From Segetibacter sp. 3557_3 (GTDB lineage Bacteria; Bacteroidota; Bacteroidia; Chitinophagales; Chitinophagaceae): a DNA stretch of 64,000 nt. The stretch covers positions 124,001 through 188,000 of the forward strand of contig NZ_SMSK01000009.1 in assembly GCF_004354985.1 (NCBI RefSeq). The letters are read 5' to 3'. Each line of letters opens with the position of its first letter. The stretch's first letter is position 1. Below the pieces are notes generated by a model. It was not told the origin of the DNA, ran no database searches, and saw only the letters and a program-made list of their open reading frames with translations. Position numbers and translations under genes: made by a program. Below, piece by piece: positions 1 through 64,000 of the stretch.

Positions 1-550
1 ACGATATCCTTTCGGGCAATCCGGATTGAACGATTTTGTTAACTAAAGTGAACCGGCCAAGGCCGTTGTTAAGAGAAAGGTCGAGGATAGAGTAACTTAA
101 ACCGGCAGCGTTTGGGCATCTTACTTGCAAGCCAGTCTCCTGGGCTGCAAGATCGTTGTCCAGACTTTGAAATTGAATAATGTAGAATTTATTTGGATTA
201 GAACTGAAAGGTACGATGTGATATGAGCTTTGATCTCCCGGGCAAATCCTTAATGTTTCATCAAGATTGATGGCATTATAGCCCTTATTGAACGCGTAGT
301 AGCCCGAGAGAAGAAATTTCATCTGACCAGTGGTCTTATCAGAGTACGAAGTTCCGCCCATGTTATAATGATAATAATTGTAGAAATTAGAGGGTATTGG
401 ATAGATGAAATTAGTCTCGATTTGAGCAACATTATTGTTACGAAAGGTCAAGTTGTTACGACCGTTAAAATACCAGTTTGACCATTCTTTTTGACCAAAA
501 ACAAGGTTCCAGGTAAGTAACAATATGATGGTTAGCGTAATATTCTTCAT
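1..550 (-). CDS. Secreted gliding/T9SS-type hypothetical protein, N-terminal part (runs off the left edge)
   Basis: Reading leftwards from ATG at 550 there is an open frame of about 183 codons with no stop before base 1, so only the N-terminus is present. It begins with a signal peptide (MKNITLTIILLLTWNLVFG, then QKEW). The mature part has the WYFNGRNNL segment and later GLQVRC, SYSILDLSLN and GLGRFTLVNK stretches. These resemble the N-terminal region of large Bacteroidota proteins that end in gliding-motility or type IX secretion C-terminal domains; that family assignment is from memory. An in-frame ATG at 556 is an alternative start. Probably exported to the surface, substrate unknown. It is divergent from the glycoside hydrolase at 1017 and 466 bp away, so no operon link is implied. 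Confidence 0.75.
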   Translation of the reverse strand, partial: MKNITLTIILLLTWNLVFGQKEWSNWYFNGRNNLTFRNNNVAQIETNFIYPIPSNFYNYYHYNMGGTSYSDKTTGQMKFLLSGYYAFNKGYNAINLDETLRICPGDQSSYHIVPFSSNPNKFYIIQFQSLDNDLAAQETGLQVRCPNAAGLSYSILDLSLNNGLGRFTLVNKIVQSGLPERIS

Positions 551-1016
551 AAGCATAACAGAACCGGTGACATAAACTTTTTTAAACAACCTCTTTACCG
601 GTACAAGGGCATCATACAGGAGTTCTTCCTCCAGAATAGGAGAAAAGTAGGTCTTTGGTTTATCGACGTTTTAACGGATGCAACGATACGGAAATTGTCC
701 CGGATAGCTGTTATGTCATGTTCGGGAATGAATGGGTGCCGGGTATTGGGTATTGGGTAATGGGATTGGCGGACTACGGATTGGCGATTGGAGGATTACG
801 GATTGGCGAATTGCGGATTGTTTTGGTATTGGGCATCCTAAAGTTGATTAATTGAAAGCTTAACGAGCTAAGTGGGAGCAAAAGCTCTTCTACCAGGAGA
901 GCGAATATTATACTCGATAGAAGTTTTAGTCATCGTATGGAAAGACTTAAACCAATGACCATTTAAGGCTCAGGCCTTACGACTTCGCGAGCCGGAAAAA
1001 CCCTTAAATTGCTGGC
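551..1016. other. Intergenic region with GGTATTGGG-type repeat
   Basis: This gap separates two divergent genes and must hold both promoters, but I find no clear TAnnTTTG box. Bases 741-850 contain an imperfect word repeat (GGGTATTGGG units, then GGATTGGCG / GGATTACGG units) that recurs in other gaps of this window near 16.86 and 27.05 kb. An apparent 66-codon frame over this repeat is low-complexity Gly/Ile/Leu and is not treated as a gene. Confidence 0.5.
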
Positions 1017-3599
1017 ATGCTAAAGCCACGCACACTTCTGCTCTCCCTCGCTATAAGCTTGTCAACATTATCAAATGAGGCCCGGGCTCAAAAAGCGCCA
1101 GGCTGGCCCCAACTCACCCGGGAAAACAAACCCTGGACCCGTTGGTGGTGGCCAGGCAGCGCAGTGGATAAGGCAAGCATTACCCACCAGATGGAACAGA
1201 TGGCAAAAGCCGGGCTTGGCGGCGTGGAAATTACCCCCATTTACGGCGCGAAAGGTTATGAAAGCCGGTACATCGATTTCCTATCGCCCAAATGGATGGA
1301 GATGCTTGAACACGTAGGGAAGGAAGGAAAGCGGCTAGGTCTTGGTGTGGACATGGCAACCGGAACCGGGTGGCCCTTCGGTGGTCCCTGGATTGACTCA
1401 GCTAATGCCCTTGCGAGCGCTGTACTGCAGGATGGAAAGTTAACGGGGAAGCCGACAAAGATGCTGGTAAAACGTGCCGCTCCCGGCAATGAAGGCCTCG
1501 TAGTGGATCCTTATTCCCCCGATGCTCTGCGCCGTTACCTCGCACCATTCGATAAGGCATTTGCAAGCTTTCCAAAGGGAATGGTACGTGGCCAGTTTCA
1601 CGACTCATTTGAATATTACGGCGGGAGCTGGACACCCAAATTTGCTCAGGTATTTTCCGAAATGCATGGCTACGACATTCAGCAATACGCGGCTGACCTG
1701 CTCGCAAAACCTGCAGATGTATCAGCTGCCAACCGGGCTAAGATCGCGCGTATAAAAGCCGACTTTCGCGAAACACTCGGGCGGCTGCACCTCGACTACC
1801 TGCGCACCTGGGTGGCGTGGTCACACAGTAAAGGTTTTATCGTACGGAACCAGTCGCACGGTGCACCCGCAAACATCCTTGATCTTTATGCCAATGCCGA
1901 CATTGCAGAAACAGAAGTATTTGGCTCCACCCCTTTCAAAATACCGGGACTGCGGCGGCTGGACAATGAAGTGCGCCACGACCAGGACCTGCCTGAACCG
2001 CTCGTTATCCGGATGGCATCTTCTGCGGGTCATGTTGTAGGCCACAACCTTTCTTCCAGTGAAACCTGCACGTGGTTGCGCGACCATTGGAAAGAAGCCC
2101 TCGCCTATGCTAAACCGGAAATCGACCGCATATTTGCTGACGGGATCAACCATGTGTTTTACCATGGCACCGTCTTCTCACCCCAGGATGCACCCTGGCC
2201 GGGCTGGCTGTTTTATGCTTCTACCCAGTTTCAACCAAACAATACGATCTGGCAAGACTTCAGCGCACTGAACCAATATGTAGGTCGCGTACAATCGATC
2301 CTGCAGCGTGGCAAACCGGATAACGATGTCTTACTGTACTGGCCGCTGGCTGATGTATGGGAAAACGAAAACGGCCTGATGACCCAGCTTGGTGTGCACA
2401 ATGTGAAGTGGCTCACCGAGCAACCGGTGGGCAAACTTGCACAGGCAATGATGGATAGGGGTTATAGTTTCGACTATATCTCCGATGCACAACTCCAGCA
2501 AACAAGGGCCGATGCAAAACAGCTGGCGACACCCGGCTCGCGCTATAAGGTGCTCGTTGTTCCTGCAACGCAACGGATGCCGCTCGGGACCCTGCAACGA
2601 TTGAAGCAACTTGCAGATGGTGGCGCGACCATCATCTTCCAGGCGATGCCGGAAGATGTGCCAGGTTTTGGCCGGCTCGAAGCGCGCCGTGCTGACTTCA
2701 AAACGCTGCTGGGACAGTTCGCAGGAAAGGCTGTTGTAAAAAGCGATGTGCTTGCGGTGCTCGAATCAAATAAGGTTCCGCGAGAAGCGATTGCCGATGC
2801 GGGGATAAGTTTTATCCGCCGTGCCGGATCCAGAGGTCACGACTATTTTATTACCAATCTTACCGGGAAGAATTTTGATGGCTGGGCCACTATTGGTGTT
2901 CCCGCACAGTCAGCGGTTATACGCGATCCACTGTCCGGTCGTACCGGGTTTGCTGCTTTAAAATCGGCTGGCACCGGAGCCCAGGTTTACCTGCAACTCG
3001 CGCCGGGTGAGTCACTATTGCTGGAGACGAATGGGGCTCCTGCCCCACCTGCACAATTGGGCTGGGCATATCGCCAGCCTACGGGGACACCAACTGAACT
3101 TAAGGGTACCTGGCAAATCCAGTTTATCAAAGGCGGTCCTGAACTGCCAAAGCCAATTACCACATCTGACTTGAAATCGTGGACGGAACTCGGTGGTGAC
3201 GAAGCCAAACGCTTTGCGGGTACCGCCCGCTATCGTCTCGAATGGGACGCCCCAACACAAAAAGCTGATGACTGGCTACTCGACCTTGGCGAGGTGCGGG
3301 AAAGCGCCCGTATACGCCTTAATGGTCGTGATGTGGCTACCGCCTGGAGCATCCCCTTCCAGGTGCGGATTGGTGAATACCTGAAGCCCGGCAAAAACAT
3401 TCTTGAACTCGAGGTCACTAACCTGGCCGCAAACCGCATCCGCGACATGGACCAACGCAAAGTAGACTGGAAGATCATGCGTGAAATCAATTTTGTTGAT
3501 ATCAATTACAAACCTTTCGACGCATCTGGATGGGAGATTACCCCCTCGGGTTTGATTGGGCCGGTACGGCTGCAACCATTGAAGAAAGTGACGCCTTGA
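1017..3599 (+). CDS. Secreted GH106-like alpha-L-rhamnosidase family glycoside hydrolase
   Basis: The 860-residue product starts with a signal peptide (cleavage likely after ARA, about residue 24), so it works in the periplasm or at the cell surface. The N-terminal WTRWWWPGSAVDK and GLGGVEITPIYG segments, and FHDSFEYYGGSW near residue 195, match GH106-type proteins (alpha-L-rhamnosidases acting on rhamnose-containing plant polysaccharides such as rhamnogalacturonan). The middle is TIM-barrel-like. The last ~130 residues (DLGEVRESARIRLNG, then FQVRIGEYLKPGKN) form a galactose-binding-like beta-sandwich of the GH2 sugar-binding type. Length fits the family. It stands alone with no SusCD pair next to it, so its substrate cannot be read from context. 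Family call is good; exact specificity is inference. Confidence 0.85.
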   Translation: MLKPRTLLLSLAISLSTLSNEARAQKAPGWPQLTRENKPWTRWWWPGSAVDKASITHQMEQMAKAGLGGVEITPIYGAKGYESRYIDFLSPKWMEMLEHVGKEGKRLGLGVDMATGTGWPFGGPWIDSANALASAVLQDGKLTGKPTKMLVKRAAPGNEGLVVDPYSPDALRRYLAPFDKAFASFPKGMVRGQFHDSFEYYGGSWTPKFAQVFSEMHGYDIQQYAADLLAKPADVSAANRAKIARIKADFRETLGRLHLDYLRTWVAWSHSKGFIVRNQSHGAPANILDLYANADIAETEVFGSTPFKIPGLRRLDNEVRHDQDLPEPLVIRMASSAGHVVGHNLSSSETCTWLRDHWKEALAYAKPEIDRIFADGINHVFYHGTVFSPQDAPWPGWLFYASTQFQPNNTIWQDFSALNQYVGRVQSILQRGKPDNDVLLYWPLADVWENENGLMTQLGVHNVKWLTEQPVGKLAQAMMDRGYSFDYISDAQLQQTRADAKQLATPGSRYKVLVVPATQRMPLGTLQRLKQLADGGATIIFQAMPEDVPGFGRLEARRADFKTLLGQFAGKAVVKSDVLAVLESNKVPREAIADAGISFIRRAGSRGHDYFITNLTGKNFDGWATIGVPAQSAVIRDPLSGRTGFAALKSAGTGAQVYLQLAPGESLLLETNGAPAPPAQLGWAYRQPTGTPTELKGTWQIQFIKGGPELPKPITTSDLKSWTELGGDEAKRFAGTARYRLEWDAPTQKADDWLLDLGEVRESARIRLNGRDVATAWSIPFQVRIGEYLKPGKNILELEVTNLAANRIRDMDQRKVDWKIMREINFVDINYKPFDASGWEITPSGLIGPVRLQPLKKVTP

Positions 3600-3854
3600 T
3601 GTGATGTTTGCCAATTGTACTGTTATGCCTGTTCCGTGTGCCCCTGAGCCAATCGTGAAGTTTGATATGCAACCAACCGGCTGATGTCGTTGAAGTACTA
3701 TTTCCTAGAACAGCGGATTAGTGGCATACGTTCCAGACAAACCATCGATTCTTTTGATTGATGCACTCTCGATGGTGGTATAAGCTATATACTCAAATGC
3801 AAACAAAGAAGAACATGATCGGCCTTCAGTATGCGTAACCGACCAGAAAATTCA

Positions 3855-4184
3855 TTATGCCTGATCTGAGACAGCGGTTTCATCATTTGCGTAAAACAGG
3901 GCTCCGGCCGTTTGAATGTGCTTAACAAGTTCGGGATTTTTGATCTCGTTGAAATTGCACAAGTCAAATGTATATGGGAGATTAAGATCATCCAATTCAC
4001 TGTTGATCGTATTCATCATTCTGAGGTTTAAATCTCTTCCTTTCAGGGCCAAATCGATATCGGAACCGGGCTTGTAATTGCCCGTTGCCCGTGAGCCGAA
4101 TAGAATTACCTCTTCAATTGCACCAACTCCTTTAAACACGGTGCAAATTTCAACGAGCTCACTTTTATTTAATCCGAAGCGCAT
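3855..4184 (-). CDS. MNT-type nucleotidyltransferase (antitoxin partner of HEPN)
   Basis: A 109-residue minimal nucleotidyltransferase. It has the signature FGSRATGNYKPGSDIDLA: the GS motif followed by the DxD metal-binding pair. Start taken at ATG 4184 (MRFGLNKSELV); the open frame continues upstream only with a TTG. In the HI0073/HI0074 arrangement this protein is encoded directly downstream of a HEPN 'substrate-binding' protein. In characterised HEPN/MNT modules the MNT enzyme AMPylates and neutralises the HEPN RNase. The same order is seen here: remains of the HEPN gene end 25 bp upstream. Because the HEPN partner is disrupted, this gene may be an orphan antitoxin. Nothing in the sequence shows loss of its own active site. 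Confidence 0.8.
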   Translation of the reverse strand: MRFGLNKSELVEICTVFKGVGAIEEVILFGSRATGNYKPGSDIDLALKGRDLNLRMMNTINSELDDLNLPYTFDLCNFNEIKNPELVKHIQTAGALFYANDETAVSDQA

Positions 4185-4209
4185 CTGATAACTTTTACAA
4201 TTGCATTTC

Positions 4210-4653
4210 CTATTCACTTTTCCTGAACATTTCAATTTGTTTTTGAAAAGCTAGAAAGAGATTATAGTACGAGCTCACAATTTCATTGGCTATTTCATTT
4301 GCTGTTTCCTGATTGTAGGTGTGGGAAGTTTTTATTCTACTTTGCACCATATCCATCCAGCTTTGGCCGTCTTCAATTAGCCCCCTTTTAAAAGACATTT
4401 TAATTGCATTTCTACTACCCTGTATAGAAGTTTCTCCTTGTTCCTGATATAAATCTTTGATCGTATTGCAAGCTAGTTTGTAAGTATACTCCGATGCTTT
4501 TATTAACCCTGCTCACCCAACTCATTTAATCCCCTTGTTAACAAACTTTGTGAATTGAGCCAATGCCTTATTGTACTTGCTAAATCGTTGATGCCACCTA
4601 ATATCCTTCTTATCTATTTGATCTTTTTCAGTGCGTTGTTTTAAGGCACGCAC
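4210..4653 (-). pseudogene. Disrupted HEPN (HI0074-family) toxin gene
   Basis: Read leftwards from about 4653 (GTG), the translation gives IRWHQRFSKYNKAL and FTKFVNKGIK, then two in-frame stops. It resumes in the same frame as LIKASEYTYKLACNTIKDL, GSRNAIKMSFKRGLIEDG and SWMDMVQSR, ending near 4210. Between the stops, the neighbouring frame reads NELGEQG, which is what the family has at that place. So one +1 (or -2) and one -1 indel lie about 20 bp apart, near 4531 and 4507. The SHTYN and GLIEDG motifs are typical of HI0074-like HEPN proteins, which pair with MNT nucleotidyltransferases. The longest intact piece is 62 codons from ATG 4398. Sequencing error is an alternative, but two compensating indels would be required. 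Confidence 0.75.
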
Positions 4654-5108
4654 GGCACGATGAAGATAAATAATTATGGGCACTGAAGTTTGTTGACCTT
4701 AATGGTATTTTGGCATCTCGCTGGCACGATCCCCATGTCGTTGGCGATTCCTATGGCGCTCAGAAACGAAGTCATAGGTAGGCGTGAAACCTGGCTCCTA
4801 CACGTGCAAGGGACAAGTTTGCCGGGGCCCCTGCACAGCGCGCAAAGCCAGACAGGAGACCCGGCAGGACGAACCCCGCGGTGCGAAATACCATTGAGTG
4901 CAGGACAACCAAGCTGAATAGCATTACCCAAAGTACAAGAGTGCGACGCAACGACCGTCTCCCAGATGTTCCTGCAGCTTGGTCCATAAAATGTTTCTTA
5001 ACTACATGGCATTGATCTATTGCTCATCATTCCTGGTTCATAGTTCATTATTATTCTTCATACTTCATCATTCTTATTTTCTCATTCATGGTTCATCGTT
5101 TATCTCAC
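4654..5108. other. Intergenic region with degenerate dispersed repeat and TTCAT-rich tract
   Basis: No credible gene. Short open frames exist on both strands around 4674-4931, but neither resembles a protein. Bases 4933-4955 carry the dispersed motif GTACAAGAGTGCGACGCAAC. About 50 bp later CTTAACTACATGGCATTG (near 5000) matches 14 of 18 bases of the inverted-repeat end of the element at 38561-38692. Bases 5015-5100 are built of TTCAT/TTCTT words. Confidence 0.45.
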
Positions 5109-6527
5109 TCACCTCGTCACCGTAAACCGCCGATTGATCGTCTGTCCATTCCCCGTGATGCGAAGGATATAAGTACCCGGTACCAATTCACGCACGTCCA
5201 TATTCAATGATTTCACGCCTGCACTTTTCCGTGTCGAAATGATCTTACCATCCATGCCTACAATATTTACAATCGTATTTGCAGTCACCAGATCATCATC
5301 AAGCAGTAGGGTAAGTGTAGATGTTGCCGGAGTAGGAAAAACTTTTGTTGCCGACTCGTTGGTTACCCGCTCGGAAATGGAACGTTCAGAAGTAGACAGC
5401 TTAGGGGCTGTTCCGGGATGTTGAAAATTGATCTCAGACTTGAATATACCGCCCAGAAAAGGAGGTCCGGTTTGAAAGAAACCACCCGCATAACCGGTTT
5501 GGGCATCATAGAACCTGCATACCGCTTTATCTGCATCGTTATCAATTTCTATCCAGGTTTGTCCGACGTCGTACGAAACGGCGGAACCCTGGAATATCGG
5601 GTTGCCATGAACAGCGGTAGATATAAATGCATTCGTGCCCGGCACGGCAGTCATCCGGCTATTTTTCCAATTGGCCGGTTGAAAATAATTGGTCCAGGTA
5701 AGTCCACCGTCAGTGGTAGAAAACACAAAGGTGCGGTTCCTGCCCCTCAGGTGCGCAACACCGCTTAATCCATCGTCGAGAAAGGCAATTTCGTGTACGT
5801 AGGTTCCGGGCAAAGGGTCAACTACATGGACCGTCCAGGTCTTTCCAAAGTCAACAGACTTGTACATTCTTCCCTCCGAAGTGCCGAACCAAATGGTATT
5901 GCCTACAACGGCGTGGCCACTGATCCAGCCATACTCATTTGCGATTGGATCAGGAAGGTTTTCGTGGCGCACCCTTTTCCATTTTTTGCCTTTATTATTG
6001 GTGAGGTACACTTCCCAGTAACCATCATTAGGATCTCCCACGGCAATACCATGGTTCTTATCTTTAAAATGTACAAAGCGCGGAACCGAGTTGCTGTTAA
6101 AAAGTTCGCCGGCATTGGACTGTTCCCAGGTCATCCCTCCATCCATGGTATGAAACACACCCCCACCCTTAGCAAAACTGCCAACATAGTTACCGGGAAC
6201 CGGACCTATTTTGTGCATGGCCACCCAGGCTTCCTGACCGTTAATGGCGGTGATGTTGGAGAAGCGCAGGGTTCTATCTGTACCCATCTTACCCGGTATC
6301 CAGGTTTGCCCCCCGTTCAGGGTGCGGGTAAAGTCCAGTACAGGTCTGCCACTTAGCAATCCCCCTTTACCATCATAACAAACCGCCCAAGCAGTGTTTT
6401 TATCGGGAAGCGACATCTCATAAAACCCCAGGGTGTCGTTGCTAAAACCGGCATTCTGCGCTTGCCATTGTGCACCTGCAGTACCCAGCACCAGCATAGC
6501 TACAACAAACAGTAAATGTTTTTTCAT
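5109..6527 (-). CDS. Secreted Asp-box/BNR beta-propeller protein with T9SS sorting domain
   Basis: Start chosen at ATG 6527 because it gives a clean signal peptide (MKKHLLFVVAMLVLGTAGAQ); a longer reading adds 14 unlikely residues. The 472-residue product has repeated Asp-box-like turns (TLNGGQTW, TMDGGMTW, SVDFGKTW, TTDGGLTW, SYDVGQTW), as in sialidase or sortilin-type propellers and Ycf48-like proteins. The last ~75 residues (VFPTPATSTLTL, DGKIIS, LVPGTYILRITG, FTVTR) are a type A T9SS C-terminal sorting domain, so it should cross the outer membrane through the Por system. Enzymatic activity is not predictable; these propellers are often structural or binding modules. It is divergent from the LytS/LytTR pair. 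Confidence 0.85.
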   Translation of the reverse strand: MKKHLLFVVAMLVLGTAGAQWQAQNAGFSNDTLGFYEMSLPDKNTAWAVCYDGKGGLLSGRPVLDFTRTLNGGQTWIPGKMGTDRTLRFSNITAINGQEAWVAMHKIGPVPGNYVGSFAKGGGVFHTMDGGMTWEQSNAGELFNSNSVPRFVHFKDKNHGIAVGDPNDGYWEVYLTNNKGKKWKRVRHENLPDPIANEYGWISGHAVVGNTIWFGTSEGRMYKSVDFGKTWTVHVVDPLPGTYVHEIAFLDDGLSGVAHLRGRNRTFVFSTTDGGLTWTNYFQPANWKNSRMTAVPGTNAFISTAVHGNPIFQGSAVSYDVGQTWIEIDNDADKAVCRFYDAQTGYAGGFFQTGPPFLGGIFKSEINFQHPGTAPKLSTSERSISERVTNESATKVFPTPATSTLTLLLDDDLVTANTIVNIVGMDGKIISTRKSAGVKSLNMDVRELVPGTYILRITGNGQTINRRFTVTR

Positions 6528-6703
6528 GGTGTATATTTTTCTGTTGTTGCAAACTATGGCAACAGCCACTCCTTTTTGTTAAGAAGTGCCGGGCTTTAGA
6601 TATCCGGTTCAGAAATTCGTTTCTGCAGATCATCGCTTTGAAACAAAGGACGAAATGCGCCTTTTCAAGGACGTATTGTTAAAGGGAACATAGATTATGC
6701 GGC

Positions 6704-6711
6704 TATATTTG
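6704..6711 (+). promoter_or_regulatory. Candidate -7 box TATATTTG upstream of the LytS-like kinase
   Basis: TATATTTG fits the Bacteroidota -7 consensus TAnnTTTG and lies 10 bp before the ATG at 6722, which would leave a leader of only a few bases. The nearest upstream TTG (6676-6678) is about 25 bp away, longer than usual for the -33 element. Confidence 0.35.
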
Positions 6712-6721
6712 ACAGAAAGAA

Positions 6722-7801
6722 ATGTCGTGGGCAGCCTATACAAAATTTGAACAACAACATTCGTGGTTGTTGAACAATCGGTGGGCCTGGCATCTGCTAT
6801 TTTGGTTTGGCTATGTGCTGTTCCGGTTCTGGCCCTACTACATTACATTTACCTACTACCCACCGGTGTTCCTGCAGTATATGTTGCTTTCGGAAGTACT
6901 TTTTGTCGGCACCACTTATGTTACGATATGGCTGTACAAACGTTTGTTTGCCGCAAGAAAATACGGGCGCTATTTTCTTGTTGGTGCGAGCACGTGGATC
7001 CTTTACCTGTGTGTCAGAACACTGTTCCAGGTTTATTACCTGCAAGCCGAACCACGCTTCCGTGGAAATTCAATTGCAGATATCCTGATCAATAACATCA
7101 CGGTGGTACTGGTTAGCTTTTTATTTATTTCCGGATGCAAGTACTTTAAAGATGGCTACATTACACAGCAGTTTGAAGCAGCAAAAAAGGCACAACATTT
7201 AACTGCTGAAGTAAACAATTTGAAGTCGCAGATTGCACCGCATTTTCTTTTTAATACCCTGAATAACCTTTACGGGCTTGCAGTGGAGAAATCGGATAAA
7301 TTGCCTGAATTGATGCTGCGATTGTCTGAACTGCTCAGGCACTCTTTATATGAAGCGGATAAAGCCCTTGTTCCCCTGAGCGACGAAGTTGAGGTATTAA
7401 AAAGTTATATTCAACTGGAAAGCCTGCGATTGGAGGACAACCTGCAACTGGATTTTGAAAACAGGATCCCGGCTATAAACCCCTACCAGGTTGCACCACT
7501 GATCGGGATTGTATTTGTGGAAAATGCTTTTAAGCATGCAAGGCTTGTGCAGCCCTTGGTAGTGACCATTTCTATAAAAGCCTGGCTCCTGAATGGATGG
7601 TTCCACTTACAGGTAATCAACAATTATAAAGTGGGCTGCGTTGAAAACAAAGGAGGTATCGGCATAACCAATGTAAGACGCCGGTTAGCCTTGCTATACC
7701 CGAATGGTCACCATGAACTGAACATAAACCAGGACGATACCTGGTTTAAAATTCTCTTACGCATGCGGCTGGCAAAACAAGATGCAGATGGAACTGAATA
7801 G
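6722..7801 (+). CDS. LytS/YehU-type sensor histidine kinase
   Basis: A 359-residue membrane kinase. Four hydrophobic segments fill residues ~20-140 (LLFWFGYVLFRFWP, YMLLSEVLFVGTTYVTIWL, STWILYLCVRTLF, NNITVVLVSFLFI). A short helix leads into the His_kinase motif IAPHFLFNTLNNLY, with phospho-acceptor His174, and then the ATP-binding N-box FVENAFKH (Asn268). The C-terminal glycine-rich region is GGIGITNVRRRL. No extracellular sensor domain is present, so the signal is probably sensed in the membrane. It overlaps the downstream LytTR regulator by 20 bp, so the two are translationally coupled and almost certainly partners. The ligand is unknown. Confidence 0.93.
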   Translation: MSWAAYTKFEQQHSWLLNNRWAWHLLFWFGYVLFRFWPYYITFTYYPPVFLQYMLLSEVLFVGTTYVTIWLYKRLFAARKYGRYFLVGASTWILYLCVRTLFQVYYLQAEPRFRGNSIADILINNITVVLVSFLFISGCKYFKDGYITQQFEAAKKAQHLTAEVNNLKSQIAPHFLFNTLNNLYGLAVEKSDKLPELMLRLSELLRHSLYEADKALVPLSDEVEVLKSYIQLESLRLEDNLQLDFENRIPAINPYQVAPLIGIVFVENAFKHARLVQPLVVTISIKAWLLNGWFHLQVINNYKVGCVENKGGIGITNVRRRLALLYPNGHHELNINQDDTWFKILLRMRLAKQDADGTE

Positions 7802-8552
7802 TGAAAAATACAATTGCCTCGTAGTTGATGATGAGCCAATCGCCCGCAAGATCATCAAAAACTATATCCAGCAAATAGGGTTGCTACAATTGGAAGCAGA
7901 ATGCATCAATGCATTAGGTGCCATTGATTACCTACGCAATCACGACAGAACCGACATCATTTTCCTCGACATCAACATGCCAAATCTGTCAGGCTTACAA
8001 ATGCTCAAAATACTACAACCCAAGCAACCGGTCATCTTTACGACGGCTTATGCAGAACATGCGTTAGAAAGCTATGACCTGAATGCGGTTGATTACCTGC
8101 TCAAGCCTTTTTCGTTTGAGCGATTTACTAAAGCGGTTTACAAAGCGGTAAACAATATTCAAAAAACGGGTAATGCAATTGCCGCGATAACCCATGAACC
8201 AAAGGCGCCATTTTTTATAAAATCAGGCGGGAGTAACTTTCCTGTCCACCTGGACGATATCCTTTACTGCGAAGCAAAAAAGAATTATACGATGGTGGTT
8301 TTAGAAGACGGCAAGAAGCTGATGCCGCTTGTGCCCCTATCAAAATTTGAAACCTTGTTGTCAGATGCCGGTGGCACCTTTGTACAAATACATCGCTCTT
8401 ACCTGGTTGCCACAAAGCATATCAGCTCAGTTACGCCCAACAGCATAAAGGTGGGCCAATACCAACTTCCAATTGGCATACAGTTCAGGGAAAGGTTTTT
8501 TACAACCATTGGGATAAAGGAAGAAGAACCGAGCGAGGGCGACGAGATTTAA
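7782..8552 (+). CDS. LytTR-family response regulator
   Basis: A 256-residue regulator with an N-terminal receiver domain (VVDDEPIAR acidic pocket, phospho-acceptor Asp63 in IIFLDINMPNLSG, then FTTAYAEHALESY and LLKPFSFERF) and a C-terminal LytTR DNA-binding domain from about residue 150. The LytTR part shows DDILYCEAKKNYTMV, FVQIHRSYLVATKHI and LPIGIQFRERFF. It receives phosphate from the overlapping upstream LytS-like kinase and should bind DNA as a LytTR dimer. A start two codons later (ATG 7788) is equally possible. Targets are not evident; the divergent secreted propeller protein is one neighbour. Confidence 0.95.
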   Translation: MQMELNSEKYNCLVVDDEPIARKIIKNYIQQIGLLQLEAECINALGAIDYLRNHDRTDIIFLDINMPNLSGLQMLKILQPKQPVIFTTAYAEHALESYDLNAVDYLLKPFSFERFTKAVYKAVNNIQKTGNAIAAITHEPKAPFFIKSGGSNFPVHLDDILYCEAKKNYTMVVLEDGKKLMPLVPLSKFETLLSDAGGTFVQIHRSYLVATKHISSVTPNSIKVGQYQLPIGIQFRERFFTTIGIKEEEPSEGDEI

Positions 8553-8872
8553 ATGCTCGCGGTAAAATACGCCAGTTTGTGCAAGGTCTGCTTCATAGAG
8601 TGGACGTGGGTTACTACCAGCATAAATCATCAAACCATCGTCGATACCGCTCTGAATGGCTTAATGGGATGGAGTTGCAATTATGGTAGAAGCGAATCAA
8701 TTGCGATCAGGTAATTGGACCGTCCTGCCGGGGTCTACTGCGACGCACCAGGCTTTTGGGCAGCGCTGGGCCAAATGTCGAGTCGCGTCCATGTACTGGG
8801 TAGCAAGACAAGATCCGGGTAGTATAGATAGCGCGTACCACAAGTTATATGGAGGCATGCTGAGGATGTCTC
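8553..8872. other. Intergenic, nothing recognised
   Basis: Between the LytTR gene and the convergent sodC terminator I see no gene, no hairpin and no repeat shared with other gaps. An 88-codon frame starting at 8683 overlaps the terminator and has no family features. Confidence 0.4.
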
Positions 8873-8904
8873 AAAAACAAAATAGCCCCGTAATCAGGGC
8901 TATT
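8873..8904 (-). terminator. Rho-independent terminator of sodC
   Basis: Perfect 8-bp stem AATAGCCC / GGGCTATT (8881-8888 with 8897-8904) and an 8-base loop. Read on the minus strand it is followed by a U-rich tract (TTGTTTTTGAGA). It sits 25 bp after the sodC stop codon. Confidence 0.8.
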
Positions 8905-8929
8905 TGTAAAAACTTGTTTAGTGTATCAA

Positions 8930-9544
8930 TCAGCTGCCTTTCGCGATAACACCGCAACCGATTCTTGATCCTGCATTACCGGTGGGTTGGGTTTTGTAAT
9001 CGTCGACACCACCATGAATGATGACTGCTTTATTTAAAATGTTCTTTGTTGAGTCGGTACCATTGATTGACCAAAGGTCGGTTTCTAATTCAATCCTTCC
9101 TTTGCCTTCTCCATCAAGCTCGATGTTACCGATATCACCCCGATGAAATGGATCAGCACCCCATTTACCATGGTTTACTTTTGTGGGGTTCCAGTGACCG
9201 TGGGCTTCTTTACCCATATCGCCGCAGTTACCATGTTCGTGTAAGTGTACTGCTACACTTTGGTTTGCCTTTTTTGCAACGGTTATCTCGATCGTCATTT
9301 TCACTTTACCATTTTGTTCATCGAAACGCGCAGTTCCTGCAAGGGTTGTGTCGGGTTGTGTGCCGGTTAGCGTTGCCAAAGCGGTCGTGCCGCCAGATGA
9401 GTCTGCACCGGTAGTTGCACCAGTTGTTGTACTATCGCCCTCGGTTGTGGTGCTTTGTTCATTACCGCAAGCCATAAATCCGAATGTTGCGAAAGCGATC
9501 GCTGCAACAGATAACGTTCTCAATGAAGCCTTTGAATTAATCAT
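8930..9544 (-). CDS. sodC: Cu,Zn superoxide dismutase lipoprotein
   Basis: A 204-residue periplasmic or outer-membrane lipoprotein: lipobox FGFMAC with Cys26, then a Ser/Thr/Gly-rich linker to about residue 55, then the SodC fold. All metal ligands are at canonical spacing: Cu His100, His102, His117 and His177; Zn His117, His125, His134 and Asp137. This is the bovine 44/46/61/118 and 61/69/78/81 pattern. Cys107 and Cys197 can form the conserved disulphide. The C-terminal TQPTGNAGSRIGCGVI matches the family's electrostatic-loop region. It dismutates superoxide outside the cytoplasm. It appears monocistronic, with its own terminator downstream and a -7-like box upstream. Confidence 0.96.
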   Translation of the reverse strand: MINSKASLRTLSVAAIAFATFGFMACGNEQSTTTEGDSTTTGATTGADSSGGTTALATLTGTQPDTTLAGTARFDEQNGKVKMTIEITVAKKANQSVAVHLHEHGNCGDMGKEAHGHWNPTKVNHGKWGADPFHRGDIGNIELDGEGKGRIELETDLWSINGTDSTKNILNKAVIIHGGVDDYKTQPTGNAGSRIGCGVIAKGS

Positions 9545-9567
9545 AACAGTTGTTTTTTGGTTTCCTG

Positions 9568-9575
9568 CAAAAATA
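9568..9575 (-). promoter_or_regulatory. Candidate -7 box TATTTTTG for sodC
   Basis: On the minus strand TATTTTTG fits TAnnTTTG and ends 23 bp before the sodC ATG at 9544. No TTG lies at the usual -33 distance, so this rests on the -7 element alone. Confidence 0.35.
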
Positions 9576-9912
9576 AGACCTTCTCTCTTCTGCTGGTACT
9601 TACAGGGCGACCAAACGCAGACAGGCTTTGAATAATTACTTGCATTCGCGTGCGGAACGATCCGGGAGCAGGTAAGTTCCCTGTTGCAGATTATTCACCT
9701 TCTGTTCCCGAACGTTATCACCTCGGTGTCCGGAACTGGCTAATGGTATCTTGAACAACTGAGGCGCTTTTAATAGTTGAATATGCCGCTTAAAGTGCTT
9801 TGTTCTGCTCCCATTCCCTGCCAGTCATCAGGGGTGTTGTAAATCGGGTGCGGGGTTCCGGCAAGCAGCACAACAATTCAGAATTCAATTATCCAGAAGA
9901 TTTGAAATCGGT
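9576..9912. other. Intergenic between divergent sodC and serine hydrolase
   Basis: Apart from the candidate -7 boxes at its two ends I recognise nothing in this stretch: no gene, strong hairpin or repeat shared with other gaps. Confidence 0.4.
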
Positions 9913-9920
9913 TACATTTG
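9913..9920 (+). promoter_or_regulatory. Candidate -7 box TACATTTG for the serine hydrolase
   Basis: TACATTTG fits the TAnnTTTG consensus exactly and lies 51 bp before the ATG at 9972. No well-placed TTG for the -33 element is visible. Confidence 0.4.
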
Positions 9921-9971
9921 GGAGTAAACAACAAAACAGCCTTATAAATTTTTTCCGATTAATAAAACACC

Positions 9972-11249
9972 ATGAATAAAGCTTCCTGTGCACTATTCGT
10001 CATTTTGCTGCTGAATACGTCGTTCAAACAACCACCTGCTTATGACAAGGGCAGGAAGGTTGCTGCAAAAACCATCATAGACAAAACGGTGCAGGCCCGT
10101 ATAGATGCTACCTTAAAAAGTTTTGTCGACTCCGGAACGATAGCTGGGGTCTCGGCCCTTGTAATTGAAAAAGATAAAGAGGTTTATTTTAATGCCTTTG
10201 GTTACAGCAATCAGAAAGAAAAAACAGCGATGGATCGTAATACGATTGTTCGTATATATTCTATGACAAAGCCAGTTACCGGGGTGGCACTAATGCAGCT
10301 TTATGAGAAGGGCGCTTTTAAGCTCGACGATCCGCTCGCTAAGTATGTTCCTGAATTTGCAGCAATGAAAGTGTACAAAGGTGTTGATGCTTCAGGCAAA
10401 TTGGTTCTTGAACCAGCACGACGCCCCATTACCATACGCGACCTTACCCGGCACACCGCCGGTTTTGCGGTGGGCACCGACCTGCCGGGGCTAAGTGAAC
10501 TTGTAAAAAAGACCGATGCGCTAAACCCACGCAATACCTTGGGCGAAATGGTAAAAAAGCTGGCGGCTCTTCCGCTGCAGTTTCATCCTGGTGACCAATG
10601 GGCTTATGGACCTTCGGTGGACGTTCAGGCATTCCTGGTTGAGCGTCTCTCCCAAAAACCCTTTGATCAGTACCTTAAAGAAAACATTTTTGATCCGTTG
10701 GGAATGATCAACACGGGGTATGTGGTCGCACAGAAAGATTTGAAGAGGCTTGCAGCCATGTATCGGAAAACGAATGGTAGTGAATTGTCCCCAATACCCG
10801 ATGACGAGAATACGTATAATATCAGAGACTGGCAACTAAAACCAGGCGGTTTCGGGCTGACCTCTACAATTGACGATTACATGAAGTTTACACAGATGTT
10901 GGTTAACAAGGGTAGAGTCGGCAAAGCAACGATCCTAAAGCCGGAAACAATCCGACTTATGGCTACCAATCATTTGTCTGATACCATTTCGCAACGAATG
11001 TGGCTACCATCAAAGGGCCAGGTAGGTTTTGGTATCGACTTCGCGGTTCGTACCCGGCCAACGGCTTCAAAGGACGAAAACAAGGGTGTTGTAGGTGAGT
11101 TCTTCTGGGATGGGGCTGCCAGTACCTTGTTTTGGATTGATCCAGTAAACCATCTTACTGCCGTACTGTTCGTGCAAATCTTTCCATTTGATAGAACCCT
11201 GCACAAGCGGTTTCGCGACGCGGTATACGGGGAATATACCCCGGGGTAA
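9972..11249 (+). CDS. Beta-lactamase-fold serine hydrolase (class C / family VIII esterase type)
   Basis: A 425-residue protein with a short hydrophobic N-terminus (ASCALFVILLLNTSF), suggesting export. It has the catalytic S-x-x-K tetrad SMTK (Ser97, Lys100) and the Tyr motif WAYGPSVD (Tyr212), which in family VIII carboxylesterases replaces the YxN of class C beta-lactamases. Near residue 375 the segment FFWDGAASTLFWIDP occupies the place of the KTG/WGG motif. Conserved RDLTRHTAGF and FHPGDQW complete the picture. It probably hydrolyses an ester or amide; antibiotic resistance cannot be inferred. It is flanked by a divergent sodC and a convergent TPR gene, so it is transcribed alone. Confidence 0.9.
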   Translation: MNKASCALFVILLLNTSFKQPPAYDKGRKVAAKTIIDKTVQARIDATLKSFVDSGTIAGVSALVIEKDKEVYFNAFGYSNQKEKTAMDRNTIVRIYSMTKPVTGVALMQLYEKGAFKLDDPLAKYVPEFAAMKVYKGVDASGKLVLEPARRPITIRDLTRHTAGFAVGTDLPGLSELVKKTDALNPRNTLGEMVKKLAALPLQFHPGDQWAYGPSVDVQAFLVERLSQKPFDQYLKENIFDPLGMINTGYVVAQKDLKRLAAMYRKTNGSELSPIPDDENTYNIRDWQLKPGGFGLTSTIDDYMKFTQMLVNKGRVGKATILKPETIRLMATNHLSDTISQRMWLPSKGQVGFGIDFAVRTRPTASKDENKGVVGEFFWDGAASTLFWIDPVNHLTAVLFVQIFPFDRTLHKRFRDAVYGEYTPG

Positions 11250-11457
11250 CCCAGTACAGACACAATCGGCCGCAGTCTTCGAAATGGAATCTGTCGGCTT
11301 ACCCTGGCGTTTACCCCAGCTTCTCAGGAGTAAACACCAAGGTAAATAGTCAATGCAAACGTGGGTTTAACAAACGGAACTCTTTAATCCTAACAGTTGG
11401 TATTACAGGTTTGTTATTGTTTCTTTTTGCAGGAACAAGCGCCAGGGTTGGATGCAG

Positions 11458-13065
11458 CTACTGCTTTAGTTTAAAATACAGATCCAGGTCTTCGTTTCCA
11501 TATTCCGGGTTAAACCGCTTTGCTCGTTTGTAGTGTGTAGCTGCTTGTTTGTACTGAGAAAAATGATTGTCTAACAGGTAAGCCAGGTTGTAGTGGGCAT
11601 CTGCATTTTTCGGTTCCAGTTGTAAGGCATTTTCGTACTGCTTTTTTGCACCTTCGAAATCGGATAAATATCGTGAGAGCAGGATACCGTAATTAACCAA
11701 TGTGTTTGCGGTACGATCAAGTTGTAGGGAGGTTTCGTAATGTGTTTTTGCCTGCTGATATTGTTTGAAATGACTTGTGAGCAATAGCGCAAGATTATTG
11801 TGGGCTTCCGCATAGTCAGGATTTGCCTGAATGGCTGCTTCAAGGTGGGTTCGTGCCTGCTTTGGTTTTGAATAATAGTTCAGCAGCAAGAGGGAATAAT
11901 TGTAGTGAGCCTTTGCATTCTTCCAGTCGAGCGCAAGTGACTTCTCCCATGCCTTCTTTGCCTTGCTGAACTTGCTGAGCTTCGATGCAAGCAGCAGTGC
12001 ATAGTTCGCGTGTGTTTCAGAAGAGTTTGGACCTAGTTTAATCGCCTGTTCGTACATCTTCGCTGCGCCCAGGTAATCTGAAAAATGATCCTGGAGTAAA
12101 CCAGCATAATTGTAATATAAGAAGGCTGCGGACGGATCTAATTTGATTGCTCTTTCATAGAGCTTTTTTGCCTTTGCGTAAGCACCAAAATGCTTTACCA
12201 ACAAGGTTGCAAGGTTATTATGCGCTTCAACATTTTTGGGATTGGCCTTAATGGCAGCTTCATAGTGAAACTTAGCCCTTTCATAATCAAAAAAATATTT
12301 CTTGAGTAACAGGCCAAGATTGTTGTGAGCCGTTGAATATTGCGGATCGAATTGGATCGCTAATTCCCAATGCTTCCTTGCACCAACAGGATCACTAAAT
12401 TGTTCAAGCATTAGCATTGCCAGGTTGCAGAGCGTAATGCTGTCTTCAGGATTTATCCTAAGCGCCATTTGATAATGTTCTTTCGCGCCCTGGTAATCTG
12501 AAAAGTGTTGCTCAAGAAGAAGACCCAGGTTGTTGTGTGCCTGATAGTTTTCCGGATCATTTTCTATGGCTGCACGGTAGTGTTTTTCAGCTTTACGGAA
12601 GTCTTGAAAATGATGGCTAAGGAGAATGGCGTAGTTGAAGTGTGAAAGTGCAAAATCCGGTTGAAAATTTAGCGCGGTTTCAAGATGTGCTTTAGCGCTG
12701 TCGTAATTCAAAACATGATACATCTCAAGGAGAGCCAGTTCAAAGTGTGCGGCACCGGATTGGGGGTTTAACCCAATAGCGATTTCATAGTGCTTTCTTG
12801 CGCTATCCGGATCTGAAAACCCACCGAGGTACAAACGCGCCAATTCGGTGTGTATCCTTTCATCATAAGGATCTGCTTCTAGGGCATTTGCCAGGAGTCG
12901 CTTTATCTTCAAAGAGCGTTTTGCTCCTGGGTTTTCGATTTTGAATATTGCAGGATCTTTAACGTGTGCTATTTTCATTTCAGGTTTATTGCTGCGGTTA
13001 GATTCCTGCCGCCCCTGTGCGGTTGCACCACTATACCATGCAAGGGCATGATGAAAGCATAACAT
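11458..13065 (-). CDS. Large tetratricopeptide-repeat protein
   Basis: Nearly the whole ~535-residue product is a run of about 13 TPR-like units, recognisable by AHNNLGLLL, HYNYSLLLL and AHYNLAYLL followed by A-K-x-H/Y-Y-E-x-A-I-x-x-(N/D)-P. The repeat period is 36 residues rather than 34: an extra HF-S/K-D/Q-Y segment sits between the two helices. Regular solenoids of this kind are protein-binding scaffolds. No enzymatic domain, transmembrane helix or clear signal peptide is present. The start is uncertain: ATG 13065, or ATG 12978 (MKIAHVKDP), which begins closer to the repeats; a TTG lies at 13080. No partner is suggested by the neighbours. Confidence 0.85.
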   Translation of the reverse strand: MLCFHHALAWYSGATAQGRQESNRSNKPEMKIAHVKDPAIFKIENPGAKRSLKIKRLLANALEADPYDERIHTELARLYLGGFSDPDSARKHYEIAIGLNPQSGAAHFELALLEMYHVLNYDSAKAHLETALNFQPDFALSHFNYAILLSHHFQDFRKAEKHYRAAIENDPENYQAHNNLGLLLEQHFSDYQGAKEHYQMALRINPEDSITLCNLAMLMLEQFSDPVGARKHWELAIQFDPQYSTAHNNLGLLLKKYFFDYERAKFHYEAAIKANPKNVEAHNNLATLLVKHFGAYAKAKKLYERAIKLDPSAAFLYYNYAGLLQDHFSDYLGAAKMYEQAIKLGPNSSETHANYALLLASKLSKFSKAKKAWEKSLALDWKNAKAHYNYSLLLLNYYSKPKQARTHLEAAIQANPDYAEAHNNLALLLTSHFKQYQQAKTHYETSLQLDRTANTLVNYGILLSRYLSDFEGAKKQYENALQLEPKNADAHYNLAYLLDNHFSQYKQAATHYKRAKRFNPEYGNEDLDLYFKLKQ

Positions 13066-13159
13066 GAATTGTTTAACCAACAGGTACAGGGTTTAAAATT
13101 TCCTGATAAGCCAATTCGTCAACTAAGCACGGTATCGATATACTGTTGCCGACCAAAGG

Positions 13160-13759
13160 TTAGTCGACTTTCCGAAAAGCATGGACTTCGTTTTCCATGT
13201 TGGTATCAGTCAATTTATATAACCTGAATGCCCAGTATCCTGCCGCATCAGTAGAGTATTTCCACAGGTAAGACGCTGGCTTTAGATCGGAAGCGGGTAT
13301 TTTTTCCTGTGTTTTGGTATCTGCAGTTTCACACCCTTTTTTCTCCAATGTTTTGGTGCCTTCCAGGGGATAAAAGCTCACTACATTTCCCTCAAATTTC
13401 ACCGTGCCTTTTGTGGTTTGTAAGTTATGGGTAATACACTTTCCAAAATTTGTCCGGTTGCCCAGATAACCATGATATTCATAACGCCCTTGTTTTCCAT
13501 CAGGTCCGCCATTTGAGAACTTATACACCTGTCCATAATCATTTCTGTCGGTGCTTAAAGTGAACGGTGTCTTATCCAGGTAATGTAGTATACCCACGTA
13601 ATGCTGAAGCCATCTTTTGCCCAGGAATTCTTCGGGAACCTTACTACTGGGTGAATTCTGGTAGAGTGCCTCTTCCCCATTTTCTTCCGTACCTGGTTTC
13701 GTACAGGCATATACTGTTACAGCAAACAAGCTGCATAATATCAATATCCATTTTTTCAT
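13160..13759 (-). CDS. Hypothetical lipoprotein
   Basis: A 199-residue protein with a type II signal peptide (MKKWILILCSLFAVTVYAC, lipid on Cys19). The mature domain is polar, rich in Lys, Tyr and Gly, with no motif I recognise. It shows GRYEYHGYLGNRTNFG, two later cysteines (GKC and KKGCE) and a C-terminal YWAFRLYKLTD strand-like segment. It may be a small beta-barrel of the lipocalin-like type common in this phylum, but that is a guess from strand pattern only. It lies 79 bp upstream of the TPR gene in the same direction (gap measured to the TTG at 13080), so co-transcription is possible. Confidence 0.7.
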   Translation of the reverse strand: MKKWILILCSLFAVTVYACTKPGTEENGEEALYQNSPSSKVPEEFLGKRWLQHYVGILHYLDKTPFTLSTDRNDYGQVYKFSNGGPDGKQGRYEYHGYLGNRTNFGKCITHNLQTTKGTVKFEGNVVSFYPLEGTKTLEKKGCETADTKTQEKIPASDLKPASYLWKYSTDAAGYWAFRLYKLTDTNMENEVHAFRKVD

Positions 13760-14522
13760 AAAAGCTAAAATGTTGCATTTGAAAAGAACGAGCTGATACC
13801 AGGTAAGCTTTCGGGCATAACACCAACATGATAGGAACCTTTAACCTGCTTTAAGATCATTCAACAATTCATCGTTGTTCTTGCGGGCTATTCACACAAG
13901 GCTTTCAAGCAAAAGAGTAATCCGGAAAACAAAATGTGTTTTTGATAGAAGAACTGCTTGTACGATACTTGCTGCAGGTATAATTATCAAGTCACCTGGC
14001 AACTCAATTTTAGCAACAAATTTTCATAGTTGCAAATCACAAAGCTGTCTTTTTTACCTGGATGTACTAGTCAACCTGTTATACTATCCAGTACTTTGTA
14101 GGAGCATCACGTCTCGTGGGGAGTAGCCGTACCGCCTTTCACGATATAATCGGCCCTCTTTCAAAAAGGTAAACCATCAGGCAGGTACATATTGCAAAGG
14201 GCCCTCTCTGCTCCTGGTTTACATCGAACGATTACAAGCAATCAAAAGACGTTCTCCCGGAAATGTATGAGGCTAGGATGGGGCTACAAGTTCTATAGTA
14301 AATTCGACAAAATTGGTGTGCAAGAAAACATCCCCAATTACGCAAGTGCCTGCTTCTGCAAATCGCCTTGACCCGATGACATTACAAATCTCGCATGACG
14401 GGTATTCTGAAAAGGTCTTAATTTGTAAAAGTCACATACAAGAGCAGTAATACGAACTCAGAAAATTATTTAATAAGTTCTTACCGGTTCTGAGTTCAAA
14501 TTCTACCTACCAAAGCTACCTT
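13760..14522. other. Long intergenic region, nothing recognised
   Basis: This gap lies between two divergent genes. An 83-codon frame at 13875-14126 lacks family features and I do not call it. I see no tRNA-like cloverleaf, strong terminator, or repeat shared with other gaps. It could hold a small RNA or the remains of a gene. Confidence 0.4.
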
Positions 14523-16256
14523 ATGAAACAATTGATTACTTTCTTAGCTTGTTGCTACTCATTTTGCTTAGCTGCCCAGCCGGGCTCATTAGACCCCACC
14601 TTTGGTAATGGCGGTCAGGTAATAACTACAGTCGGTACATACCGCGCAACGGCACATGCCATGGCGATACAAAGTGACGGTAAAATCATAGTGGGTGGAA
14701 CAATGATTTATGCTAACTCCAGCAGAGATTTTGCGTTGGTGCGTTATAATCTAAATGGAAGCCTGGACTCATCATTTGACGGAGATGGAATTGTTATAAC
14801 AGCAGTTCAATCTGGTGATGTGGTTTTGGCTGTCGAAATTCAAACTGACGGCAAAATCGTTGCCGCCGGAGGCAATGTCCTTGCCAGGTATAACCTTAAT
14901 GGCAGTTTAGATATGAGCTTTGGTGTGGGTGGGAGGGTAATTGAAACTACGGACGGTTCGGCCAACGCTTTGACAATACAAAGTGATGGGAAATTGGTTT
15001 TAGCAGGCAACAGGAACTCGCGATTTCTCGTGAGAAGGTATCATTCAAATGGTGGTCGTGACTTAACTTTTGATGGTGATGGGGAATCAATTACCTCTTT
15101 TGGTTTCAACAGCTGGGCCAATGCAATCGCCATCCAAAACGACGGAAAAATTATAGCAGCAGGCATTGCCCGGGTCTACTATATTCCAGAATATACATCA
15201 TTGGCCGTCGCCAGGTACAATACAAACGGCAGTCTCGACACTACATTCAATGGAGATGGAAAATTTACCGGCATGAATGGCACAACTCCAAGTACTATTA
15301 TAGCAGAAGCAAAATCGATTGCAATAGATCCCGATGGGAAAATAGTAGTGGGCGGATCAGGATATGCAGGTAGGTTTGGTCTGGCACGGTTGAATACTAA
15401 CGGTAGCCTCGACGCAACCTTTTCAGGTGGCGCTGTTGTTACCCAGATGGGGAGCGGCCATGCAGAAGGCAAAGCTGTAGCCATCTCACCAGATGGCAAA
15501 ATTTTTCTGGCGGGCAGTACAGTAAACTTATTTGCCCTTGCAAAGTATAACAGAAATGGAAACCTGGATCTAACTTTCGGTAACAATGGAAAAGTAATTA
15601 TGCCCGCTGGTCAAGCGAATGCAATGAAAATAAACGCAAGCAGGATTTACCTAGCTGGTTCTAGCCGTCCAGCCGGGAGCAATTATGATCAGTTTTCCAT
15701 TGTTGCTTATCAAAATAGTGGACAGCCGTTGCCGCTGACACTTACAAATTTATCAGTTTCGTTAGACAAAACTTCGGCTCTTTGCAGATGGCAAACGACT
15801 GGGGAGATTAACACTTCGCATTTTATCATTCAGCGAAGTATCGATGGAACTAGCTTTTCAGACATGGGCCGTGTAGATGCTAACGGCAGACCAACATCTT
15901 ACGATTTCAAGGACGTTTTATCAAGTACTTATTTTCAATTACCAATTGTTTACTATCGTTTACAGATAATAGATACGGACGGGAAGTTCACGTATTCTCC
16001 TATCGCTATTTTAAAGCCTAAGCAAAAGAAGCTATTTACCATCTTTCCTAACCCTGCCCATGCTTTCATTCAAATTATCGGCAGCAATTTACAGAGCGCA
16101 GAAGTAATGGACGACCAGGGAAGATTGCTGCTTCAGAATAATATTACCGGGCAAAGCAATAAAATTAAAGTCACAGGTTTGCTTAAAGGTTCATATTATG
16201 TACGGATCACAGACAGGGACGGCAATGTTCAAACCGAAAAGCTGGTTATACAATAA
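14523..16256 (+). CDS. Secreted delta-60 repeat beta-propeller protein with T9SS sorting domain
   Basis: A 577-residue exported protein with signal peptide MKQLITFLACCYSFCLAAQ. Residues ~20-400 are seven or so delta-60 repeats: each has a GSLDPTFGNGG-like loop (also GSLDSSFDGDG, GSLDTTFNGDG, GNLDLTFGNNG) paired with a SDGKIIVGG / SDGKLVLAGN strand. A Fn3-like linker (LTLTNLSVSLDK, then HFIIQRSIDGTSF) follows. The last ~75 residues (FPNPAHAFIQI, LLKGSYYVRITDRDG, EKLVIQ) are a T9SS type A sorting domain. Such proteins are delivered to the cell surface or medium; the function of the propeller is unknown. Transcription ends at the shared hairpin near 16635-16658. Confidence 0.9.
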   Translation: MKQLITFLACCYSFCLAAQPGSLDPTFGNGGQVITTVGTYRATAHAMAIQSDGKIIVGGTMIYANSSRDFALVRYNLNGSLDSSFDGDGIVITAVQSGDVVLAVEIQTDGKIVAAGGNVLARYNLNGSLDMSFGVGGRVIETTDGSANALTIQSDGKLVLAGNRNSRFLVRRYHSNGGRDLTFDGDGESITSFGFNSWANAIAIQNDGKIIAAGIARVYYIPEYTSLAVARYNTNGSLDTTFNGDGKFTGMNGTTPSTIIAEAKSIAIDPDGKIVVGGSGYAGRFGLARLNTNGSLDATFSGGAVVTQMGSGHAEGKAVAISPDGKIFLAGSTVNLFALAKYNRNGNLDLTFGNNGKVIMPAGQANAMKINASRIYLAGSSRPAGSNYDQFSIVAYQNSGQPLPLTLTNLSVSLDKTSALCRWQTTGEINTSHFIIQRSIDGTSFSDMGRVDANGRPTSYDFKDVLSSTYFQLPIVYYRLQIIDTDGKFTYSPIAILKPKQKKLFTIFPNPAHAFIQIIGSNLQSAEVMDDQGRLLLQNNITGQSNKIKVTGLLKGSYYVRITDRDGNVQTEKLVIQ

Positions 16257-16574
16257 TTATTTTGCGGTTCCAAATTAGCGTTGTTGTATGCCGTTTCTAT
16301 GGCATCTGACAAACAACTTATGTTTGTAAAAGAACCTCTTTTTAACTTTAAACTTGCCCACGGCGCTTTCCAAGCTTCTCATGGCTTTCGGGGAGAGTTC
16401 GACCAGGATGAAACACTACTGCACCGCAATTCCTCGTGCCCCGGAATGGCAAAGCCACTCTACTATAAGTAAGCAGCGCCGGCTAAATATTTATTGCAAA
16501 AATGCACTCAACCGTAGACGAGTGCAATCGCGTTTGTTGCCTTTACTGAATGCCTCGCCGAATATTGCATTGCC
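16257..16574. other. Intergenic, nothing recognised
   Basis: After the delta-60 gene. Short frames of 63 and 102 codons start at 16281 and 16354, but they run into the repeat and terminator that follow and have no family signature. Confidence 0.35.
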
Positions 16575-16660
16575 GTACAAGCGAGCGTGGCAACGATGCC
16601 CAATAGCCCTCCTCCTGCCGGTCACAAAAAAAGAAAAAAGCTGCCGAAGCAGCTTTTTGT
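16575..16660. repeat. Dispersed repeat carrying a terminator hairpin (copy 1)
   Basis: It begins GTACAAGCGAGCGTGG, continues CAACGATGCCCAATAGCCCT, CTGCCGGTCACAAAAA, and ends in the hairpin at 16635-16658. A near-identical copy with the same order of parts lies at 28611-28712. Both copies sit immediately after gene ends. Confidence 0.7.
16635..16658. terminator. Bidirectional terminator hairpin
   Basis: Perfect 10-bp stem AAAAAGCTGC / GCAGCTTTTT with loop CGAA. A-tract on one side and T-tract on the other make it usable from both directions. It sits between the convergent delta-60 gene and the SusD gene. Confidence 0.8.
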
Positions 16661-16770
16661 AATGCAAAATTAAAAATGTAAAATTAAAAAAAGTATTTAC
16701 GACCAGGATGATTGTTATTGCTTTCGATGAAGATGATTTCTGAACAATCTTTGTTTGTTTTAAAATTAGT

Positions 16771-16900
16771 CAACCACTCAACTTATCAACAATAAACTAC
16801 TCAACCAATCAACTTATTAACTTATCAACCAATCAACTTATCAACTCTTGGAAGCCCCAATACCTCAATACCATAATACCCAATACCCAATACCCCAACC
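16771..16900. repeat. Word-like repeat tract (CAACTTATCAAC / AATACCCAATACC)
   Basis: About ten imperfect CAACCAATCAACTTAT words are followed by CCCAATACCTCAATACC words, up to the SusD stop codon. Reverse-complemented, the same order of words appears at 27045-27097, and the GGTATTGGG words alone at 741-770. Confidence 0.6.
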
Positions 16901-18274
16901 TCAATATCCCTCATTCTGCCAGCCCGATTGGTTGGTGATATTCTGTATCTCTGTTTGTGGCACCGGGTAGTATCTTCTGAAACCATTCACTAATGGGAAA
17001 ATCACGGGCATCTGGCCGGTACGCACAATATCGAACCAGCGGTCGAGTTCCAACGCAAGTTCAAGTCTGCGTTCTTTATAAACCGCATTTCGAAAAGAGG
17101 CCTGGTCGGGTAGCTGGGCACTGGTTAGCGTTGTAATGCCGGCGTTTGTGCGTACGGCATTAAGTGCTGTAAAGGCAGCTGTATTTGGATAACCCAATTC
17201 GTTAAGTGCTTCGGCATAGATAAGCATGGCTTCGGCGCAACGAACAATGGGTATGTCCATGCTGACCTCGTTGTTTACCTGGGTACCATTGTACTTACCC
17301 GGCCTTTCGCCGCCGGCACTGGTGGGCGCAACAAGGGCTCTCCGGTTATCATTGGCCTCGAACAGCGACGGCGGCATGATGACCGCATTGTTGCCACCAA
17401 CATTGCGAAAGCGATTGTTTTGATTGGCTGACTCACCAATTCCACCCGATAGGAAACGTGCAGAAAAAAGAACATCCCTGCTGGTCTTCATCGCATTCGG
17501 GAAAGTGGTGGGTTGTGGCACGAGTCCAACTACCGTACCTGCATTGATGGCGGTGATTAGAGGCTGTATGGTAGATACCACCTGGTCCCACGTTTTTTGG
17601 TACAGGAGTACCTTTGCCAACAGGCCCCGTGCGGCAAAGCTGGTTGCCCTGCCACGCTGTGCATCGGGCCAGGTGGTTGGTAAATTATTGACCGCAAGGG
17701 TGAGGTCGGTAATGATCTGTGCATAGATGGCCGCAGTATCGGCCCGGGTATTATTCCTTGCTTCAGTGCTGGCTTGCGGAGTAGTGATCAGGGGAAGTTT
17801 GCCCCATAACCTTGTTGCGTTGAAATAATTGAGTGCACGAAGAAAAGACGCTTCTCCAATGATCTGCTTTTTCCGGGTTGAGTCCATTTGGATCGCCGGT
17901 GCCCTGCTCAGTACGACGTTTGCGCGGTAAATGGCTTTGAAATGGGCAAGCCAACACTCTGTTACGAGCGTATTATCGGGCCGCTCAGCAAAGGACTCAA
18001 TCTGGTACCGCACCCCACCACTGGCACCCTGGTCATTGTCTTCCATATTATCGCTGCGAATTTCGGTAAGCGAAAGCAGGACGTTGCCATAAAGCCCATT
18101 GTCCTGGAGTGCGTCGTAGGCAGCAGTTAGTCCGCCCTGCAAACCCTTTTCGTCAACATAAAAGTTGTCCTCCGTTGGTGAGTCAATGGGCTTTAAATCG
18201 AGGAACTTTTTGCATGAGCCCAGCAATATCGTGGAGACCGTAAGAATGAATATATAGCTTCTGTAATTTTTCAT
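16901..18274 (-). CDS. SusD/RagB-family outer-membrane lipoprotein
   Basis: A 457-residue SusD homologue. Lipobox LLGSC places Cys21 as the lipidated residue, followed by the typical KKFLDLKPIDSPTEDNFY segment. SusD-like landmarks follow: GGLTAAYDALQDN, GEASFLRALNYFNATRLWG, ARGLLAKVLLYQ, RCAEAMLIYAEALNELG and the C-terminal VYKERRLELALELDRWFDIVRTGQ and RRYYPVPQTEIQ. It caps the SusC barrel and binds the glycan at the surface. It is encoded 11 bp downstream of SusC in one operon. No glycoside hydrolase is attached to this pair, so the substrate cannot be deduced. Confidence 0.96.
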   Translation of the reverse strand: MKNYRSYIFILTVSTILLGSCKKFLDLKPIDSPTEDNFYVDEKGLQGGLTAAYDALQDNGLYGNVLLSLTEIRSDNMEDNDQGASGGVRYQIESFAERPDNTLVTECWLAHFKAIYRANVVLSRAPAIQMDSTRKKQIIGEASFLRALNYFNATRLWGKLPLITTPQASTEARNNTRADTAAIYAQIITDLTLAVNNLPTTWPDAQRGRATSFAARGLLAKVLLYQKTWDQVVSTIQPLITAINAGTVVGLVPQPTTFPNAMKTSRDVLFSARFLSGGIGESANQNNRFRNVGGNNAVIMPPSLFEANDNRRALVAPTSAGGERPGKYNGTQVNNEVSMDIPIVRCAEAMLIYAEALNELGYPNTAAFTALNAVRTNAGITTLTSAQLPDQASFRNAVYKERRLELALELDRWFDIVRTGQMPVIFPLVNGFRRYYPVPQTEIQNITNQSGWQNEGY

Positions 18275-18285
18275 AACGCGATGTT

Positions 18286-21200
18286 TTAGAAGGTAACGTT
18301 GATGCCTGCAGAAATCGTTTTTGCAGTGGGATAAACACCGTAGTCTTCGCCATTGGTGGTGGTGGCGGTACGGTTAGACACTTCGGGATTATAACCCTGG
18401 TAATTGGTAATGGTGAATGGGTTTTGCAGACTCACGTAAAGCCTTGCCCGGCTCATACCCATACTTTGTAACCTACCGCCCCGAATGGAATAACCAACGG
18501 TGATATTGCGAATACGCAGGTAACTGCCATCTTCCACATGCCAGGAGGAGGTGATACCATTTTGCCCCTTGCCTACCCTGTTTGCGCGAACATTCAATCC
18601 ACTGCCGGGATCGGACTCGGATTTCCAGCGGTTAACCGCACCTGCGTAGTTGTTCATATTGCCTTCATGATTATAGAAGTACCGGCGTGCAAGGTTCAGG
18701 ATCTTGCTTCCATAAACCCCCTGCATGGCAGCAGAAAGGTCGAAACCCTTCCACTCAAAATCTGTTGCAAAACCATAAGTAAATTTTGGTTGATAACTGC
18801 CGATGATCACACGATCCCTGGTAAGGTCGATAACCTTATCGCCGTCGGCATCGAAGAATTTAAAGTCACCGGGTTTGCTGGTTGCCAGGTCAAAATTGCT
18901 GGCGGCATCGATAAAATGGGGATAGCCGTTTACATCTGCCTGTGTCTTAAATACGCCGAGTTGTTTGGGCAAAAAGTAGGAGCCAATGGGCTCACCTACC
19001 CGGGTGATAAAATAGGCATTTGCTACAGAGCCCGTGTTGATGATATCGGCGTTACCGGGACCAAGCTCAATCACCTTGTTTTTATTGGTAGAAAAGTTTG
19101 CCGATGCATTCCAGGTTACGCTGCGGAACCTTTGCCGTGTACCAAGGTTCACTTCAAAACCCTTGTTGTTCACCTTACCGATGTTCACCAATTCAGTACT
19201 AAAGCCGGTGGAGAGTGGTACGGGAACGTTGAGCAGCAGGTCGGTGGTATTGCTGTTGTAATAATCAATGGCAAAGGTGAGTTTGTTGCCAAACAAACCA
19301 CCATCCAAACCAAGGTTAACCTGAGCGGTTCGCTCCCAGCTCAGGTTTGGATTGGGCTGGCTGCTGGGCGCAGCACCGTTGATAGACCCGGCGGTGGCCC
19401 CACCAAATACATATGCCGCGTACGACAACGAACCCAGTGCACCATAGTTGGGAATTTTAAAGTTACCCGTGAGCCCATAGCTGGCCCTGAGTTTCAGGTC
19501 GGAAATGACGGCAGAATTCTGGAGGAACTTCTCGTCGGACAAACGCCACCCTGCAGATACAGATGGAAAATATCCCCACCGATTGTTGCTGCCAAATTTG
19601 GATGAACCATCAGCTCTCATGGAGGCCGTCAACAGGTATCGTCCGCTATAATTGTATTGTACCCTGGCAATGCCAGATGCCAGTGTCCATTGGCTTTGCA
19701 GCGAGTTTCCGGCGGTTACGATACCGGCGTTTAGGGTTGGGATCTGGTTGCTGATAAAACCCGATGTGGCAAATGCAGCATTGCTTTTAGCGTCGTCCTT
19801 TTGCAGGGACCATCCGCCGAGTACGGCAAAATTGTGCTCGCCTATTTTCTTGTTGTAGGTCAGGGTCTGTTCAACCAGCCAGTTCAGGGCGTTGCCGGTT
19901 TCTGATGAACCTGTTGCATTGGTTTCCGGGTTACCCGCGGTGTTCGCCAGGGGTATGGTAGATGGCCTGAATTTATCTGTACGAACGTTAAACAGGTCGA
20001 AGCCAAATGTTGCCCGGTATTTCAGGTCCTTTGTAAACGCAGCTTCTGCAAAAACATTTCCGAGCATCCGCAGGGCATTGACATTGAATTTTTGCATCAT
20101 CGCTAGTGCTACCGGGTTCCAGGCCTGGGTCTGGTTATTTCCACTGATTACGGTGCCGTTGGGAAGGGTAGTTCTTGAATCGCCGTTCCAGGAATTCTGG
20201 GCAAAGCTGTATGAACCATCGGGATTATAAACCGGCCAGATGGGTGAATAATGCAAAGCTGATGAAACCACGCCCCCACCTTCGGGGCTGGTATAGGTAC
20301 CATCGCTGTTGACCCTTTTCTCCGTAGTAACCGAAGGATTTAAGTTTAACCCGAATCTGAAAATCCCGGTGTTGCCATCGAGGTTAACACGCGCACCAAA
20401 ACGCTTGAAGTTACTGTTGATGATAATGCCATCCTGGTCGAGGTATTCTAGCGATGTATAATAACGGAAATCTTCAGAGCCGCCGGAAACCGATATCGAA
20501 TGATTCTGCATCAGCGCTTTCTTAAAGATTTCGTCCTGCCAGTCTGTATTCACCAGCCCGGGTGTTCCGCTTAAGTATGGCACTACTTCAACCGGGATAA
20601 TGGTATTGGTATTATTTGAGGTGTTGACAAGCCTTGTGGCATTGTTGTCGTTTAATGTAAATGGGATGGGGGCCAATCCCTGTGCCTGGCGCCGGAGGTT
20701 GTTTGATACCATCTGGTCGGAATAGGCATTGTTTCTTGCATCCTGAACCAGGGAGGCATAACCATAAGCATCGAGCATATCAATCTTATGCGCGACAGAC
20801 TGCACCCCAACCATGGAGTTTACAGCCACCACCGGCTTGCCCCTTTTGCCCTGCTTGGTGGTTATCAGCACCACCCCGTTAGATCCCCTTGAGCCGTAGA
20901 TCGCAGCTGATGAGGCGTCTTTTAAGACCTCCAGCGACTCAATGTCGTAGGTGTTAAGGGTATTGAGGTTATTGCCGGAAGTCGGCACATTGTCGATTAC
21001 ATAAAGCGGCTCGGTTCCGGCGGTAATGGTTCCTACACCCCTGACCTTTACCGATAGCGGGGTTCCCGGCTGCCCCGTGCCCTGCACCACCTGTACACCG
21101 GTCATTTTTCCGACCATGGCTTCCGCAACATTATTGATGGGCTGGTTTTCCATATCCTTTGCGCGGATACCCACCACCGCTGTGGTCACGTCGCGGCGTC

Positions 21201-21576
21201 GCTGGCTGCCATATCCCACTACGGTTACCTGGTCGAGTGTTTGGGAGGAGTCACTCAGGGTGATATCGATGCTAACCGACTCACCGGGCCTCAGCGCGTA
21301 GCCACTCCTGGTTTGTGTTTGTAATCCAACTGAACTAAACGTAAAACTGTAGGACCCTGCGGGCAGGCGTTGAAAGGTAAAAGTACCCGTTGCATTTGTT
21401 TGTGTGCCGGGGCCCGCCTTGGTGGAAGCGTTGATGGCGCGGACACTCACCCCTTCTAATGGGTTTCCTTTATTGTCTTTTACAACACCGTTTACTACTG
21501 CGGCATTTTCCTGTGCATAAGTGGTAAGCACCGAAAACATCAGCAGGAGAAACAAGGTCAGTTTCCTGGTGGTCAT
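18286..21576 (-). CDS. SusC/RagA-family TonB-linked outer-membrane protein
   Basis: A 1096-residue TonB-dependent transporter. Signal peptide (LTLFLLLMFSVLTTYAQ), a carboxypeptidase-regulatory-like domain (residues ~28-105: GVVKDNKGNPLEGVSVRA), then the plug with the SusC signature TVVGYGSQRRRDVTTAV and TAGTEPLYVIDNVPTSGNN, GSRGSNGVVLITTKQGKRG, and a long C-terminal barrel ending in a beta-strand (KTISAGINVTF). It imports oligosaccharides or other nutrients with energy from TonB. It is the first gene of the SusC-SusD operon. The divergent Crp/Fnr regulator 242 bp away is a possible controller, by position only. Confidence 0.97.
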   Translation of the reverse strand: MTTRKLTLFLLLMFSVLTTYAQENAAVVNGVVKDNKGNPLEGVSVRAINASTKAGPGTQTNATGTFTFQRLPAGSYSFTFSSVGLQTQTRSGYALRPGESVSIDITLSDSSQTLDQVTVVGYGSQRRRDVTTAVVGIRAKDMENQPINNVAEAMVGKMTGVQVVQGTGQPGTPLSVKVRGVGTITAGTEPLYVIDNVPTSGNNLNTLNTYDIESLEVLKDASSAAIYGSRGSNGVVLITTKQGKRGKPVVAVNSMVGVQSVAHKIDMLDAYGYASLVQDARNNAYSDQMVSNNLRRQAQGLAPIPFTLNDNNATRLVNTSNNTNTIIPVEVVPYLSGTPGLVNTDWQDEIFKKALMQNHSISVSGGSEDFRYYTSLEYLDQDGIIINSNFKRFGARVNLDGNTGIFRFGLNLNPSVTTEKRVNSDGTYTSPEGGGVVSSALHYSPIWPVYNPDGSYSFAQNSWNGDSRTTLPNGTVISGNNQTQAWNPVALAMMQKFNVNALRMLGNVFAEAAFTKDLKYRATFGFDLFNVRTDKFRPSTIPLANTAGNPETNATGSSETGNALNWLVEQTLTYNKKIGEHNFAVLGGWSLQKDDAKSNAAFATSGFISNQIPTLNAGIVTAGNSLQSQWTLASGIARVQYNYSGRYLLTASMRADGSSKFGSNNRWGYFPSVSAGWRLSDEKFLQNSAVISDLKLRASYGLTGNFKIPNYGALGSLSYAAYVFGGATAGSINGAAPSSQPNPNLSWERTAQVNLGLDGGLFGNKLTFAIDYYNSNTTDLLLNVPVPLSTGFSTELVNIGKVNNKGFEVNLGTRQRFRSVTWNASANFSTNKNKVIELGPGNADIINTGSVANAYFITRVGEPIGSYFLPKQLGVFKTQADVNGYPHFIDAASNFDLATSKPGDFKFFDADGDKVIDLTRDRVIIGSYQPKFTYGFATDFEWKGFDLSAAMQGVYGSKILNLARRYFYNHEGNMNNYAGAVNRWKSESDPGSGLNVRANRVGKGQNGITSSWHVEDGSYLRIRNITVGYSIRGGRLQSMGMSRARLYVSLQNPFTITNYQGYNPEVSNRTATTTNGEDYGVYPTAKTISAGINVTF

Positions 21577-21818
21577 AAGCGTTGGTTTTGTTTGTTTTTT
21601 TAAGTAGCGGTTGCAAACACAGGGAAATTCATCCCTGCTGAAGGATGAATTTACTTCATTTTGCCGGTCGACGAAATATAGAATCTACGCGCGGAATTCC
21701 GCGGTCACACACCTATGGATATCAGGGCAGCATCCATGGCTAAAACTTTTGCTGAGGGTAAAATGGAACGAGCATCCAATGTTCAGGAATCAAGGTATTA
21801 ATACGTTATATTGCTGTA

Positions 21819-22385
21819 ATGATTGATGCAGTAATAGCGTACTTCAATACGATTTGTGCAATGCCCGACGAACTTGTCGATGATCTACGGGAATTGGTCA
21901 GGATCAAAGACTTTAAAAAAGATAGTTTCCTGCTAAAGTCCGGTCAGGTGTCAAATTATGCTTCATGGATACTAACTGGGCTGACACGCAGTTACTACCT
22001 AAGGGACACCGAAGAAGTTACCACCAAATTTTTATGGGAAGGAGCCACCATCACCTCAGTGTACAGCTTCTACAGTCGGAAGCCGGGCAACGAAAACATT
22101 GTTGCCATTGAAGATACTACGGTAGCCATGCTGCACTACAACGAGATGCAGACCTTATACAAGAAGCACCCTGCTTTCAATACGATAGGACGGGTAATAA
22201 CAGAAAAGTACCTGTATATGCTTGAGATTGAAGTATACAACCTGCGAAAACAAAAAGGCGAAGACAAATACCAGTTTATTGTTAAACACTTTCCTCATTT
22301 ACTCCAACGCGTTCCATTGAAATACCTGGCCACCTATTTGGGTATGAACCTGGAAACGCTCAGCCGGATCAGGGGTAAAAGATAG
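21819..22385 (+). CDS. Crp/Fnr-family transcriptional regulator
   Basis: A 188-residue regulator with an N-terminal cyclic-nucleotide-binding fold: FKKDSFLLKSGQVSNYASWILTG is the usual start of the jelly roll and AIEDTTVAMLHYNEM its last strands. A long dimerisation helix precedes a short C-terminal helix-turn-helix (LKYLATYLGMNLETLSRIRGK). The effector is not predictable; Bacteroidota members often lack conserved cAMP-binding residues. It is divergent from the SusC/SusD operon, which suggests but does not show a regulatory link. Confidence 0.9.
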   Translation: MIDAVIAYFNTICAMPDELVDDLRELVRIKDFKKDSFLLKSGQVSNYASWILTGLTRSYYLRDTEEVTTKFLWEGATITSVYSFYSRKPGNENIVAIEDTTVAMLHYNEMQTLYKKHPAFNTIGRVITEKYLYMLEIEVYNLRKQKGEDKYQFIVKHFPHLLQRVPLKYLATYLGMNLETLSRIRGKR

Positions 22386-22558
22386 CCTGCACCAGGTGTG
22401 TTCCCCGCGTATTAATCCAATTCTGTGCACCAATCCTGAATTTGATGTTTGTCAATTGCTTTGACATTGATTGAGGCTTTCTTTGAAACAGTAAACAAGT
22501 CAACATAACAAAACTGCTTTTAATCAATTAGCCTTAATTCTTACTTAAATCTCTTATC

Positions 22559-22966
22559 ATGAAGTATCTTACCATAGCAAACACGGTTGTAATAGCAGCT
22601 GGATTGCTAACGAGCATTTCTATTGTCCGTCATTATTCGTCAAACGGTCTCGTTTTCACGGGGGTGCCGTATGCAGTACTATTTGCGCTGGCATGTAGGG
22701 CAACCTTTCACCGTCCTTCATTCGTGCGTAACATCGCCGCATTAATCACTTCGACCGCCATCAGCGTCTTTTCTTTTTTCCCTTATTACGACGTGAGCTA
22801 TGGTGATGGTCATTCTTCAACGGAGGGGATAATATTTGGATTGATACCTCTTGTCTCAGTTACATTAATCCCCGTTCTCTATCTCTTAATTCAAGTGTTG
22901 TGGGTTCTAATGCTGCTTTTAAAAAAACGAATGGGCTCCGACGCCGAAGCAATTCCGGTCAGTTAA
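22559..22966 (+). CDS. Small hypothetical membrane protein
   Basis: A 135-residue protein with three to four predicted transmembrane segments: residues ~5-22 (IANTVVIAAGLLTSISIV), ~30-47 (GVPYAVLFALACRA), ~58-75 (NIAALITSTAISVFSFFP) and ~93-118 (FGLIPLVSVTLIPVLYLLIQVLWVL). A basic KKRMG follows at the cytoplasmic end. I do not recognise a family. It lies 173 bp after the Crp/Fnr gene in the same direction, too far for a confident operon. Confidence 0.65.
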   Translation: MKYLTIANTVVIAAGLLTSISIVRHYSSNGLVFTGVPYAVLFALACRATFHRPSFVRNIAALITSTAISVFSFFPYYDVSYGDGHSSTEGIIFGLIPLVSVTLIPVLYLLIQVLWVLMLLLKKRMGSDAEAIPVS

Positions 22967-23037
22967 GCTTTTTTATGGAGCCAGCAGTTAATTCTTTTCC
23001 CGGCTCCGGTTGTCCGCCCGGATGAACCGTTCGGACG

Positions 23038-23055
23038 GGTGTCACTCCCTTGTAC
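23038..23055 (-). repeat. Short copy of the GTACAAGGGAGTGACAC dispersed motif
   Basis: On the minus strand it reads GTACAAGGGAGTGACACC. The first 17 bases also occur inside the 132-bp element at 38561-38692 (38624-38640), and a variant occurs at 53022-53038. Confidence 0.5.
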
Positions 23056-23151
23056 GGCAACAATTCTATTCAGCACATTAGCGGGTTCAACTAAACCAGT
23101 ATCAGCACGAAACATACGATTGGCAAACTATCCATATCAAAAACGAGCTAC

Positions 23152-24792
23152 ATGAAATACACCTTACCACTTGAAATGCTTTATCACTGGGAAACAACCA
23201 CACCCGATAAAGTGTACCTACGTCAGCCAATAAACGGCGTGTGGCAAAACTGGACCTGGAAGCAAGTAGGCGACGAAGTAAGACGTATGGCAGCAGCGTT
23301 GAAAGCAATGCAACTTCCTGCGAATGCTAATGTTGCCCTGGTTTCAAAAAATTGTGCGCACTGGATAATATGCGACCTCTCTATAATGATGGCTGGTCAT
23401 GTATCCGTACCGCTTTACCCAAACCTTAATGCGGATACATTGATGCAAACGCTTCAGCACAGCGAAGCGCCGGTTTTGTTTGTTGGAAAACTGGACGATT
23501 GGACATCAATGAAGCCGGGTGTTCCTGAAGGAGTAAAATGTATTTCCTTTCCCTTTACCGGGCACACCGAATATGACCGGTGGGAAGACTTGATTAAACA
23601 ACATCAGCCCTTAAAAGAAAACATCACAAGGAGCCCCGAAGAAGTTAGCACCATCGTGTACACATCTGGCACAACCGGGGTTCCCAAAGGGGTGATGCAC
23701 CAATTCAAAAATCTGTCGTTTGTAGCCCATAATGCCATACCGCATTTAGGGTTCAATAGTTCCGATCGCTTTTTCTCTTATCTACCCCTGTCGCATATTG
23801 CAGAAAGGCTGCTGGTTGAAACGATAAGCCTGTATGTAGGCGGCCAGGTATCGTTTGCAGAGTCTTTACAGATGTTCCCAAAGAACCTTGCCGACTCAAA
23901 ACCCACCGTATTCCTCGGGGTACATAGAATATGGAGCAAGTTTCAACAAGGGATAACCGCCAAAATACCGGAAAAACGATTAGCATTGCTGCTTAAGATC
24001 CCGATAGTCTCCACCCTTGTGAAAAGGAAGATTCGGAAGGGACTGGGATTAACAGAAGCAAGAAACATACTCACCGGAGCAGCACCAACACCGCCGGCAC
24101 TAATAGACTGGTTTAGAAATATAGGCATTCACATCCAGGAAGCTTATGCCATGACTGAGAATTGTTGCTATTCACATGTTTCCGTAGCAAACAGAATCAA
24201 AATCGGCTATGTTGGTCAGCCTTTGCCCCATTGCGAGGTTAAACTGGGAAATGAAAATGAAATATTAATTAAGCACGAAGCATTGATGTTGGGTTACTTC
24301 AAAGAGCCCGAGGTGACAAACGAAAGTTTCTCAACGGATGGTTATCTAAAAACCGGGGACGAAGGGTATATAGACGAGGATGGGTTTTTAAAGATTACAG
24401 GAAGAGTAAAAGATTTATTTAAAACAATCAAAGGTAAATATGTTGCTCCTTCACCCATTGAAATGAAGGTAGCGAGTTGTAGCGATATAGAACAAGTGTG
24501 TGTTGTAGGTTCAGGATTGCCACTGCCGATCGCTTTGGTCACATTGTCGGAAAGTGGCAGGCATAAAACAAATAACGATTTACAAGCAGGATTGACCCAA
24601 TTGGTAGCGGCAACAAATACATCACTTAACGCCCATGAGCAACTTGACAAAGTTGTTGTAATAAGAGATGAGTGGACAGTTGAGAATGGTTTACTTACGC
24701 CCACAATGAAGATCAAAAGAAACAGTATAGAAAAAAAGTATTCAACCCTGTACCAAAGTTGGGTTGAGCAGAAAGGAACTGTAGCCTGGTAA
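23152..24792 (+). CDS. Long-chain acyl-CoA synthetase / AMP-dependent fatty acid ligase
   Basis: A 546-residue adenylate-forming enzyme. The ATP-binding P-loop is YTSGTTGVPKGVMH (about residues 170-183), the A5 motif is EAYAMTEN (about 330), the A7/A8 region is TGDEGYIDEDGF then ITGRVKDLFKTIKGKYVAP (about 400-430), and the C-terminal catalytic lysine region is LTPTMKIKR (about 514-523). PLSHIAERL near residue 210 is typical of the long-chain (FACL/FadD15) branch. It activates a fatty acid to acyl-AMP and then acyl-CoA in the cytoplasm. The next genes encode a GNAT acyltransferase and an aminotransferase in the same direction, 330 bp on, so a shared pathway is possible but not demonstrated. 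Confidence 0.92.
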   Translation: MKYTLPLEMLYHWETTTPDKVYLRQPINGVWQNWTWKQVGDEVRRMAAALKAMQLPANANVALVSKNCAHWIICDLSIMMAGHVSVPLYPNLNADTLMQTLQHSEAPVLFVGKLDDWTSMKPGVPEGVKCISFPFTGHTEYDRWEDLIKQHQPLKENITRSPEEVSTIVYTSGTTGVPKGVMHQFKNLSFVAHNAIPHLGFNSSDRFFSYLPLSHIAERLLVETISLYVGGQVSFAESLQMFPKNLADSKPTVFLGVHRIWSKFQQGITAKIPEKRLALLLKIPIVSTLVKRKIRKGLGLTEARNILTGAAPTPPALIDWFRNIGIHIQEAYAMTENCCYSHVSVANRIKIGYVGQPLPHCEVKLGNENEILIKHEALMLGYFKEPEVTNESFSTDGYLKTGDEGYIDEDGFLKITGRVKDLFKTIKGKYVAPSPIEMKVASCSDIEQVCVVGSGLPLPIALVTLSESGRHKTNNDLQAGLTQLVAATNTSLNAHEQLDKVVVIRDEWTVENGLLTPTMKIKRNSIEKKYSTLYQSWVEQKGTVAW

Positions 24793-25123
24793 ATCGCCTA
24801 TTAAAAGTCAATGTTGTTTAGTTTAAAAAATTGGACTGAACCTTAGTATTTCCATTGGAATCGTTGCCCGGCGAGCTGCGCGAATACTGAAGATGTGTTT
24901 CGCTGAGCGCTATAGACAACCATCGAAGCTTAACTAAACGCATAAATTGTAAAATAAGTATCTGCTCTCCTGTTAATGCTATTCCGGGCGATCATTGAAA
25001 AGGGTGTTTTTATCCTACCAGGCTGTCTGGAGGAAACATAGAGCCGAGCGCCGGCATTTAAAGCAAACGATTTAAAGACCATATGATATTTTGTTAATCA
25101 CACCAAAAAAACTACCCCTGACT
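24793..25123. other. Intergenic, contains a short shared motif
   Basis: No gene seen. Bases 24841-24857 read CCTTAGTATTTCCATTG, an exact 17-base match to 52982-52998. No terminator-like hairpin is obvious after the acyl-CoA ligase, so read-through into the downstream pair is possible. Confidence 0.4.
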
Positions 25124-25666
25124 ATGCCAGAAGAACAAACGGGTTCTATAACCGTAAAAATTGCTTCACAGGAAGAATTTGAAAAAATTCATGAACTGAA
25201 CCACCAGACTTTTGCAATTGAGATTCCGCAACACGAAAAAAGACCTGATGGCAAATTGATAGATGTGTTTCATGAAAAAAACACCTATATCGTAGCGCTG
25301 GAAGGCGATGAATTGGTTGGTATGATCTGCTACAATCCCATTCGTCCTTTCTCTTTGGACAAAAAGTTAAACAACCTCGATGAATACCTGCCGGATCACC
25401 GCAAGTTGGTTGAGTTAAGACTTTTTGCAGTCAAAAAAGATAAACGAAAACAAGGTATTGCAATCAGTATGCTGAAAGTATTAATACCTGACTTGATTGG
25501 ACAAGGGTACGACCTGGGAGTTATATCAGGAAGTGTTAATGAACTGGAACTTTATAAGAACATTGGATCGGTGCCTTTTGGCCCCCTGGTAGGAACAGAA
25601 AAGGCGCTTTATCAACCATTATACTTCCACATCAATAACCTCAAAGGCGCATTTAAAGTTCTTTAA
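25124..25666 (+). CDS. GNAT-family N-acyltransferase
   Basis: A 180-residue protein starting at ATG 25124 (MPEEQTGSITVKIAS); the frame upstream has only a TTG. Order of features: QEEFEKIHELNHQTF (helix 1), YIVALEGDELVGMICYN (strands 2-4), VELRLFAVKKDKRKQGIAIS with the acyl-CoA pyrophosphate-binding signature near residues 118-128, then the YDLGVISGSVNELELYKNIG and FGPLVG segments that close the GNAT fold. The HQTF-IEIPQH-R-DG-L-D-FH pattern recalls acyltransferases found beside, or fused to, class V aminotransferases; that recollection is not checked. The aminotransferase follows 40 bp later, so the two form one operon. Acceptor unknown. Confidence 0.8.
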   Translation: MPEEQTGSITVKIASQEEFEKIHELNHQTFAIEIPQHEKRPDGKLIDVFHEKNTYIVALEGDELVGMICYNPIRPFSLDKKLNNLDEYLPDHRKLVELRLFAVKKDKRKQGIAISMLKVLIPDLIGQGYDLGVISGSVNELELYKNIGSVPFGPLVGTEKALYQPLYFHINNLKGAFKVL

Positions 25667-25706
25667 AGCGTAGGCATAATAAACCTTTCAGAACAACTTC
25701 CAGGCT

Positions 25707-26768
25707 ATGACGAGTGAAACGATCAACGTAAGTACGGGACCTGTCCATATTTCGCAGCAGGTACTTGCAGCCCTGGCTTCAGCACCTGTTTCCCATAGGT
25801 CAGCAGATTTTCTTCGATTATACTACAATACAACCCAATTTTTATGTACTGCGTCTAACACGAGTAGATGCTATCTACTTACGGGTAGTGGAACGGCAGC
25901 GAACGAAGCCATGATCTGCCAAATAAAAATGTTTGGGGGTAAAGGATTGATACTCTCCAACGGCGAGTTTGGCGAAAGGCTTATCAGGCAGGGAACACGT
26001 TGGGGTCTGACCTTTCACCAGATGAGCCTGGCCTGGGGAGAGCAGATTAACCTAACTGCATTTGAGACTCGAGTGAAGAATCATGAAATAAAGTGGGTTT
26101 TTTTTTGCCACTGCGAAACATCCACCGGGGTGATGAATGACCTGGAAGGTATTGCAGAAATTTGTAAGCGATACAGCTGTCAATGTTTTGCTGACTGCAT
26201 GAGCACGGTGGGCACTTATTCACTCGATCTTTCTAATGTCACCATGGCCAGTGCATCTTCCGGTAAAGGTCTTGCATCCATACCCGGCCTTGCTATCCTT
26301 TTTTCCAATATCGAACCTGCCCCTTCAGGTGAGATACCTTTTTATTTTGATCTCAGCCACTATAAAAAAAAAGATGGCGTGCCGTATACCATTTCATCAA
26401 ACCTTGTACATGCACTAAACGTGTCCGTAAGGCAGAAATTAAATTGTGAGCAGTTTGAGCTGATAGAGGATTACTCACAGCGTTGTTTCAGCGTGTTAAA
26501 CGACGGTAAAATTCTTCTCTTTCACAATCCCGGATCAAGAGTGTTTACCATGAGTTCACCAGCTAATACGACAAAAGAAATGGCTGGCAGATTATTAGCA
26601 GAAAACATTGTTTGTAGTTGTGAAAGTGAATACCTGCGCAGCAGAGATTGGTGTCAGATTGCATTATTTGGTTATTACAAAGAAGCCGAGCTCAAAAGAT
26701 TCATCGATGTTCTGAAACGAATAGTTGCAGTTCCCGTTTTAAAGAGTAGGCATTCGGCTTTTTTGTAA
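25707..26768 (+). CDS. Class V PLP-dependent aminotransferase
   Basis: A 353-residue fold-type I PLP enzyme. The opening NVSTGPVHIS matches the substrate-binding loop of alanine-glyoxylate or 2-aminoethylphosphonate-pyruvate type aminotransferases. LLTGSGTAANEAMI (59-71) is the phosphate-binding loop, CHCETSTGVMND (134-145) the central motif, FADCMSTVG places Asp163 against the pyridine nitrogen, and ASASSGKGLASIPG puts the Schiff-base lysine at Lys187. Substrates cannot be read from sequence. It forms a two-gene operon with the GNAT acyltransferase 40 bp upstream, so amination and N-acylation may act on one product (inference). Confidence 0.88.
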   Translation: MTSETINVSTGPVHISQQVLAALASAPVSHRSADFLRLYYNTTQFLCTASNTSRCYLLTGSGTAANEAMICQIKMFGGKGLILSNGEFGERLIRQGTRWGLTFHQMSLAWGEQINLTAFETRVKNHEIKWVFFCHCETSTGVMNDLEGIAEICKRYSCQCFADCMSTVGTYSLDLSNVTMASASSGKGLASIPGLAILFSNIEPAPSGEIPFYFDLSHYKKKDGVPYTISSNLVHALNVSVRQKLNCEQFELIEDYSQRCFSVLNDGKILLFHNPGSRVFTMSSPANTTKEMAGRLLAENIVCSCESEYLRSRDWCQIALFGYYKEAELKRFIDVLKRIVAVPVLKSRHSAFL

Positions 26769-27280
26769 TTTTTTCCGAGAACATTTGTTGGTGCTGGCAG
26801 ACTGTTGCCTTATCACCTACTTCGAAACTGGGAAACAGTCAAACCTTGTATTCACTCGCTTACAGCTAATTCGGCTCTGATCATCTTGCTTCATCTAAGG
26901 CAATCTCTCACCCGTGTTCCATAACTCAACCTGGATGGGGACAACGTAACGATATTGCTTGAAAAGTGGTTCGGTGTGCAATCATACTTTCTTTTACCGA
27001 AGAGGACGCTGCGTTTTTCGCAAAGAACGGGAAGGGATTTGGTGTTAGGTATTGGGTATCGAGGTATTGGAAGTACGTTTAGAGAAAAGTTGATAAGTTG
27101 AAACGCTGTACATCAGATCTCGTTCTGGTCAGATCATTGAACATGACCTGGTCGGGAGTTCAATCGAACTTTTGAAACACCGGCATCTCGTATTTCTTTT
27201 TAATTTTTATGACTTTTTTACGGCGCAGAGCTAAATGAACCATGGCAGAAATAGGTATATTTAAGTCTTATGTCGTAAAT
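26769..27280. other. Intergenic with word-like repeat copy
   Basis: No gene seen. Bases 27045-27097 carry GGTATTGGGTATCGAGGTAT followed by AAGTTGATAAGTTGA, the reverse complement, in the same order, of words at 16771-16900. The preceding TTTTTCGCAAAG (27015-27026) resembles part of the direct repeats at 28094-28412. Confidence 0.45.
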
Positions 27281-28036
27281 ATGAAACAATTATTTCTCTC
27301 GGTTTTCATTGTCGTTTTCAACTATTTGCCGTCCCTCTCGCAGTCGGATACTACCATCAGGTACTACGGTAAAAGTCGAAAGGAAACCACTAAAGACAGC
27401 GCGATAAGCTATGTAAAATTTTACCGGCAGGCTAACCTGTGGCATGGAGTGGAATACTACACGAAAGGAAATGTCTTGAAATCAGAAGGTGATTATAATG
27501 AAACAAACGTGGAAACGGCTGTAGGTAGTGTGAACTATTATTTGGAGAACGGCAAATTGGATTATACCATCGATTATGCAGATGGAAAACCGTTGAACAA
27601 AACCTATTTCTACAAGTCCGGTGATAAGCGTTCATACACGGTTTACTCAGACAAAGGAATAGAGTTGCAAAAAGGTTGGGATGAAACGGGCAGGGAGATT
27701 AAGAATTTTGTCGTGGAACGCGAAGCCCGGTTTAAAGGAGGTGAGGAAGGTTGGAAGAAGTATTTGCAAAAAAACCTAAACGCAACATTGGCCGCCGATT
27801 TGGGATTAGCTGCGGGAACTTATGAAGTACAGGTTCAATTTACGGTGAATAAGGACGGGATCCCTACGAACCTAAAGGCTGTTTCGGTACCTCCAAAATG
27901 CAAGGCATGCGGGGCAGAAGTTTTAAGAGTGCTCAGGGAATCTCCGGCCTGGGAACCTGCAATTTTAAATAACGAACCCATTGTTTCCGAGGTCAGTCGA
28001 ACCATTGCTTTTCAGCCGGTGCAAGGCGTGAAATAA
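27281..28036 (+). CDS. Secreted protein with TonB C-terminal-like domain
   Basis: Start taken at ATG 27281 because it opens a signal peptide (MKQLFLSVFIVVFNYLPSLSQ); an in-frame ATG at 27242 adds 13 residues before it. The 251-residue product has an N-terminal region of MORN-like strand repeats (YTKGNVLKSEGDYNETN, then YFYKSGDKRSYTVYSDKG). From about residue 150 comes a TonB C-terminal-like domain (RFKGGEEGWKKYLQKNL, VQFTVNKDGIPTN, CGAEVLRVLRESPAWEPA, RTIAFQPV). Many Bacteroidota periplasmic proteins combine these parts, apparently without the membrane-anchored proline-rich linker of true TonB. Role unknown. It is transcribed alone. Confidence 0.8.
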   Translation: MKQLFLSVFIVVFNYLPSLSQSDTTIRYYGKSRKETTKDSAISYVKFYRQANLWHGVEYYTKGNVLKSEGDYNETNVETAVGSVNYYLENGKLDYTIDYADGKPLNKTYFYKSGDKRSYTVYSDKGIELQKGWDETGREIKNFVVEREARFKGGEEGWKKYLQKNLNATLAADLGLAAGTYEVQVQFTVNKDGIPTNLKAVSVPPKCKACGAEVLRVLRESPAWEPAILNNEPIVSEVSRTIAFQPVQGVK

Positions 28037-28093
28037 GGTTGAGGACACCCCAGGGAACGAGCATAGCCGATAGCCTGGTCGCCTCAAAGCCTG

Positions 28094-28412
28094 GAACAAG
28101 ACTCAGCTTCGAGAAAAGTTATTTGTTTAACGCAGAGTTACCGAAGGTTTTCGCAAAGGGAGCAGAGGAAGCAAGCTTTCGCAGAGAACAAAACCAGAGT
28201 CGACATGGGGTATTGTGGTATTGGGAGGAAGGCACCCCCAGCCCTATCCAAATTCGAACGGCAGAACAAGACTCAGCTTCAAGAATAGTTCTTTCTTTAA
28301 CGCAGAGTTTGCGGAGTTTTTTCGCAAAGGGCACAGAGGAAGCAAGCTTCTGCAGAAAATCGAACTGAAAGGTCCAGAAACGGTACTGAGGTATTGGGAG
28401 GAAGTACCCCCA
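28094..28412 (+). repeat. Two direct copies of a ~145-bp CGCAGAG/GCAAAGGG repeat
   Basis: Copy A spans 28094-28233 and copy B 28264-28412. Each starts GAACAAGACTCAGCTTC, has a TTAACGCAGAGTT core, then TTTTCGCAAAGGG, GCAGAGGAAGCAAGCTT or its equivalent, and ends with GGTATTGGGAGGAAG. The copies differ by scattered substitutions and small indels. Frames across them are low-complexity and not called. Confidence 0.75.
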
Positions 28413-28610
28413 ATTGTCAACTGGAGCAAAGCGGCTCTAACTATGCAAGGTTTATTTTCCATTGTTCATTTTGAATTATCTCCACCTTTGTGGCAGGTAG
28501 CAAGTTGTTCAGAAGCAAGCCTCTGAATCGCCGCATTGCACCATTTTACATTACATTAATGTCGATTGGTTAAGCCCCTTGCTGGTATAATTTGCCCAGT
28601 AATGGTATAC

Positions 28611-28712
28611 TGCACAAGCGAGCCCCGCTTAGGCGGGGTAGACTGTGGCAACGATGCCCAATAGCCCTCCCTCTGCCGGTCCCAAAAAGAAAAAAAGCTA
28701 CCGAGTAGCTTT
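28611..28712. repeat. Dispersed repeat carrying a terminator hairpin (copy 2)
   Basis: Same parts in the same order as the copy at 16575-16660: GCACAAGCGAGC, CAACGATGCCCAATAGCCCT, CTGCCGGTCCCAAAAAG, then a hairpin. This copy has an extra small palindrome (CCCCGC-TTAG-GCGGGG) near its start. Confidence 0.7.
28684..28712 (-). terminator. Terminator of the nicotinamidase gene
   Basis: 8-bp stem AAAGCTAC / GTAGCTTT (28694-28701 with 28705-28712) and a 3-base loop. On the minus strand it is followed by a long T-run. It directly abuts the stop codon of the gene at 28712. Confidence 0.75.
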
Positions 28713-29332
28713 CATGTGTTTGATCCCCTCAAATCATCAGACCGGATAATCTTCCCTCCCATTTTTGATAGCTCAAGTTTGGCTTTTCTAAATCCTTCGT
28801 TACTGATGGCACGGGTAGCATCATGGATTAAGATCGTTGAGAAACCTTCCGCCAGCGCATCCTTCGCAGTATAAAAAACGCAGTAATCGGCAGCAAGGCC
28901 GGCGACATAAACTTCCTTTATTCCTTTACCCCTCAAGTAATTTCCCAGCCCCGTAGATTTTAAATGCCCGTTGTCGTAAAACCCGCTATAGCTGTCGATT
29001 TCGAGGTCGGTACCTTTTCGGAAAATGGCTTCTGTTTTTAGCCAAGTGACGGCATCACTGAGAGCGGCACCATAGCTGCCCTGTAAACAGTGATCGGGCC
29101 AAAGTACCTGGCTTAGTCCATTGAGTTGAATCGTTTCAAAAACTTTGGTGCCAGGGTGACTGGAAGCAAAACTTTTATGTTCCTGCGGATGCCAGTCCTG
29201 CGTAGCCACAACAAGGTCAAAACATTCCTGAATTTGGTTTACCACGGGTATGATAGCATCCCCATCCGGAACTGCCAATGCACCTCCGGGTAAAAAATCG
29301 TTTTGTATGTCAATTAGCACCAGTGCTTTCAT
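28712..29332 (-). CDS. pncA: Bifunctional nicotinamidase/pyrazinamidase
   Basis: A 206-residue isochorismatase-fold amidohydrolase. The catalytic triad is Asp8 (LIDIQNDF), Lys106 (FRKGTD) and Cys151 (AADYC). The metal site uses Asp46 and His48 (TQDWHPQEH) and His81 (WPDHC), spaced as in E. coli PncA. It hydrolyses nicotinamide to nicotinate in the NAD salvage pathway in the cytoplasm. Length is normal for the family. Monocistronic by appearance, with a terminator at its stop codon. No NAD-metabolism genes are adjacent. Confidence 0.94.
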   Translation of the reverse strand: MKALVLIDIQNDFLPGGALAVPDGDAIIPVVNQIQECFDLVVATQDWHPQEHKSFASSHPGTKVFETIQLNGLSQVLWPDHCLQGSYGAALSDAVTWLKTEAIFRKGTDLEIDSYSGFYDNGHLKSTGLGNYLRGKGIKEVYVAGLAADYCVFYTAKDALAEGFSTILIHDATRAISNEGFRKAKLELSKMGGKIIRSDDLRGSNT

Positions 29333-29510
29333 AACAGGTCGTATCGTTGTTAGTCAGTAAAGGTACATGATCGGGATTGTTGATCCGGGGTCCTGAAGAG
29401 TGAGCAGGCCAGGAACACGGATGAGAGGAGATGGAACATTCCAGGCAATGAAAAATCTTAGTCCCGCTGGGGTCTCCTAAAAGGGACCGGGAGCAGTGGA
29501 ACCTTGTTAA
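29333..29510. other. Intergenic upstream of pncA
   Basis: A TACCTTTA sequence on the minus strand about 30 bp before the pncA ATG is one base away from the -7 consensus. Nothing else is recognised. Confidence 0.35.
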
Positions 29511-29550
29511 ATAGAAACCGCCTTAAAATTTCACGTTTAAGACGGCTTAG
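29511..29550 (-). terminator. Possible terminator after the ice-binding pseudogene
   Basis: 10-bp stem with one mismatch, CCGCCTTAAA / TTTAAGACGG (29518-29527 with 29536-29545). It is followed on the minus strand by only a weak T-tract (TTTCTATTT). It lies about 110 bp beyond the last stop codon of the disrupted gene. Confidence 0.45.
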
Positions 29551-29658
29551 TTTTCAATGGATCCGGTTATTAAATCTTCCTGGTGTTTCCCTGTTGTGTT
29601 CAATCGGGAAATACACAGATCAGGTAACACAATGTTGTGCTTTTTTGCAGTGTGTGAT

Positions 29659-31295
29659 TTAGAATATCATAACTTTTGCATTGTACAACTTACGACCATT
29701 GCTTTCAACACTCAACAGGTAAACACCATTTCGAACAGGTTTCTCTATCTTATAAGTGCTTACGTCGTTGGTCATCATGATGCTTTGTGAGGCTAATTTC
29801 TTACCCTCCTTATTGTACAATACAAGTGAACCTTTGCCCGGGGTTGCACCTGCTACCTGCACATATACATTATCCTGTTGTACATAGTGCATCGCCTCCA
29901 ATTCTTTATTAGGGTTCAACTTCACCGTTACGGTACTGAAGTACTTGCTTTGGCCATCCGTGTCTGTTTGCGATATCCGGTAGTAATTCAGCGCGTACGG
30001 TTGCCTGTCGGTAAAAGCGTATTCTGCTTTTGACATTCCTGCACCGGCAGCTACGTAGTCAGCACTTCAAACTTCCTTCCGTCACCACTTTTTTCGATGG
30101 TAAAGAAGCTATTATTGATTTCATTAGCGGTTGCCCACTCCAGTAGCACCGTTTTTTGTACCAGCTTACTGCGGAAATACAACCAACTCACCGGAAGCGA
30201 ACGGCAACCTGCCGAAGAAGGTATTGTTACCGTAACAGCCGCAGTGCTCAGTGCACCCGTAGTCGTAAGCGCCCTGCCATTGAGCACCGAGCCTGTGTTG
30301 ATACTCACGGCGCCGTTATTGCAAATGATCGTTCCTTTCAACTCAGAAAAATTGTTCAAATTAACCGCACCTTCCACTTTCCAAAACACATTTGCGGCCT
30401 GTGCGCCGTTAAGCAATAAAACCCGTTTATAATTATCTTCATGGCCTTCCACACGACATTACGGTTAAGGGATTATATCCTACCGCTAAACCTACGTTTG
30501 TTCCAACATCGCCGGTAACGTTGGTGATCCCGCTGTTTGTAACAGCGCCATTACCTGAAAACAGCGCATAACAAGCTACTGAAGCAAGACCTGGTGCAGA
30601 CGGACCGGTTAACACCGGGCTTCCACAACCAACAGGCACTTTCGCAGTAACACCGCTAACAGAAATCGCACCTGTGGTAGACAGAGCTCTTCCTTCAAGC
30701 GTAGTTCCGGTCCCCATAATAATAGCAGCATTGTTCACAATAACGGTACCTCGCATTGCGGTTCCGCTAGCCATACTTACAAGACCCTCAACTTTCCAAA
30801 ATACATTACATGCCTTTGCACCGTTAACCAGGTTAACCTGCGAAAGAGCATTGGTCGAAAGCGTTCCTTCAATCTGGATAAGGAACACGGCGTTTGCATT
30901 TCCCTGGGCGTCGAGGTTAAGTGCCAGGTTTAAAGTTGCATTTCCATTAATTGCATAAACACCGGCCTAAGTGTATCGCCATTGCCTAACAGGGGGGCAC
31001 GAAAAAAGCCGGGTGTGGTGGTATCGACCGGGTAATATGCCAGCAGTAAATCGGCAGCAGCCTGTGCACTTGCGCCATCGATGTTGTGCATAACACCGTT
31101 TACATTACCAAAGCCGGTTATCGCCCCACTATTGGAGCCTACATCGCCGGTAAGATGGGAACGCCCCGTATTCCCAACAGCTCCGTTGGAAGTAAAAAGT
31201 ACAAAATCGCCTGCAGTACGACGATTAAGTGTCTGCGCAAACGTGGCTGTCAGAGAAGTTAATAGTGTAATAGCGGTTAGATAATAGCGTAACAT
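29659..31295 (-). pseudogene. Disrupted secreted ice-binding-like (DUF3494) protein with two domains and T9SS tail
   Basis: Four open pieces on one strand join into a single protein. Piece 1 (31295-30930) has a signal peptide (LLTSLTATFAQ) and starts ice-binding domain 1 (GDFVLFTSNGAVGNTG, HLTGDVGSN). A lost base near 30964 shifts it into piece 2, which finishes domain 1 (NGAKACNVFWKVEG, GTTLEGRALSTTGAISV) and starts domain 2 (CYALFSGNGAV, TNVTGDVGTN). Near 30455 about 75 residues of domain 2 are missing compared with domain 1, with a frame change. Piece 3 completes domain 2 (NGAQAANVFWKVEG). A base missing near 30058 (CTGAC for CTGGAC) separates piece 4, a T9SS sorting domain (NGVYLLSVESNGRKLYN). 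The family includes ice-binding and adhesin proteins. As it stands it cannot be made full length. Confidence 0.8.
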
Positions 31296-31731
31296 TGTTT
31301 CCTTGGAATTGGATTTAGTTGTGAATTATTTTCACATTACAAAGATGCGCTGCTTAAAGCACAACACTATTACACATTTACATGGAAAGGTTATACAAAT
31401 CACACTTTCCGAAATTGGCAGAATAATAAAATGAGGAGAATTATTCTTCCATAAATGTGCAGCCCAATTGTCCCGCCCGGCTCGAAAAGCAGTCACCTCC
31501 CAATATGTAAACCAATGATATTACTAAGCAAAAATTCATAAAGGGGTACTGCTTTGTAAGTTGCGGAGTTTATATCTTTTGCACCTTTCCTTGTGCTTAT
31601 TTAGCGTTGATACATTTCCTGTTTAATTCATAGAATATATTATTAAACGCATTTTTTCGAAATAAATAATTCCTGTAAAACGGCAACAGTTTTATATCCG
31701 GATGTTGCACTTGCATGAATAACTCGCAAGA
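31296..31731. other. AT-rich intergenic region, nothing recognised
   Basis: Lies between the start of the disrupted ice-binding gene and the 3' end of the disrupted AraC gene. No gene, strong hairpin or repeat shared with other gaps is seen. It should contain the promoter of the ice-binding gene; a CATCTTTG close to its ATG is one base from the -7 consensus. Confidence 0.4.
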
Positions 31732-32318
31732 CTATACGTTCTCGAGGGTGGTTTTGCGCTTTTGCTTTAGTTGACGGTAGAAGGATGGAGAAAGACCGGT
31801 AATTCTTTTTAACTGGTTCGACAAGTGCGCCACGCTGCTATAATGAAGCTTATATGCAATTTCTGTCAGGTTAAGTTCGTTATACAACAGCAGCTCTTTT
31901 ACTTTTTCAATTTTGTGAATAATAATGAACTGTTGTATGGTAATGCCTTTTACTTCTGAAAATATGTTTGCGAGGTAGGTGTAATCGTGATTTAACTTCT
32001 TTTCGATATAATCAGAATAATTTGTACCTGGCAATTCATCTGAGTAATGAATCATTTCAGTAATCACGGTTTTTATTTTTTCTATCAGGATGCTTTTTCT
32101 GTCGTCCAGCAGTTCAAGTCCCGATTTAAGCAAGTTGCCCTTACGCTGTTCACGAACTTTTGGTGTCAGGTCGTCGAGTACATCAACAACGCCAAGGTCA
32201 ACAACTACTTTTTTTATCCCGAGCTTTTCAGTTCTTTTTCCACCATCATCTTACACCTGAGGCTAACCATGTATTTAATATATAATTTCAGACAATTTTC
32301 CGGTACAAAAAGGATCAT
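31732..32318 (-). pseudogene. Frameshifted AraC-family regulator
   Basis: The intact C-terminal piece (31732-32133) ends in an AraC-type DNA-binding domain: YIEKKLNHDYTYLANIFSE, QFIIIHKIEKVKELLLY, LTEIAYKLHYSSVAHLSNQ. The N-terminal part reads from ATG 32318 as MILFVPENCLKLYIKYMVSL, then RCKMMVEKEL, and stops. Adding one A to the run of four at about 32224-32227 restores KKLGIKKVVVDLGVVDVL and joins it to the rest, giving about 195 residues, the usual size of this short Bacteroidota AraC family. So the gene carries a single-base deletion in a homopolymer, either a real mutation or a sequencing error. It lies upstream of the disrupted ice-binding gene in the same orientation. Confidence 0.8.
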
Positions 32319-32616
32319 ACTTTATACCGGACGTTCTTCAAAAGAAGCGTTACTATAGCCGACATTTGAATATTTCCCGCTTATAACGCCGATGTTTTCC
32401 CGCGCGTATTGAATATTATTGCAATTGCCTTAGTAATACACACCAACAAATAAGTATAAATACTATGATCATTGATAAAGCAGGGAAATTACGTTTCGCT
32501 ATGGTCTTCAGAATACGCGGCCTGGATGTTTAGTTCGGAGTTTGCTGAGATGTATTTGAGGGTAAGCATAACCAAGCCAATGTTAAATGGCAGTTTGCAT
32601 TAAACATACCGGGTAA

Positions 32617-33831
32617 CTACTGCGGTTCTTGCTGGCTAAGGGGCAGAAATATCGTAACAATCGTTCCCCCACCGATGGTAGAAGCTACCGAAATGTTTCC
32701 AAAATGATTGTCAACAATCTTTTTACTCAAGGCCAGTCCAAAACCGAGCGCCTGGCCATGATCGTTGATGAGTTTTTGTAGCCGAAAAATCTCCTCTTCA
32801 TTTTTAATCAGAAAACCTTTTCCGTTGTCGCTCACGGTGATTTTCAAAAATTCTGCGTAGCGATATTTGTTCTTCAATACCCTGTAGGTATTATGTTGCA
32901 CAACATCACCGGTTATATGGATCGATAACAGCCTGTCCTCACTTCTGAATTTTATAGAATTGTCGATAATATTCATAAACAGCAGTGCAATCTGGCTTTT
33001 ATATCCTTCGATAATTGGAAGTTCTTCGGCATTGAACGCAACATGCACCTCTCCTGCTTGCCCTGCAGCCTGGTGAAAGGCTGACAAAATAGCTTCACTC
33101 AGTGAAAACAGGCTCATCTCTTCGGCAACGTTATTAAGGCTAATGAAACGATCAAGAAAGATAATAAGCTGCCGAAGGTTTTTGCATTCCCGGTTGATCT
33201 TCTCCAGGTCTTCTATCCGGGCTGCCGGTAGTGAACCGGCGACTTCAACAACGATCCGGTCTGCAAGCACCGCGATCTTTCGAATGGGCTCCTGTATATC
33301 GTGTGAAATGCTCTTGCTAAATTGGGTAATGTCAGCGTTAACCTGCTTCAACTGGCTGATTTTACGATCAAGCACCAGGCTGTTCAACTCAAGCTCCTTT
33401 TTTGCCTGGTTCAGTTCAATGTTCTTTTCAAGTGCCTCCTCGGCACGGCGCCTTGCGCTAAGCAGCTCGCGCTCATATTTACCTCGTTCGGTAATTGGGA
33501 TAAAAATGCATTGTATAATCTTCGTATCTGCTCTTGTTTTTGAAACTGCATTACAGATAACCTCCAAACGTTCCCCACTTTTTGCTTTTAAGGTAAAGAA
33601 GATTTCCTGTGCATTACCGTGCAATTGTACGAGTGGAAAAAAGTGGGTTTGGTAAAAGATCCGGCTCGCGATGGTGAACAGCTTTTCGATATGTTGACCA
33701 ATGATTTCGTTTTTCTCCGAATATGAAAGGAGGTCAAGAAATGTAGCATTGATAGCTGTAATGGTGCCGGAGGCATCAATCTCCAGAAAGCCACACGGTG
33801 CATAATCCAGGTCCTCGCTCATTTGCACCAT
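32617..33831 (-). CDS. PAS-domain sensor histidine kinase paired with the RsbQ-like hydrolase
   Basis: A cytoplasmic kinase of about 404 residues with no transmembrane helix. Order: PAS domain (~10-110), with DYAPCGFLEIDASGTITAIN and the IASRIFYQTHFFPLVQLHG segment I associate with RsbP/RsbU-like PAS proteins; coiled-coil (~115-170); HisKA with SKSISHDIQEPIRK (His about 177); HATPase with NIIDNSIKFRSED, DNGKGF, FGLALSKKIVDNHFG. Start at ATG 33831 or ATG 33822; a TTG lies at 33837. It begins 17 bp after the RsbQ-like gene, so they form one operon, and the hydrolase may produce or release the PAS ligand, as RsbQ does for RsbP in Bacillus. That transfer to a kinase is inference. Confidence 0.9.
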   Translation of the reverse strand: MVQMSEDLDYAPCGFLEIDASGTITAINATFLDLLSYSEKNEIIGQHIEKLFTIASRIFYQTHFFPLVQLHGNAQEIFFTLKAKSGERLEVICNAVSKTRADTKIIQCIFIPITERGKYERELLSARRRAEEALEKNIELNQAKKELELNSLVLDRKISQLKQVNADITQFSKSISHDIQEPIRKIAVLADRIVVEVAGSLPAARIEDLEKINRECKNLRQLIIFLDRFISLNNVAEEMSLFSLSEAILSAFHQAAGQAGEVHVAFNAEELPIIEGYKSQIALLFMNIIDNSIKFRSEDRLLSIHITGDVVQHNTYRVLKNKYRYAEFLKITVSDNGKGFLIKNEEEIFRLQKLINDHGQALGFGLALSKKIVDNHFGNISVASTIGGGTIVTIFLPLSQQEPQ

Positions 33832-33848
33832 ATACAATAGGGTTTAGC

Positions 33849-34649
33849 TTATTTAGAAAGATATGCTTTCATAACATCAATGGTTTCTTCGGGATGGCTC
33901 ACGTGAGGGCAATGTCCCGTTGCCTTCAATACCTTCATCGCACTGCCAGGGGTGTTCTTGTAAAGGTATTCACCAACTACCAGCGGGGCAATCATATCCT
34001 CTGAACATTGCATAATCAGCGATGGAATTTTAAGCTTTTTGATGTCCTGGCGGTTGTCTGAAAGAAAGGTTACCTCCGCAAATTTCCTGGCAATAACCGG
34101 ATCAGTTGAACAGAAACTTTCTACCAACTCGGCGGCTAACTCCGGACGATCCGGGTTGCTCATAATGGCCGGGGCGAGAAAGTTTGACCACCCAATATAG
34201 TTTCGGTCCATGGTTTCCAATAATTCCTCTATGTCTGCCTGCTCAAATCCCCCGGTGTAATCGGGGTCGTTAATATATCTGGGCGAGGGACCCACGAAAA
34301 TAAGCCTGTCAAAAAGCTGTGGCTGCAGGTTTGCACTGATTACACCAATCATCGAACTTACGGAATGCCCGACGAAGATTACATTTTTCAACTTCAAGGC
34401 TTCGCAAATCTCCAGCACATCGTCCGCATAACCCCTCAGGCTGGAATATTTACCGGCGTCATAGGCAGCAAGATCAGACTTTCCCGAACCGACAAAGTCA
34501 AACAGGATTACCTGGTAGTCTTTTTCGAATGCCGGTGCAACAAATCGCCACATGTTCTGGTCGCAGCCAAAGCCATGTGCAAACATGATGGGTCGAGTAC
34601 CCTCCCCCGACACCTTTACATTGTTACGGCTTAAAATTGAGGCATCCAT
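33849..34649 (-). CDS. RsbQ-like alpha/beta hydrolase
   Basis: A 266-residue alpha/beta hydrolase that matches RsbQ along its length: FAHGFGCDQNMWRFVAPAF near the N-terminus, nucleophile Ser96 in VGHSVSSMIG, Asp218 in QCSEDMIAP and His246 in TGHCPHVSHPEE. The triad falls within one residue of the Bacillus RsbQ triad (Ser96, Asp219, His247). The family also includes the plant receptors D14 and KAI2. In Bacillus subtilis RsbQ is needed for RsbP, a PAS-domain phosphatase, to sense energy stress. Here the next gene (17 bp) encodes a PAS histidine kinase and the divergent gene a response regulator, so it is likely the input component of a phosphorelay. Substrate unknown. Confidence 0.92.
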   Translation of the reverse strand: MDASILSRNNVKVSGEGTRPIMFAHGFGCDQNMWRFVAPAFEKDYQVILFDFVGSGKSDLAAYDAGKYSSLRGYADDVLEICEALKLKNVIFVGHSVSSMIGVISANLQPQLFDRLIFVGPSPRYINDPDYTGGFEQADIEELLETMDRNYIGWSNFLAPAIMSNPDRPELAAELVESFCSTDPVIARKFAEVTFLSDNRQDIKKLKIPSLIMQCSEDMIAPLVVGEYLYKNTPGSAMKVLKATGHCPHVSHPEETIDVMKAYLSK

Positions 34650-34694
34650 TTTGGTTAATTTATTGACAAATTACGGTGTTAACTTTCAAGCAAG

Positions 34695-34702
34695 TAACTT
34701 TG
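34695..34702 (+). promoter_or_regulatory. Candidate -7 box TAACTTTG for the response regulator
   Basis: Exact match to TAnnTTTG, 28 bp before ATG 34731. A transcript starting just after it would begin near 34709, leaving little room for the GTG at 34713 and supporting ATG 34731 as the start. Confidence 0.4.
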
Positions 34703-34730
34703 ATTTTTTAACGTGACAGCTTTTGTACCT

Positions 34731-35147
34731 ATGCCGAAAAATGACATTAGTACCCTGTTTATTACCGACGACGATGCTGATGACCGCGGCTTTCTTGCAG
34801 GTATTCTGCAAAAAAGGGGTTTTAATGGCAAAGTAGAGCAGCTGGCCAATGGCGCTGCACTACTGGAGCGATTGGATGTAATTACCCTCGATGGCAGCGA
34901 AATCATTGTGCTCGACCTTAATATGCCGGTGAAAAATGGGTTTGAAACGCTTGAGGCACTTAAAGCCGATGTTCGTTTTGCCAATCTGCCCGTGATCGTT
35001 TTTTCTGCAACCTCCAGAAAGGAAGATGAAGTGGTTTGCATGAAGATGGGCTGCACTGCATTTCTACAGAAACCTCTGACCTATAGCGGGTACGAAAGAG
35101 TTGTTGATGCAATTGTATCCGGTAAAGGAATGCCTCCAACCTCTTAG
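34731..35147 (+). CDS. Single-domain response regulator (CheY/Rcp1-like)
   Basis: A 138-residue stand-alone receiver domain. Acidic pocket TDDDADDRG, phospho-acceptor Asp62 in IIVLDLNMPVKNGFE, conserved FSATSRKEDE (Ser/Thr switch) and FLQKPLTYSGYE (Lys-Pro). Long insertion-style loops between helix 2 and strand 3 are typical of Rcp1-like regulators that pair with PAS kinases. No output domain, so it must act by protein contact or phosphotransfer. Start at ATG 34731 preferred over GTG 34713. It is divergent from the RsbQ-like/PAS-kinase operon by only ~80 bp and upstream of a multi-PAS kinase; either could be the partner. Confidence 0.9.
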   Translation: MPKNDISTLFITDDDADDRGFLAGILQKRGFNGKVEQLANGAALLERLDVITLDGSEIIVLDLNMPVKNGFETLEALKADVRFANLPVIVFSATSRKEDEVVCMKMGCTAFLQKPLTYSGYERVVDAIVSGKGMPPTS

Positions 35148-35395
35148 TTCTTCAGCGCCAGCCTGTCTGTTGCATAATAAACCCCTTCGCAGTGAACAGT
35201 GGACGACGACACCACCCCCTGTTTGCACTTCTTCAAACATCAGCTTTGGTCCCTGGGCTACCAGGTTGCCTGGCATGTTTAGCTAGTGTTTCACTGTGCA
35301 TTCCGGCAAATCATGGGTAGTCTGCTGCCCCAACTCCTGCAGGGTTGAAGCCCGTGCTGCGATGAAGATATTCCCTACCTTCACGATTATCCTTT

Positions 35396-38164
35396 ATGAC
35401 TTACGATTCTATCCCTTTTCAGCTTGCTGAAACGAGTTATATAGCCTTATTTGAAGCACTTCCGGGCAATCATGTGCTTGTGCAAAACGACCCACCCCGG
35501 TTCACCATTCTGGCCGTAACGCCTGGTTACTTAAAGCAAACCGATTTATCGAAAGCCGCCTTGATTGGCAAAGGGGTTTTTGAGGCCTTTGACGTTACCA
35601 GCTGCGCAAACCGGAATGCCGGGAAGGAACTGCTCCTGTCCTATCAGCATGTATGCCAACAAGGGCAGCCGCACTTTTTACCCATGCAACGCTATGATCT
35701 GAAAAATGATGATGGCACTTTTACCGAAAAATACTGGCGGGTCAGCAATGCACCGGTTACGGCACCCGACGGCGAGGTTAAGTACGTTCTCCATACGTCG
35801 GAAGACATCACTGAACTGGTCAGGGCAGAAAGGCGGGAAGCGGGCATAAAAGGGATGGAAATGGTCAATAATCTTTTCCGGCAAACACCTGTTGCCGTAT
35901 GCCTGCTTAAAGGGGCCGATCTTGTTATTGAACTGGCCAATGAGCCCGCACTGAAACTCTGGCATATAACAAACGACGCCATTGGACTACCCCTCCGACA
36001 AGCGGTACCCGAAATACAGGACCAGGGCTATGCAGACATGATCGATTCCGTAATGACAACAGGGATGGCGAAACGCCTTTATGAAAGTCCCGTCACCTTA
36101 ACGAGGGACGGAATACCGGAGATAGCTTACATCAATTTTGATTATGAGCCCTATTACGAAGGGAACAATACTACAGTAGTCGGAGTGTTGACTATCGGCA
36201 ACGATGTGACTGAGAAGGTGCTTGCGCAAAAAAGGGTGGAAGAAAGCGAAACAAAGTACCGTGCTCTTTTCGATAGTATGGACCAGGGGTTTTGCGTCCT
36301 GGAAATCATCTTCAACGAGTCAAATACACCCATCAATTATCGGTTCGTTGAAGCCAATCCCATGTTTGAAAAACAAACCGGCTTAGTCGGCGCCATTGGT
36401 AAAACAGCCCGGGAACTGGTTCCCGACCTGGAACCACATTGGTTCGAACTGTACGGCCGGGTGGCGCTTACCGGGGAAGCCAAACGATTCAACGAAGGTT
36501 CCAAAGCAATGGGCAAGTGGTTCGACGTTTTCGCTTTTCGTATTGGGGAACCCGGGAGCCTTAGAGTTGCCCTGCTTTTTACGGACATCACCGAACGCAA
36601 AAGATCAGAAGAGGCACTGATCGAAAAAGACAGGCAATTGCGGAACATCATTCATTCGGCTCCCGTTGCTATGCTCATCCTCCGGGGCGAAGAAATGATC
36701 GTGGATACAATCAATGAACGGATGATCCAGATGATCGGGAAAAACATATCCCTGCTTAACCGGCCGTTGCTGGAGACCATACCGGAGTTGAAGGGCCAGG
36801 ACGGGTATGAGCGTATTCTTTCGGTTTACAAAACCGGGAAAGCAGAGTATGGCAATGAAGTACTCGTGCCACTTATGCGGGAGGGGGTATCGGAAGAACG
36901 GTACTTCAATTTTAGTTATACGCCCATTATCGAAGACGAAACCATTGTCGGCGTCATGGACGTAGCAACCGAAGTTACTGAACAGGTAAAGGCCAGAAAG
37001 GTGATTGAAGAGAAGGGCCACGAATTGCAGCTGGCAATTGATGTAGCCAGTCTTGGGCATTACCGTGTTGACCTGCTCAACGATGTGGCCAGCTGTTCAA
37101 CCCGCCTATTGAACTGGTTTGGCATCGAGGGGCAAGACTTGCGGACCGCCACCCTGCTCGACCAGGTTCACCCGGGAGATCGCTCACGGTTTATGGCGGC
37201 ATTCAGGAACGCCACTCCTACGGAAGCAAACGAACCGATTGACATCATTTTTCGGGTTGTCGATCCATGTGACGGTACCCTACGCCACCTTCGTTCGTTT
37301 AATAAAATTCGCTTTGATGACTATGACAGGGCCTACCTGGTGTTCGGTGTTGTTCAGGACGTTACCCAGGAAATGGTTTACCAGCAACACTTAAAAGAAA
37401 GTGAAGCCGAATTACAACGGCGGGTGTTGGAGAGAACACTGGAACTGGAAAACCTGAATGACGAACTGAAACGGTCTAACCAGAATTTGGAGGAGTTTGC
37501 CTATGCGGCTTCACATGACTTGAAAGAACCAATCAGGAAAATTCACTTCTTTACGCATCAACTGAAAAACCAGCTGCATACACAATTGCTGGAAAACCAA
37601 AAATGGGCGTTTAGCCGGATCGAAAATGCGACAGACCGCATGGGCAATCTTATTGATGACCTGCTGCTGTACTCCCATGTAAGTCAACGACCCCGCGAGA
37701 TTGAACGGGTTGACCTGAACCAAAAAGTGCACCGCGTGCTGGAGGATCTTGAAGTAGACATCGCCGAAAAAAAAGCAGCGATCCGCATCGGCAAACTACC
37801 GGTCGTACAAGGCCACGGCCGGCAATTGCAGCAGTTATTACAGAACCTGGTCAGTAACGCCCTGAAGTATAGCAGGCCTGATGTGCCCTTACACATCGAC
37901 ATCACCGCCAGCCAGGTTGAAGAAAATGGGCGGATGTATCACCAGCTCACCATTACCGACAATGGCATTGGATTTAAACAAGAATACGCCCACAGGATTT
38001 TCCAGATGTTTATTCGCCTGCATGGCAAAGCGGAGTATAGCGGAACAGGTGTTGGTTTGTCTATTGTAAAAAAGGTGGTAGAAAATCACAAAGGGTTTAT
38101 CCAGGTGGATAGCACACCGGACGTTGGGTCAACTTTTCGAATTTTCCTGAGTTGTGAGCTGTAA
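35396..38164 (+). CDS. Multi-PAS sensor histidine kinase
   Basis: A 922-residue soluble kinase. It opens with a variant PAS (YIALFEALPGNHVLVQNDPP, FTILAVTPGYLKQT), followed by about four further PAS/PAC units (roughly 155-275, 285-395, 410-525, 540-665) with PAC signatures such as VGVLTIGNDVTEKV and GVMDVATEVTEQV. A coiled-coil (LQRRVLERTLELENLNDELK) then leads to HisKA with AYAASHDLKEPIRK (His707) and a HATPase (NLVSNALKYSRPD, DNGIGFKQEYAHRIF, GTGVGLSIVKKVVENHKG). No transmembrane segment, so it senses intracellular cues. Closely related in N-terminus and layout to the convergent kinase at 38986-41424. It may phosphorylate the receiver protein encoded about 250 bp upstream. Confidence 0.92.
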   Translation: MTYDSIPFQLAETSYIALFEALPGNHVLVQNDPPRFTILAVTPGYLKQTDLSKAALIGKGVFEAFDVTSCANRNAGKELLLSYQHVCQQGQPHFLPMQRYDLKNDDGTFTEKYWRVSNAPVTAPDGEVKYVLHTSEDITELVRAERREAGIKGMEMVNNLFRQTPVAVCLLKGADLVIELANEPALKLWHITNDAIGLPLRQAVPEIQDQGYADMIDSVMTTGMAKRLYESPVTLTRDGIPEIAYINFDYEPYYEGNNTTVVGVLTIGNDVTEKVLAQKRVEESETKYRALFDSMDQGFCVLEIIFNESNTPINYRFVEANPMFEKQTGLVGAIGKTARELVPDLEPHWFELYGRVALTGEAKRFNEGSKAMGKWFDVFAFRIGEPGSLRVALLFTDITERKRSEEALIEKDRQLRNIIHSAPVAMLILRGEEMIVDTINERMIQMIGKNISLLNRPLLETIPELKGQDGYERILSVYKTGKAEYGNEVLVPLMREGVSEERYFNFSYTPIIEDETIVGVMDVATEVTEQVKARKVIEEKGHELQLAIDVASLGHYRVDLLNDVASCSTRLLNWFGIEGQDLRTATLLDQVHPGDRSRFMAAFRNATPTEANEPIDIIFRVVDPCDGTLRHLRSFNKIRFDDYDRAYLVFGVVQDVTQEMVYQQHLKESEAELQRRVLERTLELENLNDELKRSNQNLEEFAYAASHDLKEPIRKIHFFTHQLKNQLHTQLLENQKWAFSRIENATDRMGNLIDDLLLYSHVSQRPREIERVDLNQKVHRVLEDLEVDIAEKKAAIRIGKLPVVQGHGRQLQQLLQNLVSNALKYSRPDVPLHIDITASQVEENGRMYHQLTITDNGIGFKQEYAHRIFQMFIRLHGKAEYSGTGVGLSIVKKVVENHKGFIQVDSTPDVGSTFRIFLSCEL

Positions 38165-38190
38165 GTTAATGGTCCGATGATGTGCGGGAA

Positions 38191-38900
38191 TTATGTTGTA
38201 TGTTATATGTTGAATGTTGTATGAGTTATGAGTTAAGAATTAAGAATGATGCGTGTGTTTCCGATCAAATTATAACAACGAGCAGGGAATTATGTTGGAT
38301 GTTGTATGTTATATGTTGAATGTTGTATGAGTTATGAGTTAAGAATTAAGAATGATGAGTGTGTTTCCGATCAAATTATAACAACGAGCAGGAATTATGT
38401 TGTATGTTATATGTTGAACGTTGTATGAGGACGTTTGAGTTATGAGTTAAATTAAGAATGATGAGTGTGTTTCCGATCAAATTATAACAACGAGCAGGGA
38501 TTATGTTGTATGTTATATGTTGAATGTTGTATGAAGACGGTTGAGTTATGCATTAAGAATCAATGTCGCTTACTTAAGAGAAAATTTTGGTGACTAGCTG
38601 TGGGAATTCTGTTTGCCATCGTTGTGTCACTCCCTTGTACCGCATCCCTTTATTCACCAATTTCTGCCACTCACCTTAAGTAAACGACATTGAATTAAGA
38701 ATAATGAGTGTGTTTCCGACCAGGTTATATTAACGAGCAGGGGATTATGTTGGATGTTGTATGTTGCATGTTGCATGTTGTATGAGCGGTGGTTCCAGTG
38801 AGGAGTTATGAATTATGAGTTAGGAATTATGAGTGTGTTCCCGACTAGGAAATATCAACGAGCGATGATGATATTGAAGGTTAGATGTTGAATGGTGCTC
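38191..38900 (+). repeat. Array of ~105-bp direct repeats between two histidine kinase genes
   Basis: Units begin near 38191, 38291, 38394, 38501 and 38744, with a degenerate one near 38850. Each has TATGTTGTATGTTATATG, GTTGTATGAGTTATGAGTTA, AAGAATGATGAGTGTGTTTC and an AACGAGCAGGG(G/A) end. Spacing is 100-111 bp once the 132-bp insertion in unit 4 is removed. The opposite orientation of the same unit is found on the other side of the next gene (41691-42199). No gene is present in the gap. Confidence 0.85.
38561..38692. mobile_element. 132-bp MITE-like element inserted in the repeat array
   Basis: Bounded by 18-bp terminal inverted repeats with one mismatch: CAATGTCGCTTACTTAAG (38561-38578) and CTTAAGTAAACGACATTG (38675-38692). 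It is flanked on both sides by AAT. Removing the element and one AAT restores TTAAGAATAATGAG, as in the uninterrupted neighbouring units, so it has a 3-bp target duplication. It has no coding capacity and contains the dispersed motif GTGTCACTCCCTTGTAC (38624-38640). Confidence 0.75.
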
Positions 38901-38985
38901 TTCGATGGAAAATGAATGATGCACGATAAGCCGCGGAGACTTTAGATGTTTTCCTTTTTATTTTTGACTTTTGACTTTTTACTTT

Positions 38986-41424
38986 TTACTTAGCCCCCAA
39001 CCATGGTTCCACCGGTAATAACACGTTAAAGGAGGCGCCTTCATTTAAGCGCGATTCGGCCCAGATGTGTCCATGATGATTTTCAATAACCTTCCTGACG
39101 ATGGACAAGCCAATGCCGGTTCCTTTGTATTCGGGTAATACCGGCAGCCTGGTGAAAACGTTGAAGATGCGATCCGCATGCTCTTGTTCGAAGCCAATGC
39201 CATTATCCTTCACGGTAACACAGTAAAAAGCTCTTTCGTGCTCCCGCTCGGGCAAGGCTAGCGGAGTCTCTTTACCCACCACCTTATTACAGCTGACTTT
39301 GATATGGGGTACCCCACCCGGTTTTGCATATTTCAAAGCATTTGCAAGCAGGTTTTGGAAGGCTTGTTGCAACTGGCGGTGATGACCCTTAATGCTAAAT
39401 AACGGGTCTACCTCGATGATTGCTTTTTTGTTTTCAATTTGCAGCTGAAGGTCATCTAATACAACATCGATAAGTTCGTTGAAGTCTACGTCTTCATGAT
39501 TCTTCGGTTGGATACTCACCTCCGAAAACGACAACAAGCTATCAATAAGTGAAGCCATCCGTTCTGCAGCTGCTTCCATGCGCTGGAAAAAGTGCCTTTC
39601 ATTTGCGGATAAACGATCACCCAAACTCGCTTTGATACGATCGGCAAAGACCTGCATCTTACGTATGGGCTCTTTTAAATCATGAGATGCGGCATAGGCA
39701 AATTCGCTCAGGTTTATATTTGATCGTTCGAGTTCACGGTTGCTGGCGGTGAGCGCTTCATTAGCTTCCGCCAACTCGTTTGTGCGTTTGGTTACAATTT
39801 GCTCGATTTCCCTACGAGCTTTTACCTGTTCGGTAACTTCAATTGCCACAGCTACCACCCCTTCAATGCTTCCGTTTGCATGATAATAGGGCTGGAAGGT
39901 ATAATTAACATAGATCTGTTGCAGCACACCTTCTCTTAGCAACTGTATGGCACTTTCATTGGCGGTAATGGTTACACCTGTATCAAACACCTTCAACAGC
40001 AACTTTTCCGCGCCCTGATTACGTGCTTCGGGAAGGGCTTCAAATACGGGTTTATCCATCAGTTTTTCGGGGCCTCTTCCCCAGAGCTCGAACATCCGGG
40101 TATTGGCAATGTATACCACCAAAGAACGACCTTTGAGAATACAGGTGGCAACGGGTGATCGCAGGATGGTATTCCGAAGATTTATCTCACTTTCCTGCAA
40201 TGCGTTTTCGGCAAGTTTCCGGTCGTGAATGTCCACACCGGTGCCGATACTTCCACGTATTGATCCATCGGGAGCATAATGTGGCCCACCGGTGAATAAA
40301 AAATAGCGGTACGCTCCATCCGAACGCATCATCCGCGCTTCAACTGAATAATTCTGTTGTGACCGGGCAGCGCCAAAATAGCTTTGCAAAAGCTCTTCAC
40401 AATCGTCCGGATGAACAATGTCGTGCCATGAACGGCCAAGCGACTGTTCGAAACTTTGCCCGGTAAAATCCAGCCAATAGCGGTTCCAAAAAGTTACCAC
40501 AGCCTCGGTGTCGGCCAAAAAGACCATCATAGGTGCCTGGTCGGCTATCGTGCGAAAACGCCCTTCACTTTCATTGGCCATGCTTCTAAGGTGGACCTGC
40601 ATGGTGACTTCGTTACCAATGGCCAGTACACCAACAGCCTTTGGGCTCCTGTCTTCAAAATAAGGCTGGTAGATATAGTTGACATAAATGTTCTCCTCCT
40701 TTCCGTTTCGGATGAGTTTAACCGGGCTTTCGTAAACCTGTCTGGCTATACCACTTTCCCTTACTTCATCCATCAGGGAAATATATCCCTGGCCAATTAC
40801 CTCCGGCAGGGCGTGCTCCAGGGGAAGACCAATCACCTCACGCCCCCTTCCCCATAGCTGCAGGGTTGGGTCATTGGCCATTTCAATGATCAGGTCCGGT
40901 CCCATCAGGATGCATACCGGTATCGGTGTTTGCATAAAAAGATTGTAAGCCTGCTCCATGCCTTTCATCTTTTCTGCCATTCGGCCAGAATGTACCTCCT
41001 GCGTAATGTTTTCTGCGGTATGAATGATAAAGGCAACCTCACCTTCCTGGTTGAGCACCGGCCGATTGCTTGCCCGCCAATACATTTCGGAGAAGGAGCC
41101 TTGATCATTGGGCAGATCATAACGCTGAACCGGCAGGTGATGCGCCTGTTTGTTGTGGAGAACCAGCGCTAAAGAATTGCGGAGACTGCGTGGTCCGTTA
41201 TCGGATGGATCGTTACTGTTGCCGGGGTGAACCTCAAACAGCGGTTTTCCAATTATCGCTTCCCTGGCCAAACCAACTTCGATCAGCCTTTGAGGAGTAA
41301 CTGCTAGCAGGGTATAATGGGGTGGGTTGGCTTCGATAAGCAAATGGTTGCCGGGAAAGGCATCAAAAAGCCTGATATAACCAGATCTATCGTCGGCCGT
41401 AAGATTGATGGAGTCGTTTAACAT
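38986..41424 (-). CDS. Multi-PAS sensor histidine kinase (paralogue)
   Basis: An 812-residue soluble kinase from ATG 41424 (MLNDSINLTADDRSGYIRLF); in-frame starts further up to 41487 are less likely because the related kinase begins here. The N-terminal PAS variant FDAFPGNHLLIEANPPHYTL parallels FEALPGNHVLVQNDPPRFTI of the kinase at 35396. Three further PAS units follow, including a classic one (FRTIADQAPMMVFLADTEAV, then WHDIVHPDDCEELL). A coiled-coil leads to HisKA AYAASHDLKEPIRK (His581) and HATPase NLLANALKYAKPGG, DNGIGFEQEHADRIF, GTGIGLSIVRKVIENHHG. It converges on its paralogue across a repeat array and is itself flanked by inverted copies of that array. Partner regulator not obvious. 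Confidence 0.92.
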   Translation of the reverse strand: MLNDSINLTADDRSGYIRLFDAFPGNHLLIEANPPHYTLLAVTPQRLIEVGLAREAIIGKPLFEVHPGNSNDPSDNGPRSLRNSLALVLHNKQAHHLPVQRYDLPNDQGSFSEMYWRASNRPVLNQEGEVAFIIHTAENITQEVHSGRMAEKMKGMEQAYNLFMQTPIPVCILMGPDLIIEMANDPTLQLWGRGREVIGLPLEHALPEVIGQGYISLMDEVRESGIARQVYESPVKLIRNGKEENIYVNYIYQPYFEDRSPKAVGVLAIGNEVTMQVHLRSMANESEGRFRTIADQAPMMVFLADTEAVVTFWNRYWLDFTGQSFEQSLGRSWHDIVHPDDCEELLQSYFGAARSQQNYSVEARMMRSDGAYRYFLFTGGPHYAPDGSIRGSIGTGVDIHDRKLAENALQESEINLRNTILRSPVATCILKGRSLVVYIANTRMFELWGRGPEKLMDKPVFEALPEARNQGAEKLLLKVFDTGVTITANESAIQLLREGVLQQIYVNYTFQPYYHANGSIEGVVAVAIEVTEQVKARREIEQIVTKRTNELAEANEALTASNRELERSNINLSEFAYAASHDLKEPIRKMQVFADRIKASLGDRLSANERHFFQRMEAAAERMASLIDSLLSFSEVSIQPKNHEDVDFNELIDVVLDDLQLQIENKKAIIEVDPLFSIKGHHRQLQQAFQNLLANALKYAKPGGVPHIKVSCNKVVGKETPLALPEREHERAFYCVTVKDNGIGFEQEHADRIFNVFTRLPVLPEYKGTGIGLSIVRKVIENHHGHIWAESRLNEGASFNVLLPVEPWLGAK

Positions 41425-41690
41425 AGAAAGTGAAACTGAAGATAGGGATAATCTCTTTTGGTCGACTGCTTTGAGGTCAACGAACATGGAATGCAGCCCC
41501 GTGCCGACCCTTTTCGTTGTAAAGAAAGGGGAATGAAGGTCATTAGCTAAGCGGCGTCTTCAAATTGACCTGCCGGTAAGGCGATATTGCAAAAGTCCGC
41601 CCGCTAACCCCAACGGGTCAGAACCTACTCATAATCCTTCCCAAAGCTTTAATTATCACCCAATCATCTTTCCTTAACCTGCAACATATA
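41425..41690. other. Intergenic upstream of the histidine kinase
   Basis: No gene recognised. It should hold the kinase promoter; no good TAnnTTTG box is seen on the minus strand. Confidence 0.35.
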
Positions 41691-42199
41691 AGATCCAACA
41701 TATTCCCCGCTCGTTCATGTAACCTGGTCGGAAACACACTCATCATTTTAAACTCATGACTCCTTACTGAACCGCCCCTCATTCAACATTTCGCATTTAA
41801 AATTCAATTTCATCCAGTTAAGTTTTTGCAATGCATTAAAGCTGCATAATGTAACTAATGTACAAGAGTGCGACCCACCAATAAATTGGGGGCACGGCGC
41901 AACGATGCCTAATATAAAATTTATAGTTAGGCCCAAAAAAATTGTTCTTAGCTAAACGACATTTGTTTAGCGTCGACATATTTCCCGCTCGTTCACCTAA
42001 CCCGGTGGGAAACATACTTATCATTTTCAACTTGTTACTCCTCACTGGAACCGCCGCGCATACAACATATAACATACAACATATTTCCCCATAACCAGAT
42101 CATACAACATGCAACATATAACATAATCGTCCCCTCCGTATCTCACCAGTCGACACCCATGCTTCATTCTTAATTCATAACTCATAACTAACACTCGAC
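41691..42199 (-). repeat. Inverted copies of the ~105-bp array, with an element-like segment
   Basis: On the minus strand the units read AACGAGCGGGGAATATGTTG, GTTATATGTTG(C/T)ATGTTGTATG, GGCGGTTCCAGTGAGGAGT and GAGTGTGTTTCCGACCAGG, the same family as 38191-38900 in opposite orientation. Between units, bases 41860-41960 hold GTACAAGAGTGCGAC, GCAACGATGCC and CTTAGCTAAACGACATTTG. This is the order of parts seen at the end of the 38561-38692 element. A 7-bp hairpin GCTAAAC / GTTTAGC follows. The rest of the gap to 42421 has no gene. Confidence 0.7.
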
Positions 42200-42421
42200 T
42201 GTAATACTGCCGTACACCCCTATGTACGATATCGCGCACAATACAAATAAACATTATACTTAAACACCTAACCGTTAACTGTTCAGAACATGGTATAATC
42301 TTTCCTTTGTGTGCAGCATAGCTATGCCGGTGGGTTTTAGTATGTATGCTTTACGGCAGCACCTCATAACTCGGTGGTTGTGGTTTAAAGGCGGCAGGAC
42401 TTTCCAAATCAAAATCGTAAT

Positions 42422-44797
42422 ATGTTCAGGAACTATCTTAAGACAGCCATTCGCAACCTTTCTAAAAATAAATTTTTCACGATTTTAAATGTCTTTGGCC
42501 TGGCACTGGGTATGTCGCTAAGCCTCTTATTTATTGCCCTGCTTACCTTTCTCTCGAGGTTCGACAACTTTCACCCAAATGGCGACCGGATTTACCGCGT
42601 GATCACACAACGCTTCGACAAAAAGGAAAACCCAAAGCTCGCATCTGCACCCGCCGGACTTGCAGAAAACTTAACGGCTTATCCCGGGGTAGAACGAGTG
42701 GTGCGCATACAACGTTCACTATCCGGCAATGCGATATATGCAGAAAAGAAAATCGAGCTGTATGGCTACTTTGCTGAACCAGGCTTTTTTGAAATGTTCA
42801 ATTATCCACTACTTAAAGGCAATAAGGCCACTGCGCTGAATTCCCCGAATAGTATACTGCTTTCCGAGTCTGAGGCCACAAAGATTTTTGGTTCCAAAGA
42901 GCCCATGGGCGAACTGCTAACGATTGAAGGATACGGCAGCTTTCTAATCACCGGTATCTTTAAGGACCTGCCCGAAAACACCCATATGCAATTTGGTGCT
43001 CTGGCATCTTATGCTACTTTACTGTCTTACAACAAGAGTTTCCTCCCCGGCAGCCGCGGCGAATGGAATGCCTATACCGGCTCGTTTGTTTACCTGCAGC
43101 TCTCAAACGAAACAGAACCCGGCAACATCGGTAGGTTCCTCGACAAAGTGGCCAAAGAAAGATATGCCCCCGAAAACACTAAAGCTGAATTTGAGTTGCA
43201 GGCTTTAAACAAGATTACACCCGGACCCGAACTATGGGATCCGATCGGCCCTAACTGGAGCTACCTGATGCTTTTAATCACCGGCTCGATCACCCTTATC
43301 GTACTAATACCGGCTTGTGCCAATTACGTCAACCTCTCCATTTCGCAATCACTCGAAAGGATGAAAGAGATTGGGGTAAGAAAAGTAATGGGTGGTCGTA
43401 AGCAGCAAATCGTGATGCAGTTTATCGTAGAGTCTACCACCATTGTGTTGATCGCGCTATTGCTTTCTTATGTCATTTACGAGCTCATCCGGAAAGACTT
43501 CCTGGGCGGTATGGTTGAGACATCTCCTATGGACCTTTCGCCTACCTGGGAAACATTCTTTGGCTTTTTATTGTTTGCCCTCCTTGTCGGTGTACTGGCG
43601 GGGATTGTGCCTGGCCTTTATTTCTCCAGGCTCACACCTAGCATTGCGCTAAAAGGTAAAGAAGTGAAAACTAGTGGCCGCTCGTTGTTCAGGAAGATAG
43701 TACTAGCCGTTCAATTCATTATCTCACTTGGGTTTATTATGGCGGTTGTAATTATGATGCGACAGTACTACTATTCGGTAAACTACGACCTGGGTTTTGA
43801 GCAGGAGTCTGTACTTGATGTTGATCTCCAGAACGTCGACCCCCAGATCTTTAAGAATGAATTTTCAAAACTACCTGTGGTAAAACGCATATCCATGTCA
43901 TCGCATGTTTTAGGTGTCGGATCAGCCGCTGAACGCTACATGAAAACAGCCGATCAGTTCGACTCTATTGCGGTATCCTCAATGTCGGTAGACGAGGCGT
44001 TTATCTCAAATATGAAACTTCACCTGTTGGCGGGTAGAGATTTTAACCAAAACACTTTGGAGAATACAAGGTTCATTATCGTCAACGAGGAATTTGTAAA
44101 ATCCCTGAAGCTCGAAGCACCAGCCCAGGCCATCAACAAGATTGTCACCCTAACGAATGGCAGTGAATTCCGAATAGCGGGTGTCCTCAAAAACTTTCAT
44201 TTCGCAGGATTAAAGGAAGCCATTGCCCCGTTCTTTTTTGAGCACAACCCCGGCAGATTTGCTTATGCCAATATGAAATTAGCAAGCAGTGCCGACATGT
44301 CCAGCATATCTGCCATGGAACAACTATGGAAAAAGATCGGTGGAGCGGGCAAGTTTAATGCGCAGTTGTTTGCTGCAAAAATCAAAGAGGCATATAACTT
44401 TTACATCATGATCACGAAGCTGTGGGGGTTCCTGGGTATATTGGCAATTACCGTAGCCTGCCTGGGCTTATTGGGCACCGTATCCTTTACCATAAAAAAG
44501 CGGGTCAAAGAAATCGGGATCCGGAAGGTTTTGGGTGCAACCGCAAAAAGCCTCGTGGTCTTATTATCAAAAGATTTTGTTATGCTGATGGTCATTGCCA
44601 GCGTAATTACCATACCCATCATTTATTTTTTGTTTACCAACCTGTTGAACAATACCCAGTATTACAGTATTCAGATAGGTTTTTTAGAAATATTCGCGAG
44701 TCTCCTGATCATGATGTTGCTTGGGCTTACAACCATCCTGTCGCAAACATTAAAGGCAGCAAATGCCAACCCGGTTGATAACCTGAAAACGGAATAG
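42422..44797 (+). CDS. MacB/FtsX-type ABC transporter permease
   Basis: A 791-residue membrane protein of the duplicated-FtsX type common in Bacteroidota. TM1 (residues ~20-43, FTILNVFGLALGMSLSLLFIALL) is followed by a periplasmic MacB-core domain (~45-285), an FtsX unit with three TMs and the coupling motif EIGVRKVMGGRKQQIV, then a second TM (about 420-445), a second periplasmic domain and a second FtsX unit with EIGIRKVLGATAKSLVVL and three C-terminal TMs. Such permeases act by mechanotransmission with an ABC ATPase, exporting lipids, peptides or toxic compounds. No ATPase gene is adjacent, so the partner must be encoded elsewhere. Transcription ends at the hairpin near 44894. Confidence 0.93.
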   Translation: MFRNYLKTAIRNLSKNKFFTILNVFGLALGMSLSLLFIALLTFLSRFDNFHPNGDRIYRVITQRFDKKENPKLASAPAGLAENLTAYPGVERVVRIQRSLSGNAIYAEKKIELYGYFAEPGFFEMFNYPLLKGNKATALNSPNSILLSESEATKIFGSKEPMGELLTIEGYGSFLITGIFKDLPENTHMQFGALASYATLLSYNKSFLPGSRGEWNAYTGSFVYLQLSNETEPGNIGRFLDKVAKERYAPENTKAEFELQALNKITPGPELWDPIGPNWSYLMLLITGSITLIVLIPACANYVNLSISQSLERMKEIGVRKVMGGRKQQIVMQFIVESTTIVLIALLLSYVIYELIRKDFLGGMVETSPMDLSPTWETFFGFLLFALLVGVLAGIVPGLYFSRLTPSIALKGKEVKTSGRSLFRKIVLAVQFIISLGFIMAVVIMMRQYYYSVNYDLGFEQESVLDVDLQNVDPQIFKNEFSKLPVVKRISMSSHVLGVGSAAERYMKTADQFDSIAVSSMSVDEAFISNMKLHLLAGRDFNQNTLENTRFIIVNEEFVKSLKLEAPAQAINKIVTLTNGSEFRIAGVLKNFHFAGLKEAIAPFFFEHNPGRFAYANMKLASSADMSSISAMEQLWKKIGGAGKFNAQLFAAKIKEAYNFYIMITKLWGFLGILAITVACLGLLGTVSFTIKKRVKEIGIRKVLGATAKSLVVLLSKDFVMLMVIASVITIPIIYFLFTNLLNNTQYYSIQIGFLEIFASLLIMMLLGLTTILSQTLKAANANPVDNLKTE

Positions 44798-44890
44798 AAG
44801 CTGTCCAACATACCAGCTCGGAACGATCTGCGGATAAGCCTGTAACAAACCATGCTCACGGTCTGCACCACACCACGGCTATATAAAAAC

Positions 44891-44914
44891 ACAAAGCTAC
44901 CGTAGTAGCTTCTT
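44891..44914. terminator. Terminator hairpin between convergent genes
   Basis: 7-bp stem AAGCTAC / GTAGCTT (44894-44900 with 44905-44911) with loop CGTA. The minus-strand side has a T-rich tail (TTTGTGTTTTTATAT) and the plus-strand side only TCTT, so it works best for the glycosyltransferase gene. Its core resembles the hairpins at 16635, 28694 and 48019. Confidence 0.6.
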
Positions 44915-44940
44915 GTAGTATGCTTTAGGCCTTTTAGTTT

Positions 44941-46293
44941 CTAAACCGGTAACAGGGCTTTGTTTGTAGCCTTTTGTTTCGACAGCTGTCGTACAAATTT
45001 TTCGCAAATTTTCGCTGGCTGATAGGTTGCAAACTCTTTTGACAACTTGCAAATGTTCTGCTTGTATTTTTGATCAGCAAGTACTTTATCAACCGCCTTC
45101 CGGATCTGCTCTTTTTTTGGTTTTTCCGTTTTCAGGTTAATACCCACTTCAAAATAACCAACCCGCGCGCAGATTTCGTTTTTGCCTTCATATTTTCCAC
45201 CAACAACCATAGGTAAATTGTTCATGATACTCAGCAATACCCCGCCATACCCGCCATTGGAAATATATACATCTACATAGGGCATAACCTGGCTGAAATC
45301 AATATAATCTTCGATCACAATGTTATCACAGGCATACCGTTCGCGCAATGCGAGTGTCTGGTTTCCTCCTGTGGCAACCAACACAAGTTTATCCGTATTC
45401 TTAAACACTTCAAGTGTGGGTACAATAAGTTTATCTACATCTGGCTCCAGGGTTCCCTGCGTCAGTAACAGTACCTTCTTGTAACGGCTCAACTTCTGGG
45501 TAAAAGCGTGTTGTTGCTTGTCCCGGGTGTATGGCAGAAGTGGTCCGATAAATTGTATGTGCCGGCTCATGCGTTTCCTGGCATATTCAAAGCCGGGTGC
45601 GCCGATCTGCAATACAGCATCCGATTTTTCGATCAATATTTCAAATACGTCCCGCTCCTGTGTAGTTCCACCATGCTCCTTTAGCAATCTAACAAACAGG
45701 TTATTGGGCTCTTTCAGCAGCACCCGGTTTACGAGTACGTTCAATATCCTGTGTACCAATTTTCCGGGCATAGACGAAGCTGGTGTTAAACCCAGGCCCG
45801 GGGGCGGCGCGTCTGGTGATTGTTCCGTCAGCGGAATAACCCCGATGGAAATAACCGGCTTTTTCATCACGTCTTTTACAAATGGTATTCCCGTAAAACA
45901 AATATCAGCAATCAGCAGATCAAAAGGAAACGCTTCATTAACATTCTGTATGTCGGCGAGGAATTCAGGACCACGCAGGATAAAACAGTTTGACATATCA
46001 AAAGAAAGCCGTTTAATTCCCGTTATATTTTTTCTCTCCGGAAAATAGGTATCCAAATTATGCTGTGTAATTTCCTTTGCTTTAATAAAAGGGAAATGCG
46101 GAATACCCAGTGAAGCCAGTTTGTTACTAAAAAGACTGCCGGTATACCATCGCACGTCATAACCCTGTTCTGACAGGTGAATAGCAAGGCTGGTTAACGG
46201 ATTAAAATGACCGTCCATAGGCATCGTGGCGAAGAGAATTTTTTTGCCTGTACTGGTTAAATTATTAATGGTATTAATTATTTCTGTTTGCAT
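44941..46293 (-). CDS. GT1-like glycosyltransferase (UGT/MGT type)
   Basis: A 450-residue GT-B glycosyltransferase. Start at ATG 46293 (MQTEIINTINNL); the longer frame lacks a plausible beginning. N-terminal acceptor domain: ILFATMPMDGHFNPLTSLAIH, the HxNP motif of the UGT/MGT family, then VRWYTGSLFSNKL. The C-terminal donor half has VLLLTQGTLEPDVDKLI and the nucleotide-sugar motif region DVYISNGGYGGVLLSIMNNLP, with Asn-Gly-Gly where many have His-Gly-Gly. Such enzymes transfer a sugar from a UDP/TDP donor to small lipophilic molecules such as macrolides, flavonoids or sterols. It is divergent from an AraC regulator 86 bp away, the classical arrangement for local control. Acceptor unknown. 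Confidence 0.9.
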   Translation of the reverse strand: MQTEIINTINNLTSTGKKILFATMPMDGHFNPLTSLAIHLSEQGYDVRWYTGSLFSNKLASLGIPHFPFIKAKEITQHNLDTYFPERKNITGIKRLSFDMSNCFILRGPEFLADIQNVNEAFPFDLLIADICFTGIPFVKDVMKKPVISIGVIPLTEQSPDAPPPGLGLTPASSMPGKLVHRILNVLVNRVLLKEPNNLFVRLLKEHGGTTQERDVFEILIEKSDAVLQIGAPGFEYARKRMSRHIQFIGPLLPYTRDKQQHAFTQKLSRYKKVLLLTQGTLEPDVDKLIVPTLEVFKNTDKLVLVATGGNQTLALRERYACDNIVIEDYIDFSQVMPYVDVYISNGGYGGVLLSIMNNLPMVVGGKYEGKNEICARVGYFEVGINLKTEKPKKEQIRKAVDKVLADQKYKQNICKLSKEFATYQPAKICEKFVRQLSKQKATNKALLPV

Positions 46294-46379
46294 TTTTAAT
46301 TGGTTTTGTAATGCAAAGAATGGACAAGAATAAAAGTTAAAAAAGTGTACTTTGTGCGATAAAGAGGACATTTTACGCC

Positions 46380-47387
46380 ATGTCTTTACAAGCAACCATC
46401 ATACGCGATATCCTTCAGGCAGCCGCACCTTCAACGGGCGGGTACGAAACCATATGTCAGCTTACGGGTATTAATCCCGAAGAAATCAGTTGTTCAGAAA
46501 ATATGCTGGAATGGGAAAAATCCGTACTGATCTGGAATCCCTTAATGGAACAAACCGGCGACGAACTGATCGGGCTTCACCTTGGTATGGAAGTCAATTT
46601 ATCCATGCTTGGCATGGTAGGATTTCTAATGCAAAGCAGTAAAAACCTCGAACAAGCTTTTAAGAATTACTGTTTTTACAGCCCGATGATAGTGCCCATG
46701 GTGGAGTTTAAATATATAGAGCGCAAGGCAGTACATTTCGAAATGCACCAGAACAAATTGTGGCAGCATAAATACCCCGAAACCGCCAGGCAGGCTATGG
46801 ATTATGCCACCGCAGCAATCGTCACTTTTTTACGAACGTTGTCGGGCAAAATGATCAGGCCAATATCCGTCAGCTCGGAATATCCAAAACGTAATCCGGC
46901 CGAATATGAACGGCTGCTTGGATCTAAAATACATTTCAACGCACCGGTAAATAAAATTGTGTTGGCGCTTACCGACATGCAATCAGCTGTTATTACAAGC
47001 GACAATTCTCTTTTTCAACTGTTCAATTCCATCCTCAGTCAAAAGAAAGCGGCACTGGCAAACCTGAGTTGTAGTGAGAACCTACGGCAAATCCTATTTA
47101 TGCAGTTTAAGGGTCAGATACCCGCCATCGATGAAGCAGCTGCTGCTATGAGTATGTCACCGCGTTCACTCCAGCGAAAATTATTGGAAGAAAATACTTC
47201 TTTTAGAACAATTGCCAACGAAGTAAAGCGGCAGTTGGCATTAGAGCTGATCAGGAACCCGGGAGCTAAATTGTCTGAGGTGTCAAACGTGTTGGGTTAT
47301 GCTGACGCAACATCTTTTAGAAGGGCATTTAAGAACTGGACCAAAGAAACACCCAAAGCAACCCGGCAAAAAATGAAATCCAGCTAA
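46380..47387 (+). CDS. AraC-family transcriptional regulator with OruR/ArgR-type N-terminus
   Basis: A 335-residue regulator. The N-terminal two-thirds is an arabinose-binding-like/OruR domain (WEKSVLIWNPLMEQTGDELI, LGMVGFLMQSSKNLEQAF, HFEMHQNKLW). The C-terminal AraC domain (~250-330) shows both helix-turn-helix motifs: IDEAAAAMSMSPRSLQRKL and LSEVSNVLGYADATSFRRAF. It probably binds a small effector and regulates the divergent glycosyltransferase gene. The 86-bp shared region contains GTACTTTG on the plus strand, close to a -7 box but one base short of TAnnTTTG. Confidence 0.92.
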   Translation: MSLQATIIRDILQAAAPSTGGYETICQLTGINPEEISCSENMLEWEKSVLIWNPLMEQTGDELIGLHLGMEVNLSMLGMVGFLMQSSKNLEQAFKNYCFYSPMIVPMVEFKYIERKAVHFEMHQNKLWQHKYPETARQAMDYATAAIVTFLRTLSGKMIRPISVSSEYPKRNPAEYERLLGSKIHFNAPVNKIVLALTDMQSAVITSDNSLFQLFNSILSQKKAALANLSCSENLRQILFMQFKGQIPAIDEAAAAMSMSPRSLQRKLLEENTSFRTIANEVKRQLALELIRNPGAKLSEVSNVLGYADATSFRRAFKNWTKETPKATRQKMKSS

Positions 47388-48018
47388 CCTTCTCTCTCAC
47401 GTTAACGCCGTCCCTTACAAAGTTGATCTTCCACTTAATTAGTACACGAACCAATCAGCTGGCGCGCATATGCACGGTTCACTTGCACCTATCATTTTCA
47501 AACAAATGTTTTAGAGTGGTTAAATTTCAACCCGCAGTGCCGACCAACAAGCGTAGCCGATTGCCTGAGTGCCCCGGTGCGATTACTTGTTTGTGTAATG
47601 GAATAAATGATTATGTTTTACCATTGGAGTGCTAACCCAGGATAACGTTTTCGTATCATCAGTATGCCTGGTTTTTGGGCGTATCCCTGTTTCCGGCTTA
47701 GGCCGGAAACAGGGTCGGGCTATTCCCGTCCGAATGGCTTCAGCCGGGCGGGCGCTGCTATCCCTTACGCAGCTCCGCGTGGCAGTTAACCGGAGCGGCA
47801 AGCAAGGTTTTCTTATTTTATCGAACATAGCCGGAGGGGCGGTCTAGCCTCCATCTATCCCTAACAAACAATAAAGTGGTCAGTTAATGGTATCAGCCGA
47901 ATGCATAACTAAGGTTAAAAGCAATACAGTAACATGATCCAACTGAAAAACATCCGCGTGCGGCCAGACCATCGAAACATAGAACCGGAACTTTAAGTAT
48001 TCCTCATTCAAGTAACAC
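47388..48018. other. Intergenic with a compound palindromic element
   Basis: No gene is recognised. The main feature is the GC-rich palindromic element at 47675-47800, listed separately. The remainder, 47400-47670 and 47830-48018, shows nothing definable. Confidence 0.45.
47675..47800. repeat. Compound palindromic (GGAAACAGGG) element
   Basis: A perfect 13-bp stem CCCTGTTTCCGGC / GCCGGAAACAGGG (47685-47697 with 47702-47714) with a 4-base loop. It is followed by TCGGGCTATTCCCGTC, a second hairpin CCCGTCCG / CGGGCGGG (47725-47732 with 47745-47752) and GCTGCTATCCCTTACGCAG. This wording resembles a structured intergenic repeat I have seen in many Bacteroidota genomes; only one copy is in this window. 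Confidence 0.6.
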
Positions 48019-48046
48019 AAAAACAGCTACCGAAGTAGCTGTTTTT
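48019..48046. terminator. Strong terminator after the alcohol dehydrogenase
   Basis: Perfect 12-bp stem AAAAACAGCTAC / GTAGCTGTTTTT with loop CGAA, 22 bp beyond the stop codon of the minus-strand gene. The symmetric A/T tails allow use from either side. Confidence 0.85.
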
Positions 48047-48067
48047 AACATTCGCAGTAAGAAGTAA

Positions 48068-49129
48068 TTAACTCAACGATGCCATATCAATTACAAACCG
48101 GTATTTAACATCACCCTTTAGTAAGCGGTCGTATGCTTCATTTATCTGTTGCATATTGATCATTTCAATATCGGCAACGATATTGTGTTTGCCACAGAAA
48201 TCAAGCATTTCCTGTGTTTCTGCAAGCCCACCAATCATTGAGCCGGCAAAACTTTTTCGACCAGGGATCAGGCTGAATGCCGCTACGGGTAATGGATCTT
48301 CAGGAGCACCAACCAAGGCCAGTGAACCATCTACCCGTAAGAGATTTAGGTAGGCATTAATGTCGTGTTGCGCCGATACCGCGTCCAGCACAAAGTGAAG
48401 TTTACCCGCATACCGTTTCATCTGCTCGCGGTCTTTAGATAACACTACATCATCAGCTCCGAGCCGCTTTGCATCTTCGAATTTACCGGCCGAGGTGGTA
48501 AATACAATCACCTCCGCACCCATGGCTTTTGCGATCTTCACCCCCATGTGCCCAAGTCCACCGATACCAACTATACCCACTTTTTTGCCGGGACCTACGT
48601 TCCAGTGCTTCAGCGGCGAATAGGTGGTAATGCCTGCACAAAGCAATGGCGCCGTGGCAGCGGGATCCAGGTTTTCAGGCACGCTCAATACAAAGCTTTC
48701 ATCCACCACGATGCTTTGCGAATAGCCGCCATACGTTTGCTTGCCCAGGTGCTTATCAGCCGAGTTATAGGTTTGCACATTGCCCTTGGCGCAATATTGC
48801 TCCAGGCCTTCAATGCAGTATTCGCACTCGCGACAGCTGTCTACAAGGCAACCTACAGCGGCAAAATCGCCCGTCTTGAACTTTTTAACTTCGCTACCAA
48901 CAGAAACTACTTTACCCACGATCTCATGGCCGGGTATGCAGGGGTATATGGTACCATGCCATTCGTTGCGTGCAGTGTGCAGGTCGGAGTGGCAAACACC
49001 ACAAAACATAATCTGTATTTCCACGTCATGTGGGGAGGGATCTCTGCGTTTTATGGTCATCTGTTCCAGTGGTGCGTCTGCTGCAGATGTACCGAATGCC
49101 TTTACTTCTTTTACTTTTATGTCTTCCAT
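48068..49129 (-). CDS. Zinc-dependent NAD(P) alcohol dehydrogenase (YahK/cinnamyl-alcohol type)
   Basis: A 353-residue medium-chain dehydrogenase. Catalytic zinc site: Cys43 (FCGVCHSD), His68-Glu69 (PGHEIVG). Structural zinc site: Cys99, Cys102, Cys105 and Cys113 in CRECEYCIEGLEQYC. The Rossmann motif is VGIVGIGGLGHMGVKIAKA. The pattern is that of the NADP-preferring aldehyde reductase / cinnamyl-alcohol-dehydrogenase group (E. coli YahK, yeast ADH6). It reduces aldehydes to alcohols in the cytoplasm; cofactor choice is inferred. Transcribed alone with its own terminator; the region upstream leads into the large repeat array. Confidence 0.94.
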   Translation of the reverse strand: MEDIKVKEVKAFGTSAADAPLEQMTIKRRDPSPHDVEIQIMFCGVCHSDLHTARNEWHGTIYPCIPGHEIVGKVVSVGSEVKKFKTGDFAAVGCLVDSCRECEYCIEGLEQYCAKGNVQTYNSADKHLGKQTYGGYSQSIVVDESFVLSVPENLDPAATAPLLCAGITTYSPLKHWNVGPGKKVGIVGIGGLGHMGVKIAKAMGAEVIVFTTSAGKFEDAKRLGADDVVLSKDREQMKRYAGKLHFVLDAVSAQHDINAYLNLLRVDGSLALVGAPEDPLPVAAFSLIPGRKSFAGSMIGGLAETQEMLDFCGKHNIVADIEMINMQQINEAYDRLLKGDVKYRFVIDMASLS

Positions 49130-49253
49130 ATCAATTGATTTGCTTTGGTTTACCGGTTTTTAGCTGTGTTTGCGCTGTCGAAAGTGCCACATCTTCAAGC
49201 GGGTTGGGTGGTGTTAGCATCGGGCGCAAGAATCCCGGCTAAGAATATCATGC

Positions 49254-50520
49254 CGTCACCCCGGGGAACGAAGCAATCCCATGTTGTATCATCGTAAACG
49301 TCTTTTAATGATGAACTATAAAGGACCGTCATTGCGAGGAACGAAGCAATCTCATGTTGTAGCATCGTAAACGTCTTCAGGATGATGAATGCATTTGCCG
49401 CGCACGCAATTGCATGGCTCGCATACCGTCATTGCGAGGAACGAAGGAATCCTATGTTGTAGCATCATAAACGTCTTTGAATGATGAACTATAAAGGACC
49501 GTCATTGCGAGGAACGAAGCAATCCCATGTTGTAGCATCATAAACGTCTTTTAATGATGAACTATAAAGGACCGTCATTGCGAGGAACGAAGCAATCCCA
49601 TGTTGTAGCATCGTAAACGTCTTTGGAAAGACGAACTATGAATGATGATGCATTTGCCGCGCACACAATTGCATCGCCCGCACACCGTCATTGCGAGGAA
49701 CGAAGCAATCCCATGTTGTAGCATCGTAAACGTATTTTAATGATGAACTATGAATGATGAATGCATTTCCCGCACGCAATTGCATGGCTCGCACACCGTC
49801 ATTGCGAGGAACGAAGCAATCCCATGTTGTAGCATCGTAAACTTCTTTTAATGATGAATGATGAATGCATTTCTAGCGCGCACGCAATTGCATGGCTCGC
49901 ATACCGTAATTGCGAGGAACGAAGCAATCCCATGTTGTAGCAGCGTAAACGTCTTTGAATGATGAACTATAAAGGACCGTCATTGCGAGGAACGAAGCAA
50001 TCCCATGTTGTAGCTTCTTAAACGTCTTTTGAAAGACGAACTATGAATGATGAATGCATTTGCCGCGCACGCAATTGCATGGCTCGTACACCGTCATTGC
50101 CAGGAACGAAGCAATCCCATGTTGTAGCATCGTAAACGTCTTTTAATGATGAACTATAAAGGACCGTCATTGCGAGGAACGAAGCAATCCCATGTTGTAG
50201 CATCGTAAACGTCTTTTAATGATGAACTATAAAGGACCGTCATTGCGAGGAACGAAGCAATCCCATGTTGTAGCATCATAAACGTCTTTTAATGATGAAC
50301 TATAAAGGACCGACATTGCGAGGAACGAAGCAATCCCATGTTTTAGCATCGTAAACGTCTTTTAATGAAACTATAAAGGACCGTCATTGCGAGGAACGAA
50401 GCAATCTCATGTTGTAGCTTCGTAAACGTCTTTTGAAAGACGGACTATGAATGATGAATGCATTTGCCGCGCACGCAATTGCATCGCTCGCACACCGTCA
50501 TTGCGAGGAACGAAGCAATC
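49254..50520 (+). repeat. 15-unit direct-repeat array around TTGCGAGGAACGAAGCAA
   Basis: A core containing TTGCGAGGAACGAAGCAA recurs 15 times in one orientation, with core starts at 49254, 49328, 49428, 49501, 49573, 49687, 49798, 49906, 49979, 50093, 50166, 50239, 50312, 50383 and 50497. Units come in two lengths: 71-74 bp (eight) and 100-114 bp (six). Short units continue CCCATGTTGTAGCATCGTAA, ACGTCTTTTAATGATGAACT. Long units add a block with GCATTTGCCGCGCACGCAAT and TGCATGGCTCGCACACC. The first unit is the most diverged. Each core contains the inverted repeat ATTGC / GCAAT. No gene is present in the gap. Confidence 0.92.
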
Positions 50521-50579
50521 CCATGTTGTAGCATCGTAAGCTTTTATGGAATGCACTTAGCCACGCTCATCAACATTCC

Positions 50580-52730
50580 CTACCTGATCGCCTTTATCCC
50601 TTCGTGGGTGGCGGTAACCGGTATAATGCTGCCATCAGGATTGAACCCCATTTTATCAATACATACTTCCCGGTTAAAGCCAGCCGCATTGCCCATCGTA
50701 ATTCCCCTTGGATAATTAAACCGGTGGTATACGATATACCATTCGTCTTTGCCAGGCACCTGTATGGTGGAGTTGTGCCCGGTAGCATAAATGGCCGCTT
50801 CCTTGTTTGTAGCAATAACTATGTTGTTTTCGGGTATGTTGATGGGGCCCAGTGGCGAGTCAGCCGTTCCATACCTGACCCGGTAGTTTACGCTCCGGGT
50901 ATCGTCTTCCGACCACATGAAGTAGTATTTACCGTTACGTAAGAATACATGGGTTCCTTCCCGGAAAGTCTTGTCTGGTGTAATCACTTTGGTAGTGCCT
51001 TCCTTAAGCGTAACCATATCATCGTTCAGCTCAGCAACCGCCATATAGCCGTTGCCCCAGTACAGGTAACTCTTGCCCGACTTAACATCGGTAAACACGT
51101 CGGGATCGATCTGTTGTCCACCCGTAACACCTGCGGGAAACTTGTCGATGAGCGGCTTGCCCTGGTCAACAAAAGGCCCGGCAGGATTATCTGACACTGC
51201 AACACCGATCTTTTGTGCGGCGGTAAAATAGTAATAGTACTTGTAGTTACCATTAACCTTTTTTTCAACAATACATGGCGCCCATGCATTCCGGTTAGCC
51301 CAGCTTACCTCTTTGGGCAGGTCCAATATGGTACCCTCATCTTTCCAATTGACAAGGTCGGCAGACGAAAACGCTTTAAAGAATGTACCCGACCAATTGT
51401 TGAATCCATCGCTCGTCGGATAGATATAATACCGGCCGGTTTTCTCCGCGTAGATTATGTCGGGATCCGCATAATAGCCTTCCAGCACGGGGTTGTGGTT
51501 CTCCATGGCACTGACTTCATAAGTTACGGGTTGATGCCCTTTAAGTGCAACGGTGTATTTCACCGGCCCCTTTGTAAAGTCGGCTGGCTTAGCGGGGGTA
51601 ACAGCAACACCTGGAAAGTTGATAAACCCTGGTTGAAAGGCTTTCAAGTTAGTTGACGGCTTTACAGGTAAATAAAGCTTTTTCGAGCTCGTATCAAACC
51701 GGACGTTGATGTTCTTTACCGACCTGGACTGCGCGGAAAGGATGACGTCATCTGCCCGCCCCCACTTGCTGATGAGTGTTTCAGCTTCCTTTTTTGTGAT
51801 GGGCATTACAGTGCCATGTCGTGGATGAAAGTTCATGGTAACGTCCTGGTCAATCACCGCGAAGTTTTCGAAGTCGGTTGTTTTTGTAAACTGGTAGCGG
51901 CCTTTGGTATAAACATCGTACATCAGGATATAGCCCTGTCCATTATTCAACTTAAAGGTGCCACCGCCTTCAACGGGATCTTTGGTTTGCTGAATGTATT
52001 TGTCGCGCAAAACGTAGCCTCCAGTAAGCTGGTCTGAAACCGCGATCTTCAGACCTGCACCTTCGCCTTCTGTTTTGAAGATGAGATGGTATTTACCGTC
52101 TTTATGAACAATGTCGCCATCGATGCAGGCGCCGTTTGTGGGACTAAAGAAAAGTTGTTTGGGCTCGCTTTGCAGGTCAGTAAAGTCGTCGTTCGCATAA
52201 GCATAATATATCTTGTCCGGGTCTTTACCATGCTTCATAGAAAAGTACACCATATACTTACGGGCTTTGGTGTCGTAGATGGTTTGCGGTGCCCAAACAC
52301 GAAGCAGGCTGTCGTTACCCGGGAAACGTTTCTGAATATTCACGATCGCCGAGGTCCAGTTAAGCAGGTCTTTTGATTTCATCAATACCATTGCCCGGTT
52401 TGAACTCCATCCCTTTGCAGATACCATGTCGGTGACTACCATATAGAATGCGCCATCTTCACCACGAAGAATGTGCGGGTCGCGTACACCACCGGTAGAA
52501 CTTATTTTTTCTGAACTAATGATCGGGTCATTACCGTTAAGTGCCCGATAATTATAGCCGTCGTTGCTTAAGGCAAAACGGTTCGCTTCTTCGTTTTTGG
52601 TATTGCCCGTGAAATAGGCAAACAGGTAGGCGCTGTAATTTTCTGCTCTCGTTTTCTTTTGTGCATAGGCGAAAAAGCAGCACACTACAGCCAACAATAG
52701 TAAAGTCCCCCGTCGAATTGATGTTTCCAT
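50580..52730 (-). CDS. Secreted double-domain GH43 glycoside hydrolase
   Basis: Start at ATG 52730 gives a signal peptide (METSIRRGTLLLLAVVCCFF, cleavage near YAQ); the frame extends upstream without a better start. The 716-residue product contains two five-bladed GH43-type catalytic modules. Domain 1 (~25-330) has all three carboxylates: VRDPHIL (base Asp), IDGDIV (pKa-modulating Asp), VEGGGTF (acid Glu). Domain 2 (~400-715) also has them: YYADPDII, QIDPDVF and FREGTHVF. A small beta-rich linker joins them. GH43 enzymes are arabinofuranosidases, xylosidases or galactosidases. It lies next to a SusC/SusD operon in the same direction but beyond its terminator, so it is probably part of the locus with its own promoter. 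Confidence 0.92.
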   Translation of the reverse strand: METSIRRGTLLLLAVVCCFFAYAQKKTRAENYSAYLFAYFTGNTKNEEANRFALSNDGYNYRALNGNDPIISSEKISSTGGVRDPHILRGEDGAFYMVVTDMVSAKGWSSNRAMVLMKSKDLLNWTSAIVNIQKRFPGNDSLLRVWAPQTIYDTKARKYMVYFSMKHGKDPDKIYYAYANDDFTDLQSEPKQLFFSPTNGACIDGDIVHKDGKYHLIFKTEGEGAGLKIAVSDQLTGGYVLRDKYIQQTKDPVEGGGTFKLNNGQGYILMYDVYTKGRYQFTKTTDFENFAVIDQDVTMNFHPRHGTVMPITKKEAETLISKWGRADDVILSAQSRSVKNINVRFDTSSKKLYLPVKPSTNLKAFQPGFINFPGVAVTPAKPADFTKGPVKYTVALKGHQPVTYEVSAMENHNPVLEGYYADPDIIYAEKTGRYYIYPTSDGFNNWSGTFFKAFSSADLVNWKDEGTILDLPKEVSWANRNAWAPCIVEKKVNGNYKYYYYFTAAQKIGVAVSDNPAGPFVDQGKPLIDKFPAGVTGGQQIDPDVFTDVKSGKSYLYWGNGYMAVAELNDDMVTLKEGTTKVITPDKTFREGTHVFLRNGKYYFMWSEDDTRSVNYRVRYGTADSPLGPINIPENNIVIATNKEAAIYATGHNSTIQVPGKDEWYIVYHRFNYPRGITMGNAAGFNREVCIDKMGFNPDGSIIPVTATHEGIKAIR

Positions 52731-52933
52731 TTGCTTGCAAGCTTTTAATTGAATAAAGGTCCGGCTGATGTGACCGGTGGAGCTACATGCAGCGTTGTTC
52801 ATTCAAAAGTAATGTACTCGAACAACAAATCAGGTGTGGATGCAAAAGCCCACTTCCCCACTGTGGAACCCGTTATTAAACCATCAGGCAGCCGGTGGTT
52901 GAAGCTTAGCACCGCTACACCCGCAAATAAAAA
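52731..52933. other. Intergenic between GH43 gene and SusCD terminator
   Basis: Probably holds the GH43 promoter. No recognisable TAnnTTTG box or gene. Confidence 0.35.
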
Positions 52934-52953
52934 GACCGCCTTTTCAGGCGGCC
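52934..52953 (-). terminator. Terminator of the second SusC/SusD operon
   Basis: 6-bp GC-rich stem CCGCCT / AGGCGG (52936-52941 with 52946-52951) with loop TTTC. On the minus strand it is followed by TCTTTTTATTT. Confidence 0.7.
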
Positions 52954-52974
52954 CGTTGTTCCATTATTGTGTGC

Positions 52975-53090
52975 TTTGGACCCTTAGTATTTCCATTGTC
53001 AGGGATGAGTCACGATATGCGGTACAAGTGAGTGACACAACCGGAGCTTCATAGATATTCTTCTGCCGGTCACCAAAAAAACGCCAAATG
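52975..53090. other. Intergenic with two dispersed motifs
   Basis: Contains CCTTAGTATTTCCATTG (52982-52998, exact copy of 24841-24857), then GTACAAGTGAGTGACAC (53022-53038), and CTGCCGGTCACCAAAAAAA a little further on. The last two parts are those found, in that order, in the terminator-carrying repeats at 16575 and 28611, but no hairpin follows here. Confidence 0.5.
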
Positions 53091-53177
53091 CACCGTCTAT
53101 TACCAACAGCAGAGATAAAATAAATTGCCTTTTTAGCGGGCAGCCTTTTAAGTCGTTGAATTAAAAACCTGGCTTAG

Positions 53178-54863
53178 TTAGTACCCCGGGTTTTGTTGCA
53201 GGTAGCCGGGAATATTTGATGCGCCATCGATGGCGGTTTGCGGAATCGGGAATACGCGTCGTTGCTTGTCGGTATTTGATTTTTCGGTCCACGGATCTTC
53301 GTACTTACTAAAGCGAATCATATCGGTACGGCGCAGCATTTCCCAATAAAACTCGAAGCCCCTTTCCCGATAAAGAAGGTCGAGGTTCATGGTGGTAAGC
53401 GCAGGAGGCGGGGTTGAACTGGTCCTTGAAGCACGAACCAGGTTCACGTCGGCAAGTGCACCGGCAACATCATTTGATTTCCTGAGCTTAGCCTCAGCGC
53501 GCATGAGGTAAATGTCGGCGAGCCGGGTAATTACGATATCCGCTTCGCCGAAGTTGCGACCGCTGACCGACTTACGACTAAACTCATATTTTTCAACCCG
53601 GTAGCCCGTGTTATAATTGCTGCCCTCCACCGTAAAGTCGATTTTTTCTGTAAACTCAACCGGAAGAGTTGGTTTGTTACGGGTATCATGAAACAACTTG
53701 CCCACCTTCATACTTCCGTTTGGACACCTGAGAAAAACCCCGTTTCTCCTAAGGAGCCCATATTGCTGGCCACGAAGTATTCCGCGGTTAACATGAAACT
53801 GCTCAGGAGGCACACATGAGTCAGCAAGATTGGAATAAATGGAAAGGTTTTGTTTATAGAACCTGGGATCAACAGAAGGATCGCCGGGGGCATAGGCATT
53901 TACCCAGGTCCTGTAATAATCAGGCGTTATACCCGGACCATCGGTTCCATTTGCCCCGGTGTACTCGGGAAGCGGAAACTGGTCGCCGGAAAGTGAAAAA
54001 TAGGCCAACCGATTATGACCATTCAGGTCGGCCCGTTGGTCAACCGCAAATACGATTTCTTTATTGGTGTTATTGTTATCATTGAAAATGGAGAAGTACT
54101 CGCCGGATAACGCATACTGGTTGGACTGAATCACCTTTTCACAGTATTCAATGACCTTATCCATATCCTCAATTTTGAAAGTAGGTTTGGCGGCATATAC
54201 ATCCCGGTACACCGCCGCATTAAGGTATAACCTGGCCAAGAGGCTCCATACCGCGGGCTTACTTAAGCGACCATTGGTAACCGGTGCCGGTGTCAGGTCA
54301 GGCTCAACGGCCATAAATTCATCGATGATGTAAGTAACCGCCTCGTTGCCGCGCAGAATTTTGGAATTGGTTCCGAGGTCGTCTTTTACAAAGGCAAGCC
54401 CGAAGAGATCAAGCATGAGCATATTGTAGTATGCCCGCATGCCCCTGGCCTCTGCGATAAACGTTTTTACGGACTGATCTTTTAACGGGGGCAAGGATGT
54501 AATTGCGGTGATGGCGCGGGACATACCCTGAAGGATGGTGTTCCAGGTACTGCGGATGTTCGGGTCGGTTGTGGCAAAATTGTGTGCGTGCATGCCCAGA
54601 TAAATACCGTTGTCGCCCCAATCGGTACCACCCCTGTAGGGCAGGATAGCTTCGTCGGTAGATATTTCCTGCAGGGTGAAATAATTGGTATGTGTAAACA
54701 GGTTTGGCAACACGGCGTATACCGGGGCAATTAACCCTTCAGCAGCTGCCTTATCAGACAAGCCGGTAACGGATGACTCGTCCAGCACCTTTTCCTCCAA
54801 TTTGGTACACCCTGAAAAAATGAGGGTACCCATTACTAAAACCAGCTTTAAATTCTTCCTCAT
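53178..54863 (-). CDS. SusD/RagB-family outer-membrane lipoprotein
   Basis: A 561-residue SusD homologue. Lipobox IFSGC with lipidated Cys19, then TKLEEKVLDESSVTGLSD. Family landmarks: EGLIAPVYAVLPNLF, FIAEARGMRAYYNMLMLDLFG, LARLYLNAAVYRDVY, RLADIYLMRAEAKLRKSND, and the C-terminal LLYRERGFEFYWEMLRRTDMI and VFPIPQTAID. Binds oligosaccharide at the cell surface and closes over its SusC partner. It starts 5 bp after the SusC stop codon, so it is co-transcribed, and the operon ends at the hairpin near 52936. The GH43 gene downstream suggests an arabinose- or xylose-containing glycan as substrate. Confidence 0.96.
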   Translation of the reverse strand: MRKNLKLVLVMGTLIFSGCTKLEEKVLDESSVTGLSDKAAAEGLIAPVYAVLPNLFTHTNYFTLQEISTDEAILPYRGGTDWGDNGIYLGMHAHNFATTDPNIRSTWNTILQGMSRAITAITSLPPLKDQSVKTFIAEARGMRAYYNMLMLDLFGLAFVKDDLGTNSKILRGNEAVTYIIDEFMAVEPDLTPAPVTNGRLSKPAVWSLLARLYLNAAVYRDVYAAKPTFKIEDMDKVIEYCEKVIQSNQYALSGEYFSIFNDNNNTNKEIVFAVDQRADLNGHNRLAYFSLSGDQFPLPEYTGANGTDGPGITPDYYRTWVNAYAPGDPSVDPRFYKQNLSIYSNLADSCVPPEQFHVNRGILRGQQYGLLRRNGVFLRCPNGSMKVGKLFHDTRNKPTLPVEFTEKIDFTVEGSNYNTGYRVEKYEFSRKSVSGRNFGEADIVITRLADIYLMRAEAKLRKSNDVAGALADVNLVRASRTSSTPPPALTTMNLDLLYRERGFEFYWEMLRRTDMIRFSKYEDPWTEKSNTDKQRRVFPIPQTAIDGASNIPGYLQQNPGY

Positions 54864-54868
54864 AAAAA

Positions 54869-57850
54869 CTATTTAAGGGCAATGTTTAAACCAAGAATAA
54901 TTGATGTTGCTTTTGGATAACTGAGATAGTCGATACCATAAGAAGAGATACCATTTACCGTTCTGTCGGTATTTACTTCGGGATCAAATCCGTTGTAGTC
55001 GGTAATCACAAACAGGTTTTGTCCGGTGACGAATAATCGAAGGTTTGATACCCACCTGCCCAGGCCCAGTGTTTCAGGTTTGAAATTGTAACCCAGTGAA
55101 GCATTGTTTAACCTGAAAAATGCGCCGTTTTTGAGGTATCTCGACGATACGGGAGCTGCATTATTGACGGACTCGTTTGCATCAGCAATGGCTTCAGGGG
55201 TAGTATTAATTCCTTTTGATAAACGCAGCTTATAAAAGTTGGAGTTGGCCGTATTATCGTATACTTTGTTACCGGATACGCCATTGAAGCTGGCGGCAAA
55301 ATCGATGCTGCGGAAGCTAAATCCTCCATTGAAGTTATACTGTAAGGTGGGTAATGCCGAACCCAACGGGAGCCGATCCCTGTCATTGGTCAGGCCGTCA
55401 CCATCAACATCTCTGTACGTGCTCATACCCGTACGATCGAGGCCGGTAAACTCCCTTAAGAAGAACGTACCGATGGGCTGCCCATTTACATAGCCGTTGA
55501 TGGTGGCCGAAGTAAGTCCGGAACCCGAAGCGGCACCTGACTGAATAACCGAATAGGGTGAATTGCTTACCATGTTATCAATCAGGGTAAGGTTGCCACC
55601 GAAATTGTAAGTAAGCCCTTTGCGGTTTGTTCCCTGGTAATTGAGGTCGAGCTCAAGACCTTTATTGGTGATGTTCATGTCCTCTACATTAGTCCAGAAA
55701 GAGCCTGCGGGTTGAACCGGATCGGCCGGGATGACTTCGAGCAATATGTTGTTGGTAACCTTTCTAAAGTAATCCAAAGTACCGGTAAGCGCGCCACCAA
55801 AGAACCCGAAATCTACGCCGATATCAGTTTGTGACGAAACCTCCCATTGTATATCGGGATTGGCAAGCCTCGAGTATGAAGTTCCGCCAGGATATGTGCC
55901 GGTTGGGTATAGCGGGTAGCTGGTTGTGCCCGACACCTGGGAGGTAAACAGGGCCTGGGTGATTTTAGATGGGATCTCCTGGTTGCCGGTTTGCCCCCAC
56001 CCTGCTCTTAGCTTTAAGGAGTTAAATATGGAACCTGCCATGAAGCCTTCCTGCGAGATGATCCAACCTGCAGAAAAGGACGGAAACACCCCATATTTAT
56101 TGTTCTCGCCAAATTTGGAAGAACCATCGGCCCTCACGGTACCCGTTAAGAGGTACTTGTTTTTATACTGGTAATTTACCCGCGAGAAAAAGGACTGCAA
56201 CTCGTTGATAACGGCAAAACCCCCGGGCCGGTTATTTGCCAGTGTCAACTCCTGCCCCAGTCCCGGGTTATAGCGTGGATCGATGCTGGCAATGGGGAAG
56301 CGCGTTATACTGTTTGACCTGCCCTGTACAAATATGTTTTGGTAAGAATGACCAAGAAGTGCGGTCAGACTGTGGTCACCCTGCTTAAACGACCAGGTCA
56401 GGTAATTTTCGATGAGCCTGTTCCTGTTGAGGTTGGTTACGGTAGATAGCCCGCCCGGCTGAAAAGGTTCCTGGTTGGGTTTTGATTGGTAATCGCTTGT
56501 AGATGTAGAATTATCAATACCGAAGTTTAACCGGTACACCAGCCCTTTTGCAAGGCTAAGATTTGCTGCTACAGTACCAAGCACCCTGTTGATTTTGGTA
56601 AACTCCCGCTCCAGTTCAAGGGTGAGCAATGGGTTGGTTACGGCCTGGTACCTTGCCGGACTACCATCAGCGGCGTATGCAGGATAGGTAGGATTGGCGG
56701 ATATTGCACTGCCTATCATTGCTTGTGATGGCGGCCGCTCATTCACGATGTTGGTAGCGGTCAGGTTAACGTCCACCGTAAGCTTGCCTTCCAGTAGTTT
56801 CTGGCTTGCATTCATCCGGGCACTGTAGTTATCAAATTGGTTGCCCTTAATAATACCTTCCTGTTTTTGCATAGCAAGCGACGCGTAGTAACTAAGCTGG
56901 TTAGCGCCACCGCTGAAAGAAAGGTTATGGGTTTGGGTAAAGGCATTGCGCGTAATCTCCTTTTGCCAGTCGGTATCGGCGCCTTTTTCATCTACGACCC
57001 CTCCCAATGCTACAACCTGGGTACGATACTCCTCGGCGGAAAATAGCGGAAGGGCCCTCGCCAACTTCGATACGCCGAGATTAACCGAATAGTTAAGCGT
57101 ACTAAAACCAGCTTTACCCTTTTTTGTAGTGATGATGATGACACCATTTGCACCCCTTGATCCATAGATCGAAGTTGCCGATGCATCTTTTAAAACGTCG
57201 ATGCTTTGTATATCCTGGGGATTTAAAAAAGCAAGAGGATTTGTTGCACCGCCCGTACTTGAATTGTCTAAAGCAAAGCCATCAACTACAAATAGCGGGG
57301 TGCTACCTGTTCTTACTCCACCCGGACCACGAACGGTAATATTCTGGATCGCACCGGGCTCGCCACTCGCAGAGGTTACGTTCACGCCGGCCACTTTTCC
57401 CTGCAGTAATTGCTCAGGTGAATTGATGATACCACGGTTAAACTCGCTGCTTTTAACTGACTTCACGGCGCCGGTAACGTCTTTTTTGGTGGAGCTGCCA
57501 TACCCGACAACAACCACATCGTTTAGTTGTCCCGACCTGGGTGAAAGTTTTACATCTACCCTGTCGCCCGCTACGTTCAACCGGAGCTCTTCATAGCCGA
57601 CAGAACTGATCAACAGTATCGCCCCAGACCTTGCCTGGATACTGAATTCGCCGTTGCGATCGGTAAAACTACCCGTTGACTTACCGCCGGTTCGTACCAG
57701 GATAGATGCACCTGATATGGGCAAATCAGTAACACTGTCTTTTACTGTACCGGTAACCCGGCTATCCTGTGCGACAGCCAGTAACGCATGCGTTAGTGCA
57801 AAGAATAAAAACAAGCTTAGCCTCTTGTAATGCGATGTTCGCTGCCTCAT
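54869..57850 (-). CDS. SusC/RagA-family TonB-linked outer-membrane protein
   Basis: A 993-residue TonB-dependent transporter. Signal peptide (LSLFLFFALTHALLAVAQ), carboxypeptidase-regulatory-like domain (~29-100: GTVKDSVTDLPISGASILVR), then the plug (VVVGYGSSTKKDVTGAVKSV, GSTPLFVVDGFALDN, GSRGANGVIIITTKKGKAG). The C-terminal barrel ends in SIILGLNIALK. It imports the glycan fragment bound by its SusD partner, encoded 5 bp downstream. A candidate -7 box lies 18 bp upstream of its ATG. With the tandem GH43 enzyme downstream this looks like a small polysaccharide utilisation locus without a visible regulator. Confidence 0.97.
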   Translation of the reverse strand: MRQRTSHYKRLSLFLFFALTHALLAVAQDSRVTGTVKDSVTDLPISGASILVRTGGKSTGSFTDRNGEFSIQARSGAILLISSVGYEELRLNVAGDRVDVKLSPRSGQLNDVVVVGYGSSTKKDVTGAVKSVKSSEFNRGIINSPEQLLQGKVAGVNVTSASGEPGAIQNITVRGPGGVRTGSTPLFVVDGFALDNSSTGGATNPLAFLNPQDIQSIDVLKDASATSIYGSRGANGVIIITTKKGKAGFSTLNYSVNLGVSKLARALPLFSAEEYRTQVVALGGVVDEKGADTDWQKEITRNAFTQTHNLSFSGGANQLSYYASLAMQKQEGIIKGNQFDNYSARMNASQKLLEGKLTVDVNLTATNIVNERPPSQAMIGSAISANPTYPAYAADGSPARYQAVTNPLLTLELEREFTKINRVLGTVAANLSLAKGLVYRLNFGIDNSTSTSDYQSKPNQEPFQPGGLSTVTNLNRNRLIENYLTWSFKQGDHSLTALLGHSYQNIFVQGRSNSITRFPIASIDPRYNPGLGQELTLANNRPGGFAVINELQSFFSRVNYQYKNKYLLTGTVRADGSSKFGENNKYGVFPSFSAGWIISQEGFMAGSIFNSLKLRAGWGQTGNQEIPSKITQALFTSQVSGTTSYPLYPTGTYPGGTSYSRLANPDIQWEVSSQTDIGVDFGFFGGALTGTLDYFRKVTNNILLEVIPADPVQPAGSFWTNVEDMNITNKGLELDLNYQGTNRKGLTYNFGGNLTLIDNMVSNSPYSVIQSGAASGSGLTSATINGYVNGQPIGTFFLREFTGLDRTGMSTYRDVDGDGLTNDRDRLPLGSALPTLQYNFNGGFSFRSIDFAASFNGVSGNKVYDNTANSNFYKLRLSKGINTTPEAIADANESVNNAAPVSSRYLKNGAFFRLNNASLGYNFKPETLGLGRWVSNLRLFVTGQNLFVITDYNGFDPEVNTDRTVNGISSYGIDYLSYPKATSIILGLNIALK

Positions 57851-58225
57851 AAGTGTAGTTTGGTGAGCAAATGTACCGGCAACAACAGGTTTGATGCACC
57901 GGTTCCCATTAAGAATAAATGAAGTTATATCCGGCGCGGTCCGGCGTCAGATAGGTTTTTACAGAGTAAGGATTTCCTGCCAGGTGCTTTACAACGAATC
58001 AACGAGGCGCAGGATAGTTGAATCATAGCGTAACCTGGCCTTTGTTACAGAAAATGCTGGCACTAATTACGGCAAATTCAGCAAGAAAGCAAATCAAAGC
58101 ATCAGCGGTTTTCCAATTGTTTGTGTACCACTATAGCCTGGTTCGAAGCCTGCGTAAAGCGGAATCGGTGATTAAGGTTTACTTTACAGGGTCCCTGGCT
58201 AATGGCTATTGGTGCGCATAAAAAA
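57851..58225. other. Intergenic between two TonB-receptor genes
   Basis: Contains the SusC promoter region and the terminator of the upstream receptor gene. A 67-codon frame at 58018 is not supported. No repeat shared with other gaps. Confidence 0.4.
57868..57875 (-). promoter_or_regulatory. Candidate -7 box TACATTTG for the second SusC gene
   Basis: On the minus strand TACATTTG matches TAnnTTTG and ends 17 bp before the ATG at 57850, implying a leader of about 10 bases. No TTG at the standard -33 distance. Confidence 0.35.
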
Positions 58226-58250
58226 GTGCAGAAGCGATCTGCTCCTGCAC
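58226..58250 (-). terminator. Terminator of the TonB-dependent receptor gene
   Basis: 10-bp stem GTGCAGGAGC / GCTTCTGCAC read on the minus strand (one G-T pair), 5-base loop AGATC, followed by TTTTTT. It begins 27 bp after the stop codon. Confidence 0.88.
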
Positions 58251-58276
58251 TGCACTGAATTGTAATATTTGCCTCG

Positions 58277-61200
58277 TTAAAACACGTTAACCTTGAGCCC
58301 GATCTGTGCGGTGGCTCCGGTATACAAAGCTGAATAGGTATATTCCGGTTTCCACATATACCTGCGTTGTGCCTGGTTCAACAGGTTGTTTGCATTGGCA
58401 TAGATGACCCACTTTTTGGTAAGGAAATAGTTTACGTTCGCGTCGAGGTAATAAACTTTATCGTAGTAAATATCGCCTTTGCCGTTGGCAAGAATACCGG
58501 TTGCTGTAGTAAATGCCGATGTATTGTTAAACGAAACCCGTGCGTTGAAGCGGTTCACCTCATATGCAATAGAAAAGTTGAGGATATCGGTGGCGGTACC
58601 AGGCAACTTTGGATCACCTTCTTTTGTGAATATCCAGTTGTGGGTGTAGTTAGCGTAGATATTAAAATTACTAAACGGCTTTGGAAGGAAAGTAAGCTTT
58701 CTTTGGAAGGCAAGTTCCATACCTACCAGGTTAGCTGTACCTGCATTTTCGGGCTTTGTCCTGGCCAGTAGTTCATCGTTCTTTTTTAATGGATCGTAAT
58801 ACCGTTTATAATCGGTAATGGTAGCTGTAGTGGATCCGCCTGCGGCTTCAAGCTCCTCTGGAGTCATAACAAACTCCTGGACCTGGGAGAAGCGAATGTT
58901 GTCGCGTTTGCTGACGGTGTAGCTGGTGATGTTTTTGAAGTAAATTCCACCTGAGATCAGGCCGGTACCACCCGTATAGTATTCACCAAGCAAATCAAGG
59001 TTATTGGATAGTGTAGGCTTCAGCTTAGGGTTTCCTTCCGAGATCGTTTTGTCCCTGATGCTGATGTTCATCTTTGGTGCGATGTCGCCATATGCAGGCC
59101 TGGAAATCGTACGGGTATAGGCAAAACGGAAAACGGCTTTTTTGCTGGCATCATACTTCACGTGAAATGCCGGCATAAAGTCGACAAAGTCCGAATTGGA
59201 AACCACTTTTTCCCTGATGGCATTGAGTCGCTTGTTGTAATTGAATCCTTCATACCGTAACGTGCTGTGCTCCATTCTTACTCCGCCAATCAGGGATAGC
59301 TTGTCCCCTAATTTTTGCGTACTCATGAGGTAGGCTGTAGCAATTGACTCTTCTCCTTTATAGTTGCCGGCTAATGTTTCCGTTGCGTCCTGCACCTTTA
59401 AAAAGTCAGTAGTATTTCCATAGTAGCTCACATCCTGGTGAGAAACCCAATCGGTTGTAACCGTGCTGCCAACTTCATATCGAGAATTTGGAAAAATAGA
59501 CCTGCTGACATTTTGCATATTGTTACCGTAGCCTGTCCAAAAGCCTTTCCAGTCACGGTAGTCTTCAACGTTAACCGCCTGGCCGCTGGCGATCTTTGCT
59601 TCATATTCTGCCCTTCTCAGCGGGTCAATCCCGGGTTTCCAGGTTACCTGGTTTAATACCGTATTTGCCTTGGACATACCCCTGTATTTACCGCCAAACC
59701 TCAAGGTGTTGCCGTATTTTCCCTCGGACAGCGGTATGGTGATATCCAGCTGTGCAAGGTACTGCCGGGTATAGGAACGCTTGTCGGAGCCATTGTAGCT
59801 GTCGGCATACCAGGTGTCTACGGTATCACTGTTGCTGGTTGGACGGTTCTTTAAACTTTCAAGAACATTGTCAACACCGGTGCCACCTGCTGCCCTTACA
59901 AAGCGCGAGTTGGTATAATCCATTTGAACAGTCTTTTCCATTTCACTTTCGAGTTCGAGGTTGCGCGAATTTGGAATGTCGCTCCTGTTCTTCATATACG
60001 AACCCTTCCATTCTACCTTAACTCTTCCAAATATGTGTTGCCCTTCGAGTCCCAGGTTGATGATCTTCTGGTCATTTTCAGTGCCATTTCTTTTGTTCAC
60101 TCCACCATTTACATGACGTTCGAGTTCGGGGTCATAAATTGGATGAAACGGATCGTTATTGAGGTCTACATAATATTCTTTGGTGATGTCGTCGATCATA
60201 TCCTTGTTGCTGTCTCTTACCGCATTGCCCTTCAGGGTGCCTCGTTCGTAACCCGCGGCACGCTTCCAGTTGGTTGGGTAGTCAGCCCCGATGTCATCAA
60301 CTTTCAACGTATACCTCTGGCGCCAGTCTTTATAATCATTATAAATACCAGTCAAGGTTATTGCATGTTTTTCGTTGAATTTATAATCCAGCCCTACGGT
60401 ATAGCTCTGCCGGATTCTTTCGATTAGGATTTGTTCCATGCTCAGGTACCTGGGCATAAAATACGTGTTGCCGTCTACCCACTTTGTATCACTCCAGTCA
60501 CTTGCATGTGTGTTCGAGCCGAGGAACTGGCGATAATAAGAGGCTGAAGCCATTACGCCCAGTCTTTTGTTTTTCAGGTAGCGATTTCCAAACACAAGGT
60601 TTCCATTTGCCATGGGTTTGTCGATCATAAAAGAATAACCCGTTCCTGCCGTAAAGGATAGCAATTTGGTATACGGTGCCTTACGGGTGATCAGGTTAAC
60701 AACACCTCCTATTGCGTCACCATCCATATCTGGTGTTATGGCTTTGGTAACCTCGACTGTTTGTACCATGTCGGAAGGCACGGCATTGATGTTTACCGAA
60801 CGGTCATTACCGGTTCCCGACATATTGGTGCCATTGATATTAATGGTGCTTTTAGAAGGGTCTGTTCCCCTTACGCTGATCAACGATGCTTCGCCCTGGT
60901 CGAGTTGCACATAGATGCCCGGTACACGCTTAAGAGCATCGCCGATATTTGGATCGGGAAAACGACCAATCTGGTCTGCTGAAATGATGTTGACGATCCT
61001 GTTTGAATTCTTTTGTTGATTTAAGGCTTTTAGTGCTGCGCCGGTGCTTCCGGTCACCACTACTTCTTTAAGGTTGGTGCTGGCTTCGCCATGTAAAACA
61101 ACGTCCAGGCCTACCGGAGCACCGTTGCTGACAGCAACATCACGTTCAAAGGTTTTAAAACCGATATAGGTAACAGTAAGTTTATGATTTCCGTTTGGGA

Positions 61201-61393
61201 GGTTTAGCAATTTGTAGTTACCGGTTACGTCTGAGATCACTCGTTTTGAAAGTGATTTGATTTCGATGCTTGCACCGGGAAGGCTTAGGTTGTTGGGATC
61301 GATGATCCTACCGGAGATAAGCCCCTGCGAAAATGTTGAAAGCGGCAAGAGGAACAAAATGAATAACCAGGTTAAGATAGCATTCTTATACAT
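58277..61393 (-). CDS. TonB-dependent receptor (TIGR01782-like, with carboxypeptidase-regulatory domain)
   Basis: A 1038-residue receptor from ATG 61393, where the signal peptide starts (MYKNAILTWLFILFLLPLST); upstream codons in frame are not plausible. An N-terminal carboxypeptidase-regulatory-like domain (GRIIDPNNLSLPGASIEIK) precedes the plug: IISADQIGRFPDPNIGDALK, VPGIYVQLDQGEASLISVRG and DMVQTVEVTKAITPDMDGDA. This is the plug wording of the TIGR01782 group rather than SusC. The barrel ends in TAQIGLKVNVF. No SusD is present. The gene upstream encodes a purple-acid-phosphatase-like enzyme in the same direction, suggesting uptake of phosphorus-containing molecules; that function is inferred from context only. 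Confidence 0.93.
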   Translation of the reverse strand: MYKNAILTWLFILFLLPLSTFSQGLISGRIIDPNNLSLPGASIEIKSLSKRVISDVTGNYKLLNLPNGNHKLTVTYIGFKTFERDVAVSNGAPVGLDVVLHGEASTNLKEVVVTGSTGAALKALNQQKNSNRIVNIISADQIGRFPDPNIGDALKRVPGIYVQLDQGEASLISVRGTDPSKSTININGTNMSGTGNDRSVNINAVPSDMVQTVEVTKAITPDMDGDAIGGVVNLITRKAPYTKLLSFTAGTGYSFMIDKPMANGNLVFGNRYLKNKRLGVMASASYYRQFLGSNTHASDWSDTKWVDGNTYFMPRYLSMEQILIERIRQSYTVGLDYKFNEKHAITLTGIYNDYKDWRQRYTLKVDDIGADYPTNWKRAAGYERGTLKGNAVRDSNKDMIDDITKEYYVDLNNDPFHPIYDPELERHVNGGVNKRNGTENDQKIINLGLEGQHIFGRVKVEWKGSYMKNRSDIPNSRNLELESEMEKTVQMDYTNSRFVRAAGGTGVDNVLESLKNRPTSNSDTVDTWYADSYNGSDKRSYTRQYLAQLDITIPLSEGKYGNTLRFGGKYRGMSKANTVLNQVTWKPGIDPLRRAEYEAKIASGQAVNVEDYRDWKGFWTGYGNNMQNVSRSIFPNSRYEVGSTVTTDWVSHQDVSYYGNTTDFLKVQDATETLAGNYKGEESIATAYLMSTQKLGDKLSLIGGVRMEHSTLRYEGFNYNKRLNAIREKVVSNSDFVDFMPAFHVKYDASKKAVFRFAYTRTISRPAYGDIAPKMNISIRDKTISEGNPKLKPTLSNNLDLLGEYYTGGTGLISGGIYFKNITSYTVSKRDNIRFSQVQEFVMTPEELEAAGGSTTATITDYKRYYDPLKKNDELLARTKPENAGTANLVGMELAFQRKLTFLPKPFSNFNIYANYTHNWIFTKEGDPKLPGTATDILNFSIAYEVNRFNARVSFNNTSAFTTATGILANGKGDIYYDKVYYLDANVNYFLTKKWVIYANANNLLNQAQRRYMWKPEYTYSALYTGATAQIGLKVNVF

Positions 61394-61779
61394 AATTGTA
61401 GTTTGACTTATAGCGATTTTGAAAATGAGTTTAAGAGGGGCGTGCACGACCTGCACCGGCAACCAGAACGATAGCGAAGGATGATCTACGATGAGCACCA
61501 AAAGTCGGCGCCTGATATTGTCTTATTATTACCGCAGTATTAACGATACAACAAACCTTTTTCTTTAGTGAAGAGATCTACTTTAGACGTTACCCGATCC
61601 TTTCTATTGTAAATCATTATGGTGCGGCTCCACCCTATCGTGTACACATGTCTAATTACCTCAACTAAGAGTTGAGCAGAATTTTCAGACATAGCTTTCC
61701 AGGTCAGCAGGAAACCCATTTTTGAATCTCCTGCTGGCAGCACGAATAATCTTGTTTTTTGAATATGCTGTGTCGATAC
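61394..61779. other. Intergenic, nothing recognised
   Basis: Lies between the phosphatase gene and the TonB receptor in the same orientation. A 67-codon frame (61540-61743) has no signal peptide or family feature and is not called. No terminator-like hairpin stands out, so the two genes may share a transcript. Confidence 0.4.
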
Positions 61780-63390
61780 TTATTTTGAAGCGTTCACTTC
61801 AAAAACATCCTTTACACAACTAAAGGGATCGTACACTTCGTATACGGTTTTGCCCGCAGGAGCAACAACGTTGATGTTTCTGGTTGTTGCGGTGCTTTTG
61901 TTCCATTTATAATTACCCACGAAGGAAGCCTTAAGTGTGAGGCTTTGTCCCTTTTTAACCCGCAGGATATGTGTTTTGTTTACGTTTTTCATCATGGTAA
62001 AATGATCCCTTATCTGACCGTCGGCGCTGATGAATTTGAGGTCAAGCCGATTGTCTTCCACTTCTACCATAGAAGCTCCGCCAAGGTTGTTGAAAGAATA
62101 AAACATGGCATCATGGGGATAGGTTTCCTGGTGTCCGCCCTGTGCTCCCGCCGAGCCCGTAACCACATAAACAGTGCCTTTATTATTTGCCGAATCCTTG
62201 ATGTAAGGACAACCGTTTTTGCTTCCATCGTAAAGTGCGGTTGATGTACTCAGGTTATGCTTTTCTTCGCTAAAGCTTGCTTCCATGCCGAAATGATTGT
62301 TCATTAGTTTAGACCTTTCGTAAACATGGCTATGCCCACATAATACCAAGTCGACCCCGTAACGCTCAAGTATGCGGATAAAGTTTTCCCTGATTTTTAC
62401 AAGCTCTGTTTCCCGGTCTGAATTGTGAGAACCCATCGTGTATGGGGGATGATGCCAATAAGCAATCACCCACTTGCTGCTCCGGTTTTCAATTGCTTCA
62501 AGGTCCTTTTTGATCCATTGAACCTGTGCACCCAAGGTGTCCGACATCCGGGTTATGTTGTCTTCTTTACCATAAGAGTCAAGGGATAAAAAATGCGCAT
62601 TGCCGATATCGAATGCGTAAAAAGCCTGCGTATTTGATGCAACACCACCCGCTTCGCCCTGGGTAGGCATGGAAAAGTTTTGGTAATAGGCAATATCGTG
62701 CGACGCTTGTGCCGACGATTTAAACCGGTACAGATCATTGTAATCATGATTGCCCGGTGCAGGGAATAACGGGTACTTGCGCAACAGATTATCCTTGTAA
62801 ACATTAAAGAATTTTTGCTGAAACTCGGGGTCTGTACCGCTCGAATATGCGTTGTCGCCAAGCAGGATCCAGGAGTCCATGTGCTTGTCGCCAAGGTACT
62901 TTATCACCTGGTCCCTTACATTGCGCTGGTTGGTTGAGTTGTTCCCGCAATCGCCGAAAACACCGATCCGGTAGGACCCTGTTGCACCCGGTGCAGGTAA
63001 GGTTACAAAGTAATTTTCAGCACCTGATTGTAAGGTATCGCCCATTCCGCCACCAATGCCATAGTAGTATTTGGTGTGTGGCGACAAACCGGTTAACAGC
63101 ACTTTATGTTCAAAGGTCAAAGACGTATCCTCCGCAAGCAGATCTAGTTGCCCAGGCGCAGCGCCATAATTAACAACACTGCGGGTAAGCGCATCAGTTC
63201 TCCACCGCACCATGATACTTTCGCTCGTCGCAACCTGCAAATAGGGTCCTCTTAGTAAGCCCGCGGTAACTGTTGGCTTCCGTTCCGCCTGGGGTACTTT
63301 TACCTTTTTGGGTGCTGATGTATCCTGTGCTATTCCCGGTGCAGATGCGACTGCTCCCATGATGATCATCAACACTAATAACCTTTTCAT
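61780..63390 (-). CDS. Purple-acid-phosphatase-like metallophosphoesterase
   Basis: A 536-residue exported phosphatase with signal peptide MKRLLVLMIIMGAVASAPG. A Fn3-like N-terminal domain (~45-130: LRGPYLQVATSESIMVRWRT) as in purple acid phosphatases is followed by the metallophosphoesterase core with all five motif blocks: FGDCG (Asp147), LLGDNAY (Asp179, Asn180, Tyr182), APGNHDY (Asn214, His215), YWHHPPY and CGHSHVYER. The Tyr after GDNA is the residue that gives purple acid phosphatases their colour. A C-terminal beta domain of about 90 residues follows. It should hydrolyse phosphate monoesters in the periplasm or outside the cell. It lies upstream of a TonB-dependent receptor in the same direction. 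Confidence 0.93.
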   Translation of the reverse strand: MKRLLVLMIIMGAVASAPGIAQDTSAPKKVKVPQAERKPTVTAGLLRGPYLQVATSESIMVRWRTDALTRSVVNYGAAPGQLDLLAEDTSLTFEHKVLLTGLSPHTKYYYGIGGGMGDTLQSGAENYFVTLPAPGATGSYRIGVFGDCGNNSTNQRNVRDQVIKYLGDKHMDSWILLGDNAYSSGTDPEFQQKFFNVYKDNLLRKYPLFPAPGNHDYNDLYRFKSSAQASHDIAYYQNFSMPTQGEAGGVASNTQAFYAFDIGNAHFLSLDSYGKEDNITRMSDTLGAQVQWIKKDLEAIENRSSKWVIAYWHHPPYTMGSHNSDRETELVKIRENFIRILERYGVDLVLCGHSHVYERSKLMNNHFGMEASFSEEKHNLSTSTALYDGSKNGCPYIKDSANNKGTVYVVTGSAGAQGGHQETYPHDAMFYSFNNLGGASMVEVEDNRLDLKFISADGQIRDHFTMMKNVNKTHILRVKKGQSLTLKASFVGNYKWNKSTATTRNINVVAPAGKTVYEVYDPFSCVKDVFEVNASK

Positions 63391-63636
63391 TATAAACGTT
63401 TGTTTTATTGTTGAACTTGAAAATGAGCAAGTCTTTTAACTGCCCTATTTAACTAACCGGCGAGCCTTTCGTAGCGTCTATACCGTAAAAAAAATTGATG
63501 GAAGAAAGTTTTTCGATTGTGCTATAAAAGCTAAATGAAGATGATAGTAATCCCTGGAAATTTTTACAAATGAAATGCATATCCCATCCTCCTGATGCAT
63601 TCCTGCGTTAAGTAATCTTTATGCATTGTGCCTGCT

Positions 63637-64000
63637 TTATTCTATCGGCAATTCGATGGTATCGGTTAACGATTCAATAAACTGGATGATATTCTCCATT
63701 TCTTGACTGGTGAGGTTCAGGGGCAATGGCGATAGTGTTTGATTCCCAATGTTCAACCCAATGCCTTTTCCACCGCCTTTATTGTAAAAGTCCAACACTT
63801 GTTCCAGGCTACTGAATGATCCATTGTGCATATACGGGCCAGTGACAGCAGCGTTGCGGATTGTGGGGGTTTTAAAAGCACCCTGATAAAACGAAATGGG
63901 AACAGTATTGTATCGTCCGCTATCCGTATCTGGTTGTGGTTTGTCGAAGTTTGCGGTACGCGGGGTTCCAATTACTTCAATTTCGGTTTTGTTGTACGCT
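63637..64000 (-). CDS. Di-haem cytochrome c peroxidase (MauG/CcpA family), C-terminal part (runs off the right edge)
   Basis: Only the last ~120 residues are present; the frame is open to base 64000. The segment DTDSGRYNT, FKTPTIRNAAVTGPYMHNGSF and LEQVLDFYNKGG is the highly conserved C-terminal region of bacterial di-haem cytochrome c peroxidases, including the Met of PYMHNG that can ligate the high-potential haem. It ends MENIIQFIESLTDTIELPIE. The enzyme reduces hydrogen peroxide in the periplasm using two c-type haems; the haem-binding CxxCH motifs would lie outside the window. It shares orientation with the phosphatase and TonB receptor, with 246 bp between it and the phosphatase. Confidence 0.92.
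   Translation of the reverse strand, partial: AYNKTEIEVIGTPRTANFDKPQPDTDSGRYNTVPISFYQGAFKTPTIRNAAVTGPYMHNGSFSSLEQVLDFYNKGGGKGIGLNIGNQTLSPLPLNLTSQEMENIIQFIESLTDTIELPIE

Follow-up and report, generated by a model that had tools for sequence, protein, structure and literature searches.

INTRODUCTION

Does a hydrolase gene lying directly before the gene of a soluble PAS histidine kinase mark a sensing module, and does the receiver gene on the opposite strand belong to it? The question is raised by a locus of Segetibacter sp. 3557_3, within a stretch of 64,000 nucleotides (contig NZ_SMSK01000009.1, positions 124,001 to 188,000) that is called the window in what follows.

The RsbQ-PAS-kinase module was described by Nadezhdin, Brody and Price in 2011 (PMC3183031). 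In Bacillus subtilis, the one species for which such contact is established, RsbQ touches the F-alpha helix of the PAS domain; the catalytic triad is needed, triad mutants being null, and alanine mutants of RsbP at L48, F55, Y59 and E72 are null as well, with P86 also important for function (PMC3183031). As of that paper the regulatory target of the module was known in B. subtilis only, and response regulators are mentioned there as fused domains only. A word search of its running text found none of the Bacteroidetes names sought. For plant KAI2, an origin from bacterial RsbQ by gene transfer has been proposed (PMC10504578).

We describe the genes of the locus, their recurrence in other genomes, the case for the receiver as the output of the kinase, and a second lineage of related hydrolases with a partner domain of its own.

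RESULTS AND DISCUSSION

The hydrolase and its PAS kinase

Coordinates are given in Table 1.

Table 1. Features of the locus, numbered by position in the window
Feature	Position	Strand	Basis
RsbQ-type alpha/beta hydrolase, 266 aa	33849..34649	-	Best PDB sequence match RsbQ 1wom, E 2.9e-106; RsbQ-type in trees
Ser96 codon, nucleophile	34362..34364	-	S in 109/109 distinct RsbQ-type sequences
Asp218 codon	33996..33998	-	D in 109/109 distinct RsbQ-type sequences
His246 codon	33912..33914	-	H in 109/109 distinct RsbQ-type sequences
Soluble PAS-coiled coil-histidine kinase, 404 aa from ATG (TTG start at 33837 possible)	32617..33831	-	Pfam; AlphaFold; fold match YF1 4gcz
RsbP-PAS-like domain, residues 9-115	33487..33807	-	Class residues per PMC3183031; PAS fold pLDDT ~92
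His177 codon, predicted phospho-accepting histidine	33301..33303	-	His in 57/66 aligned partners (non-kinase outputs included)
HATPase_c domain, residues 279-399	32635..32997	-	Pfam 1.6e-14; intact N, G1 and G2 boxes
Divergent intergenic stretch, hydrolase/receiver	34650..34712	.	ORF coordinates
Stand-alone receiver, 144 aa from GTG (ATG 34731 more conservative)	34713..35147	+	Response_reg 2.5e-16; divergent orthologues in six other lineages
Asp68 codon, predicted phosphorylation site	34914..34916	+	Invariant in seven divergent receivers

In the PDB sequence ranking for the window hydrolase, B. subtilis RsbQ (1wom) is followed by Olei00960 and then by plant KAI2 proteins, and S96, D218 and H246 align with the Ser, Asp and His of 1wom. 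Both the RsbQ kinship and the RsbQ triad claimed by the original prediction, which was made from the sequence without database searches, are thereby borne out. Trees place the protein on the RsbQ side of a split supported at 100/100, outside the KAI2 branch, and KAI2 membership is ruled out by the trees together with the diagnostic columns described below. The broad hydrolase family PF00561 is matched 33 times in the host genome, which has just one further RsbQ-type gene, 56% identical.

The kinase gene starts 11 bp (TTG 33837) or 17 bp (ATG 33831) after the hydrolase stop, on the same strand. Its PAS (2.5e-7) and HATPase_c (1.6e-14) domains score above the Pfam cut-offs and HisKA falls below threshold; the H box with His177, the N box and the G1 and G2 boxes are all present, and His177 is invariant across 25 kinase relatives. 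A hydropathy scan found no membrane span, the top 19-residue window (1.69) lying inside the ATPase domain. The protein is, as had been predicted, a soluble PAS kinase encoded close behind the hydrolase. A small AraC-type helix-turn-helix protein is encoded downstream of it on the same strand (window 31732-32133).

An AlphaFold model of the kinase from 25 sequences (mean pLDDT 86.9, about 92 in the PAS domain) predicts a long F-alpha helix (residues 54-71), an 82-residue helix (116-197) entering the DHp domain, and a CA domain; the helical linker from PAS to output is thus present in the model as helix 116-197 running into DHp, followed by HATPase_c. Foldseek ranks the PAS kinase YF1 (4gcz) first, with whole-chain TM-scores of ~0.3 and a large rmsd, which presumably reflects a different orientation of the domains by the long helix. 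As a comparison of predicted structure, the match supports the architecture, not a detailed likeness.

Residues that define the class of RsbQ-paired PAS domains were located from the constant residue spacing within the F-alpha motif, in an alignment without the RsbP sequence. On this mapping RsbP C10, L13, L48, Q53, F55, C56, Y59, P62 and E72 correspond to C13, L16, F52, R57, F59, Y60, H63, P66 and E76 of the window kinase, and nine of the ten class positions fit the pattern of 66 partners. The sole departure is at RsbP P86, here E90, a position with Pro in 54 of the 66. The four counterparts of the null alanine mutants (F59, H63, F52 and E76 for F55, Y59, L48 and E72) are all within the class pattern, and Phe59 falls in the helix that contacts RsbQ in Bacillus. 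At the end of the PAS domain the DIT motif is absent and PIT-ER is found instead, as in the RsbQ-PAS class. Judged by these residues, the window PAS bears the signature of RsbQ-paired PAS domains. The original prediction had been at risk from a PAS domain without a ligand pocket or a hydrolase contact surface; the confidently modelled PAS fold and the presence of the contact-helix residues argue against such a defect.

The pair in other genomes

An RsbP-PAS-like domain is encoded directly downstream of the hydrolase in 106 of 111 RsbQ-type loci, a set that joins the best 80 loci of a contig search with loci from genomes and counts a few genomes twice. One of the five exceptions ends at a contig edge. 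The PAS profile was built from many of the 111 loci; the unused loci L152-L172 match it too, except two. Pairs occur in Bacteroidota, Gemmatimonadota, Acidobacteriota, Cyanobacteriota, Actinomycetota, Bacillota, Myxococcota and Pseudomonadota, so that the pairing is far from unique to this strain, the other outcome that would have told against the original prediction. With this recurrence the gene pair of the locus is more than a chance arrangement.

Of 395 Bacteroidota genomes sampled, 22 encode the hydrolase with E no higher than 1e-50. Plasmids of rhizobia, Streptomyces and others also carry copies; in Neorhizobium EC2-8, for example, the two genes are annotated as ‘alpha/beta hydrolase’ and ‘PAS domain-containing sensor histidine kinase’, in that order. 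Outputs among the 66 partners include HATPase_c (52), GGDEF (6) and the SpoIIE phosphatase (5), the same three classes (kinase, GGDEF, PPM/SpoIIE phosphatase) already reported in PMC3183031.

Kinase output is not universal even in close relatives. The closest orthologue of the window kinase (L028:2474-3715) has degenerate N and G1 ATPase boxes and may be a pseudokinase. A paralogous module in the Segetibacter genome itself (L013:4428-6423, G000:C3) pairs the 56% identical hydrolase with a partner of 346 aa that carries two PAS domains, the first an RsbP-PAS, and finishes in a DHp-like region; no ATPase domain was found in it. Some RsbQ-type partners may, to judge from such sequences, work without kinase activity.

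The stand-alone receiver

The receiver gene lies on the other strand and is separated from the start of the hydrolase gene by 63 bp if it begins at GTG, or by 81 bp if it begins at ATG, in agreement with the distance of about 80 bp first noted. A sigma-70-type promoter scan of the intergenic stretch and a terminator scan gave no excess over shuffled sequences. D20/D21, D68 and K120 of the receiver are conserved.

Orthologous hydrolases in L017, L028, L035, L037 (Fulvivirgaceae), L046 and L051 likewise have a divergent receiver gene, at 17-105 bp, in surroundings that otherwise differ. With that of the window this makes seven divergent receivers, among which C109, G113, C114 and the phospho-site residues are invariant. 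A stand-alone receiver adjoins the pair in 16 of the 24 Bacteroidota loci nearest to the query, and one more has a fused receiver; these 24 are the nearest relatives of the query, and the proportion is not a phylum average. At other Bacteroidota loci the receiver gene immediately follows that of the kinase or immediately precedes that of the hydrolase. In a phylum-wide Bacteroidota sample most loci have no adjacent receiver, and outside Bacteroidota receivers beside the pair were seen only in fused form. Conservation of the receiver beside the pair is therefore confined to part of Bacteroidota, where the three-gene neighbourhood that had been proposed as a check does recur.

The linkage also appears when the receiver is the starting point. 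With the window receiver as sole query against 149 family genomes, the top two non-self matches (99.6 and 92.1 bits; next 83.2) both adjoin an orthologous hydrolase. A profile search agrees, with the circularity that module-linked receivers are in the profile. The host genome encodes about 30 small receivers among several thousand genes, and we estimate chance adjacency of a receiver at around 1% or less per locus. Because the receiver adjoins the pair in so many of the nearest loci and keeps the divergent layout in seven independent lineages, it is the likely phospho-acceptor and, on this sequence evidence, likely the cognate output of the window kinase. It has no output domain, and so its effect must run through another protein.

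Proposed mechanism and alternatives

The arrangement of the genes, the domains of their products, the signature residues and the persistence of pair and receiver were all observed directly, and from them we consider it quite probable that the window holds one more RsbQ-PAS sensing module of the known kind, with a histidine kinase as output and a stand-alone receiver as phosphate acceptor. Counting against this reading are the replacement of RsbP P86 by E90, the HisKA score under the Pfam cut-off, the degenerate or missing ATPase features in the closest orthologous kinase and in the paralogous module, and the lack of an adjacent receiver at most loci of the phylum-wide sample. A small molecule would enter the hydrolase pocket, be bound there and probably be cleaved too. 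The hydrolase would then contact the PAS domain at its long F-alpha helix (F59, H63); both this contact and the need for the triad we infer from Bacillus. The PAS dimer would twist the long signalling helix 116-197, altering autophosphorylation at His177, and phosphate would pass from His177 to Asp68 of the divergently encoded receiver. The nature of the signal, the kinase activity, the phosphotransfer to the receiver and the role of the receiver are in this scheme what we infer for the window proteins.

A variant of this explanation makes the product of the hydrolase the true PAS ligand (Model 1 of PMC3183031), the hydrolase itself being no receptor. We regard it as possible, though as the less probable form. 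It agrees with the null phenotype of RsbQ triad mutants in Bacillus, with a triad invariant in 109 of 109 sequences, and with a PAS fold that is predicted to be normal. Against it, the family also includes KAI2 and D14, which are receptors (PMC10504578), and constraint on the PAS domain is strong at the F-alpha helix, which is the contact surface. Whether the hydrolase is a receptor or the maker of a PAS ligand is a choice that sequence cannot decide.

The pair might also be real while the receiver serves another kinase. A complete multi-PAS histidine kinase gene (35396-38164) follows the receiver by 248 bp on the same strand, in a genome that has many kinases besides its small receivers. We think this unlikely, since no such kinase follows the receiver in L028, L035, L037, L046, L051 or L017 (some flanks being short), where the constant neighbours of the receiver are the hydrolase and its PAS kinase, and since elsewhere receivers accompany the same kinase type on either side or as a fusion with it. 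The window has a second large multi-PAS kinase gene at 38986-41487; the two are on opposite strands and their products have similar N-termini.

That the hydrolase is an ordinary metabolic esterase, beside the kinase by accident, is very improbable: broad hydrolase families match it, yet specific enzyme models all score far under their cut-offs, RsbQ is its best match, and the adjacency to one PAS type kept in 106 of 111 loci leads us to reject the ordinary-enzyme reading.

Comparison with known systems

As an RsbQ-PAS module with kinase output, the window locus resembles RsbQ-RsbP of B. subtilis in hydrolase family, triad, gene order, N-terminal PAS signature and helical linker. It differs in its output, where a histidine kinase takes the place of the PPM phosphatase, and in having Glu where RsbP has P86. 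For the window pair the proposed output is a phosphorelay and not the SigB partner-switching of RsbQ-RsbP. One borderline SpoIIE-type match is present elsewhere in the host genome.

With the kinase-output modules of PMC3183031 the locus shares the module itself, the same output class in Gram-negative bacteria and the lack of a DIT motif after the PAS domain; receivers are mentioned in that paper as fused domains, and here a stand-alone receiver is conserved beside the pair. Of the original reading of the locus as a possible hydrolase-gated two-component system for a small hydrophobic signal, the RsbQ kinship, PAS-kinase wiring and receiver linkage stand, and the gating of the kinase by the hydrolase and the small hydrophobic nature of the signal are putative. 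Its kinase in place of SigB is an output class published in 2011. The window module is a well-supported member of the RsbQ-PAS kind, to which the conserved stand-alone receiver is a modest addition. That receiver gives a defined kinase-receiver pair for in-tube tests of hydrolase gating.

The window kinase has the PAS-coiled coil-DHp-CA arrangement of soluble PAS kinases of the YF1/FixL type, although its signal is thought to come via a separate hydrolase and not from a bound chromophore or haem. The window hydrolase belongs to the same protein family as plant KAI2/D14 and has the same triad, but lies on the RsbQ side of the split. The F-box and SMXL proteins with which these receptors work in plants would not be expected in bacteria.

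KAI2-clade hydrolases in related Bacteroidota

Modules more surprising than that of the window, but outside it, were found in related genomes (L173, L177-L184, L214). Their hydrolases form a second branch, comprising nine proteins at 38-44% identity (L173, L177-L184) plus G829. In PDB searches one of these proteins matches KAI2-like E first (249 bits, against 226 for RsbQ), and for another KAI2-like E and RsbQ tie. The nine join plant KAI2/D14L at 100/100 in trees with and without outgroups, the outgroup branches of the first tree being very long and the plant sample consisting of three named plant sequences plus 7ukb. Of the diagnostic columns, 11 side with the plants against the RsbQ type and one does the opposite. 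No direction of transfer is claimed, because the trees are in effect unrooted, the plant sample is small and there is no settled order inside the KAI2 side.

A profile search found no RsbP-PAS downstream of the hydrolase at any of these loci. The protein that follows has instead an N-terminal domain of ~165 aa and a PAS-like region, in most cases continuing as a hybrid kinase and in others with nothing more. Searches of Pfam and PDB found no match to the ~165-aa domain, and profile comparison found no kinship with the RsbP-PAS partners. The domain is present in 8 of 149 family genomes, in seven of them behind the hydrolase, and in 2 of 395 class genomes, in both behind the hydrolase; one of these two, G829 (E 1.8e-19), is not in the profile. 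The total, ten genomes in 544 genome scans with nine directly behind a KAI2-clade hydrolase, comes from two samples that overlap slightly. In G016 the domain occurs alone, and in G056 the KAI2-clade hydrolase occurs alone. A literature search, which missed most subscription journals, found no published account of this module.

We lean somewhat towards the view that bacterial sensors arose in two lineages of one hydrolase family, and that each has a dedicated partner: the RsbQ type with the RsbP-PAS, and the Bacteroidota KAI2 clade with the ~165-aa domain fused to PAS and often to a hybrid histidine kinase. In the latter, the plant karrikin/strigolactone receptors would have extant relatives among bacteria, with kinases as the route of signalling. 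If so, KAI2-clade proteins could reveal what the ancestor of the receptors bound and what its partner was, and a clade that groups with KAI2 and is linked to a single new domain makes the signal of that ancestor directly accessible to study.

Genes for a small receiver, a HEAT-repeat protein and a glycosyltransferase adjoin KAI2-clade modules in L181, L183 and L214, which suggests an exopolysaccharide output of these modules.

Hydrolases recovered in a scan of plasmids were mostly of the RsbQ type, with one, from Sphingosinicella, on the KAI2 side. An AU test, not needed for the conclusion, rejects a grouping of the KAI2-clade (type II) proteins with this Sphingosinicella protein to the exclusion of plants. 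The protein, a hydrolase of Sphingosinicella plasmid p1 (L212), falls on the plant KAI2 side at 100/99, and its gene precedes that of a diguanylate cyclase by 289 bp.
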